From: a virus | IMG/VR virus record: IMGVR_UViG_3300045977_000256 | Coordinates: 1 to 38,219 of that record | Length of the DNA stretch: 38,219 nucleotides | Reading direction: 5' to 3' (one strand) | In this document: positions 1 to 38,219 of the stretch, piece by piece | How the letters are laid out: the number at the start of each line of letters is the position of its first letter | Position numbering within the stretch: position 1 is the first letter of the stretch | The notes under the pieces: model-generated | Told to the model about the DNA's origin: nothing | Seen by the model: the letters and a program-made list of their open reading frames with translations, nothing else | Database searches by the model: none | Translations under genes and position numbers: made by a program

Positions 1-196
1 CATGACGCCTGCCGGCAAGCTGAAGGCGGAACCGAAGGAGAAGATGAAGGCCCGCGGCCTTGAGAGCCCAGACAGGGCAGACGCCCTCCTGGGGGCAATC
101 GCGATGCAGATCGGGACTGGCGCCCTATCCCGCGATCAACTACGTTCCATCCGCGCCCCAGCATCGCCCTTTGCCGTGAAGTCAATCACCCGTTTT
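1..196. repeat. Terminal repeat, left copy (circular overlap)
   Basis: This segment matches 38024-38219 base for base except at position 100 (C here, T at the right end) and position 148 (C here, T at the right end). Both differences are third-codon-position silent changes in the terminase large-subunit frame. The overlap shows the molecule is circular or circularly permuted with a unique length of about 38,023 bp. The mismatches suggest a mixed population rather than a true fixed terminal repeat. Confidence 0.93.
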
Positions 197-199
197 TAG
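2..199 (+). CDS. terL: Terminase large subunit, C-terminal end (continues from the right end)
   Basis: This is the last 65 codons of the terminase large subunit whose body lies at 36759-38219; the window breaks the gene in two. The stretch carries the third acidic motif of the RNase H-like nuclease domain (SPDRADALLGA). Only the codon at 194-196 and the TAG stop at 197-199 complete the copy at the right end. The ATG at 2-4 is an internal methionine codon, not a start. The stop codon sits inside a TTAGGGGCC motif that recurs twice elsewhere in the genome. Confidence 0.93.
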   Translation: MTPAGKLKAEPKEKMKARGLESPDRADALLGAIAMQIGTGALSRDQLRSIRAPASPFAVKSITRF

Positions 200-252
200 G
201 GGCCGATCTCCGGCATAGGGACGGCGCGCCGCGCCCCGTATCCTGCGCCCGT
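196..252 (+). promoter_or_regulatory. Leader of the PEP-CTERM/protease gene, copy A of a shared leader
   Basis: The 57 bases between the terL stop and the next ATG resemble the 56-base leader of the other PEP-CTERM gene (23072-23127). In an ungapped alignment 18 of the first 22 positions agree (TTAGGGGCC..TC.CC.GCATA), and ATCCT sits at the same offset (240-244 and 23116-23120). The 8-mer GCGCCCCG is present in both but shifted by six bases. GCCG (202-205) and CGGC (211-214) can pair as a short hairpin. Whether this is a promoter, a terminator or residual homology from gene duplication cannot be told from sequence. Confidence 0.5.
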
Positions 253-1860
253 ATGCGCCGCGCCCTGATCCTAGCATTGACCATGCCCGCATGTGCGGCG
301 CCCGCTGCTATTCCGGACGAGGGCGAGCTCACCACGATCTCCGGCACACTGCTCCTATTTGCTGACCTTGGCAATGATCCATGGGGCCCGGCGGCGCTTG
401 TCTGGGAGATCGAGGCAGGTTCGGACTCGAGCGCAATCTACACCTATCAGTTTCTGCCAGGATCGGATTCGCCGGCCACCGTCTTCTCCCTCGACCTGCC
501 GGCGGAGCTGATCGCGGGCGACTCGCTCACAGACCCGCAGGCCCTGCATAGCGTTCGGTTCGATGGCGTGGATGCGCCGGACGGATCCTACACGTTCGGC
601 CCTGCTAACCTCCTGCCCTCCGCCGTCACCTTCACCTTGCCGGAAGGATTTTCGAGCGTCTCCTTTGAGTCGAACCGTGAACCCTTCCAGGCATCGATCT
701 ACCTCGAGGATGAGCCGGGCGGGAATTCGGTATTCGATGTCGGGCAAATCGTCGGCGGTGCGGAGACGAATTTTGCGAAGGGTCCGGGGCTGATCCTGAT
801 CCCCGAGGCCGGAACGCTGGGGTTGGCCCTCCTGGGCTTGGTCGTCTTAGTCCTCCGCCGCCGCCGAGCTGCGGCCCTGATTCCGTTCCTACTGGCATGC
901 GCGCTCCTGAGCGGGTGCGCCTACCGGGGCCACCACTACCCGGCCGGCGTCAAGCCCGTGGAGATCCTCGACCCGCGGCCCATGGACGATCCAACGCCCC
1001 GGCATGGACCGCCGCCGGGATACCTCAAGCGCAAGGATCTGATCGCGGCCCGCGCCGGAGGGGTCCCCGGCTCGATCGATCTCGCGCCAGCCATCACCGC
1101 CGAAACCCTTCAATGCCTGCCACCTAACGGACCCGGTTGGGCGATTTTCTCGCACTACAGCTCGACACAGAAGACCTATAACCCGCACTGGGACATCGAT
1201 TTCTCGGGTGTGGTCTGGAACCACAGCAGAGCCGGGACGCTGATTGGCCGCCGTCACATGGTATGCGCCCATCACTACTATGGAAGTAACTACGGCAACC
1301 CGGAGGCGTGGTTCGCCTACGCGGTCGGGCATGTGGTCACCTTCTACGACCGGAACGGGCAGGCGCACTCCAGGACCATTGTCGCGCGCGCCCGAGCGGG
1401 GAAGACTGACATCGGGTGTTACCTCCTCGATGCGGACCTGCCCAGTTCAGTGCGCCACTACCGGACCCTCGCGCTTCAGCGGGTCCACTCCTACGACGGC
1501 GCGCAGGCGATCAGGACCAAATACAACCAGCGCTCGCCCGACGTTCCGGCGCGCAGCGCGTCCGTGATTGGCCTGGAGGCTGCGGGCGCGTGGTACATCG
1601 AGGGCATCCGGGTCACGGATCCCTACGGGTTGGCGGGGATGGTGGACTATAAGCCGGGCACTAATCCCACATGGGAGGGACCGCCGCTGACAACCGGGGA
1701 TTCCGGGCACCCCGTTTTCATCCTCTTCCGGGGCGAGCCCGTTCTGGTGGCCACCCACTCCTCATCGACGATCGGGACCTGTTACCTCTCGGCCTACGTC
1801 GGCTCGGACATCCGCAAGGCTTTCGACTCCATGCAGGAGCCGGTCAGCGACAGCAAATAA
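253..1860 (+). CDS. PEP-CTERM-like exported protein fused to a lipoprotein trypsin-like protease
   Basis: The 535-residue protein has two exported modules in one frame. Module 1 has a signal peptide (about residues 1-16), a beta-rich domain and a PEP-CTERM-type tail: P184-E185-A186, a hydrophobic segment 188-201 and R202-R205. Module 2 follows without a stop: hydrophobic residues 207-219 end in a lipobox, LSG-C222, and a trypsin-like domain fills the rest. The visible triad is H340 (MVCAHHY), D386 (KTDIGCYLLD) and S484 (GDSGHPVF). The arginine cluster of module 1 could serve as the n-region of the second signal. In the PEP-CTERM family such tails are processed by exosortases; the lipobox would direct lipidation after cleavage. 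The gene lies between terL and a holin/spanin-like pair, which suggests a late role in lysis or surface modification, but that is inference. Module 1 is related to the protein at 23128-23700. An alternative is that two genes fused through loss of a stop; no ATG lies in frame at the joint. Confidence 0.8.
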   Translation: MRRALILALTMPACAAPAAIPDEGELTTISGTLLLFADLGNDPWGPAALVWEIEAGSDSSAIYTYQFLPGSDSPATVFSLDLPAELIAGDSLTDPQALHSVRFDGVDAPDGSYTFGPANLLPSAVTFTLPEGFSSVSFESNREPFQASIYLEDEPGGNSVFDVGQIVGGAETNFAKGPGLILIPEAGTLGLALLGLVVLVLRRRRAAALIPFLLACALLSGCAYRGHHYPAGVKPVEILDPRPMDDPTPRHGPPPGYLKRKDLIAARAGGVPGSIDLAPAITAETLQCLPPNGPGWAIFSHYSSTQKTYNPHWDIDFSGVVWNHSRAGTLIGRRHMVCAHHYYGSNYGNPEAWFAYAVGHVVTFYDRNGQAHSRTIVARARAGKTDIGCYLLDADLPSSVRHYRTLALQRVHSYDGAQAIRTKYNQRSPDVPARSASVIGLEAAGAWYIEGIRVTDPYGLAGMVDYKPGTNPTWEGPPLTTGDSGHPVFILFRGEPVLVATHSSSTIGTCYLSAYVGSDIRKAFDSMQEPVSDSK

Positions 1861-1878
1861 CACCAACTGGTAACGACT

Positions 1879-2046
1879 ATGCCACTCTCAATCCTCTTCT
1901 GGGTGTTGATGATCCTATGGGTAATTTTTGCGGTCTGGACAACCTGGCCCGATCACAAGAAATCCGGGGCTCACCTGCTCCTGTTCCTGCTGCTGCTCGT
2001 CCTGGGGTGGGCGGTCTTTGGGGAGCCGATCCAGAACGGCCGATGA
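1879..2046 (+). CDS. Small two-segment membrane protein, holin candidate
   Basis: A 55-residue protein with hydrophobic segments at about residues 3-20 and 33-47, separated by a charged stretch (PDHKKSGA), and a short hydrophilic tail. Size and topology fit a class II-type phage holin, which forms inner-membrane lesions at lysis. The stop overlaps the start of the next gene by 4 bp (ATGA at 2043-2046), and the next gene is a lipoprotein, so the pair looks like a holin-spanin cassette. No family is recognised from sequence, and a short membrane protein with another role remains possible. Confidence 0.6.
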   Translation: MPLSILFWVLMILWVIFAVWTTWPDHKKSGAHLLLFLLLLVLGWAVFGEPIQNGR

Positions 2047-2195
2047 GCGATGTTCGATTCAGGCTTGTTATCCTGGCCCTCCTAACTGGGGGGATACTCA
2101 ATGCTTGCACGCTCATTAAGATTCAGGGCGGAGCAGATCCGCCCAAGCCGCCGCCAAGGAAAAGCCTAGTCGAAGTCAAAATGACCGAGGGATGA
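2043..2195 (+). CDS. Small lipoprotein, Rz1-like outer-membrane spanin candidate
   Basis: A 50-residue protein with a charged start (MSDVRFR), a hydrophobic stretch and a lipobox ending at C22 (GILNAC). The mature part is about 29 residues and includes a proline-rich stretch (PPKPPPRK). Short, proline-containing lipoproteins beside a holin are typical of o-spanins (Rz1-like), which help disrupt the outer membrane. No separate inner-membrane spanin with a coiled coil is evident nearby. Both neighbours overlap it by 4 bp (ATGA), so it should be translated with the holin candidate and the portal. An ordinary small lipoprotein cannot be excluded. Confidence 0.6.
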   Translation: MSDVRFRLVILALLTGGILNACTLIKIQGGADPPKPPPRKSLVEVKMTEG

Positions 2196-3862
2196 AACGT
2201 AGAGTTACAGCCGCGCAGACCCGGGCCGCGCAGAAGGTACCGCCCAAGGTGCCGGTTATTGTCCCGGATGCGACCGAGCGATTGTTCAGCTACGTCGAGC
2301 GCGACCTGCTGCCCGTCCGGATCGAGCAGATCCTGGCCAGCGCCCTCCAGGGCGACCTCACCCAGCAGGGCTACCTCTTCGAGCTGATGGTCGACACGTG
2401 GCCGCGGCTCAGCAAGAACATGAGCGAAGTCAGGCGGGCCGTCGGCAAGGCGCCCTGGAGCGTCCAGCCCTTTGCGGAAAAGGGGAAGGATCCAACCCCG
2501 CAAGCGCAGGAGATCGCTGAATACATCGAGAAAGCGATCTGGTCCATGACGCCGAGGCCCACCTATCAGGAGGATGGGTTCGAGGGTTTGGTGGGATGGT
2601 TGGCAACGGCCGCCTTCGGAGGGACACGGGTACTTGAGGTCTACTGGCACTCGACCATTGACGGCATCCTCCCGAGGGCGGCCCGCACCGTATCGGCCCA
2701 ATACCTCGGCTATCCCTGCCACCGCGGCGAGGAGGACCGGCTGATGCTGAAGCCAAGCGGCTACTACAACGGGCAGCTCGAGGATTTTCCCGAACATCAC
2801 TTCCTGATCGGCAACTACCGGGCCCATACGGGCCATGCCTCCGTCGCGGCTCCGATGCGTAGCCTCGTTGGCTGGTGGGTCGCGCAACGCTACGGGCTGA
2901 AGTGGTTCATGCAGTTTAGCCAGATCTATGGCATCCCGCTCAGGTGGGCCACCTACCGCGATGAGACCCTGATTGGCGAGATCGAGGCCATGCTGAGCAA
3001 CATCGGGACTTCCGGCTGGGGAGCCTTTCCGGAAGGTACGAGCCTACAGATCCAAGAGGCGAACCGGGCCGCCACATCCCTTCCCCAGGGCGCACTCCTC
3101 GACCGTGCTGATACTCAGGCGGACATCCTGATCCTCGGCCAGACCCTGACCTCCGACGTTGGGGATTCGGGGAGCCGCGCCCTAGGGGACGTGCACGAGG
3201 GCGTTCGGATGGAAGTGCTTTGTGGGTGCGCCGACATGGCCGCGGCGGTGATCAATCACCAACTGATCCCCTCGATAATCGCGCTGAACTTCGGGGAGGT
3301 GGACGGGCTGCCCTGGCTGGATCCAGGCATCGAGGAGCCCGAGGATGAGATGGCGATGGCGAACCGCGACAAGATCCTCTTCACCGATATGGGCCTGCCG
3401 GTCGCCTCGTCCTGGCTCTACGAGCGGCATGGAGTCCCGATGCCGGCGCCCGAGGATGAGCTTTTCAAGCCGCCCGCGAAGCCGCAACCGGCCGGCATGG
3501 GCGGAGATGAGACTGAAGACCCTGAGCCTATGCCCGAAGATGCCGAAGCCGTGGAGGCCGCGCGCGCCGAAACCCGAAAGCGGCAGAAGGAACTCGATCG
3601 GCTGGTCGACATGGTGCTGGGCGGCCTGACTGACGTGAAGCTCCAATGGCTCTCCGGGGTGCGGCCTTACTTCGAGGCCCTGATCCGGGCCGCCCGGAGC
3701 GGTGAGGTCACAGACAAGCAGTTTCTCAACACCGTGACGGCAGCGAGACGGCAGATGCCAGAACTGTTCAACAAGCTCGACACCGAAACCCTGAAGACGG
3801 CCCTGGAGGAATCGATCTCAGCCGGGCTCCTGTCCGGAACCGTGGGGAGGATAGACGTATGA
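2192..3862 (+). CDS. Portal protein, Mu gp29-like (DUF935 family)
   Basis: A 556-residue protein forming the dodecameric ring at one head vertex through which DNA enters. The layout fits the DUF935 portal family of Mu-like heads: an N-terminal section with WPRLSKNMSEVRRAV and APWSVQPF, a central core with GGTRVLEVYW and LVGWWVAQRYGLKWF, and the stretch GDSGSRALGDVH that is characteristic of the family. The C-terminal part (about 400-556) is acidic and probably helical. The start overlaps the upstream lipoprotein and the end overlaps the gpG-like gene by 4 bp each. Length is close to that of other DUF935 portals. Confidence 0.9.
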   Translation: MKRRVTAAQTRAAQKVPPKVPVIVPDATERLFSYVERDLLPVRIEQILASALQGDLTQQGYLFELMVDTWPRLSKNMSEVRRAVGKAPWSVQPFAEKGKDPTPQAQEIAEYIEKAIWSMTPRPTYQEDGFEGLVGWLATAAFGGTRVLEVYWHSTIDGILPRAARTVSAQYLGYPCHRGEEDRLMLKPSGYYNGQLEDFPEHHFLIGNYRAHTGHASVAAPMRSLVGWWVAQRYGLKWFMQFSQIYGIPLRWATYRDETLIGEIEAMLSNIGTSGWGAFPEGTSLQIQEANRAATSLPQGALLDRADTQADILILGQTLTSDVGDSGSRALGDVHEGVRMEVLCGCADMAAAVINHQLIPSIIALNFGEVDGLPWLDPGIEEPEDEMAMANRDKILFTDMGLPVASSWLYERHGVPMPAPEDELFKPPAKPQPAGMGGDETEDPEPMPEDAEAVEAARAETRKRQKELDRLVDMVLGGLTDVKLQWLSGVRPYFEALIRAARSGEVTDKQFLNTVTAARRQMPELFNKLDTETLKTALEESISAGLLSGTVGRIDV

Positions 3863-4464
3863 TTTCGCTCGAGGTCAGCATTGAATCGGACGAATCCATG
3901 CGAGCCGTTCGGGGCATCCTGGCCGGCATCGGCGCGAGCGGGCGGGCCCAGATGAATGACCTGGGCGGCCGCGAGGCCGTGAAGTTTCTGAGGAATTACC
4001 ATCGGGACTACGAGGGCGCGCGCCGCTGGACCAATCCCCAGCTCCCCACCCATGGAGCGGGCAGGCACCGCTCACGGTTCGGTGAGTTGATCGTGCGCGC
4101 CTGGGCGGTGACCCAGGCGAACGCCGACGGCGCCGTCGTGACCAATGCCGCGCCAGGCTTCGCTCACAAGCTCACGGGCGGAGTCATCCAGGCGAAGAAG
4201 AAGAAGGCCCTGACGATCCCGATGGTGCCCGAGGCGCACGCGCGCCGGGTGGCTGATTACGTTCGCGCCTTCGGCCGGGTATTTCGCCCCAAGGGCAAAT
4301 CCTACTTGGCCCAGGATGACGGGGCGGGCGGCCTGCGGGTCATCTATCTGCTGCGCAAGAGGGTCAATCAGAAGCCCTGGCCGGGAGCGCTCCCGCCGCT
4401 TGGGGAGATTTCCAACGCCTACCTAGAAGGCATCAAGAACCGCCTGAAAGAACTCGAACCCTAA
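3859..4464 (+). CDS. Virion morphogenesis protein, Mu gpG-like
   Basis: A 201-residue protein resembling the phage virion morphogenesis (Mu gpG / P2 gpS tail completion) family. The early segment FLRNYHRDYEG, the RR.T.....HG...RSRFGEL-type region and the late KPWPGALPP stretch match the family layout, in which a basic, aromatic core connects head and tail assembly. It follows the portal with an ATGA overlap, the expected position in Mu-like head operons. The exact step it serves (head or tail completion) is not resolvable from sequence. Confidence 0.75.
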   Translation: MISLEVSIESDESMRAVRGILAGIGASGRAQMNDLGGREAVKFLRNYHRDYEGARRWTNPQLPTHGAGRHRSRFGELIVRAWAVTQANADGAVVTNAAPGFAHKLTGGVIQAKKKKALTIPMVPEAHARRVADYVRAFGRVFRPKGKSYLAQDDGAGGLRVIYLLRKRVNQKPWPGALPPLGEISNAYLEGIKNRLKELEP

Positions 4465-4476
4465 CCCATAACTACC

Positions 4477-4884
4477 ATGGACGTATTAGCACCCTGCCAA
4501 GATCTCGCCACCGAGATCGCGAACCTGACAGCAGAAAAGGCCGTCATCGAGGAAAAACTCGCCGCCGCTATGGATCTCTGCGGAGTGGTCGGGACATGCC
4601 CGCCTGATACGCAGGACCGCGTAGACGCCGCGGTCGCTGTCGAGACCCTGCACGGCGAAGAGAAGCTGTTTATCGACCGCTGCGTGCATGTGAAACACAA
4701 CGTCGGCGGAGTGCCGATCACTGGGGAGGATGAGCCCTATCCGCAGACCATGGAAGAAGCCTTGGCGGAGCTCGTCGACCTCGAGGGCGAGGCTCTGCAA
4801 TCGCAGAAAGAGGAGGGATCCGAAGAGCCCCCGACCCCGGAGGAAGAAGAAGGAAAGCCCCCGACCCCGGAGGAAGAAGGATGA
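4477..4884 (+). CDS. Acidic protein of unknown function with a short C-terminal repeat
   Basis: A 135-residue acidic protein, not recognised. Residues about 10-35 are likely helical or coiled-coil (ATEIANLTAEKAVIEEKLAA). The C-terminus holds two copies of PPTPEEE-type sequence encoded by a direct DNA repeat near 4838-4880. It sits between the gpG-like and protease genes and overlaps the protease start by 4 bp (ATGA at 4881). Position suggests a head-assembly accessory or scaffold-like role, but nothing in the protein shows it. Confidence 0.7.
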   Translation: MDVLAPCQDLATEIANLTAEKAVIEEKLAAAMDLCGVVGTCPPDTQDRVDAAVAVETLHGEEKLFIDRCVHVKHNVGGVPITGEDEPYPQTMEEALAELVDLEGEALQSQKEEGSEEPPTPEEEEGKPPTPEEEG

Positions 4885-5879
4885 GAACCAACCTGCTCGT
4901 TTCGAGCGCCGCCCAGCGCATTCAATGCGGCGATGCCCCTTCGGCCCGGATCATGTATCTCCCCGCCGGGACGCATGAAGTCCATGCGACGGTGAATGGC
5001 AAGCCAAAGACGCTGACCGTCACAGTCGATGCGTCGGTTTTTGAACGCTTTTCCGCCGCACTCGCCAAGCGGCTCAAGGATAACGTCCGCCCGTATATCG
5101 ATTTCGATCATGCGGGGACAGCCGCGGCCGCGATCCCGACCGGCTTCGAGTGGGTGGAAGGCGAAGGCCTCTATCTCCTGGTCGAGTGGACCCGTGCCGG
5201 CGAAGAGGCCGTGACGGGCCGGTCCTACAGCTATTTCAGCCCTGCGTTCCTGATTGGAAACGACGGGACGCCTACGGGCCTAGCATCTCAGGGGCCAATC
5301 GGCGCGCTGGTCAATGACCCGGCCTTCCGCAAAATCCGCAGGGTAGCCGCCCATCAAACAACTCTTGCCGATCCCATGGACGAATTCGCATCCGCACTCG
5401 TGAAGGCTGGCCTGCTTACGACAGACCAAGACGTAGACGAAAAGGCCGCGGCCCAGATCCTCGCCACCCTCAAGGCCGCGAATGCCCGAGCTGAGACGGC
5501 CGAGAGCTTGGCCAAGACAGAAAAGGAGCGGGCTGACAGGGCCGAAGCGGCGCTAACGCAGGCGCGCGCGGAGCAGGCCGACGCGGCTCTGGTCGAGGCC
5601 ATCGAGGCCGGACGGATCCCTGCCAAGGATGAGGAAACGAAGACGTTCTGGAGAGGGCGTCTTCTCGAAGATCCGGCAGGAGCCCAGAAGGCCCTGGCCT
5701 CGATCCCGGCCAACCCCGTTACGCGGCGCGTCCTGAGTCAGGATCAAGCGCGGGGGCAGGCGCCTCAGCTTGGCGAAGTCCGCGCCAAGCAGATCCGCGC
5801 GAAAGCCGACGAACTCGTCAAGGCCGGGATGCGCTTCGACCAAGCGTGGCAGCTCGCCGGGAAATCCATTCCGGAGTGA
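4881..5879 (+). CDS. Prohead protease/scaffold, Mu gpI-like
   Basis: A 332-residue protein matching the Mu I-protein family. The N-terminal half (about 1-155) carries the protease-type stretches YIDFDHAGTAAAA and TGRSYSYFSPAFLI followed by a glycine-rich GTPTGLASQGPI segment. The C-terminal half (about 165-332) is alanine- and glutamate-rich and predicted helical, as expected for the scaffold portion. Such proteins guide capsid assembly and then cleave themselves and the scaffold out of the prohead. It sits directly before the decoration and major capsid genes. Confidence 0.82.
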   Translation: MRTNLLVSSAAQRIQCGDAPSARIMYLPAGTHEVHATVNGKPKTLTVTVDASVFERFSAALAKRLKDNVRPYIDFDHAGTAAAAIPTGFEWVEGEGLYLLVEWTRAGEEAVTGRSYSYFSPAFLIGNDGTPTGLASQGPIGALVNDPAFRKIRRVAAHQTTLADPMDEFASALVKAGLLTTDQDVDEKAAAQILATLKAANARAETAESLAKTEKERADRAEAALTQARAEQADAALVEAIEAGRIPAKDEETKTFWRGRLLEDPAGAQKALASIPANPVTRRVLSQDQARGQAPQLGEVRAKQIRAKADELVKAGMRFDQAWQLAGKSIPE

Positions 5880-5914
5880 TTCACCCTCGATCAACCTCGA
5901 TCCAATCCTAACCT

Positions 5915-6274
5915 ATGAGCAAGCAAACTGATGTCAGAGAAGGCCCAATTCGCCGCCTCGCAGGCCTGAACCTAGCGGGAAGAGAGGGATTCTGCGCCGT
6001 CCTCGATGGAACGGGGAAGGTTATCCTTTGCGCCGCGGATCAGCGCCCCGTCTACGTGATCGATGAGGGAGGCGCGAGCCAAACCATGGTTACGATCATT
6101 CCTATCGACTCTACCAGACAGTTTCGGGTCTGTACCAACGGCGCGCTCACTGCGGGAGCCCAATTTCAGACTGCGGCCAACGGGGAAATCATCGTTCTGG
6201 GAGCGGGAACGGCCCGAGGCGTAGTCGAGGAAGCAGCTTCCGCCTCAGATTTAGCCCTGGTCCGCTTCTATTGA
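5915..6274 (+). CDS. Probable capsid decoration protein
   Basis: A 119-residue, glycine- and valine-rich, probably beta-structured protein between the protease/scaffold and the major capsid gene, the usual place for head decoration (D-like or DUF2190-like) proteins. The stretch TNGALTAGAQFQTAANGEI followed by AGTARGVVEEA resembles the conserved C-terminal part of DUF2190-type capsid cement proteins. Assignment rests on position, size and this resemblance. Confidence 0.6.
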   Translation: MSKQTDVREGPIRRLAGLNLAGREGFCAVLDGTGKVILCAADQRPVYVIDEGGASQTMVTIIPIDSTRQFRVCTNGALTAGAQFQTAANGEIIVLGAGTARGVVEEAASASDLALVRFY

Positions 6275-6308
6275 TCTTCACATCGCAACTTTGATCACCT
6301 GATCTGCC

Positions 6309-7244
6309 ATGAGCCTAGCCTCCATCTCCTCCAATCCTGTAATCCGGGAATACGCGCAGGGCGCGGCCCAAGCCGCCACCCAACCTGTGGCTGACTTTCT
6401 CGCACCAACGGTGAGCGTCCCAACCTCAACCGGGCGTTATAAAATCTACACGGAGAAGAACCGGTTTCACATTCCCGATACCCGCAGAGCTATCGGCGGG
6501 CGTGCCACCGAGATTCGCTTCGAGGCCGCGGACGCAACCTACAACTGCGAGCCGCACGCACTCGACTATCCGGTGGATAATCTCCAGCAGCTCGAGGCGG
6601 CCGCCCTCGAGAACATGCTCATGGAGGGCGCGACAGCCTGTGCAGAGATCGGCGCACTCGCGCACGAAAAATCTGTGATCGACAAGGCGCTCGCCTCTCT
6701 TGGGGCCGGGACGAACGTCAACGCCTCCGAGGCCTCTACGGTGGACCTGGTTGATACCATCGATGGCGAGATCCTCAACGTGCTGCGGAACGCAGCCTAT
6801 GGCTCCGTCATGGGAGTGGGCGTCCTCTTCGGGGCGAGTGCATTCCGCAGATTCAAGAACCACGGCAAGACCAAAGGACGTTATGCCGGCGGCGGTCGGA
6901 AATCGGACGGAATCAACCCTTCGATGGAGGACGTTATAGGCCTTCTGATCGGGAACCCGGAAGTGCGGGTTTCCTACATGGTCCACGATACGACCAACGT
7001 GGGGGTGACCAAGAGCATGCAGTTTCTGCTGGATAACGCCGTGATCGTGTTCGCGCGTAACGCGACTCCGACGCGGCGCGATCCGTCTTTCATGAAAACC
7101 TTTCGGCTCATGGGCCAATGGATGGTTCCCGGCTCCTACCTGCGGGACGATCAGCGGGTTGAGGTCGCCAAGTTTGACTGGTCTGAAGACGTCCAGATAA
7201 CCAACGCCTCGGCCGGGGTGCGCCTCAACTTCAATCCCTCCTAA
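6309..7244 (+). CDS. Major capsid protein
   Basis: A 311-residue protein after the protease and decoration genes. It opens with an N-arm-like region (PVADFLAPTVSVPTSTGRY), has a long helical middle (DNLQQLEAAALENMLMEG) and ends with a beta-rich segment typical of HK97-fold shell proteins (SVMGVGVLFGASAF and later QFLLDNAVIVFA). Size and synteny make it the shell subunit. It lacks a long scaffold domain at its N-terminus, consistent with a separate scaffold in the upstream gene. Confidence 0.8.
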   Translation: MSLASISSNPVIREYAQGAAQAATQPVADFLAPTVSVPTSTGRYKIYTEKNRFHIPDTRRAIGGRATEIRFEAADATYNCEPHALDYPVDNLQQLEAAALENMLMEGATACAEIGALAHEKSVIDKALASLGAGTNVNASEASTVDLVDTIDGEILNVLRNAAYGSVMGVGVLFGASAFRRFKNHGKTKGRYAGGGRKSDGINPSMEDVIGLLIGNPEVRVSYMVHDTTNVGVTKSMQFLLDNAVIVFARNATPTRRDPSFMKTFRLMGQWMVPGSYLRDDQRVEVAKFDWSEDVQITNASAGVRLNFNPS

Positions 7245-7335
7245 TGGGCATGGGCGAGGCCGGGACACTCTCCCACAAAGAAGGCATGGTTCGCTTCGCC
7301 CGGTCTCGCTCAGCCCGCCTTAGTCGCCGTCCGTC

Positions 7336-7782
7336 ATGTCGTGGTTGACCCTTACTCCTGAGCATGTTCGGGACCGGCTGATCGATAGCGAGATCGCGGC
7401 CTATGGGGATGAGTTTTTTACTGGTACGGATCCGCAGAGGTTACTCGGGATCATTGCCCAGGTTTCCGGAATGATCCGGGGCTACGTGGCGACCTGTCCG
7501 CGGAATGTGATGGCCGCCTCTCCGGAGATACCGGAGGAATGCCTATGGGCCGCCGTTGCCATTGTGAAACATTCCCTGGCCGCGGCCCTGCCCGCGATGA
7601 CGGAGCTACAAGGTGAGCTGCGCCGGGAAGAATACCGCTCGGCTTTGACCTACTTAGAGAACGTCGCCGCTTGCAAGATCGAGATCGAAGCACCGGATGA
7701 TGCCGAACTCGCAGAGGCAGGAGCAACCACAGGACGCGCCCGCTACGGGGGTGACCCGTTGATGGAAATCCCTCTTTTCTGA
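7336..7782 (+). CDS. Head-tail connector, Mu gp36-like (DUF1320)
   Basis: A 148-residue mostly helical protein. The start (WLTLTPEHVRDRLIDSEIAAY) and the later EECLWAAVAIVKHSL and RREEYRSALTYLENVA stretches fit the DUF1320 family found after the major capsid gene in Mu-like phages, where it acts as a neck or adaptor component. The short end GDPLMEIPLF also resembles the family's C-terminus. A 91-bp gap precedes it, with no strong terminator seen. Confidence 0.75.
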   Translation: MSWLTLTPEHVRDRLIDSEIAAYGDEFFTGTDPQRLLGIIAQVSGMIRGYVATCPRNVMAASPEIPEECLWAAVAIVKHSLAAALPAMTELQGELRREEYRSALTYLENVAACKIEIEAPDDAELAEAGATTGRARYGGDPLMEIPLF

Positions 7783-7788
7783 CCATGC

Positions 7789-8223
7789 ATGGCCTCCACA
7801 CTTCTTTCGATGGCCGCAGACATCGCGGCCTTGCTCGGCTCTGTGCCGGAACTGGCCGAGTGCGACATCTTGGTGGATATGCAGAAAGACACCGCGGCAC
7901 TTGTCCAGAAGGCTCTGGCGAAGACGAGCGGGAGCGCCATCGTAGTCGCCTTCACGGGAGCCTCGAGCCAGTGGGACGATCACCCAGGCCCGAGGCTGGA
8001 AGCCCTCTACGCAGCGGCTCTGATCACTCAGCCCACCTTGCGCGGTGCGGCGACGCCGGCGCCGGACTTGGTGGAGATCATCTGCCGGACCCTGCACCGC
8101 GCGCAGTTGCCAAGCCCGCGCCCAACGAAACCCTATCTGCTGCACGTTACCGAAATTCGCCCGACCATCGAAGAGCCCTTCGTAGTGCATGAGGTGATTC
8201 TTAAAACAACTATCCAACTCTAA
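7789..8223 (+). CDS. Probable tail terminator/completion protein, Mu gp37-like
   Basis: A 144-residue protein between the gp36-like connector and the tail tube gene. This is where Mu-like and other siphovirus genomes encode the small tail terminator or minor tail protein. The pattern of an N-terminal helix, a beta segment (SAIVVAFTGASS) and late LLHVTEIRPTIEEPFVVHEVILKTTIQL-like strands is compatible with this fold. No catalytic motif is present. The call rests mainly on position. Confidence 0.55.
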   Translation: MASTLLSMAADIAALLGSVPELAECDILVDMQKDTAALVQKALAKTSGSAIVVAFTGASSQWDDHPGPRLEALYAAALITQPTLRGAATPAPDLVEIICRTLHRAQLPSPRPTKPYLLHVTEIRPTIEEPFVVHEVILKTTIQL

Positions 8224-8228
8224 CCAAT

Positions 8229-8759
8229 ATGGACCTCAAACACCTGATCCTCGGTTCTCACCTCTATTTCGCGCGCGAGGGCGAGACAATCGATGCCATC
8301 TTAGTCAGCGCGACGGCAAAACCGGACGTCGTACCAGTGACGAACTGGACAGACATCGGAGAGATCTCGGAGGCGAACATCGAGCCCCAGGTTGAAGAGA
8401 TCGAGGTACGCGCGCCCTCCCCGGGCGTTTACCGGCGGACGGCAATCTTGCAGCGCACCGTTGATCTGACCCTGACGGCAACGGTCCAGCAGGGCAGCCC
8501 GCTCATGTTCGAGCTTCTGTTCCTGAACGCCGGAAAGATCACAGCGGACTTTGTGCCGATGAGCAAAGCCGGGCCCTGCCGGGGTTGGTGGAAGTTCCAG
8601 AACTACAGTCACGAGGACGAGCTGATCAACGTAATGGACCTGTGGGCCGAGGCGAGCGTAAACGCCACGCGGTTCAATGACGACTTGGTCCGCTATGAGT
8701 TGGTTCTGAAAGGACTCTACAGCTCGCTCAATTCCGGCACGATCTCGAACCTCTCTTAA
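8229..8759 (+). CDS. Probable major tail tube protein
   Basis: A 176-residue, beta-rich protein with stretches such as WTDIGEISEANIEPQVEEIE and RTAILQRTVDLTLTATVQQG that look like the strand pairs of tail-tube subunits. It follows the connector and terminator genes, and hundreds of copies would stack to form the tail tube. No sheath gene accompanies it, fitting a non-contractile tail. It is followed after only 2 bp by the large proline-rich adhesin. Confidence 0.65.
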   Translation: MDLKHLILGSHLYFAREGETIDAILVSATAKPDVVPVTNWTDIGEISEANIEPQVEEIEVRAPSPGVYRRTAILQRTVDLTLTATVQQGSPLMFELLFLNAGKITADFVPMSKAGPCRGWWKFQNYSHEDELINVMDLWAEASVNATRFNDDLVRYELVLKGLYSSLNSGTISNLS

Positions 8760-8761
8760 CT

Positions 8762-11700
8762 GTGCCGACCCAGCCGATCCCGAATCCGGCTCCGGGCGGA
8801 TCGGCTCCCCCGCCGCCTCCGCCGATCCCCAACCCCGCGCCTGGGGCCGGGAGCCCGCCTCCGCCCGAGGACATCGACAACCCCGCGCCGGGCGGATCCC
8901 CGCCCGCGCCGCCGCTGTCGATGGCAAACCCCGCGCCGGGCGATGCTGACCCGCCGCCGCCCGAGGAGATCCCGTTGTTCGTCGAGGGATCGGTCCCCCC
9001 TCCGCCAGATGATATTCCCAACCTTCCGCCCGCCGGAGGGGCCCCCGCGCCCGCGCCGGTCCCCAACCCCGCGCCCGGCGGAGCCGCACCTCCGCCCCCG
9101 GCCTCGATCCCGAATCCGCCGCCCAGCGGGGCGGCGCCGCCGCCACCCGAGGACGTGGAGAATTCCCCGCCGGGCAGCGGGGGAGGAGGCGGAGCCGAGC
9201 ATGTCCACGAGCCCGGCGAGAAGATCCTCCCGGCCCCTACGCCCCAACCCCCGGACGGAGCCGCGCCCGTAGCCGCTCCACCGCCGGCAGGAGGGGCCGC
9301 CGCTCCTGCGGAACCCGAGGACGCCGGAGATGGGAGCGGCGGATCTGCCGCGCCTCCGGCGGAGCCAGAGAGCGCAGGCCCAGGGGGAACGCCTATCCCG
9401 CCGGCCGAACCGGAAGACGCCGGAGATGGCGGCGGTGTAGTCATCCCCCCGGCTACGCCCGTCATGCCGAGCGATCCCGTCAGCGGCGCGCTCTCTCTCA
9501 TCGGCACAGAGGAAATCTATTCCGGAGTCATGCGGGATGACTCCGGGGCCAAGGGCAACCTGCAACTCTTCACCGGGCGCGCGATGGCACTAAACGGCGC
9601 GAATACCTACCTCACTCGCGCCAACATTGTTCCAGCCGGGCCGCCGATCACCTTCACCTGCCGACTCAAAAATACCGCACTCTCCGGAGTATTGATCGAC
9701 ACCCGCACATCCGAGCATGTTGGGTTTTCGGTCTGGCGTTCCGCGGAGAACAAGATCGAGGTAAAGGTAAACGGCAACATGATAAGTTTTATCGATTCCG
9801 CGAGGATCGGGCTACTGCGCTTTGGATGTCATCTCGCGATCACATGGGACGGGATAACGTGCGCGCTTTACGTCAACGGGGACTTGGTAGGCAGCGGCGC
9901 ATTGACCGGCACTCCAACCCATGGTGCGACGGTCTGCCTGTTCTCGCGCAACTATGGAGCACCAATCGACGTTCCAACGGGCTATGCATCCGAGGCGCGC
10001 ATGTGGGCCGCGATCCTCACCCATCAAGAGATCCGCGACGAGGTTTCCTACCCGCAAAAGACCCCCGTTCGGCCTGCATCTCTGGTCTTCTGGCTTCCGC
10101 TGCGTTCCGGCAATAATCCCATCTGGGATCATTCCCCGCTTAATCGAAGGTGGGAAGCTCAGAATGGTGCCAGCATCGGGGGGGTTGGTTCCGTGCTATT
10201 CCGCGAACGCCTATTGGAACGGAGCCTGAGTGTCCTTTGCTTCTCCCGGTTCTACGATGGGCGGTTGATGACGACGCAGGTTATCAACACAAGCGGCAAC
10301 CTGCGGATGCGGTTTCGGCTCCTATGGGTCAACCCTGGGCCGCTTGGCGGGCCGCAGAATTACCGGATTTTTGAGAATGCCACCACTGGGGCATCTGGCA
10401 GCGGAATGCGGGTTGCCGTGACACCGGCTGGCTTTCTCGTGGTGACGCATCACGCGGCCGGGAGTACCACCTACACGGCGACCTCAACCATTCCTGTCCC
10501 GCCTAATGCCTATTGCGAGATCCTTCTGACCTACAACGCGGGCACTCAACAACTCACCATCAATATCGATGGCCAATCGCAGACCCTGGCATTGCTGCAG
10601 CAGGCTACGCCGACGTTCCAATGTTCCTTTGGTGCCAATGATGCCAACTTCCAGTTTTCGGGAGTCATCTACGAGGCGGCAATCGATCTCGGAAACAACG
10701 GGAGCTTCGATCATGAGTGGATCAATACGGGCAACACCCTAGCCGACTGGCAAGACAAGATCGGGACTGCTCACGTAACCTCCATGACGGCACCGTTAGG
10801 CAGAGTGAGTGACCTCCTGCTAGGCTGGCCGCAATGCGCCCATGAGAATCTCGAGTCACGCATGCACTTTGACGGGATAGACGATTATGTTCGATTTCTC
10901 ACTCAAGCTAATGTCTCCGCATCCTACCGTATCTCGATCCTGTTCTTTTATGTTCCGACCGGCGCACCTCAAAGGATGTACGCAGGGCATGTCGTCAACT
11001 CTCAGGGGTTGTTGATTCAACTAAACACAAGCGGCAATCCGGTTGTCATTCACTATTTCCCCTCCACGGCTCACAACTCAGTCTCGACCAAGCTCCCGGT
11101 TCCCTATGCGGTAAACGAGTTGGTTTGCATTTACAATCACGTTACCGGCGCTACGACAATCACTCTCAACGGGCTCTCCGATTCGTTCACCGCCAAGCCG
11201 AACATGGCAACACCTCTGCCGGCGTTCTACTTTGGGCATACCTCCAGCTCGATGAGGAGCTTACTCCTCAGAGTACAGCTCGATGCTGGAAACACCGGCG
11301 CGTGGACCAATCAATGGACCAATAAAGGCCCTTACATAAATAAGTGGAGGGACGAAATCGGGGCGATCCATCCCGACCTGATCGGCGGCAGCCCGGCAAT
11401 CCATGTGGCGCGCTACGATGACGGCGTGACAGTGGGAAAAACGACGCTGCCTATCAACCTGATCCGGCCTCCCTACTCGCTGAACATGCCGGGCGAGTCC
11501 TCGTATGCCCAATGGAACTTTGCGGTTCCGGCTGGAGACTTTACCCTAGAGGCTTGGGCCCAACACCCTGGCATCGCGGCTGCCGTCAAGATCATTGACG
11601 GATCGGAATCTGCGACTGCTGGACCGCGCCTCGTCGCCTACGAAATACCAGTTATCCAAAGGGTCTTTGGGGCTTTTGTGGATGCGGCCGCGGCCTCGCA

Positions 11701-11971
11701 GTCCTTCGCGCAGGTGCCGGGGACATGGCATCACGTCGCGATGGTTATGCAATCGGGCTCCTACCGGCTTTATGTGGACGGCTTAGCGAGTGCGGCAATC
11801 ATTGAGCCGCCGGCAGTGATGAGCGCGTATGTTCGGTTAGCCGGGGGATATGTGGGGAACGATGCTTTTATTGGACCTCTGGCAAAGCCAGCAATCTTTA
11901 GGCGCGCCTTGAGTGCGGCAGAAGTGAAAGCCCGCTACGAGAAAAACAAGGCGCTCTATCCGTTCGTTTAA
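8762..11971 (+). CDS. Proline-rich, multi-LamG virion surface protein (adhesin)
   Basis: A 1069-residue protein starting at GTG, 2 bp after the tail-tube stop. Residues about 1-240 are a low-complexity linker of repeated NPAPGG/PPPP/PEDI-type units, later turning into EPEDAGDG-type units. The rest holds about four concanavalin/LamG-like beta-sandwich modules, recognisable by repeated ALNGANTYLTR / MHFDGIDDYVRF / GTWHHVAMVMQSGSYRLYVDG elements, starting near residues 270, 490, 700 and 900. LamG folds commonly bind glycans or surface proteins, so it is probably a receptor-binding or decoration protein. Its position between tail tube and tape measure is unusual, because tail fibres normally follow the tape measure. 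No signal peptide is visible. Confidence 0.75.
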   Translation: MPTQPIPNPAPGGSAPPPPPPIPNPAPGAGSPPPPEDIDNPAPGGSPPAPPLSMANPAPGDADPPPPEEIPLFVEGSVPPPPDDIPNLPPAGGAPAPAPVPNPAPGGAAPPPPASIPNPPPSGAAPPPPEDVENSPPGSGGGGGAEHVHEPGEKILPAPTPQPPDGAAPVAAPPPAGGAAAPAEPEDAGDGSGGSAAPPAEPESAGPGGTPIPPAEPEDAGDGGGVVIPPATPVMPSDPVSGALSLIGTEEIYSGVMRDDSGAKGNLQLFTGRAMALNGANTYLTRANIVPAGPPITFTCRLKNTALSGVLIDTRTSEHVGFSVWRSAENKIEVKVNGNMISFIDSARIGLLRFGCHLAITWDGITCALYVNGDLVGSGALTGTPTHGATVCLFSRNYGAPIDVPTGYASEARMWAAILTHQEIRDEVSYPQKTPVRPASLVFWLPLRSGNNPIWDHSPLNRRWEAQNGASIGGVGSVLFRERLLERSLSVLCFSRFYDGRLMTTQVINTSGNLRMRFRLLWVNPGPLGGPQNYRIFENATTGASGSGMRVAVTPAGFLVVTHHAAGSTTYTATSTIPVPPNAYCEILLTYNAGTQQLTINIDGQSQTLALLQQATPTFQCSFGANDANFQFSGVIYEAAIDLGNNGSFDHEWINTGNTLADWQDKIGTAHVTSMTAPLGRVSDLLLGWPQCAHENLESRMHFDGIDDYVRFLTQANVSASYRISILFFYVPTGAPQRMYAGHVVNSQGLLIQLNTSGNPVVIHYFPSTAHNSVSTKLPVPYAVNELVCIYNHVTGATTITLNGLSDSFTAKPNMATPLPAFYFGHTSSSMRSLLLRVQLDAGNTGAWTNQWTNKGPYINKWRDEIGAIHPDLIGGSPAIHVARYDDGVTVGKTTLPINLIRPPYSLNMPGESSYAQWNFAVPAGDFTLEAWAQHPGIAAAVKIIDGSESATAGPRLVAYEIPVIQRVFGAFVDAAAASQSFAQVPGTWHHVAMVMQSGSYRLYVDGLASAAIIEPPAVMSAYVRLAGGYVGNDAFIGPLAKPAIFRRALSAAEVKARYEKNKALYPFV

Positions 11972-11983
11972 TCATTCAATGCC

Positions 11984-12466
11984 ATGGCAGCTTTCGACAA
12001 CATCCTACAGGGCTCAGTCATCCTCGAGGTAGCTACCGCGGCGATGCCCCTGCCCCTTCCGCCCAAGTTGCAAGAAATGTATGGGCTGACCGACGAAAAC
12101 GGCGAGCCGGTTCCCACTACGTTCCTTCAGTTAGTCCAGAGCGCGCGCCCGCGGGGCATGCCCGTCATGCGTGTTCCGGGCGGTGTCGCCGTGGGCCTCG
12201 AGTGGGTAACGGAAAGCCTTGATGAATGCTTTGCCCTCAAGGCGCAAGGCATAAAACTCCTCGGAGCAGGGCAGGCCCGGGGCATCGCGACGGCTCAGGA
12301 CCGCCTCACGAATCAACCCACTCCGCCGCCCGGGGATCACGTCATCATTGACAATGACAACCCAACCCCCGAGGGCGAGCCGCAGCAGGCGGAGCCGGCG
12401 GCGCCCGTAGAGACCCAGAGCGACACGGCGCCGGCGGCGCAGGATCCAAAGCACGAGGCAGAATGA
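11984..12466 (+). CDS. Tail-region protein of unknown function
   Basis: A 160-residue protein that is not recognised. The first 100 residues look folded (LPPKLQEMYGLTDENGEPVP, GVAVGLEWVTESLDECFALK); the last 55 are low-complexity, proline-, glutamate- and alanine-rich and probably disordered. It lies before the tape measure, where tail assembly chaperones are usually encoded, but no slippery frameshift arrangement with the next gene was seen. Confidence 0.65.
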   Translation: MAAFDNILQGSVILEVATAAMPLPLPPKLQEMYGLTDENGEPVPTTFLQLVQSARPRGMPVMRVPGGVAVGLEWVTESLDECFALKAQGIKLLGAGQARGIATAQDRLTNQPTPPPGDHVIIDNDNPTPEGEPQQAEPAAPVETQSDTAPAAQDPKHEAE

Positions 12467-12473
12467 GCTTCCG

Positions 12474-12884
12474 ATGGCAGATGTTTACCTCGAGTCTCCG
12501 TATAGGATCCTACATGGGGCAACCGAGCTTCTGGCCTTCGGGGATTACACGCTTGGACCGATCCTGCTGGACAATGCGAGGCTAGTTGATCCGGCGGAGT
12601 TGGTTCGCGGCGCGAACGTGCGGACCTTCGACCGCGGGAACGTGCGCCATGTTCTGAGGTTTACGAAGGTTACAATTTTGACCTCGCCCGCGACGGCCGC
12701 GCAGGAGCTTTTCTCCCTTGTCGCGCTCCTGCCCGTAGGGCATGCCAACGTCGCCATCCACACGGTCTCATCCGGGATCATCTGGACGATCGCGCATGCG
12801 GCGATTGCGTCGGTCTCGGGCCAACTCGACGAGGTGACGGTCACGCAGGCTTTTGAGATCAGCGGGGGAGCGCTCTCGGTCTGA
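12474..12884 (+). CDS. Tail-region protein of unknown function
   Basis: A 136-residue protein, probably beta-rich, not assigned to a family. It sits directly before the tape measure with 1 bp between its stop and that gene's ATG, so the two are surely cotranslated. Minor tail or chaperone functions are likely from position alone. There is no signal peptide; the stretch VTVTQAFEISGGALSV forms the C-terminus. Confidence 0.65.
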   Translation: MADVYLESPYRILHGATELLAFGDYTLGPILLDNARLVDPAELVRGANVRTFDRGNVRHVLRFTKVTILTSPATAAQELFSLVALLPVGHANVAIHTVSSGIIWTIAHAAIASVSGQLDEVTVTQAFEISGGALSV

Positions 12885-12885
12885 G

Positions 12886-15800
12886 ATGGCTGACGAGAAC
12901 AAGCGCGTAGACATCCGCTTCCAGACCACGGCGGACACCTCCGGAGCCGAACAGGCCGAGGCCGCGATCCGGGGGACGGAGGTAGCGACGGAGCAGGCGG
13001 CCGAGGAGGCCAAGCGCCTTGATGCGGCTTTTGCGGGGTTGGATGCGCCCGCCCTCGCGAAGATCCGGCAGGAGTCTCAGACAACCGCGCAGGCAACCGA
13101 ACAACTCCGGGCGCGGGCTCTCGCGCTAGATACCCAACTCGCGCAAGTTCGCGGGTTCTCGCGCTGGGGATCTGAGGCGCGCCGGCTCCGCTCCGAGGCG
13201 GCACAGACCCGCGAGGCGCTCCGCAGGCTCGAGACTCAGGCGCGGCAGACAGATAGGGTCAACGTCGGAACCGGGATCCTCGACGGGCTCTCGGCTATGC
13301 CGGGGCGGATCGGTGCGGCCGGAGCAGCGTTTTCCCGGTTTGCATCCGTCCCAGTAGCCGCCGCTGCCGCCGGACTCGTCTCCTTTGGCGCGAGCGTGCG
13401 CGCCGCTATCGGGGCTTCAGGCAAAGCCGCCGCCATCGAGGATCTCACTGCATCCTTTGTCACTCTACTCGGTTCCGTTCAAGCCGCGCAGGAACGCATG
13501 CGAGAGCTTAGCCGGTTCGCTGCGGAGACACCGTTTGAGTTGCCCGAAATTGCGGGCGCATCGAGGATTCTGGAGAACCTAACCAACGGAGCGCTCGCAA
13601 CTGGCAACGGGCTCCGCCTAGTTGGCAACATCGCCGCGCTAACTAACGAACACCTCGAACTGGTAGCGACAACGGTAGGGCGTCTCTATGACGGTCTTGA
13701 TTCCGGGCGCCCAATCGGCGAACCAGCGCAACGCCTCCAGGAACTCGGGGCGCTCGGTGGCGAGACTCGGGCACAGCTCGAGGCATTGCAGAAAGAAGGT
13801 CTTCGCGGACAGGAGGTATGGGCTGTCGCTGCGGCATCCTTCGCTAAGTTCGAGGGAGAGATGGAGCGGCGGAGCAAGACCGTCAACGGTCTCCTCTCGA
13901 CGCTGCGGGATGCTTGGACAGGGCTGCAACGCACCATCGGAGAGCCTATCAATGACCGGTTACGCCCTATGATCCGCGGCTGGACCCTGGCCCTGGATAC
14001 CCTGCAAGGTGCAATCTCCAAAGTAGCCGGATCACTGAGAACGATGCCACAGGGCACGGCCGAGATTCAGAAGCAGACCCGCGGAGTGGAGGACTTGGCC
14101 GAGGCCTGGCGCGGCACCAACAGCGCCGCCGAGGCAGCAGTTCGCACGGTAGATCAGATTGGCGAGGCCTACGATCGGGCGCGATCTCGCGCGGAACAAT
14201 TAGCCGATGCTCAAGAGCAGATTGCCCAGGCGGAACTCGCTCGACGATTGGCAGAGATCGACGCACGCGAGGACCTAACGGAATCGCAGAGAATTCAAGA
14301 GCGGGCGCGCATAACCGGAGGGGCCGAAGAGAAGGAGTTTAAGGGGGCCGAGCAGAGGCTTCAACGGGAAATCGATCTTCGCACCCGGCAAGAGGAGGAA
14401 CTTCAGAGGATCCGGAAGGAATCGTCCGCAGGCCTACAAGCCGCCCTGCAGCGGCAGTCTGAAATCCTCGCGAAATCCTCGGAGCCGGGAGGACTGGAAG
14501 ATCTGCGGGCGCGCTTGTTAACACTCACCCAGGCGCGGGATGAGATCAACGAGGCAAGGAGACAACTCTCGGAGATCGGTCTTGCAGGATCGGCATCGCC
14601 CTTAACCGCGCCTCTCGCCTTGGCAGGGCGATTGCTTTTCCAAGAGGATTTTGAGGACGCGGGCGAAGCCGTGCAACGATTGGGGCGCGAGATCGAGGAT
14701 GTTCTGGCGCGAATTCAGAAGGCCGAGGGGCCGTCGGAGACAGACGCGGTTGATCTGGCACAAGCGCAAGGGCAAATCGAGGCATTCACGGCGAAGCTGG
14801 AACGCGCCCAAGCCGCAAGCGAAAAGCTCGCTGAACAACCAGACCGCCGCCCAGAACTACAACGAGAAATCGAGACTCTGCGGCGCGTGTTCGAGATCGA
14901 AGCGGAAACGCGCGAGATTCAGACGGGGAAGGAACTCAGCGACGCCCTACGCGCCGAGCAGCGGGAAGCCTTCGCCCTCCAGGCCGAGCAGCAGGAGGCA
15001 CGCACCAGCACGCTTGTTGAGCAGCTTAGGCGGCAGCTTGAGGATCTGCCGGCAGTGGTGCAGCAGAGCAGGCCCGGAACCCGCACCGAGGAATTCCTGG
15101 CCGAGCTGACGCGCCGCCGGGAGGCCGTCGAGGCCGAGGGCGGACCAGCAGAAGCCGCCGCCATTCCGGCTCTCAATGCCCTGCGTGAGTTGATCACGAG
15201 GGGGCTCCGGACGCCGACAGCCGAGATCCGCGCCGCCCTCGAGCCACTGCGGACCGCCATTGATACGCTGATCGGCGCCATCACCGAACGCGAGCGCGTG
15301 CGCGCCCTCGCGGAATCGGAGCGGACCCCGGCGCCCCAACCTGCCGCCGCCATCGATGCCAGGATCGAGGAACTGGGGCGGATCATCGCCTCCGCGATCG
15401 CGGGATTGCGGGCTGAGGCGCAGCGACCGGCAGAGCCTGGAGAGCGCCCGCCGCCGGCGCCCGTGAGCCGCGCAGATGCGGCAGCACTCCGGGAGCGGGG
15501 CCTCACCACTGCCGCGGCACTTCCGACCCTCGAACGGATCCTGGCCCGGCTGATCGAGGCGAGGTTCGGCGAGACCCCCCCCACCCAGGATGTTGGGCCG
15601 CTCATCATCGCGATCCAGCAGTTGATCGAGCTACTCAGGACCAGGGAAGCACAACGCCCGGCCGCCCCGCCCCAACCTCCCGCCGCCGCGAGTCCTGAGC
15701 TTGTCAGCCTCGCGCGCAGGGTGGCGGATGGGATCGGCAGGCTAGCGGCTACGCCCGCGGGTGAGGATGCGCGCGCCCAGCAGATCCAAGAGACCGCCCG

Positions 15801-16914
15801 CCGCGAGGAACTCCCGCGGGAGCGCCTCGAGACTCCGGAGGCAATCCCCGCCCTCGAGCGCCTTATCGAGGCCATCGGACCCGAGCGGGAGACCGCGCCG
15901 GAATTGCGCGCCCTGACGGCAGAGATCCGCGCCCTGATCCAGATCCTGAGCGGACCCGATACCCGAGCGGATCGACCGGCGGCCCAACCCTCGGCCACCG
16001 ATGCGGCGATCTCCCGGATTGAGCAGGCATTGAGCCGCCGCGAACCCTCGAGAGCACCGGATGCGACGGCGATCGATCCAGCCATAGCAGGCGAGATCCG
16101 GGAGGCCCTCCGGGCCCTGGCACCCGCGCAGGAGAGAACATCAAGCACGGCGCCTCTCGAGAGGCGCGAGGCTACAGCCGCCGCCCTCGAGGAGTTGTCT
16201 ACCCGGCTCACCCGTCACGAGGACACCGCGACGCGCGAACTCGCGGCTGAGATCCGCGGGTTGATCCGGATGCTGAGCGCGCCGCCGCGGGAGCCCGTTG
16301 AACCTCGCGGTACCGGCACGGAGGCGGCAGAGATCGCCGCCCGGATCGAGGAGGCGATTAGAGCCATTCCAGCCGGCGGGCTGGACGAAGACACGCGCGC
16401 GGACGTGCGCGCCCTCGTCGCGGCAGTGCGGGAACGGGACATTCCCGCGCGGGCGCCGCGAGCCCAGGGCGCGCCACCCCCTCAACCGATCCCCGGCCTC
16501 GAGCGTGTCGCCTCGCAGATCGAGGGGGCGGGGTTCCGCGAACTCGCATCCGAGATCAGGCAGTTGATCGCCGCCCTCCGCGCGCGCGAGATCCCGGTAG
16601 CCGCACCCAGAGCAGAGCCGCCGCCCGCGCGCATCGCACCGCGCCCGCGCGAGGTACGCCAACCGGTCACGCCTCAACCGGCACTTGCCCCGCAGGACGG
16701 AGCCGCCCGTCAGGCCGCCGCCGGCATCGCGTCGGATACGACAGTGGCGGACGCCCTGCTGGCCATCGGGGCAGCACTCCAGACGCAGGGAGCCCAGCAG
16801 CAGGCCGCCGCACAGACTCTGCTGGCCACCCTCCAGAGCCTCACCAACCAACAGCGGGCTCTGCTCTCGCGCATGAGCACCCTTGAGCAACAGACCCGCA
16901 ACCTCCGCGACTGA
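12886..16914 (+). CDS. Tail tape measure protein
   Basis: A 1342-residue protein of almost continuous helix with a hydrophobic insert (about residues 130-190, rich in alanine and glycine). The N-terminal pattern VDIRFQTTADTSGAEQAE is typical of phage tape measure proteins, and the segment around residues 190-290 (VTLLGSVQAAQERMRELSRF, TPFELPEIAGA) matches the tape-measure core. The C-terminal half from about residue 760 is built of imperfect repeats with EIRALI-type helices separated by proline/alanine linkers. ATG at 12886 is preferred over the earlier TTG at 12853, which would lie inside the previous gene. At about 1.5 angstroms per residue it would predict a tail near 200 nm, if all residues count. 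Confidence 0.9.
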   Translation: MADENKRVDIRFQTTADTSGAEQAEAAIRGTEVATEQAAEEAKRLDAAFAGLDAPALAKIRQESQTTAQATEQLRARALALDTQLAQVRGFSRWGSEARRLRSEAAQTREALRRLETQARQTDRVNVGTGILDGLSAMPGRIGAAGAAFSRFASVPVAAAAAGLVSFGASVRAAIGASGKAAAIEDLTASFVTLLGSVQAAQERMRELSRFAAETPFELPEIAGASRILENLTNGALATGNGLRLVGNIAALTNEHLELVATTVGRLYDGLDSGRPIGEPAQRLQELGALGGETRAQLEALQKEGLRGQEVWAVAAASFAKFEGEMERRSKTVNGLLSTLRDAWTGLQRTIGEPINDRLRPMIRGWTLALDTLQGAISKVAGSLRTMPQGTAEIQKQTRGVEDLAEAWRGTNSAAEAAVRTVDQIGEAYDRARSRAEQLADAQEQIAQAELARRLAEIDAREDLTESQRIQERARITGGAEEKEFKGAEQRLQREIDLRTRQEEELQRIRKESSAGLQAALQRQSEILAKSSEPGGLEDLRARLLTLTQARDEINEARRQLSEIGLAGSASPLTAPLALAGRLLFQEDFEDAGEAVQRLGREIEDVLARIQKAEGPSETDAVDLAQAQGQIEAFTAKLERAQAASEKLAEQPDRRPELQREIETLRRVFEIEAETREIQTGKELSDALRAEQREAFALQAEQQEARTSTLVEQLRRQLEDLPAVVQQSRPGTRTEEFLAELTRRREAVEAEGGPAEAAAIPALNALRELITRGLRTPTAEIRAALEPLRTAIDTLIGAITERERVRALAESERTPAPQPAAAIDARIEELGRIIASAIAGLRAEAQRPAEPGERPPPAPVSRADAAALRERGLTTAAALPTLERILARLIEARFGETPPTQDVGPLIIAIQQLIELLRTREAQRPAAPPQPPAAASPELVSLARRVADGIGRLAATPAGEDARAQQIQETARREELPRERLETPEAIPALERLIEAIGPERETAPELRALTAEIRALIQILSGPDTRADRPAAQPSATDAAISRIEQALSRREPSRAPDATAIDPAIAGEIREALRALAPAQERTSSTAPLERREATAAALEELSTRLTRHEDTATRELAAEIRGLIRMLSAPPREPVEPRGTGTEAAEIAARIEEAIRAIPAGGLDEDTRADVRALVAAVRERDIPARAPRAQGAPPPQPIPGLERVASQIEGAGFRELASEIRQLIAALRAREIPVAAPRAEPPPARIAPRPREVRQPVTPQPALAPQDGAARQAAAGIASDTTVADALLAIGAALQTQGAQQQAAAQTLLATLQSLTNQQRALLSRMSTLEQQTRNLRD

Positions 16915-16917
16915 TCC

Positions 16918-19056
16918 ATGGCCCTTTGGACACTCCTACACGGAGCCACCGAGCAAACCCTCGAGGCCTGGGGCGTAGGTGTCTCGACGCGCCGGCGCGC
17001 CAGCCAATCGGCGGACCTCGTGGTCCTCGAGCTGGCCGAGCCTTTCACGGCAGATCCCGATTTTGAATATGGGGAGACGGTAACGATCAAGAAAGACGGG
17101 GTGAAGTGGTTCGTCGGCCGAGTAGTCATCACGCCCCGGAGCGCAGGTGGGGGCCGGGAGCGTCTCGGCTACGAGCTGGCCGGGCCTTGGTGGTATCTGG
17201 ACAATCTCACCTTTCAACAGAACTGGAAATCCTACGATGACAGCGACGCTCTCATAACTGTGGCCCGCTCCCGGGTGCTGCTGGGCATGGACGATGACGG
17301 GAACGCGATCAACACCGCAGATCAGTTAGACGCGATCCTCAGCTACTGTATCGCGGCGGGTGCGCCTTTCCAGATCGGGACGCTGCCAACGGGGCTCCTG
17401 GCCTGGACCCAAGGCTTCCTGGATCAGACGTGCAGTGAGGTCGTTCGGGCGATCCTGCGCTGGCATCCGGATTGCGTGACCTGGTTCGACTACACGACCA
17501 GCCCGCCCACTCTCCACATCGATCACAGGGCCAACCTCGCCGCCACAACGATCTCGAATGACGGCTCGAAGCTGGCCGACATAGAGATTTATGATAGGGC
17601 GGACCTCGTTCCGCCCGCCGTCGTCATCAAATACGAGAAGGCGAACTCCGTTGACGGCTCCACCTATGTGAGCGTCCAGATCGACAAGTTTCCACTCGCG
17701 GCAACCGGCGGAGAGTTCGGAGCCTTGGTCACAACGGTTTCGCTGCGGGGCGTCACGGCATCCTATCACAAGCAGCGGATCCGGGCCGAGACGATCCCGC
17801 CGGATGGTTCGACGGGGGACACGGTTGAAAACTGGTGGAAGGAACACGTACCGTGGCTTAAAGACTATGCGAACGCCAACCTCGCAGTGGGCGGGCATCT
17901 GATAGCGTTTGCGCGCCGGGTGGCTCCACCCGAGGCCGCTTCGGAGGATCAGGAGGTAGAGGATTCCACCGATCCCGGCGACTACCCGCGCGAACTTATC
18001 TTCGGGACCATCGAGGACTGGATGCAGGTAAAGGCCGAGCGGTTGATAGTGTCGGCAACGATTGCGTGCAATGCCGCGGAGAATGAGAAGGTGCTGAAGC
18101 AATTCCCCGACCGGGTGAAGATCGGCGGGACGGCCTATCCGGCGGTAAAGGTCTCAGTCGAGATCACGGGGACGGATGCGGTCACCAAGCTCTACAAGGG
18201 GCTTGCCAGCTACAGCCCCGCGGAGGCGACGCCTACGGGAATCGCCCAGCATCTCTACGAGGCCTTGCTCGAGGTGCATCATGAGGGGCGGCTGACCGTG
18301 GCCGAGGCTGAGGTTGGCGAGACGATCCTGCATCCGGGCCGAGTGCTGAACATCACGGACGCCGAGCGAACCGAATGGGGCACCATGGCCGCCCTGATCC
18401 AGAGCGTGGATGAGGACATTCAGAGCGGCCGTACCCGCATCGCCTTCGGGCCGCCGGGACACTTAGCGCCGCAGGACTACGTCGAGCTGATGCGCGCGCT
18501 CAGGAGATCGAGTCCTACATGGTGGACGATTGAGAGCCGGACCGAGGCCGAACCCCCGCAGGATGAGGGCAGCGGCGGCGGCGACGTGGTAGGCGGGCAC
18601 CAAGAGCCCAAGACGAACACGAACACGACGCCGGCCGTGCATCACCGGCACATGTGGCTTGTGAGCGATAACGGGGATGGGTCAATCTACCTCGAGCCCG
18701 GATACCAGTTCGGGCAGGGAGACGTCATAGGTGAGCCTCAGGCCTGCTCTCCATCCGGAGGGCCGAACTACAGCCTCAGCGGAACCAAAGAGCTTTGGGT
18801 GCAGCTCATCACCGATGAGTATGGGATACGGCAATCCGTAGAGGGAAGTTGGCAGGATAGCGGGCACGCACCGGAGGAACAGCGGCACCGCGAACCCCTG
18901 ACCGATAGTGCGGCCGACGAAGGGCAAACGGGCGAGTACTGGTATCACATCCTGACCGTAGTCTCCGGGAGCCCGCCAACAGTCACCTATCACACGACGG
19001 GCGCGATCTGGTGGTTTGCAGACCGGAGCGCCAAGAACTGGCCGGAATACTGGTAG
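16918..19056 (+). CDS. Tail tip/hub protein
   Basis: A 712-residue protein directly after the tape measure, the position of the distal tail or hub (gp27-like) protein of siphoviruses. The N-terminal 90 residues (SADLVVLELAEPF, YGETVTIKKDGVKWFVGRV) resemble the beta-barrel start of tail hub proteins. The middle is aromatic-rich with acidic loops. Residues about 540-570 form a glycine/acid linker, and the last 150 residues form a separate domain ending WFADRSAKNWPEYW. The exact hub or fibre role is an inference from synteny. This is the last gene before the operon terminator at 19066-19087. Confidence 0.7.
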   Translation: MALWTLLHGATEQTLEAWGVGVSTRRRASQSADLVVLELAEPFTADPDFEYGETVTIKKDGVKWFVGRVVITPRSAGGGRERLGYELAGPWWYLDNLTFQQNWKSYDDSDALITVARSRVLLGMDDDGNAINTADQLDAILSYCIAAGAPFQIGTLPTGLLAWTQGFLDQTCSEVVRAILRWHPDCVTWFDYTTSPPTLHIDHRANLAATTISNDGSKLADIEIYDRADLVPPAVVIKYEKANSVDGSTYVSVQIDKFPLAATGGEFGALVTTVSLRGVTASYHKQRIRAETIPPDGSTGDTVENWWKEHVPWLKDYANANLAVGGHLIAFARRVAPPEAASEDQEVEDSTDPGDYPRELIFGTIEDWMQVKAERLIVSATIACNAAENEKVLKQFPDRVKIGGTAYPAVKVSVEITGTDAVTKLYKGLASYSPAEATPTGIAQHLYEALLEVHHEGRLTVAEAEVGETILHPGRVLNITDAERTEWGTMAALIQSVDEDIQSGRTRIAFGPPGHLAPQDYVELMRALRRSSPTWWTIESRTEAEPPQDEGSGGGDVVGGHQEPKTNTNTTPAVHHRHMWLVSDNGDGSIYLEPGYQFGQGDVIGEPQACSPSGGPNYSLSGTKELWVQLITDEYGIRQSVEGSWQDSGHAPEEQRHREPLTDSAADEGQTGEYWYHILTVVSGSPPTVTYHTTGAIWWFADRSAKNWPEYW

Positions 19057-19059
19057 TAC

Positions 19060-19072
19060 TTAGGGGCCATTC
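19060..19072 (+). repeat. TTAGGGGCCATTC motif, copy B
   Basis: Thirteen bases identical to 23072-23084, beginning 4 bp after the tail hub stop. A partial match (first nine bases) lies at 196-204. Here the motif forms the left half of a terminator hairpin. The two perfect copies bracket the accessory block from the helix-turn-helix gene to the last methyltransferase. Confidence 0.6.
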
Positions 19073-19087
19073 TGGGGAATGGCTTTT
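19066..19087 (+). terminator. Intrinsic terminator of the structural operon
   Basis: GCCATTC (19066-19072) and GAATGGC (19077-19083) form a perfect 7-bp stem with a TGGG loop, followed by TTTT (19084-19087). It starts 10 bp after the tail hub stop, so it should end the long late operon. It also argues against starting the next gene at 19079. Confidence 0.75.
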
Positions 19088-19132
19088 GCCCGTCCTTTCC
19101 TGTCCTTTCGCGTCGTGAAACCTTCCGGACCA

Positions 19133-19351
19133 ATGTTGACCAAGGCCGAGGTGGCCGCACGTCTCCGCCTCTCCCCTCGGACCGTCACAACGCTGGCGCA
19201 TGAGGGGCACCTGCGGGCGATGAAGATCGGGAGAAGCGTTCGCTTCCGGGAGCAGGACGTCGAAGACTATCTCAAGCGGGCCTCAAAGCTCATGGTGCGC
19301 GCGCCTAAGAAGAAGACCAAGGCCAAGAAGAAGCGCGCCAGAGGCGGATGA
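19133..19351 (+). CDS. Small helix-turn-helix (excisionase/MerR-type) DNA-binding protein
   Basis: A 72-residue protein: LTKAEVAARLRLSPRTVTTL is a classic winged-helix motif of the HTH_17/excisionase type, then HEGHLRAMKIGRSVRFREQD and VEDYLKR complete the domain. The tail is lysine-rich (KKKTKAKKKRARGG), probably for DNA binding. ATG at 19133 is preferred because an in-frame start at 19079 lies inside the terminator. It could be a local regulator of the accessory block or a recombination directionality factor, although it is 5 kb from the integrase. Its stop overlaps the next start by 4 bp (ATGA). Confidence 0.8.
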   Translation: MLTKAEVAARLRLSPRTVTTLAHEGHLRAMKIGRSVRFREQDVEDYLKRASKLMVRAPKKKTKAKKKRARGG

Positions 19352-19710
19352 TTTTTGGCCAGATCCTCAACGCATCAAAAAACCACGTCATGAGAATAGG
19401 ATTCAAATCCCAACACTGGGCCGATCCGGATGGAAATCCGGCCGGCGGTTCTACCTACGGGACAGGCTTCGCGATCAGTTGGCAGAACGGGCCGCTAGGT
19501 AGAGATCCAGAACGGAAAGAGCCCAACGGGGCATTCGTCGAGGATGTCATCGCCGCGGCTGCTGACAGGATCGATTATTACCAGCAGAGCCGCTTCGCCT
19601 GCGAGGCGAATGCTTCGGCCCTGCTGTTTCTGCGGTCCGCCCTCCAGGCACTCAACACCCGCACCGCCGACCGTGAACAGCGGGGTGTTGAGGGTACGCA
19701 CGCCGAGTGA
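19348..19710 (+). CDS. Small phage protein, possible Acb2/Tad1-type hairpin family
   Basis: A 120-residue protein (or 106 residues from ATG 19390). After an N-terminal stretch with WQNGPLGRDPERKEPNGAF comes VEDVIAAAADRIDYYQQS, then FACEANASALLFLRSALQAL and a basic end, RTADREQRGVEGTHAE. Two helices joined by a short loop and the late RGVEGTH tail recall small metagenomic phage proteins that I associate with the Acb2/Tad1 hairpin group (sponges for immune signalling nucleotides). I cannot confirm that membership without profile searches. It is coupled to the HTH gene by an ATGA overlap and starts the accessory block. Confidence 0.6.
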   Translation: MIFGQILNASKNHVMRIGFKSQHWADPDGNPAGGSTYGTGFAISWQNGPLGRDPERKEPNGAFVEDVIAAAADRIDYYQQSRFACEANASALLFLRSALQALNTRTADREQRGVEGTHAE

Positions 19711-19716
19711 TCCGCC

Positions 19717-20502
19717 ATGCTGGCTATTCCGTGGCCATGGATTCCGAAGATCATCCACGTGTCTTGGTGGCAGGGCCGCGGGCACATGCCCGAGCAATAC
19801 ACCGAACACTTGGACCTATGGCAACGGCTCAATCCGGAATGGAGCATCCGCTTTTGGAGCGCTGACGATTTAGATAGGCTCGTCCGAAACAGCCGCTGGC
19901 GTCGCAAGTGGGACCAGATCCCGCTCATCAAGGGAGATTTCCCGCACATCAAGAAGGCGGACTTTGCGCGCTACGTGGTTTTATATCATTACGGCGGCCT
20001 CTATTCCGATCTCGACATCGTTCCTGTGCGCCCCATCTGGGAACTCTTCGAGGAGACGCGCGTGCATTGTGATGGGGTCTACAGGTTCGACCTCCTAACC
20101 GATGAGGACTGCGAGAGAGTGCGCGACCTATCGAAGCCGATCGGCGAACACAAGCTGATCTTCTTCGAGGAATGCCGCAGCATTGATTCCTTCGGGCCTG
20201 GGATCGCCAACGGTCTAATGTTCAGCAGGCCGGGCCTGCGGTTTTGGCGCCACTTCCTGACCTATGCGTGGAAGTTCCGCGACCGCCCGACCCTCCAGGC
20301 CTTCGGGCCCCACCGGCTCGCCTACTTCCTCCGCATGGTGAGGTCCGCCTATCAGGAGGACTACAAGGGCCTTTCGCTGCCGTGCTACTACGGGCTCTTC
20401 AACCGCCGGATCTTCGGCCCAATCCGGCATTTCACCTTTGCCCTTCACGAATCCGAATGCTCCTGGGGCTCGGATGAGACGCCTAAACGATGGATGGCCT
20501 AA
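19717..20502 (+). CDS. Glycosyltransferase, DXD-type (GT32-like)
   Basis: A 261-residue protein with the hallmarks of the sugar-binding DXD family: IPKIIHVSWWQGR near the start, then NPEWSIRFWSADDLD, KKADFARYVVLYHYGG and the metal-binding YSDLDIVPVRP. Such enzymes transfer a sugar from a nucleotide donor in the cytoplasm, usually onto lipopolysaccharide or capsule precursors. It is the first of four carbohydrate-acting genes that overlap or abut, so they probably act on one glycan. Its end overlaps the next gene by 13 bp. Confidence 0.85.
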   Translation: MLAIPWPWIPKIIHVSWWQGRGHMPEQYTEHLDLWQRLNPEWSIRFWSADDLDRLVRNSRWRRKWDQIPLIKGDFPHIKKADFARYVVLYHYGGLYSDLDIVPVRPIWELFEETRVHCDGVYRFDLLTDEDCERVRDLSKPIGEHKLIFFEECRSIDSFGPGIANGLMFSRPGLRFWRHFLTYAWKFRDRPTLQAFGPHRLAYFLRMVRSAYQEDYKGLSLPCYYGLFNRRIFGPIRHFTFALHESECSWGSDETPKRWMA

Positions 20503-21131
20503 GCTCGCCTCCGGCGATCATGCTCGCGGTAAAGAACCGGCCTGACCGCTGGGAATACGCCCTCCGCCAATGTGAGAGAGCCGGCATCCGGCCGTTGATG
20601 TTTTGGGGTCACACGCCGGCAAACATGGATGGATGCACCTTTACGGACCATGCCAGAAGCGCGATGGGAAAGACCGAGATCTGCGCCGCCCAGGGCCATG
20701 CCGACATTCTGAAGCTCGTCGCCGCCTCGCAGAACCCGTATCTGGTGATTGAGGATGACGTTACCTGGACGGCGAAGAATGCCGGCGCGATGATTCGCGC
20801 TCTGATTCGCGCTCTGCCCAAGGATTGGAGCATTGCCTTCTTGGATGACGTAAACCACGAGACCCACAAGCTCGAGCAGAGCCCTGAGTCCGAGGAGATG
20901 GCTTCGCCATGGGCCCGGACGCTCTGGAGCGCCTACGGCATCCCGGCCTACCTGGTCAGCCCGGCCGGCGCCGCGCGGCTCCTGGAGGTCCTGCTGCCCA
21001 TCAACACCCCCGTAGACGTCCTCTACGCCTATCAGGCCCAATACATCAGCGCCTGGATGCTCCGGGTTCCGATCGCGACGGCCAACTGGTCCCTTCCCTC
21101 TACGATCTGGCAAAATGGAAAAGCCCTCTAA
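20490..21131 (+). CDS. Glycosyltransferase, GT25-like
   Basis: A 213-residue protein with GT25 (LPS glycosyltransferase) features: AVKNRPDRWEYALRQCERAG at the start, then KTEICAAQGHADILK and the acidic LVIEDDVTW motif that is typical of the family. It continues with DWSIAFLDDVNH and later GIPAYLVSPAGAARLLEVLL, which match the family's second half. Family members add galactose or glucose to lipooligosaccharide. It overlaps both neighbouring glycan genes, so it should act with them. Confidence 0.8.
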   Translation: MDGLSSPPAIMLAVKNRPDRWEYALRQCERAGIRPLMFWGHTPANMDGCTFTDHARSAMGKTEICAAQGHADILKLVAASQNPYLVIEDDVTWTAKNAGAMIRALIRALPKDWSIAFLDDVNHETHKLEQSPESEEMASPWARTLWSAYGIPAYLVSPAGAARLLEVLLPINTPVDVLYAYQAQYISAWMLRVPIATANWSLPSTIWQNGKAL

Positions 21132-22353
21132 TCCTGACAGTGAGCGCCGGCTCGTCATGACCGTCAACTCCGGGCCGCAGCTCTACGACTATCACCTCTA
21201 TACGCTGCCCTTCCAGCGGGAATACGCTGCCCGGTGCGGCGCGGCCTTCCGGGAGATCACTGAAGAGGACTGGGGCGGCGGCTACCCGTGCAGGCATTTC
21301 ATCAAATACGACGCCATCCGCTGGGCGGCGCTCTCGGAGTATGAGCGCATCCTCTTCATCGATCTGGACGTGATCCCGAAACCGGATGCGCCGAACATCT
21401 TCGAGGAGCACGATGCGGACTCCGATTGGCTTTGGCAGGATCGCCTCATGCATCCGGACGCGTTCCTGAACTGGTGCCGCGACATCATGAACCGCGAGGG
21501 AGACGAGTTCCATCCCTACTACAACAGCGGCGTCTGGCTGATGCGCCGCCAGAGCGTTCTCCGGCTCAGCCGTCAGTTGGGACCGCCCTACGTGGACGGC
21601 TGGGCGGATCAGCACGGCTTCAACCTGGCGGTGCGTCGCGCCGAGCTTCGGGTCTCCGATCTGGATGAAACATGGAACCACCTAGCGAGCTTCTCCGGAG
21701 AGACGGATGCTTGGTTCCTCCACTATGCGGCCCACTGGGGAAAGTGGCGCTTGATGGAGTATGTGGCACAGTTCCGGGACAAGGGCTATCCGTCCTATGA
21801 GGGGCACGTGGAATATCAGGCGGCGGCCGTCGCCGAGATCTGCAAGCGGCGCCCCACCTCACGGATCCTCAACGTCGGCGCCTCGGCAGATCCGGCGCAT
21901 CTGAAGAAGCGCTATGGGGCCTACAACATTGACATCAATGAACGGTGCCCGTGGACCGGCCGGGAGAGCTTGATTGACGAGGTGGCGGATTGTCGGGCGA
22001 TGCCGGCCCACCTGCACAACCGCTTTGACGTGGTCGTCATGGGCGACATCCTCGAGCATCTGCCCATGGCCGAGATAACGCACAGCGCCGCCGAGGCGCG
22101 CAAGTGCGTTGTGGCCTCGGGCCGGATCCTCCTCGTTACCTTCCCCTTCGACCCGCGGCCGCCCGAGCAACAGGGCGAGCAGGCCGGGCACGAGTATGCG
22201 CCTGGCATCCCGGCCTATCATGGCGAGCTCAAGCTCTTACCTCACATGGTGCCGCACATCGAAGCCGGCGGATGGAACATCGAGGATATTTCCGTCATCC
22301 ATTACCCATGGGATGGGATCTACGGCTACGGCATTCAGTTCCGCGCCCGATGA
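21115..22353 (+). CDS. GT-A glycosyltransferase fused to a SAM methyltransferase
   Basis: A 412-residue two-domain protein. Residues 1-225 form a GT8-like nucleotide-sugar domain with the metal motif LFIDLDVIP near residue 80, YYNSGVWLMRR, DQHGFNLAVRR and HYAAHWGK. Residues about 240-410 form a class I methyltransferase with RILNVGASADPAHL as motif I, then YNIDINERC, FDVVVMGDILEHL and CVVASGRILLVTFPF. A likely reading is transfer followed by methyl capping of the same sugar. The gene overlaps the GT25-like gene and the next methyltransferase. Fusion of the two activities in one phage chain is uncommon. Confidence 0.8.
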   Translation: MEKPSNPDSERRLVMTVNSGPQLYDYHLYTLPFQREYAARCGAAFREITEEDWGGGYPCRHFIKYDAIRWAALSEYERILFIDLDVIPKPDAPNIFEEHDADSDWLWQDRLMHPDAFLNWCRDIMNREGDEFHPYYNSGVWLMRRQSVLRLSRQLGPPYVDGWADQHGFNLAVRRAELRVSDLDETWNHLASFSGETDAWFLHYAAHWGKWRLMEYVAQFRDKGYPSYEGHVEYQAAAVAEICKRRPTSRILNVGASADPAHLKKRYGAYNIDINERCPWTGRESLIDEVADCRAMPAHLHNRFDVVVMGDILEHLPMAEITHSAAEARKCVVASGRILLVTFPFDPRPPEQQGEQAGHEYAPGIPAYHGELKLLPHMVPHIEAGGWNIEDISVIHYPWDGIYGYGIQFRAR

Positions 22354-23075
22354 AGGAACCGCACAGATTCCAGGCCTATGCGCACGATTGGCCCAACCGG
22401 TGGCTGCCCTACATCTGGGACGTGATCGCCGTCCCTGCGGCTCTACGGCCGCTCACCGGCGACGGGGCGCCGGAGGCCTACGCGACCATAGCCCGCCTGG
22501 CCCGCTGTGCCGTCGTCGACAACCAGGCGGAGGGAATCATCGCCGAGGTTGGCATCCGTGCCGGCGGTGGCATCTACGCGGCCCTGCTCGGCCTCGATAC
22601 GGCGGCTCAGAACAGAGTCTTTCACGGGATCGACCCCTACGAGAGTCTGGAAACTAACTACATTCACTCTTACAAGGATTCCAATCTGAGGGAACGGACG
22701 GAGCGGGTCCTGCGAGCCGTCATAGAGGACGCCTATGCTGGTATCTACCACTTCTTTCGTGTGACCAGCCGCGTCTACTGCGAGCAAGTGGCCGATCCGC
22801 TCTGGAGCTACGCGCTCGTCCACCTGGATGGAGAGCACCACACTGAGACGGTCTGCCAGGAGGCGCGGTTCTTTGGACCGCGGATCTCAGCCGGCGGGAT
22901 CCTGATGGTCGACAACTGCGATCAGATCGAACATCCCCGCATTGATGAGATCGCCGAATCGGCCGGCCTGACGCTCGTCGACGTGCTGTATTGGCGAGAC
23001 GTAGTACTCCACCGGGAAGAGGGCCACATCCACGCCAAGCCGCTTCGGAAGGCATACCAGCGCCTCAGAAATTAG
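22350..23075 (+). CDS. Class I SAM-dependent methyltransferase
   Basis: A 241-residue protein of the Methyltransf_24 type: IIAEVGIRAGGGIYAALLGL is motif I, HGIDPYES the acidic residue after strand 2, and ALVHLDGEHH with GGILMVDNCDQ the later strands. Family members often methylate sugars or small polyketide-like compounds. ATG at 22350 is preferred, since it overlaps the preceding stop by 4 bp. It is the last gene of the glycan set, and a TTAGGGGCCATTC motif overlaps its stop codon. Confidence 0.8.
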   Translation: MKEPHRFQAYAHDWPNRWLPYIWDVIAVPAALRPLTGDGAPEAYATIARLARCAVVDNQAEGIIAEVGIRAGGGIYAALLGLDTAAQNRVFHGIDPYESLETNYIHSYKDSNLRERTERVLRAVIEDAYAGIYHFFRVTSRVYCEQVADPLWSYALVHLDGEHHTETVCQEARFFGPRISAGGILMVDNCDQIEHPRIDEIAESAGLTLVDVLYWRDVVLHREEGHIHAKPLRKAYQRLRN

Positions 23076-23127
23076 GGGCCATTCCCCAGCATACCCAACC
23101 GCGCCCCGCTAACGCATCCTAGGGCCA
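23072..23127 (+). promoter_or_regulatory. Leader of the second PEP-CTERM gene, copy C of a shared leader
   Basis: Matches the leader at 196-252 at 18 of its first 22 positions without gaps and again at ATCCT (23116-23120), with nearly the same distance to the ATG (56 versus 57 bases). GGGG (23075-23078) and CCCC (23084-23087) may pair around CCATT. It begins inside the stop codon of the methyltransferase. No clear -35/-10 pair or Shine-Dalgarno sequence was found, so the function stays open. Confidence 0.5.
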
Positions 23128-23700
23128 ATGAAGGCCCTTCTTTACTCGTTATTGTCTTTCCTCGCCCTGTCCCTGGGCGGCTTCGCCGCGACAACGATTG
23201 ATTCCGGATCCCTGATCCTGGCCGATCTGGAGATCGACCCGGAGCCGGCGCCGGTGGAATGGTCAGACCTCGTGCTTGAGTGGGAGGTCATCCATCACGA
23301 GGACATCGCCGGGGGCATTTTCCAGTATGTCTACTCGCTCAGCGACGGGCCCGAGGAGATCGACCTCTTCCAGGCCGTGGCCTGCGAGCCACTCGTGGGC
23401 GGAGAGGGCTCCCCGAGTTATAGCGCGGGCTACAGTAACGGCGGGTTCTCCTTCGGGCCGATTCCCGGCGAGGAGGACGGGATCACAATCACGCCCATAG
23501 GGACGGCGCCCAGTCTCGAGCTGTCCTTTTACAACTTCGTCGCGCCCTTTCCTGGCGTGGTCCTGATCGGCTCCGAGGGCCCGGACATCCGCGCCAGCAT
23601 CCCGACCCCCAATGCGTGCGTGATCCCGGAGCCCTCGAGCCTGCTCCTGCTGACCGGGGCGGGCCTTCCCCTGCTGCTCCGCCGCCGCCGGGCCTCCTAA
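23128..23700 (+). CDS. PEP-CTERM protein, exported
   Basis: A 190-residue protein with a signal peptide (MKALLYSLLSFLALSLGGF, about residues 1-20), a beta-rich acidic body and a textbook PEP-CTERM signal: P167-E168-P169, hydrophobic residues 172-184, R185-R188 and the final AS. In this family the tail anchors the protein until an exosortase cleaves near the PEP motif and releases it toward the cell surface or extracellular matrix. The body resembles module 1 of the protein at 253-1860 (shared ILADL/FADL, LV.WE.E and FGP elements). No exosortase is encoded in the window, so a host enzyme would be needed. Confidence 0.85.
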   Translation: MKALLYSLLSFLALSLGGFAATTIDSGSLILADLEIDPEPAPVEWSDLVLEWEVIHHEDIAGGIFQYVYSLSDGPEEIDLFQAVACEPLVGGEGSPSYSAGYSNGGFSFGPIPGEEDGITITPIGTAPSLELSFYNFVAPFPGVVLIGSEGPDIRASIPTPNACVIPEPSSLLLLTGAGLPLLLRRRRAS

Positions 23701-23716
23701 AAGTTTTCAAACTTTT
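23699..23716 (+). terminator. AT-rich hairpin after the PEP-CTERM gene
   Basis: AAAAGTTT and AAACTTTT form an inverted repeat with only TC between them, starting at the stop codon and ending in a T-run. It could terminate transcription of the accessory block, but the stem is AT-only and weak. Confidence 0.4.
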
Positions 23717-23745
23717 GTTGCGTGCGGGGTTGGGGCCGGCATGTC

Positions 23746-23779
23746 ACTTTTTGCCAGCTCGCTGGAGCCCGCAAAAAGT
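23746..23779. terminator. Inverted repeat, possible bidirectional terminator
   Basis: ACTTTTTGC (23746-23754) and GCAAAAAGT (23771-23779) are perfectly complementary. The 16-base interior contains CAGC and GCTG, which can extend the structure. The A/T tracts on either side of a GC core would suit a terminator read from both strands. Confidence 0.45.
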
Positions 23780-23840
23780 AGCATCCTCCCCCCCCTCGAG
23801 CTCGGCGGCTACGCGCCAAGTAGCTCCCGCTACGCGCCAA

Positions 23841-23943
23841 TTGCTCGCATACTTTGTGCGAGAAAACCCGCGAAACTGCATACTTTCGCACGTTGCTCGC
23901 ATACTTTGTGCGAAAAACCCGCGAAACTGCATACTTTCGCACG
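23841..23943. repeat. Tandem repeat of about 52 bp (two copies) with nested GCATACTTT units
   Basis: Copy 1 (23841-23892, 52 bp) and copy 2 (23893-23943, 51 bp) are identical apart from one G missing in copy 2. Each copy holds GCATACTTT twice, at 23847, 23878, 23899 and 23929, and an inverted pair GCGAAA/TTTCGC. It looks like an iteron or regulator-binding array near the attachment site rather than coding sequence. Confidence 0.75.
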
Positions 23944-23958
23944 CCGCGCGGAGGACCG

Positions 23959-24007
23959 TTCCGGAATCGGGAATTTCCGGAATCCGGAATTTATCGGATT
24001 CCGATAA
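23959..24007. repeat. Cluster of TTCCGGAA palindromes and a 17-bp palindrome
   Basis: TTCCGGAA occurs at 23959-23966 and 23975-23982, followed by an ATCCGGAAT element. TTATCGGA (23991-23998) and TCCGATAA (24000-24007) form a perfect palindrome around one T. Such symmetric sites suit dimeric DNA-binding proteins. Which protein binds is unknown. Confidence 0.55.
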
Positions 24008-24116
24008 AACGAGAAATTGAGCCTTTCACTTAAAGCCTCAACTGGGTTCCTATGCGCCTTCCTTAAACCCCCACCACTCATGACGCTGGCCCGATCCACC
24101 GGGTTTGTTGGCATTT

Positions 24117-24291
24117 CCGTTGTCAGTAGGCTCCTCTGAATCGCGTAAGTCGTTGGTATTGAAGACTGAGGCGAGGGCGGGAATCGAACCCGCGAAACGA
24201 CGAAGGCCTTTTTGGATCTGTTATAGTCTGATAAATACAGGGTTGACCTGACATGATCCGTCATAGACTGTTGTCAAAACCGTTGTCAGTA
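24117..24291. repeat. Repeated CCGTTGTCAGTA sites flanking attP, likely integrase arm sites
   Basis: The 12-mer CCGTTGTCAGTA occurs exactly at 24117-24128 and 24280-24291, and a related TGTTGTCA lies at 24269-24276. The sites lie on both sides of the tRNA-like core, and the last overlaps the integrase start codon. This layout matches arm-type integrase binding sites, and occupancy there could also repress the integrase gene. Confidence 0.5.
24170..24193 (-). other. attP core: 3' end of a tRNA gene
   Basis: Read on the minus strand, 24193-24177 is a perfect T-arm (GCGGG, loop TTCGATT, CCCGC), followed by CCTCGCC at 24176-24170, which suits the 3' acceptor strand of a tRNA starting GGCGAGG. 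No 5' half of a tRNA is present, so this is a fragment. A tRNA 3' end about 100 bp from a tyrosine integrase is the usual phage attachment core, restoring the host tRNA after integration. Which tRNA is targeted cannot be settled from the fragment, and the exact crossover borders need the host sequence. Confidence 0.75.
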
Positions 24292-25424
24292 TGGCTTCTA
24301 TCAGACGCAAAAAGGGAACTCCTAACTGGTATGCTTGCGTGACCCTGCCGGGTGGCCGGCGGCGCCAGTTCTCAACGCGCAAGACTAACCGGAAGGAGGC
24401 GCTGGAGATCGCGCAGGCCACCGAGCTGGCGCTCCGGAAGGGCCGGGACCGCCAACACTTCCTGCACCTTCTTGGAGGCCTCTGGGCTGAGGTCTCTCCG
24501 GAGGGCCCAAAGATGCTGGCCGCCGACTACTTCGCCCGCTGGTTCGCGGTGCGCAAACCTGAGATTTCCAAGACGACGGCCGAGAAGTACGCCCAAGTCA
24601 TCGACGAGGCCTCCGCCGCCTGGGAGGGACGGGACCTCGACCAGCTCTCTCAGCAGGACGTCGCCGCCCTCCGGGACCAGTGGGGGAGCGTCCATTCGGC
24701 GGCGACGGCCAACCTGAAGCTGCGGATCCTCAAAGGTGTGCTGGCCGACGCCTGGCGCGACGGAGCTGCGGCGAGAAACGAGGCCGCGAAGGTCAGGCCC
24801 CTGAAGAAGTCCGCTTCAAAATCCCGGCGGCCCTTCAGCACCGAGGAGCTCAGGCTCCTGCTGCAGACCGCCGGCGAGACCGAGTGGAAGGGAATGATCC
24901 TCCTGGGTCTCTACACCGGGCAGCGGCTGAAGGATCTGGCCAACCTTAGCTGGGACAAGATCCATCTGGACCGCCAGGAGATTAGCTTCCGGGCAGGAAA
25001 GACCGGGCGAATCATCCTCCTTCCTCTGGCCTGCCCGCTGGCCGATTACCTCATCGGCAGGCCGGCGCCCGACCAGGCCGACGAAGCCCTCTTCCCGGCC
25101 CTGGCCGGCCTCCGGAGCGCCGCCCTCTCTCAGGCCTTCTACCGGCTCATGACGGAGGCCAGGCTCGTGACGCCCCGCGAACACTGGAAGGGACGCAGGA
25201 GCGAGATGCCAAAGCGGAGGACCGCTTCGGTGATAGGCTTCCACTCGCTCAGACACACCGCCACCTCGATGCTGAAAGCCGCCGGAGTCTCCGAGGCCGT
25301 CGCCATGGCGATCATCGGCCACGACTCTCCCGCGGTGAGCCAACACTACACGTCGATCGGCCAGGAAACGCTCAGAGAAGCGATCTCGCGCCTTCCCCGG
25401 CTGGACTCTAAGCAGCCCGAATAG
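24291..25424 (+). CDS. int: Tyrosine integrase
   Basis: A 377-residue site-specific recombinase for insertion and excision at the tRNA-derived attP beside it. The N-terminal part (about 1-60) looks like a basic arm-binding domain (MASIRRKKGTPNWYACVTLP), then a SAM-like core-binding domain (about 75-170), and the catalytic domain. Catalytic residues are visible: R212 (GQRLKD), K237 (AGKTG), H318 and R321 (HSLRHT), H344 (IGHDS) and Y353 (QHYTS). Length is normal. The start codon lies in a repeated CCGTTGTCAGTA element, which suggests autoregulation. It converges with the leftward lysogeny operon, with only 4 bp between the stops. Confidence 0.95.
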   Translation: MASIRRKKGTPNWYACVTLPGGRRRQFSTRKTNRKEALEIAQATELALRKGRDRQHFLHLLGGLWAEVSPEGPKMLAADYFARWFAVRKPEISKTTAEKYAQVIDEASAAWEGRDLDQLSQQDVAALRDQWGSVHSAATANLKLRILKGVLADAWRDGAAARNEAAKVRPLKKSASKSRRPFSTEELRLLLQTAGETEWKGMILLGLYTGQRLKDLANLSWDKIHLDRQEISFRAGKTGRIILLPLACPLADYLIGRPAPDQADEALFPALAGLRSAALSQAFYRLMTEARLVTPREHWKGRRSEMPKRRTASVIGFHSLRHTATSMLKAAGVSEAVAMAIIGHDSPAVSQHYTSIGQETLREAISRLPRLDSKQPE

Positions 25425-25428
25425 AAAC

Positions 25429-26076
25429 CTACTGGAAGATCCTTATCCTCAATTGCCGGCCGGGCGGGAGGCCCATCGCCTGATTGAGCTCATCGCGCTG
25501 GTGCCAGCCCTCATTATAGCCATACTTATAGGCCACCTCGTAGGCCTCCTGATCGCCGGAGTGTCCCGCCGCGTGGATCTCTGCAAAGCGCCTCGCCAGC
25601 TCTGGATTTCGCGGCCGGATCTCCGCGGCGGCCGTCTTCCCCACTAGGTAGCCATCGTCAAAACCGGCCTTCCACGATTCGGGGGAACGGGTTTCGAGAT
25701 CGAGACCGGGACCAGAAAAGAGAAAGATGACAGAGAGGCCTCCAATACACACCAGAAATGCGAGGATTCCCGCGAGCGCTAGCAGGGTTCCCCAAGACCA
25801 GGAGGCGGGCGGTGGAGGATAGACACCGATGAGGAGAGGGTCTGCAGTTTGCGTTCCACGACGAGGCAAGGGAGGCGGCGTTGGAAGCTCTTTCCTGACC
25901 TTGATCTCCTTGGCGAAGGCCTCCTCGTAGGCCTCCCGGAACTGCGCATCGACCTCGGCCCGGAAGTCGGCCTCATCCATCGCCTTCCCGTGGGCCTCCA
26001 GGTATTCGTTCCAGATCCGGTCTCCAAGTTCCTGGCGGACCCTCTCCATCAATGTACGTTTCTGGTCGTCTGTCAT
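25429..26076 (-). CDS. Single-span membrane protein, lysogeny operon
   Basis: A 215-residue protein with a charged helical N-terminal part (MTDDQKRTLMERVRQELGDR...), a proline-rich linker (PTPPPLPRRG), one membrane segment at about residues 95-120 (GTLLALAGILAFLVCIGGLS) and a C-terminal domain with GFDDGYLVGKTAAAEI and YGYNEGW. Not assigned to a family. ATG at 26076 is chosen because it overlaps the upstream stop by 4 bp; a longer frame would run into the previous gene. It is the last gene of a leftward operon led by the ribbon-helix-helix regulator, so it is probably made in lysogens. A role in superinfection exclusion is possible but unproven. Confidence 0.8.
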   Translation of the reverse strand: MTDDQKRTLMERVRQELGDRIWNEYLEAHGKAMDEADFRAEVDAQFREAYEEAFAKEIKVRKELPTPPPLPRRGTQTADPLLIGVYPPPPASWSWGTLLALAGILAFLVCIGGLSVIFLFSGPGLDLETRSPESWKAGFDDGYLVGKTAAAEIRPRNPELARRFAEIHAAGHSGDQEAYEVAYKYGYNEGWHQRDELNQAMGLPPGRQLRIRIFQ

Positions 26077-26552
26077 AGCCCCTCGATCTGCTTCCTTTCC
26101 TCCGCCTCTCTGGCGGCTTCGCCGCGGTTCAGATTGCCGGATGTTAAGATTGCCAAAACGTCCTCCCGATTCTCTTTGATCTCCCAAGTGATGGCAGAGA
26201 GGCTTCTATCTTCGGTAACCCAGTGATTCCCGTTTTCCCGGGGGCTTTGAGTCATCTCCCATTTTTGGCCTCGGCCGTTCGCCTTCAGGAGAGTAGAGAT
26301 TTCGGTCTCCGAAAACCAGTAGGGGTCAGGATACTCCCTGTGCTTCCGGTAAGAGATATAGTCCGCTCGCCCTTTGTGGAACTGTACTGTTATCAGCAGC
26401 CCGTTCTTCGAGAAGATGACAAGTTTTGAGGAGTCCTTGCGACCAATCGGATCCCCGTAGCGGCGAATACACTCGGCTTCGGTCTCGCCGAGGCGTGCAT
26501 AGGCGGGGATTGAAAGGACGGCGGAAACGAGGAGGAGGAATATGGGTTTCAT
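26073..26552 (-). CDS. Secreted protein of unknown function, lysogeny operon
   Basis: A 159-residue protein with a clear signal peptide (MKPIFLLLVSAVLSIPAYA) and a mature domain starting LGETEAECIRRYGDPIG. The opening GET..EC..RYG.P pattern followed by LVIFSKNGLLITVQFHKGRADYISY is one I recognise as widespread in unnamed exported bacterial proteins, but I know no function for it. It is encoded 39 bp downstream of the regulator gene and overlaps the next gene by 4 bp, so both exported proteins should be expressed from the repressor promoter. Confidence 0.8.
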   Translation of the reverse strand: MKPIFLLLVSAVLSIPAYARLGETEAECIRRYGDPIGRKDSSKLVIFSKNGLLITVQFHKGRADYISYRKHREYPDPYWFSETEISTLLKANGRGQKWEMTQSPRENGNHWVTEDRSLSAITWEIKENREDVLAILTSGNLNRGEAAREAEERKQIEGL

Positions 26553-26591
26553 GATTGTTTGAGATCCGGGTTCATGCCGAGGGGACCGCCG

Positions 26592-26795
26592 TCATTTTGA
26601 GCCTTTTGGCCGGCGGGGCGAAGACGGGGGCGCGGCCGGTTGGATTTCGACCACGCCCCGCTTCTTCAGGTCGTTCCGAACGAGGAGCATTATATATCCC
26701 GATCGAGATTGGCCTAAGGCCTCGGCGCGGGCGTCGATGTCCGGAAGGAGCTCCTCGGGGAAGCTGACGGAAATCGGTTTGCGGCTGGTCGACAT
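26592..26795 (-). CDS. Ribbon-helix-helix regulator, leftward (likely lysogeny repressor)
   Basis: A 67-residue protein: RKPISVSFPEELLPDIDARA has the strand-helix start of the CopG/Arc fold, and LGQSRSGYIMLLVRNDLKKR the second helix. The last 20 residues are proline-rich and basic. ATG at 26795 is chosen over an upstream frame because the protein then begins with the fold. Its start lies inside an inverted repeat (26794-26812), which suggests it controls its own transcription. It leads the leftward operon and faces another RHH gene, an arrangement like a CI/Cro switch built from RHH proteins. Which of the two is the repressor is inferred from direction only. Confidence 0.8.
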   Translation of the reverse strand: MSTSRKPISVSFPEELLPDIDARAEALGQSRSGYIMLLVRNDLKKRGVVEIQPAAPPSSPRRPKGSK

Positions 26796-26886
26796 TGTTA
26801 AGCAATAACAATACGCAGCCTGCGGCAAAGTTTCAATCTAAAGAAAAAAGTTCTTGTCTCTCGTGTGTTAAACTTTAACAATACGT
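26794..26886. promoter_or_regulatory. Divergent operator region between two RHH genes
   Basis: Two symmetric sites are visible: ATTGTTA-(5)-TAACAAT at 26794-26812, and TGTTAAA-C-TTTAACA at 26866-26880. Each is followed by TACG(C/T)AGC, so a 14-mer starting TAACAATACG recurs at 26806 and 26876, 70 bp apart. One site covers the leftward start codon; the other lies just before the rightward ATG at 26891. TTGTCT (26854-26859) and AACAAT (26877-26882) could serve as a rightward promoter at 17-bp spacing. This is what a shared operator of dimeric or tetrameric RHH regulators should look like. Confidence 0.7.
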
Positions 26887-26890
26887 AGCA

Positions 26891-27100
26891 ATGATGCGCT
26901 CGCTTAGCATAAGTTTCCCAGACCACCTCATCAAAGATGTCGAAAGGGTGGTCCGGGAGCTCGACACCACTCGAAGCCAATACCTGAGATCGTTGGTCCG
27001 GGAGGATCTTCGACGCTTCCGAGGAAGAAAGCCCCGACGCCCGAACGTAGCCGTGCGGCTGCGCCGGAAACCAAACCCTAAAGCGGCGAGGGCCACCTGA
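26891..27100 (+). CDS. Ribbon-helix-helix regulator, rightward (Cro-like position)
   Basis: A 69-residue protein (68 from the ATG at 26894): SLSISFPDHLIKDVERVVRE is the strand and first helix, LDTTRSQYLRSLVREDLRRF the second, followed by a very basic tail (RGRKPRRPNVAVRLRRKPNP). It heads the rightward early operon and is divergent from the leftward RHH gene across the shared operator. By analogy with lambda it holds the Cro position. The two RHH proteins are related in fold but differ outside the core. Confidence 0.8.
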   Translation: MMRSLSISFPDHLIKDVERVVRELDTTRSQYLRSLVREDLRRFRGRKPRRPNVAVRLRRKPNPKAARAT

Positions 27101-27147
27101 TCGCCCCGGGAGCCGCCTCCTGTCCGGGGGCGGCTCCCCTCACTCAA

Positions 27148-27417
27148 ATGGAACAAACTCCCACCCTCGCTGAAGCGCTGGCCGACGCCGCCAGGGCGCT
27201 CTCCAAAGCCGCGAAAGCCCTCGAACGGAGCAGCATGAACGGCCAAGCCGAATGGCTGCGGCTGCCTCGCGAGGCCCCAGGCGAGCGCTGTCCCATTCTA
27301 GGTGTCTCCCAGTCGACGATTAAGCGCCTGATCAGGGAAGGGCAGCTCCGGACTCACCGGAAAGGCGGCGTTCGCTACTACAGCGCAGAGGACGCCAGGA
27401 GGCTTAGCAAACCATGA
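27148..27417 (+). CDS. Helix-turn-helix DNA-binding protein
   Basis: An 89-residue protein. The first 35 residues form a charged alanine-rich helix; the second half, ILGVSQSTIKRLIREGQLR followed by THRKGGVRYYSAEDARRL, is an excisionase/MerR-type helix-turn-helix with wing. It could be an early regulator or the excision factor. It starts the early operon after the Cro-like gene, and its stop overlaps the next start by 4 bp. Confidence 0.8.
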   Translation: MEQTPTLAEALADAARALSKAAKALERSSMNGQAEWLRLPREAPGERCPILGVSQSTIKRLIREGQLRTHRKGGVRYYSAEDARRLSKP

Positions 27418-27590
27418 ACGAATCGCTCTTTTGTTGGTTCACCCTCGGCCTCTTAGGCGCCACGGCCGTGATCTGGACCGTAGACGCCATACTCGAACGG
27501 CGGCGCGAGCAAGCACGCCGGCGGGCAGAACGGGCCTCATTGGCCCGGCTGTTCCATGACCCCAGCCGACACTGCCGTTTCAGGCCATGA
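27414..27590 (+). CDS. Small membrane protein with basic tail
   Basis: A 58-residue protein with one hydrophobic segment (about residues 6-24) followed by an arginine-rich helix (ILERRREQARRRAERAS). No family recognised. It is part of a run of four-base ATGA overlaps between 27148 and 28502, which strongly supports translation. Its role is unknown. Confidence 0.65.
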   Translation: MNESLFCWFTLGLLGATAVIWTVDAILERRREQARRRAERASLARLFHDPSRHCRFRP

Positions 27591-27682
27591 GGACCTTTCC
27601 GTCTCCGGTGTCCGGAAAAACCCGGAGGGCTCCCGCCTGTTGGCCCTGCGCAGCACCGGAGACGGACCCATACCGACAATGA
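27587..27682 (+). CDS. Possible 31-residue microprotein
   Basis: A short frame starting with an ATGA overlap at 27587 and ending with another at 27679, continuing the coupled chain on both sides. The product (MRTFPSPVSGKTRRAPACWP..., two cysteines) shows no known motif. It may be a coupling leader rather than a functional protein; a longer start at 27556 for the next gene is the alternative. Confidence 0.35.
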   Translation: MRTFPSPVSGKTRRAPACWPCAAPETDPYRQ

Positions 27683-27780
27683 ACCCACGAACACAACGGA
27701 TCGTCGTCGAGATCCTCGCCTGGATCGTCGTCGCCCTGGCGATCGGTGTCCCCATCGCCCTGGCGGCCCTCCTCAGATGA
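27679..27780 (+). CDS. Small single-span membrane protein
   Basis: A 33-residue protein, mostly one hydrophobic helix (IVVEILAWIVVALAIGVPIA) preceded by MNPRTQR. It overlaps the frame before it and the nuclease-like gene after it by 4 bp each. An in-frame start at 27556 would give 74 residues, but the extra part looks unstructured. Function unknown. Confidence 0.55.
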   Translation: MNPRTQRIVVEILAWIVVALAIGVPIALAALLR

Positions 27781-28502
27781 AGCCGACCAGACCCAAAGCT
27801 GTCCCCCAGGGTCTTCCAGATGCAGAGCAGATCGGCAGGCTGATGGCCTGCCCTGGTAGCTGGGCGCTCGAGAGCCAAACCAAACCCGTCCCGCTCTCGG
27901 CCGAGACCGAACAGGAACGGGCCATCCGCGGATTCCTCGCGGACGCGCCGGTCCGGGAGCTGACCTATGAGGAAACCCAACTGGCCTACCGTGCCAGACA
28001 GGCGGCCTTCGACACCTGGGATCTGTGGATCAAGGGGACGAGGCAACAGGCCGGCGAATCAGAACTGCTCTACCGGGAGAAGCAGATCTACCTCAACCTG
28101 CGGACCGGCGCGCCTATCGTCTCCGGGACGGTACAGCTTTGCTTCCGCTCGAAGTGCCGGAAGCGCGTGCTCATCATCGATTACGAGCTGCGGCCCAACC
28201 GGGAGAAGATCCCGCCCAAGGAGGATTGGAAGCTCCGGACCCTCGCCCTTCTGGTCTGTGAGGCTCAGCGGGTCCATCCGGGCCTGATCAGCGTCGCAAC
28301 CGTTTACCCACTCATCAAGGGCTCACGGCCTCAGTTCTACACCTACGACTCTCTGAGCCTCTTCCACCACAGGCAAGAGCTCTTCAGCGCCGTCTTTGCG
28401 GCCTCCCTTCCGGATGCGCTCCGGATTCCTCAGCCAGCCGTCTGCTGCGACTGTCGCGGCCGCCGTGTCTGCAAAGAAGCCAAGGAGGCCAAGATCCGAT
28501 GA
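27777..28502 (+). CDS. PD-(D/E)XK/Cas4-like protein with degenerate active site
   Basis: A 241-residue protein with the layout of PD-(D/E)XK nucleases of the DUF2800/Cas4 type: MACPGSWALE near residues 23-32, a core strand pair, SGTVQL followed by VLIIDYELRP, and a C-terminal cysteine set (C223, C224, C226, C232) that with C25 resembles the Fe-S cysteine pattern. Family members keep an acidic residue where Q120 stands and a lysine where E137 stands (IDYK). Both appear replaced here, so nuclease activity is doubtful. It could be a DNA-binding or inhibitory relative. It begins the replication/recombination gene group. Confidence 0.65.
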   Translation: MKPTRPKAVPQGLPDAEQIGRLMACPGSWALESQTKPVPLSAETEQERAIRGFLADAPVRELTYEETQLAYRARQAAFDTWDLWIKGTRQQAGESELLYREKQIYLNLRTGAPIVSGTVQLCFRSKCRKRVLIIDYELRPNREKIPPKEDWKLRTLALLVCEAQRVHPGLISVATVYPLIKGSRPQFYTYDSLSLFHHRQELFSAVFAASLPDALRIPQPAVCCDCRGRRVCKEAKEAKIR

Positions 28503-28879
28503 GATTCCTCCGCCGCCGGTCAAACAAGTACAACGCCCGGAAGGTCAGTTCCGATGGGCATGACTTCGACTCGCGCATCGAATCCAGGCGCTACGCCTAT
28601 CTGCGCTTGAGACAGGCCGCGGCCGAGATCTCGAATCTGACCCCACATCCGCCGACCGTCTTCCTCAGCGAGGCCCACGTTCCCTACGCGCCAGACTTCT
28701 ACTACGTCGAGGACGGACTCGAATGCTGGGAGGACGTGAAGGGCGCCGCAACGCGCGGCGGCCGCTGGCCGACGATCAAACTGCTCTGGAAATCCTACGG
28801 CCCCGGCCGGCTCGTCGAGGTCACTCACGGCCGCGCCGGCTGGATCTGCAAACCCATCGACTCCCGATTCTCCGCATGA
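28499..28879 (+). CDS. DUF1064-type PD-(D/E)XK nuclease
   Basis: A 126-residue protein beginning SNKYNARKVSSDGHDFDSRI, then ESRRYAYLRL and VPYAPDFYYVEDGLECWEDVKG, the conserved order of DUF1064 proteins with E-PD-ExK-type catalytic positions. Phage members are thought to act like Holliday-junction or branched-DNA endonucleases. Both ends overlap neighbours by 4 bp. Length is normal for the family. Confidence 0.82.
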   Translation: MRFLRRRSNKYNARKVSSDGHDFDSRIESRRYAYLRLRQAAAEISNLTPHPPTVFLSEAHVPYAPDFYYVEDGLECWEDVKGAATRGGRWPTIKLLWKSYGPGRLVEVTHGRAGWICKPIDSRFSA

Positions 28880-29766
28880 ACAACTCCCTTCCCTGGTTCC
28901 CCTTCTACACCGCCGAGTTCCTGGCTCAGACCATCTGCATGAGCCCCGCCTCGGCCGGCGGCTACATCCGGCTCCTGAGCTACCAATGGGAGCGAGGCTG
29001 CATCCCGGCCCTCGAGGAGCGGATTCTCAGGATCACTGGCTGGAGCTCCGAAGAGTTCGCCCGCTGCTGGCCCGAAGTGGTCGAACGGCTCGACCGGGAC
29101 GAGGACGGATTCAGAGAACCTGGCCTCGCGGCCAAGCGATCCGCCCAAGAGGAGAAGGTTCCGCGGGTGTCGAAGTCGCGATCTGCCTCGGCTCAGGCCC
29201 GTTGGGAGCGATCGCGCGCATGCAAACGCAATGCAAATGCAATGCAAATGCATGGAGATATAGATATAGAAATAGATAAAGAAGAAGAGGGAGAGGCGGC
29301 GGAGCCGCCCACCCCCCCCGTCCGCCGGAAAGGGCCGAAGGGCCGGATGAGCCAGGAAGACTGCTTGGCCGAAGCGGCCAAGGCAGAGCTGCCGGCGCGG
29401 GACGGCCGGGCCTTCTTCGCCTCGATGGAGGCCTGCGGCTGGACCCGGAACGGAAAGCCCATCCGCGACGCAGCGGCCTACTTCCGGGCTCACGTCGAAA
29501 ACGGGTGGCTGCCCTCACTCCGCGGCGGTCCCGCGCGAGCCTCGCCGCCGCCGGCGGCCTACAGATCCGGTGACACAGCCAAGGAGCGGGCCCGGCGGAA
29601 GCGGGATGCGGAGCTTCGCGCTCAGCTTCCCTCTGGCGAGACGGTTGAGCAGATGCGGGAACAACTGGTGCAGCTCCGCCTCAACCTCGGACTCAGAGCC
29701 CTGGACCCCCCAGCTCCAAACGATGAAGCAGATGAGCCAACAGCGGACCTTCGATCAATGGCTTGA
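28876..29766 (+). CDS. DUF1376 replication-initiator-like protein
   Basis: A 296-residue protein. The N-terminal 80 residues (PWFPFYTAEFLAQTICMSP, GGYIRLLSYQWERG) form the DUF1376 domain used by many phages in an O-like replication protein. The middle is low-complexity with an AT-rich, repeat-containing stretch encoding CKRNANAMQMHGDIDIEID. The C-terminal part has a domain resembling DnaT/primosomal segments and a basic helical tail. The start at 28876 overlaps the DUF1064 stop. The DNA at 29220-29286 inside the gene looks like an origin. Confidence 0.75.
   Translation: MNNSLPWFPFYTAEFLAQTICMSPASAGGYIRLLSYQWERGCIPALEERILRITGWSSEEFARCWPEVVERLDRDEDGFREPGLAAKRSAQEEKVPRVSKSRSASAQARWERSRACKRNANAMQMHGDIDIEIDKEEEGEAAEPPTPPVRRKGPKGRMSQEDCLAEAAKAELPARDGRAFFASMEACGWTRNGKPIRDAAAYFRAHVENGWLPSLRGGPARASPPPAAYRSGDTAKERARRKRDAELRAQLPSGETVEQMREQLVQLRLNLGLRALDPPAPNDEADEPTADLRSMA
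29220..29286. other. Candidate replication origin inside the DUF1376 gene
   Basis: Six short units at 5-6 bp spacing (ATGCAA at 29220, 29231, 29237 and 29242; ACGCAA at 29226; ATGCAT at 29248) are followed by an AT-rich run at about 29254-29286 with hexamers AGATAT, AGATAT, AGAAAT, AGATAA. Iterons next to an AT-rich unwinding element inside the initiator gene are the lambda O arrangement. The surrounding gene is GC-rich, so the composition change is sharp. Confidence 0.55.
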
Positions 29767-29926
29767 GGAACGGGTGGAGGAACGGCCCAGCCCGGTTCTG
29801 CAAGACCGCTTCGCAGCTTCGCGCTGGGCTCACCTCGATGCCCTCGATCTACGCCCCCGGACCTTCTATCCGGCCCAAAAACGCTATGCCGAACATGCCC
29901 GAAACCCACGTGATGGTCGACATTGA
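29723..29926 (+). CDS. Small charged protein of unknown function
   Basis: A 67-residue frame (64 if starting at 29732) overlapping the ends of its neighbours. The product, with FDQWLEERVEERPSPVLQD and RPRTFYPAQKRY, looks protein-like, whereas the overlapping N-terminal part of the exonuclease frame does not. No family recognised. It would be coupled to the DUF1376 gene. Confidence 0.5.
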   Translation: MKQMSQQRTFDQWLEERVEERPSPVLQDRFAASRWAHLDALDLRPRTFYPAQKRYAEHARNPRDGRH

Positions 29927-30458
29927 GACCTTGGGCAGAGACCCGGGATCGTTGATCTGTTCGATCGGCGCGGTGCTGCTCAGCGCCGCGCCGATGCAGT
30001 ATGAGGAGCCGACCTTCTACGCGCGAATCGCCCTCACCTCTTGCGATTGGCTCGGCATCGATGCGGCTACGGTCTGCTGGTGGATGCGTCAGACCGAAGA
30101 GGCCCGGAGACAAATCTTCCTCGCCCCAGAGGACCAAGAGGACCTCGGGGACGCGCTAGAACGCTTCAGCGCCTGGCTGGCGAAGACGGATCTGGAGACC
30201 ACCGCTATCTGGTGCGCGGGCGGATCCTTCGACTTCCCAATCCTGAAGGAAGCCTACCGCCGGGCGGGCCTGCCGCTGCCGTGGCGCTACCTAAACGAGC
30301 GATGTTATCGCACCCTGCGCAATCTCCTTCCCTGGGTAGAGCGCCCGCCCCGAGGGCTGAGGGTCGAACACGTCGCCATCGACGATGCGCTCCTACAGGC
30401 CGAGCACCTCCAGGACCTCCTGGTTGAGCTCGGGAAGCTGAGGGATGGCAGAATCTAA
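29886..30458 (+). CDS. 3'-5' exonuclease, DnaQ/RNase T-like
   Basis: A 190-residue protein starting MPNMPETHVMVDIETLG. D12 and E14 of the DxE motif are followed by SLICSIGAVLL, then CAGGSFDFPILKEAYRRAG and HVAIDDALLQAEH, which hold the later acidic residues and histidine of DEDDh exonucleases. The family (DUF5051/RNase T-like) degrades single-stranded ends during replication or repair. ATG at 29886 is chosen because the longer frame from 29763 begins with non-conserved sequence. Confidence 0.82.
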   Translation: MPNMPETHVMVDIETLGRDPGSLICSIGAVLLSAAPMQYEEPTFYARIALTSCDWLGIDAATVCWWMRQTEEARRQIFLAPEDQEDLGDALERFSAWLAKTDLETTAIWCAGGSFDFPILKEAYRRAGLPLPWRYLNERCYRTLRNLLPWVERPPRGLRVEHVAIDDALLQAEHLQDLLVELGKLRDGRI

Positions 30459-30472
30459 CCGGTCCCAACTGC

Positions 30473-31002
30473 ATGAAGACGCGATGGAGCAGAGATGAGG
30501 CCTTGCCTGTTGCGGCGGAACTCTGCCGGCGGCTCAAACCCGTGACGGAGCGGCTCATCGTAGCCGGTTCGCTGCGGCGCCGCAGGGCCGCCGTCGGGGA
30601 TGTGGAGATCCTCTACATCCCGCGGACCGAGGACCGGCCCGCCGATCTGTTCCGGACCCAAACCTTCAGCCTGGCCGACGAGGAGATCAACGCCATGCTC
30701 GCGGAGGGGATCATCGAGAAGCGGGAGAGCGCAACAAGCTCGCGCGACACCGATGCGGGATCCCGGTCGACCTCTTCGCCACAACGGCCGGCGCCTGGTT
30801 TAACTACCTCGTTTGCCGTACCGGCCCCGCGGATACCAATGTCCGGATCGCGGCCGCGGCGAAGGCGCGCGGCTTCCGGTGGAACCCATACGGCGAAGGC
30901 TTCACCAGGCTTGGTGACGGCTCAACAGTTCAGGTGGGTTCCGAGGAAGAGGTCTTCAGATTCGTCGGGCTCCGCTACGCCGAGCCCTGGCTGAGGAGAT
31001 AG
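30473..31002 (+). pseudogene. Frameshifted Pol X-type nucleotidyltransferase
   Basis: The first 85 codons read LCRRLKPVTERLIVAGSLR followed by VGDVEILYIPR, the nucleotidyltransferase start of phage Pol X-like proteins, with two acidic residues in GDVEI. From about 30730 homology continues in the -1 frame as RNKLARHRCGIPVDLFATTA, NYLVCRTGPADTNVRI and ends at TAG 31000-31002. The original frame runs on to 30994 through low-complexity sequence. A lost base near 30725-30732 explains this best; no slippery heptamer is present. It may be a real mutation or an assembly error. Confidence 0.7.
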
Positions 31003-31005
31003 CAG

Positions 31006-31254
31006 ATGAGCTTTCACTTCGATCCCCCGTCTGAATCAAAGCCGCGGAACCCGAAGGTCCTGACTGATCTGTGTCCCATGCCTTTCGGCAAGCATCAGGG
31101 CCGGCGCATGCAAGACGTGCCGGCCTCCTACCTCTTCTGGCTCTGGACCGAGTGCGGATTCGAGCGGGACCGGACATCTCCCGTCGCAGCCTACATCAGG
31201 ACAAACCTGGACCTTCTGATCGCCGAATACCCTGATGGCATATGGGAAGAGTGA
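31006..31254 (+). CDS. DUF3820-like small protein
   Basis: An 82-residue protein with the family core: CPMPFGKHQGRRMQDVPASY, then LFWLWTECGF. DUF3820 members are small phage and bacterial proteins, some encoded near exonucleases, without a proven biochemical role. It starts 3 bp after the frameshifted nucleotidyltransferase stop and ends the first early gene run. Confidence 0.75.
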   Translation: MSFHFDPPSESKPRNPKVLTDLCPMPFGKHQGRRMQDVPASYLFWLWTECGFERDRTSPVAAYIRTNLDLLIAEYPDGIWEE

Positions 31255-31303
31255 TTTTGTGTGAATCAAAAAAAATTCGCCACTCGCGTGCACGTCGGTG
31301 CCC

Positions 31304-31327
31304 ATCATTGCATATCATTGCATATCA
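31304..31327. repeat. 10-bp direct repeat in an intergenic gap
   Basis: ATCATTGCAT is repeated in tandem (31304-31313 and 31314-31323), followed by ATCA. It lies in the 155-bp gap before the PD-(D/E)XK gene, together with an A-run at 31268-31275, and may be a regulator site or promoter region. Confidence 0.4.
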
Positions 31328-31409
31328 AGTGTCCATCCTCGCCGCTTCATTCGGAACTCCACATGTTAGGGTGCCTTGACGAGATCAATTGTTCCAACAG
31401 GGTTTCTTT

Positions 31410-31919
31410 ATGCCGAACCTGCTAACAGCTTCTCCTACGGAATACAGTCGATTCGTATTCAGATCCAAAACCGAGGCCATTTTTGCGAGGGGCTTGGATT
31501 TATTAGAGTGTTCTTGGGAGTATGAACCCGCGATTCCTGGCCTGAATGAGGCTGCGCAATGGAGTAATGACGTGTGGCGTCCAGATTTTTGGTTCGCCAT
31601 CCCCAATGCAATCAGGCTCTGTTCGGCAACACGACCGGCCAATTGCGTTTTGGCAGAGATAAAGCCGCGCCGACCTACACAGACTTATGTACACAGTAGG
31701 TTTGTTAAATACTTTCGGTCGTATCCTCTTCCTGTCGGCATTCCTACCCTCGGGGCAATCATTTTTGGACTTTGGGAAGAACGCCCTACGATCTGGGCTT
31801 GGACACATGATGGGCCAGTTGAGGGCGCCAACTCTGAGGCTATTGATCGCCTTTGCGGTGACCTTGCCTCTGTTCTTCAAGATGCAAAAGCATACCGTTT
31901 CGACCTGGAGGAAGAATAG
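31410..31919 (+). CDS. PD-(D/E)XK-type nuclease-like protein, foreign composition
   Basis: A 169-residue protein with FRSKTEAIFARGLDLL, EYEPAI, WRPDFWF and VLAEIKPRR, i.e. an E, D and ExK series typical of PD-(D/E)XK nucleases. The gene is visibly less GC-rich than its neighbours and is set off by gaps, so it may have been acquired separately. The ATG at 31410 is chosen; a TTG at 31389 would add seven residues. It may be a defence, anti-defence or repair enzyme. Confidence 0.6.
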   Translation: MPNLLTASPTEYSRFVFRSKTEAIFARGLDLLECSWEYEPAIPGLNEAAQWSNDVWRPDFWFAIPNAIRLCSATRPANCVLAEIKPRRPTQTYVHSRFVKYFRSYPLPVGIPTLGAIIFGLWEERPTIWAWTHDGPVEGANSEAIDRLCGDLASVLQDAKAYRFDLEEE

Positions 31920-31938
31920 GCAACGAAACCGCGACGAG

Positions 31939-32166
31939 ATGATCGATCCCGAACTACAACGCGGCCGAGCGACTACGCTCAAAGAGCGGATGACCTGGGG
32001 CATCTGCCCGGTCTGCAACGCTCAGCCGGGCGAATGGTGCCATGCGGCGGCCGGATTCCAGCTCGGCCGAAGAGTGGATGGCCGCCCGATGCAGGACGGC
32101 GACGGCGCTCACCTTCAGCGGCTTCGCAGAGCGCCGATGCGGGTCCAGTGCATTGCCCTACCCTGA
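31939..32166 (+). CDS. Small zinc-finger-like protein
   Basis: A 75-residue protein with GICPVCNAQPGEWCHAA (Cys-x2-Cys...Cys-His) and a later GAHLQRLRR. Similar CPxC..PGxxC proteins are common in phages and probably bind zinc and DNA. The start at 31939 is chosen, since a longer frame would run through the previous gene. Its last codons (LP and stop) lie at the start of the tandem duplication. Confidence 0.65.
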   Translation: MIDPELQRGRATTLKERMTWGICPVCNAQPGEWCHAAAGFQLGRRVDGRPMQDGDGAHLQRLRRAPMRVQCIALP

Positions 32167-32322
32167 CCCATAGAGGAAACGAAATGAATACGGACCACCC
32201 AACACCCATCTTTACGCAACAGGTAAGCAATGAATTAAACCTACCCTGACCCATAGAGGAAACGAAATGAATACGGACCACCCAACACCCATCTTTACGC
32301 AACAGGTAAGCAATGAATTAAA
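32157..32322. repeat. Perfect 83-bp tandem duplication
   Basis: 32157-32239 and 32240-32322 are identical. The unit covers the last codons of the zinc-finger gene, the Shine-Dalgarno-like AGAGGAAACGAA and the first codons of the MazG-like gene. The first copy yields a 21-residue frame, the second the true gene start. Perfect identity indicates a very recent event or an assembly artefact. Confidence 0.85.
32184..32249 (+). pseudogene. Truncated duplicate start of the MazG-like gene (21-residue leader)
   Basis: Starts MNTDHPTPIFTQQVSNEL and then ends NLP at a TGA within the second duplicate copy. It has the same ribosome-binding site as the real gene, so it is probably translated and ends 18 bp before the second ATG at 32267. 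It could lower or couple translation of the MazG-like protein. Confidence 0.5.
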
Positions 32323-32521
32323 GAGTGCCCGGGCACACCATCCAAAGCTCAACTCTTTGCATGAGGGTTATGCCGTCATCCTCGAAGAAATGGATGAACT
32401 CTGGGCCGAGATCAAAAAGAAGCGCCATGCGCGCAATGTGGCGAATATCTGGACAGAGCTTGTTCAGATCGCGGCAATGGCGCAACGGACAGCGGAAGAT
32501 TGCCTAGGCCCGCAACCATGA
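32267..32521 (+). CDS. MazG-like nucleotide pyrophosphohydrolase
   Basis: An 84-residue protein with LHEGYAVILEEMDELWAEIK followed by IWTELVQIAAMAQRTAEDC. EExxE and ExxQ-type helices match the all-alpha MazG-like family that hydrolyses NTPs or dNTPs; phage versions may lower alarmone or nucleotide levels. The start is preceded by AGAGGAAACGAA. The last helix is short compared with full MazG proteins. Confidence 0.7.
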   Translation: MNTDHPTPIFTQQVSNELKSARAHHPKLNSLHEGYAVILEEMDELWAEIKKKRHARNVANIWTELVQIAAMAQRTAEDCLGPQP

Positions 32522-32769
32522 CTGACAATCCATCTCAAGGGGCCGTCGAGCAGACGTGGCCGTTGACGAAGAGCCAAATCGAGATTCTTGACCATACGGT
32601 CCGCCGGGCGCCGGGCGGGTACTTCTGCGGCGGTGGGGCCGACATGGCAAGCCTGGTCGATGCTGGCCTTATGGTGTCAGCGGGCAGGAAATCGTTCGTC
32701 CCCGACGAGTATTTCCAAATCACCACTGCTGGACGGACGGCGCTCAAAGCAGCAATGCTCAAGAAATGA
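32518..32769 (+). CDS. Small protein of unknown function, possibly winged-helix
   Basis: An 83-residue protein. SQIEILDHTVRRAPGGYFCG, ASLVDAGLMVSAG and YFQITTAGRTALKAA resemble a short winged-helix domain (helices then a TTAGR-type turn), but no family is certain. Overlaps of 4 bp with both neighbours support translation. Confidence 0.6.
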   Translation: MTDNPSQGAVEQTWPLTKSQIEILDHTVRRAPGGYFCGGGADMASLVDAGLMVSAGRKSFVPDEYFQITTAGRTALKAAMLKK

Positions 32770-33350
32770 ACGAACCTGACAACAGTCGGAAGCGTCACCT
32801 ACGGCTTCCTCAAAGGCGCAGAACAGCGGAGCAGAAGCCTCTTTGCCGCTGGTGCGGCAAGGCCGTCCCGGCTGGCCGGCGCGAATGGTGTTCGGAGGAG
32901 TGCATCGACGATTACAAGGTCCGCTCGGGCTCTTCGGTTTGGGTCAGGGAGGTGGTATTTCGGCGTGACCGTGGCATCTGCGCCCTCTGCCAAACTGATA
33001 CGCCGAAGCTCCGAGAACGGTTGCAGACCCTTTTGAAGAGGGCACGGAGGATCGGCCGGCACGCCTCATCCGAAGGGCGGCTCAGGCGCTGGGCCGCTGG
33101 CCGCGGGTTTGATAGATGTCGCAGCTCCTGGTGGGACGCCGATCACATCCTGCCCGTCGTGCGCGGCGGTGGGGCTTGTGGGCTCGAGAACTACCGCACC
33201 CTATGCCAACCATGCCACAAGAGAGAAACGGCCCGCCTGGCCGCACTGAGGGCCACCGAACGGGCCGAGGCCAGGACCCTGGCTGATCCGCAGATGAGCC
33301 TCTGCTTAGCCGATCAGAACATCTATGACCAACCGAGCTCCAACCAGTAA
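32766..33350 (+). CDS. HNH endonuclease
   Basis: A 194-residue protein. A zinc-knuckle stretch (LCRWCGKAVPAGRREWCSEE) is followed by RDRGICALCQTD and the HNH core WWDADHILPVVRGGGACGLE, NYRTLCQPCHKRET, holding the expected histidines, asparagine and cysteines. This type is common in phage early or packaging regions and may cut DNA for recombination or packaging. Its end overlaps the next gene by 26 bp. Confidence 0.85.
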   Translation: MNEPDNSRKRHLRLPQRRRTAEQKPLCRWCGKAVPAGRREWCSEECIDDYKVRSGSSVWVREVVFRRDRGICALCQTDTPKLRERLQTLLKRARRIGRHASSEGRLRRWAAGRGFDRCRSSWWDADHILPVVRGGGACGLENYRTLCQPCHKRETARLAALRATERAEARTLADPQMSLCLADQNIYDQPSSNQ

Positions 33351-33891
33351 GGTCATCGAGGCGACAGAGTGCCCGCGCTGCGGAGCCTCGGGTCCAGATG
33401 TCGCCTTCGTGACCATTGCCTCTGTGGGAGAGAGGCCAATAACCCTCTGCGAAAAGTGCTTCCGGGCTGCAGCAAAGAGGGTCGGTCGGGCGCCGGTCAA
33501 CAAACAGGCGAATTCTGCCACCAAGAATGCCAAGCCACCCATGAGCCCAAAAGCCAAACCCAACCCCAAGCCAGCGCCGCCCAGCGTCGTAGCCCAACCG
33601 TCGCTCAAGGACCAGACCGAACAGCATCTGACCGGCCTGCTGGAGGATCACTTCTCTGATGTGTGGGATCGCGTCATCCTAAAGGCCGGTCCGGAGGCCC
33701 AGACCGGAGTGCTGACCTTCCGGGCAAAACTATGTCTGCAAGGGAGCGTCCTGCGGATCAGCCATGTGATGCTAGGGCTGAGCGTAAAGGCCGGGAGCTC
33801 CGCTGATGGCAAGTTTTCACACTCCTACGTTCTCAGCCTTCCGGAGGTTTACAGAGACTTGGAACAGGGCGAATTGTTCGAGGAAGCCTAG
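33325..33891 (+). CDS. Zinc-ribbon protein of unknown function
   Basis: A 188-residue protein. The N-terminus has CPRCGASG and LCEKCFRAA, forming a likely zinc ribbon. A basic, proline-rich linker (about 50-90) follows, then an unassigned C-terminal domain (LTGLLEDHFSDVWDRVILKA, GVLTFRAKLCLQGSV). It may bind nucleic acid. It overlaps the HNH gene. Confidence 0.65.
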   Translation: MTNRAPTSKVIEATECPRCGASGPDVAFVTIASVGERPITLCEKCFRAAAKRVGRAPVNKQANSATKNAKPPMSPKAKPNPKPAPPSVVAQPSLKDQTEQHLTGLLEDHFSDVWDRVILKAGPEAQTGVLTFRAKLCLQGSVLRISHVMLGLSVKAGSSADGKFSHSYVLSLPEVYRDLEQGELFEEA

Positions 33892-33894
33892 CCT

Positions 33895-34155
33895 ATGCCC
33901 AAGCACCACCTGTACAAGACCCAGGGAGGGACGTGGATGCTCCGCCTATCAGTTGGGGACCCGGTCCATAAGTCAGTGCGGATCAAGGCCAGCCTGGAAA
34001 CTCAATACAGCGGTGAGGCTCTGGCGCGCCGTGACTGTGTGCTCCGCGTCCTCGGCTCTATCCAGAAGGCACAACCCAGGCTCTTGATCACCGGCAGCCA
34101 GCTTTTCCGCTCTACGGACGAAGGACCCACCCATCCGCCTCGTCCGCCCGCATGA
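33895..34155 (+). CDS. Small basic protein of unknown function
   Basis: An 86-residue protein starting MPKHHLYKTQGGTWMLRLSV, probably with a short beta-rich body and a disordered proline-rich end. Not recognised. It begins 3 bp after the zinc-ribbon gene and overlaps the MuF-like gene by 4 bp, so it may be a small packaging or regulatory factor. Confidence 0.6.
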   Translation: MPKHHLYKTQGGTWMLRLSVGDPVHKSVRIKASLETQYSGEALARRDCVLRVLGSIQKAQPRLLITGSQLFRSTDEGPTHPPRPPA

Positions 34156-36137
34156 TCGTCCCTCCCCAGCCCTTCGAGGAAGCCCTGGACGCCCTCGACA
34201 AGCGGATCCCCAGAGGCGAACCCTGGGACACCAAGCGCTGGATGAAGGAAGCGCCGGAGGTTCGCCAACGCGCCTTCTTCTCTGCCCAAGTCGAAAACAC
34301 CCAATTCCTCCAACGCGCCAAAGACTTCCTCACCGACTATCTCACCAACGCGACCGAGCCGGTCTTCAATGATGACGGCTCGCCGCGGATCGATCCCCAG
34401 ACGGGTCAGCAGATGACCGTTCTGAAAGCCCAGGGCCGCGCGGACTTCGTCCGCCAGATGCGCGAGTTCATGGCCGCCGAGGGCATGATGCCGGCACGTG
34501 AGATAGACGATGAGGACATTAAAAAGATCTACTCGCGCCGCCGTCTCGAGCTCATCTTCGACACGAACGTGAGGACCAGCTACGGCTACGGCTACTGGGA
34601 GCAGGGCAACGAGCCCCATATCCTTGAGGCCTACCCTGCTGCCCGGTTCGTCCGCATCCCAGGGGCGAAGATCAAGCGCCCGCGACACGCAGCATACGAG
34701 AACGCCGTTCGGCTCAAAGCCGACACGGCTTTCTGGATCTGGCAGAACGGCGCCGACATCGGCGGCTTTGAAGTCCCCTACCCTCCCTATGGCTTCAACT
34801 CCTACATGGACCAGGAGGATGTTTCCCGATCCGAAGCAATCGGCCTCAAGCTCCTCGATCCGAACCAATCTCCGCCCTCCCCGGAATCCCAGGCGCTCAA
34901 CAAAGAGTTGAAGGCCTCGCTCGACAACCTTGACCCCGACCTCCGCGCCATCCTGTTCAAGGAACTGGGCCAGACTGATACCGGCGCATCGACGATCAAG
35001 CCGGCCGCCACCAAGAAGCCAGCCTCTGGACGGAAACCCGTAGACAAGGCTGCGCGGTTCAAGGCCGACATGGACCGTATCAACGCCGAGGCATCCAACG
35101 CCATCACCCAAGCCAACACCCAAGCGGATGACAGGCAGAGAATCCTCGATCTCGAAAAAGCCTCCACCCAATGGGAAGCTGAAACCCGCAACGCCCACAA
35201 GCGCGCCGGGCTCGCAGGCCTCGCAGCACTCCGGAAAAAACTCAACGCCGCAACCAAGGAATACCGCCCGGCACGCAAGGAAATTCGCTCACTCGAGATT
35301 CAGATCAGCAAGATCGATGAGGAAAGGAACAAGTTGCGGGAAGAATTAACGAAAGTTCCGGCAGACTCAGACCGCGCCAGCGTCATCATTGCCAAGATGA
35401 CAGAGCTTCAAAAGCAGGGCTTCGCACTCGACGACGATTTGCAGAAACGCTCAAAAGGCATCGACATTCCCGCCGTGCAAAAGGCCGTTCGCGATCTAAT
35501 CACCCTGCCCGATGCAGTTCGACGCAAAGCCGACCTAAGCTCAACCTTCTCGCACGCATTCGACTACCAAGCCGGTTCCGGTTCCGGACCCGCACGAAAG
35601 CGCGTCGCAGACATGGAGGCGAAGGGCCGCAAACACATCGAATCCCTGATTCCCGCATCGATCCTCGATGACGTAGGAGCGGCAACAGTCGCATGGGGCT
35701 ACAAGGGCCGCGCCTACGCTTCTGTTGGGTCTCGCGAATTCCAGATCTTTTCAAACTCCCCGCTTACTCACTTTCTGCATGAGTTCGTTCACCTCGTCGA
35801 ATACAACTCGCTCCGAAGGTTCGCCGCTCCGGGGCTCTCGCCCGCAACCGTCCGCCGCTCCCACAAGTTCTATGACGAACGAACTACCCGCCCGGATGGA
35901 ACGCGCGATCCGCTGAAGAAACTCGGACCTGGGTATGAACCCGATGAAGTCTGGCGCGAGGATAAGTGGATCGAAAAAGGGTGGAATAAATACGCGGGCA
36001 AGCAATACCAGGGCGATGTCTGGGAATTCAACACAGTTGGGGCCGAGCGATTCCTCAACGATCCCGCGAACTTCTTTATCGATGATCCCGAAGGCTTCTT
36101 TCACGTTCTCGACCTCCTACAACGCCGCGCGCCATGA
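34152..36137 (+). CDS. MuF-like minor head protein fused to a zinc metallopeptidase domain
   Basis: A 661-residue protein. The N-terminal region (about 1-200) has the Mu F/SPP1 gp7-type stretch SRRRLELIFDTNVRTSYGYG and later FVRIPGAKIKRPRH. Residues about 230-420 are linker and helical coiled coil. The C-terminal domain carries H543-E544-F-V-H547 (HFLHEFVHLVEY) with E625 as a candidate third ligand (WEFNTVGAE), i.e. a zincin-type metallopeptidase. MuF-effector fusions are known in phages; the enzyme may be packaged and delivered with DNA. Its position upstream of terS, not after the portal, is unusual for a Mu-like head gene. Confidence 0.75.
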   Translation: MIVPPQPFEEALDALDKRIPRGEPWDTKRWMKEAPEVRQRAFFSAQVENTQFLQRAKDFLTDYLTNATEPVFNDDGSPRIDPQTGQQMTVLKAQGRADFVRQMREFMAAEGMMPAREIDDEDIKKIYSRRRLELIFDTNVRTSYGYGYWEQGNEPHILEAYPAARFVRIPGAKIKRPRHAAYENAVRLKADTAFWIWQNGADIGGFEVPYPPYGFNSYMDQEDVSRSEAIGLKLLDPNQSPPSPESQALNKELKASLDNLDPDLRAILFKELGQTDTGASTIKPAATKKPASGRKPVDKAARFKADMDRINAEASNAITQANTQADDRQRILDLEKASTQWEAETRNAHKRAGLAGLAALRKKLNAATKEYRPARKEIRSLEIQISKIDEERNKLREELTKVPADSDRASVIIAKMTELQKQGFALDDDLQKRSKGIDIPAVQKAVRDLITLPDAVRRKADLSSTFSHAFDYQAGSGSGPARKRVADMEAKGRKHIESLIPASILDDVGAATVAWGYKGRAYASVGSREFQIFSNSPLTHFLHEFVHLVEYNSLRRFAAPGLSPATVRRSHKFYDERTTRPDGTRDPLKKLGPGYEPDEVWREDKWIEKGWNKYAGKQYQGDVWEFNTVGAERFLNDPANFFIDDPEGFFHVLDLLQRRAP

Positions 36138-36173
36138 CCTAGGGCGAAGCCCAGCACCCGCAGTCCCATAGCT

Positions 36174-36434
36174 ATGACGCATACAGGTTTCCAGCGAATC
36201 CGCATCCCGGACTTAGATGTCATCTACAACCCGGAAACTCAGACGTTCACCGGCAACGCTGAAAACGCCGAGGCTCTCGAGAAAGCCGCATCACTGCGAC
36301 ATGAGCCCGGCACCCATGAGCATCCGCAAGACTACGTGCGCGACGTCTTGCGCTACTCGGATTTCCCCTGGCAACCACTCGAACTCATGCCCCATAAATG
36401 GCCGCCACCGCTGCCCGATGGAGCGATTGATTAA
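36174..36434 (+). CDS. Small protein of unknown function
   Basis: An 86-residue protein: a beta-rich start (FQRIRIPDLDVIYNPETQTF), a helix and an acidic, proline-rich end. No family recognised. It lies between the MuF-like gene and terS. Confidence 0.55.
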   Translation: MTHTGFQRIRIPDLDVIYNPETQTFTGNAENAEALEKAASLRHEPGTHEHPQDYVRDVLRYSDFPWQPLELMPHKWPPPLPDGAID

Positions 36435-36463
36435 GGGTAACAGATTTACCCCATATAAAGGAG

Positions 36464-36883
36464 GTGGCACACAGGCCAACCAAGTCGAGCCGCCGAAGGG
36501 TCGCCGAACTGGCGGGCTTCGGACTCAGGCCCGCCCAGATCGGACTCGTTCTCTCCGACGAACAGACTCTGTGCGAGAAGACGATCCGGAACCACTACGC
36601 CGCCGAGCTGTCCACCGGCCGGGCCCGGATGGCCGAGAAGATGGCGCGCAACCTTACCCAGCTCGCCTTCTCCGAGGACCCCGGAGCCCTCACGGCCATG
36701 ATCTTCTGGCTCAAGTGTCAGGCCCAATGGAGGACGACCGATACCAAGATCAGCGTGCATGCCGAAGCCACAGCCACAGCCACAGCGGAAGGCAGGTCGC
36801 AAAAAGAAATCCGCGAGTTCGCCAAAGAGTTCGAGGCCGCGCGCCTGCGCGCCACTAAGGGCTCGGGATCTGCCATCGTATGA
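36464..36883 (+). CDS. terS: Terminase small subunit
   Basis: A 139-residue protein with an N-terminal DNA-binding domain (RRRVAELAGFGLRPAQIGLV, then LCEKTIRNHYAAELSTG), a helical middle with ARMAEKMARNLTQLA and MIFWLKCQAQWR, and a short C-terminal helix. This is the normal layout of small terminases that recognise packaging sites and regulate the large subunit. GTG 36464 is the start; AGGAGG overlaps it, so the exact start is uncertain. It precedes terL and overlaps it by 125 bp. Confidence 0.8.
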   Translation: MAHRPTKSSRRRVAELAGFGLRPAQIGLVLSDEQTLCEKTIRNHYAAELSTGRARMAEKMARNLTQLAFSEDPGALTAMIFWLKCQAQWRTTDTKISVHAEATATATAEGRSQKEIREFAKEFEAARLRATKGSGSAIV

Positions 36884-38219
36884 ACTCGGCCTAGCGCCCT
36901 TCGCGTTCCGCTATCTCCTGCCCAACCCCTATGCGTGGCAGATCGAAGCCTTCGCCTCGATCGAATTCAACCGGCGGACCTCCATCCGGGCTGCCAACGG
37001 CTCAGGCAAGACCCAAGCCGTAATCGCCCCGGCGATCCTCTGGTGGCTCTACGCCTTCCCCCGCGGCCGCGCTGTCGTAACCTCTGGCTCGTGGATCCAG
37101 GTTGAGAAACAGCTCTGGCCTGCCCTCACGTCCTACCGGGGAAGGTCCATGTTCGCCCATTGGACCTTCAACGTAACCGAAGTCAGGCGTCCGGAGGGAG
37201 GGTGGGCAATCGGCTGGTCGACCAACGAACCAGGCCGCGCCGAAGGCTACCATCAGAGGCCCGATAGTCCCCTGCTTTACATCATCGATGAGGCCAAATC
37301 TGTCGAGGATGGGATCATGGACGCCTGCAACCGTTGTACCTGCACCCGTGTCCTGATCGCCTCGAGCCCAGGAGCGCCCGAGGGCTTCTTTTTCCGAAGC
37401 CACAACGAGGAATCGGGCCGCTGGCACCGGCTCGCCGTCACGTCGGCTGATTGCCCCCACATCGATCCAAAGAAACGCGCGGAGGATCTGGCCCTCTACG
37501 GCGAGGACCACCCGGTCTACCGGTCGATGCACTTGGGAGAGTTCACCTACCTCGATCAATCAGTCATCCTGAGCCCCGACAAGCTGCGGGGCTGCCGCGA
37601 GGATCCGCCGCCCAGCTACCGGGGCCCGACGACGGCCTTCTGTGACTTCGCTGCCGGCGGCGATGAGAACGTGCTGGCGATCCGGGAAGGGAACCGGGCC
37701 TGGATCGCTGAGGCGTGGCGGGATGCGGATACGATAAGGGCCTGCCATGAATTCAAGCGCCTCTTTGGCAAGCACGATCTCAAGCCGGGCCAGATCTACG
37801 GGGATGCCACGGGGCTCGGGACCGTCATGATCGACTACCTCGCAGAGCTGCGCTGCCGGATCAACCGGGTACACAACGGGGAGCAGCCACAGAACACCAA
37901 AGCCTATGCCGACCGCGGATCCGAGATCTGGTTCGAGGCCGCCAAGGCGATCGAACGAAAGCAGATCATCCTGGAGGGGATCGATCCCGAGACTGCCAGA
38001 CAGCTCACAACGCGAAAGATCGACATGACGCCTGCCGGCAAGCTGAAGGCGGAACCGAAGGAGAAGATGAAGGCCCGCGGCCTTGAGAGCCCAGACAGGG
38101 CAGACGCCCTCCTGGGGGCAATTGCGATGCAGATCGGGACTGGCGCCCTATCCCGCGATCAACTACGTTCTATCCGCGCCCCAGCATCGCCCTTTGCCGT
38201 GAAGTCAATCACCCGTTTT
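36759..38219 (+). CDS. terL: Terminase large subunit (body; ends at 197-199 across the junction)
   Basis: A 487-residue packaging motor read from ATG 36759 to the window end, with the stop at 197-199. The ATPase domain has Walker A ANGSGKT (K84) and Walker B LLYIIDEAK (D177, E178). The nuclease domain has D296 (CDFAAGGDE), D349 (YGDATG) and D449 (PDRADAL). The start is uncertain: the first 35 residues are basic and proline-rich, overlap terS in another frame, and have no clear Shine-Dalgarno; conserved sequence begins near 36882 (ELGLAPFAF). It is the strongest evidence that the window is a linearised circle. Confidence 0.92.
   Translation, partial: MPKPQPQPQRKAGRKKKSASSPKSSRPRACAPLRARDLPSYELGLAPFAFRYLLPNPYAWQIEAFASIEFNRRTSIRAANGSGKTQAVIAPAILWWLYAFPRGRAVVTSGSWIQVEKQLWPALTSYRGRSMFAHWTFNVTEVRRPEGGWAIGWSTNEPGRAEGYHQRPDSPLLYIIDEAKSVEDGIMDACNRCTCTRVLIASSPGAPEGFFFRSHNEESGRWHRLAVTSADCPHIDPKKRAEDLALYGEDHPVYRSMHLGEFTYLDQSVILSPDKLRGCREDPPPSYRGPTTAFCDFAAGGDENVLAIREGNRAWIAEAWRDADTIRACHEFKRLFGKHDLKPGQIYGDATGLGTVMIDYLAELRCRINRVHNGEQPQNTKAYADRGSEIWFEAAKAIERKQIILEGIDPETARQLTTRKIDMTPAGKLKAEPKEKMKARGLESPDRADALLGAIAMQIGTGALSRDQLRSIRAPASPFAVKSITRF
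38024..38219. repeat. Terminal repeat, right copy (circular overlap)
   Basis: Same sequence as 1-196 apart from two silent third-position changes in terL. It marks where the assembled circle was opened. Confidence 0.93.

Follow-up and report, generated by a model that had tools for sequence, protein, structure and literature searches.

Opposed ribbon-helix-helix genes as a candidate lysis-lysogeny switch in a temperate phage related to Akkermansia phages

Two short ribbon-helix-helix (RHH) proteins, encoded divergently between the integrase gene and the early operon of a phage genome, are proposed here as its primary lysis-lysogeny switch, derived from a duplicated repressor and acting on shared operators; we give this reading a probability of about 0.68. 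For the two proteins, named RHH1 and RHH2, we infer binding, site preference, mutual repression and immunity. We hold at even odds the wider proposal that a group of Verrucomicrobiota phages and elements has dispensed with CI/Cro and relies, for immunity and for the decision, solely on a duplicated RHH pair with a single type of operator, which runs bistable lambda logic on an unrelated fold from near-leaderless mRNAs.

The window is the whole virus record, 38,219 bases in length. A direct repeat of ~196 bp with at least one mismatch lies at its ends (1-196 and 38024-38219), so the record was judged probably complete, and the genome probably circularly assembled. It encodes portal, protease, major head protein, tape measure and large terminase, together with a tyrosine integrase, and by sequence is a temperate tailed phage, kin of Akkermansia phages. 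The host is likely in Verrucomicrobiota, because the portal (nearest match the portal of Akkermansia phage Chantilly, 32%) and the terminase (39% identity to that of Chantilly) resemble those of this phage. Two further genes were noted in passing: in the late region a second HTH_17 protein at 19079-19351 (+), ahead of a glycosyltransferase at 19717-20502, and, at 23128-23700 (+), a phage protein with a weak PEP-CTERM-like tail, a similar tail being encoded near the record start. The features of the locus are as follows.

24168-24207 (-): tRNA 3'-end-like sequence (T-arm/acceptor), just upstream of the integrase, read by eye
24291-25424 (+): tyrosine integrase, from family profiles
25429-26100 (-): third gene of the leftward operon, with a hydrophobic mid segment; probable accessory gene, exact start uncertain
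26073-26552 (-): second gene of the leftward operon, with a signal-peptide-like N terminus; homologue in a relative phage (L078)
26592-26795 (-): RHH1, 67 aa, ATG at 26795-26793; proposed lysogenic repressor (CI/Mnt position)
26796-26810: left operator candidate TGTTAAGCAATAACA, abutting the RHH1 ATG
26796-26819 (+): left copy of the 24-bp direct repeat, containing TAACAATACGCAGC
26808-26836 (-): leftward promoter candidate TTGAAA-17-TATTGT, its -10 (26808-26813) overlapping the left site
26854-26882 (+): rightward promoter candidate TTGTCT-17-AACAAT, weak (8/12), -10 at 26877-26882
26866-26880: right operator candidate TGTTAAACTTTAACA, 7/8 pairs in a 17-bp frame, 10 bp before the RHH2 ATG
26866-26889 (+): right copy of the 24-bp direct repeat, containing TAACAATACGTAGC
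26891-27100 (+): RHH2, 69 aa; proposed lytic repressor (Cro/Arc position)
27148-27417 (+): HTH_17/MerR-type protein, excisionase-like, next gene rightward of RHH2

RHH1 matched the Pfam families RHH_5 (E=1.3e-3) and RHH_1 (E=0.011), short of their curated cut-offs, and the PHROG family phrog_4738, annotated 'transcriptional repressor' (E=3e-5); RHH2 matched phrog_4738 (E=1.6e-3) and nothing in Pfam. AlphaFold modelled each as two confident helices (pLDDT ~90-95) behind an N-terminal segment of strand length, the models being of single chains and RHH strands forming only in the dimer. The top Foldseek hits in the PDB were Arc (1par, prob 1.00) for RHH1 and CopG (2cpg, prob 0.96) for RHH2, so that both show the beta-helix-helix order and Arc/CopG-like fold of the RHH (MetJ/Arc/CopG) superfamily. 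Their RHH cores are 39% identical across 38 aa (E=1e-9 in this one pairwise comparison), and so the two appear to be paralogues that arose by duplication.

RHH domains are common among antitoxins, and weak matches to HicB-like and CopG families were seen, which would suit antitoxins or plasmid-type partition or copy regulators having no role in lysogeny. Profile searches found no toxin family beside RHH1 or RHH2, as a type II toxin-antitoxin module would have, and the toxin-antitoxin reading was dropped; with two facing paralogues, an excisionase-like next gene and an integrase next door as well, we regard either assignment as very improbable.

The gap between the two genes is 95 bp at 36% GC, against 62% for the genome. 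It holds two near-palindromes, TGTTAAGCAATAACA and TGTTAAACTTTAACA, each within one copy of a 24-bp direct repeat (20/24 matches), 70 bp apart. When the gap was dinucleotide-shuffled 1500 times, a 20-match repeat never arose and the best shuffle gave 17; the two palindromes by themselves stand out less, with 51 of 3000 shuffles doing as well. Dyad symmetry is greater in the right site than in the left. The centres of the half-sites TTGTTA/TAACAA lie 11 bp from each other, the spacing that, judging from Arc, is expected when a pair of RHH dimers shares an operator.

The original prediction was of two short, opposed RHH proteins, divergently transcribed, and on this profiles, models and Foldseek agree. 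It also described two symmetric sites sharing an element 70 bp apart, and the window has just two exact copies of TAACAATACG[C/T]AGC, at 26806-26819 and 26876-26889, with a separation of exactly 70 bp. The shared TACGYAGC tail, however, is not part of the dyads, and its two copies are directly oriented. The left site had further been said to cover the leftward start codon; its 15-bp core in fact abuts the ATG, beginning one base upstream of it at 26796.

Near-identity of the two sites would also fit a single RHH protein occupying both, the other having a separate job such as excision control or antagonism by heterodimer formation, with no mutual repression. RHH paralogues could heterodimerise, and the contact-strand residues of the two proteins, aligned to Arc, are similar and non-identical (P-S-S versus S-S-S); as an argument, similarity of contact residues was kept weak, Arc and Mnt sharing residues but binding different operators. 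Such a division of labour sits poorly with divergent placement over both promoters and with the recurrence of paired RHH genes, and we think it quite unlikely.

Of the two outward promoters, each has its best -10 box overlapped by one of the palindromes. The leftward candidate is the sole sigma70-like match within 24-28 kb. The rightward -10 overlaps the right site at a position equivalent to that of the leftward -10 in the left site; this promoter is weak by consensus, which counts against a switch. Because the start codons lie ~8 to 12 bases past the -10 boxes, both repressor mRNAs may be nearly leaderless. An Rfam search of the locus showed no convincing RNA element.

The proposed switch would work as follows. 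In the prophage, RHH1 would be expressed leftward along with accessory membrane or secreted genes, and on the right site, over the rightward -10, it would silence RHH2 together with the excisionase-like and early genes. Since the right site is the more symmetric, RHH1 would block the lytic promoter first and itself later: at a higher level it would also bind the less symmetric left site and so limit its own expression. RHH2, as first gene of the rightward operon, would use the same type of site over the leftward -10 to turn RHH1 off during lytic growth.

Gene order supports this switch, the RHH pair being flanked by the integrase and by an early operon with an excisionase-like gene rightward. 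Following RHH2 are the HTH_17 gene, two small ORFs, an unknown 241-aa protein and DUF1064. Leftward, the secreted-looking gene at 26073-26552 (-) has a homologue (32%) within the tail region of the relative phage G007 (L078 14466-14948), and therefore moves as a moron. The tRNA-like stretch at 24168-24207, where ARAGORN found no whole tRNA, is probably the attP core.

In the whole record (G000) no match to an HTH_3-type repressor was found, by a search that does find matches in relatives. Among these is Akkermansia phage G035, whose order is integrase (+), leftward genes, an XRE-type repressor (4282-4731, -) opposed to an HTH protein (4779-5006, +), and early genes. By gene order, then, a CI/Cro-like helix-turn-helix pair is in the slot held by the RHH pair in the window.

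The closest known arrangement is immI of phage P22, in which mnt (-) and arc (+) encode short paralogous RHH repressors (48% identity) divergently on either side of a gap of ~90 bp. Their operators lie on promoters that overlap, and leftward of mnt come a superinfection-type gene, sieA, and an orf; cross-control between mnt and arc has been reported (PMC11016777, PMC7549136). The window has the divergent paralogous RHH repressor genes of this type and lacks the adjacent antirepressor gene (ant). The operators of Arc and Mnt are unlike each other, whereas the sites in the window are near copies. The likeness raises the alternative that the window pair is likewise a secondary region for antirepressor or accessory control, the main repressor being a different protein: immI modulates lysogeny and is dispensable for it (PMC11016777), and several ORFs of the window have no family match, so that an unrecognised repressor elsewhere is possible. 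However, immI controls ant in the late region and P22 has a separate primary immC, while the window pair lies between integrase and early genes, with no antirepressor-like gene adjoining RHH2 and no CI-like gene found in the record; the CI/Cro-like genes in the same slot of the Akkermansia relative also speak against a secondary role, which we consider unlikely. The layout of the locus recalls the side switch of P22, but here it appears to be the main one.

An RHH switch in place of CI/Cro, as originally predicted, is partly supported: by the RHH folds, by the lack of an HTH_3 match, by the integrase and early-gene flanks, and by relatives with a CI/Cro-like pair or another divergent RHH pair in this slot; its novelty was overstated, opposed paralogous RHH repressors being known already from immI, although in a secondary role. 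A literature search, of incomplete coverage, turned up no tailed phage whose main switch is described as two opposed RHH proteins. F55 of the Sulfolobus virus SSV1 is a small RHH protein reported to keep lysogeny by repressing early promoters (PMC5569661). It differs in being a single repressor, from an archaeal virus, acting at tandem ATAGATAG sites, with no opposed RHH partner described (PMC5569661).

With lambda-type CI/Cro the window shares divergent repressors, candidate sites common to both over opposing promoters, and the gene order of the G035 XRE pair; the fold differs, RHH in place of helix-turn-helix. The 67-aa RHH1 also has no S24 autocleavage domain, and therefore induction must differ from that of a CI/Cro switch. 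If the main reading is true, the same decision logic has evolved on a different repressor fold by duplication inside one family, RHH pair and CI/Cro are swappable at one genome position among related phages, and prophage induction in these hosts needs a trigger other than the RecA-triggered cleavage of CI. The pair would also be a handle for spotting temperate phages whose repressors escape current searches.

Scanning with a terminase profile found 62 related viral loci. Single-sequence scans with RHH1, RHH2, the integrase and the 241-aa ORF found no relatives in viral contigs, nor did the integrase scan in genome contigs; RHH1 and RHH2 had no match in named phages even at E=1. A search with RHH1 over 44 relatives was empty, this first pass being perhaps too strict for short proteins, and the phrog_4738 profile had no match in relatives. 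A purpose-built HMM found a second divergent RHH pair in G006 (IMGVR_UViG_3300009148_000537; terminase 48% to that of the window), at L075 2571-2840 (-), which was in the seed, and 2943-3110 (+), which was absent from it. The two are 32% identical and have weak Pfam/PHROG support (DUF6364, CopG-antitoxin-type, Arc-like repressor). Their gap has three copies of GTTTAATAAAC, the last touching the start codon, and an integrase is nearby, which favours the proposed switch; counting against it, G006 carries an HTH_3 gene elsewhere (12.6 kb). A third protein with an RHH_1 domain (L075 1248-1748, -; E=6.5e-5) is encoded between the pair and the integrase.

Verrucomicrobiota genomes were also searched, using an RHH alignment. 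One divergent pair (L105/L108) was excluded as support, its right protein being 206 aa and its neighbours looking chromosomal, and in another locus (L093) the paired RHH genes have another gene in between. Three Verrucomicrobiota chromosomes (G255, G146, G516) have divergent RHH pairs with cores 190-200 bp apart, each followed by an HTH gene that is 75-77% alike between genomes, a recurrence that also favours the switch reading. The gaps of G146 and G516 share conserved islands, TTGGTAT...ATACCAA and tandem GGCGTGCT. In these two the left repeats differ from the right, as in P22, and therefore shared operators are not universal and are a feature of the window and G006.
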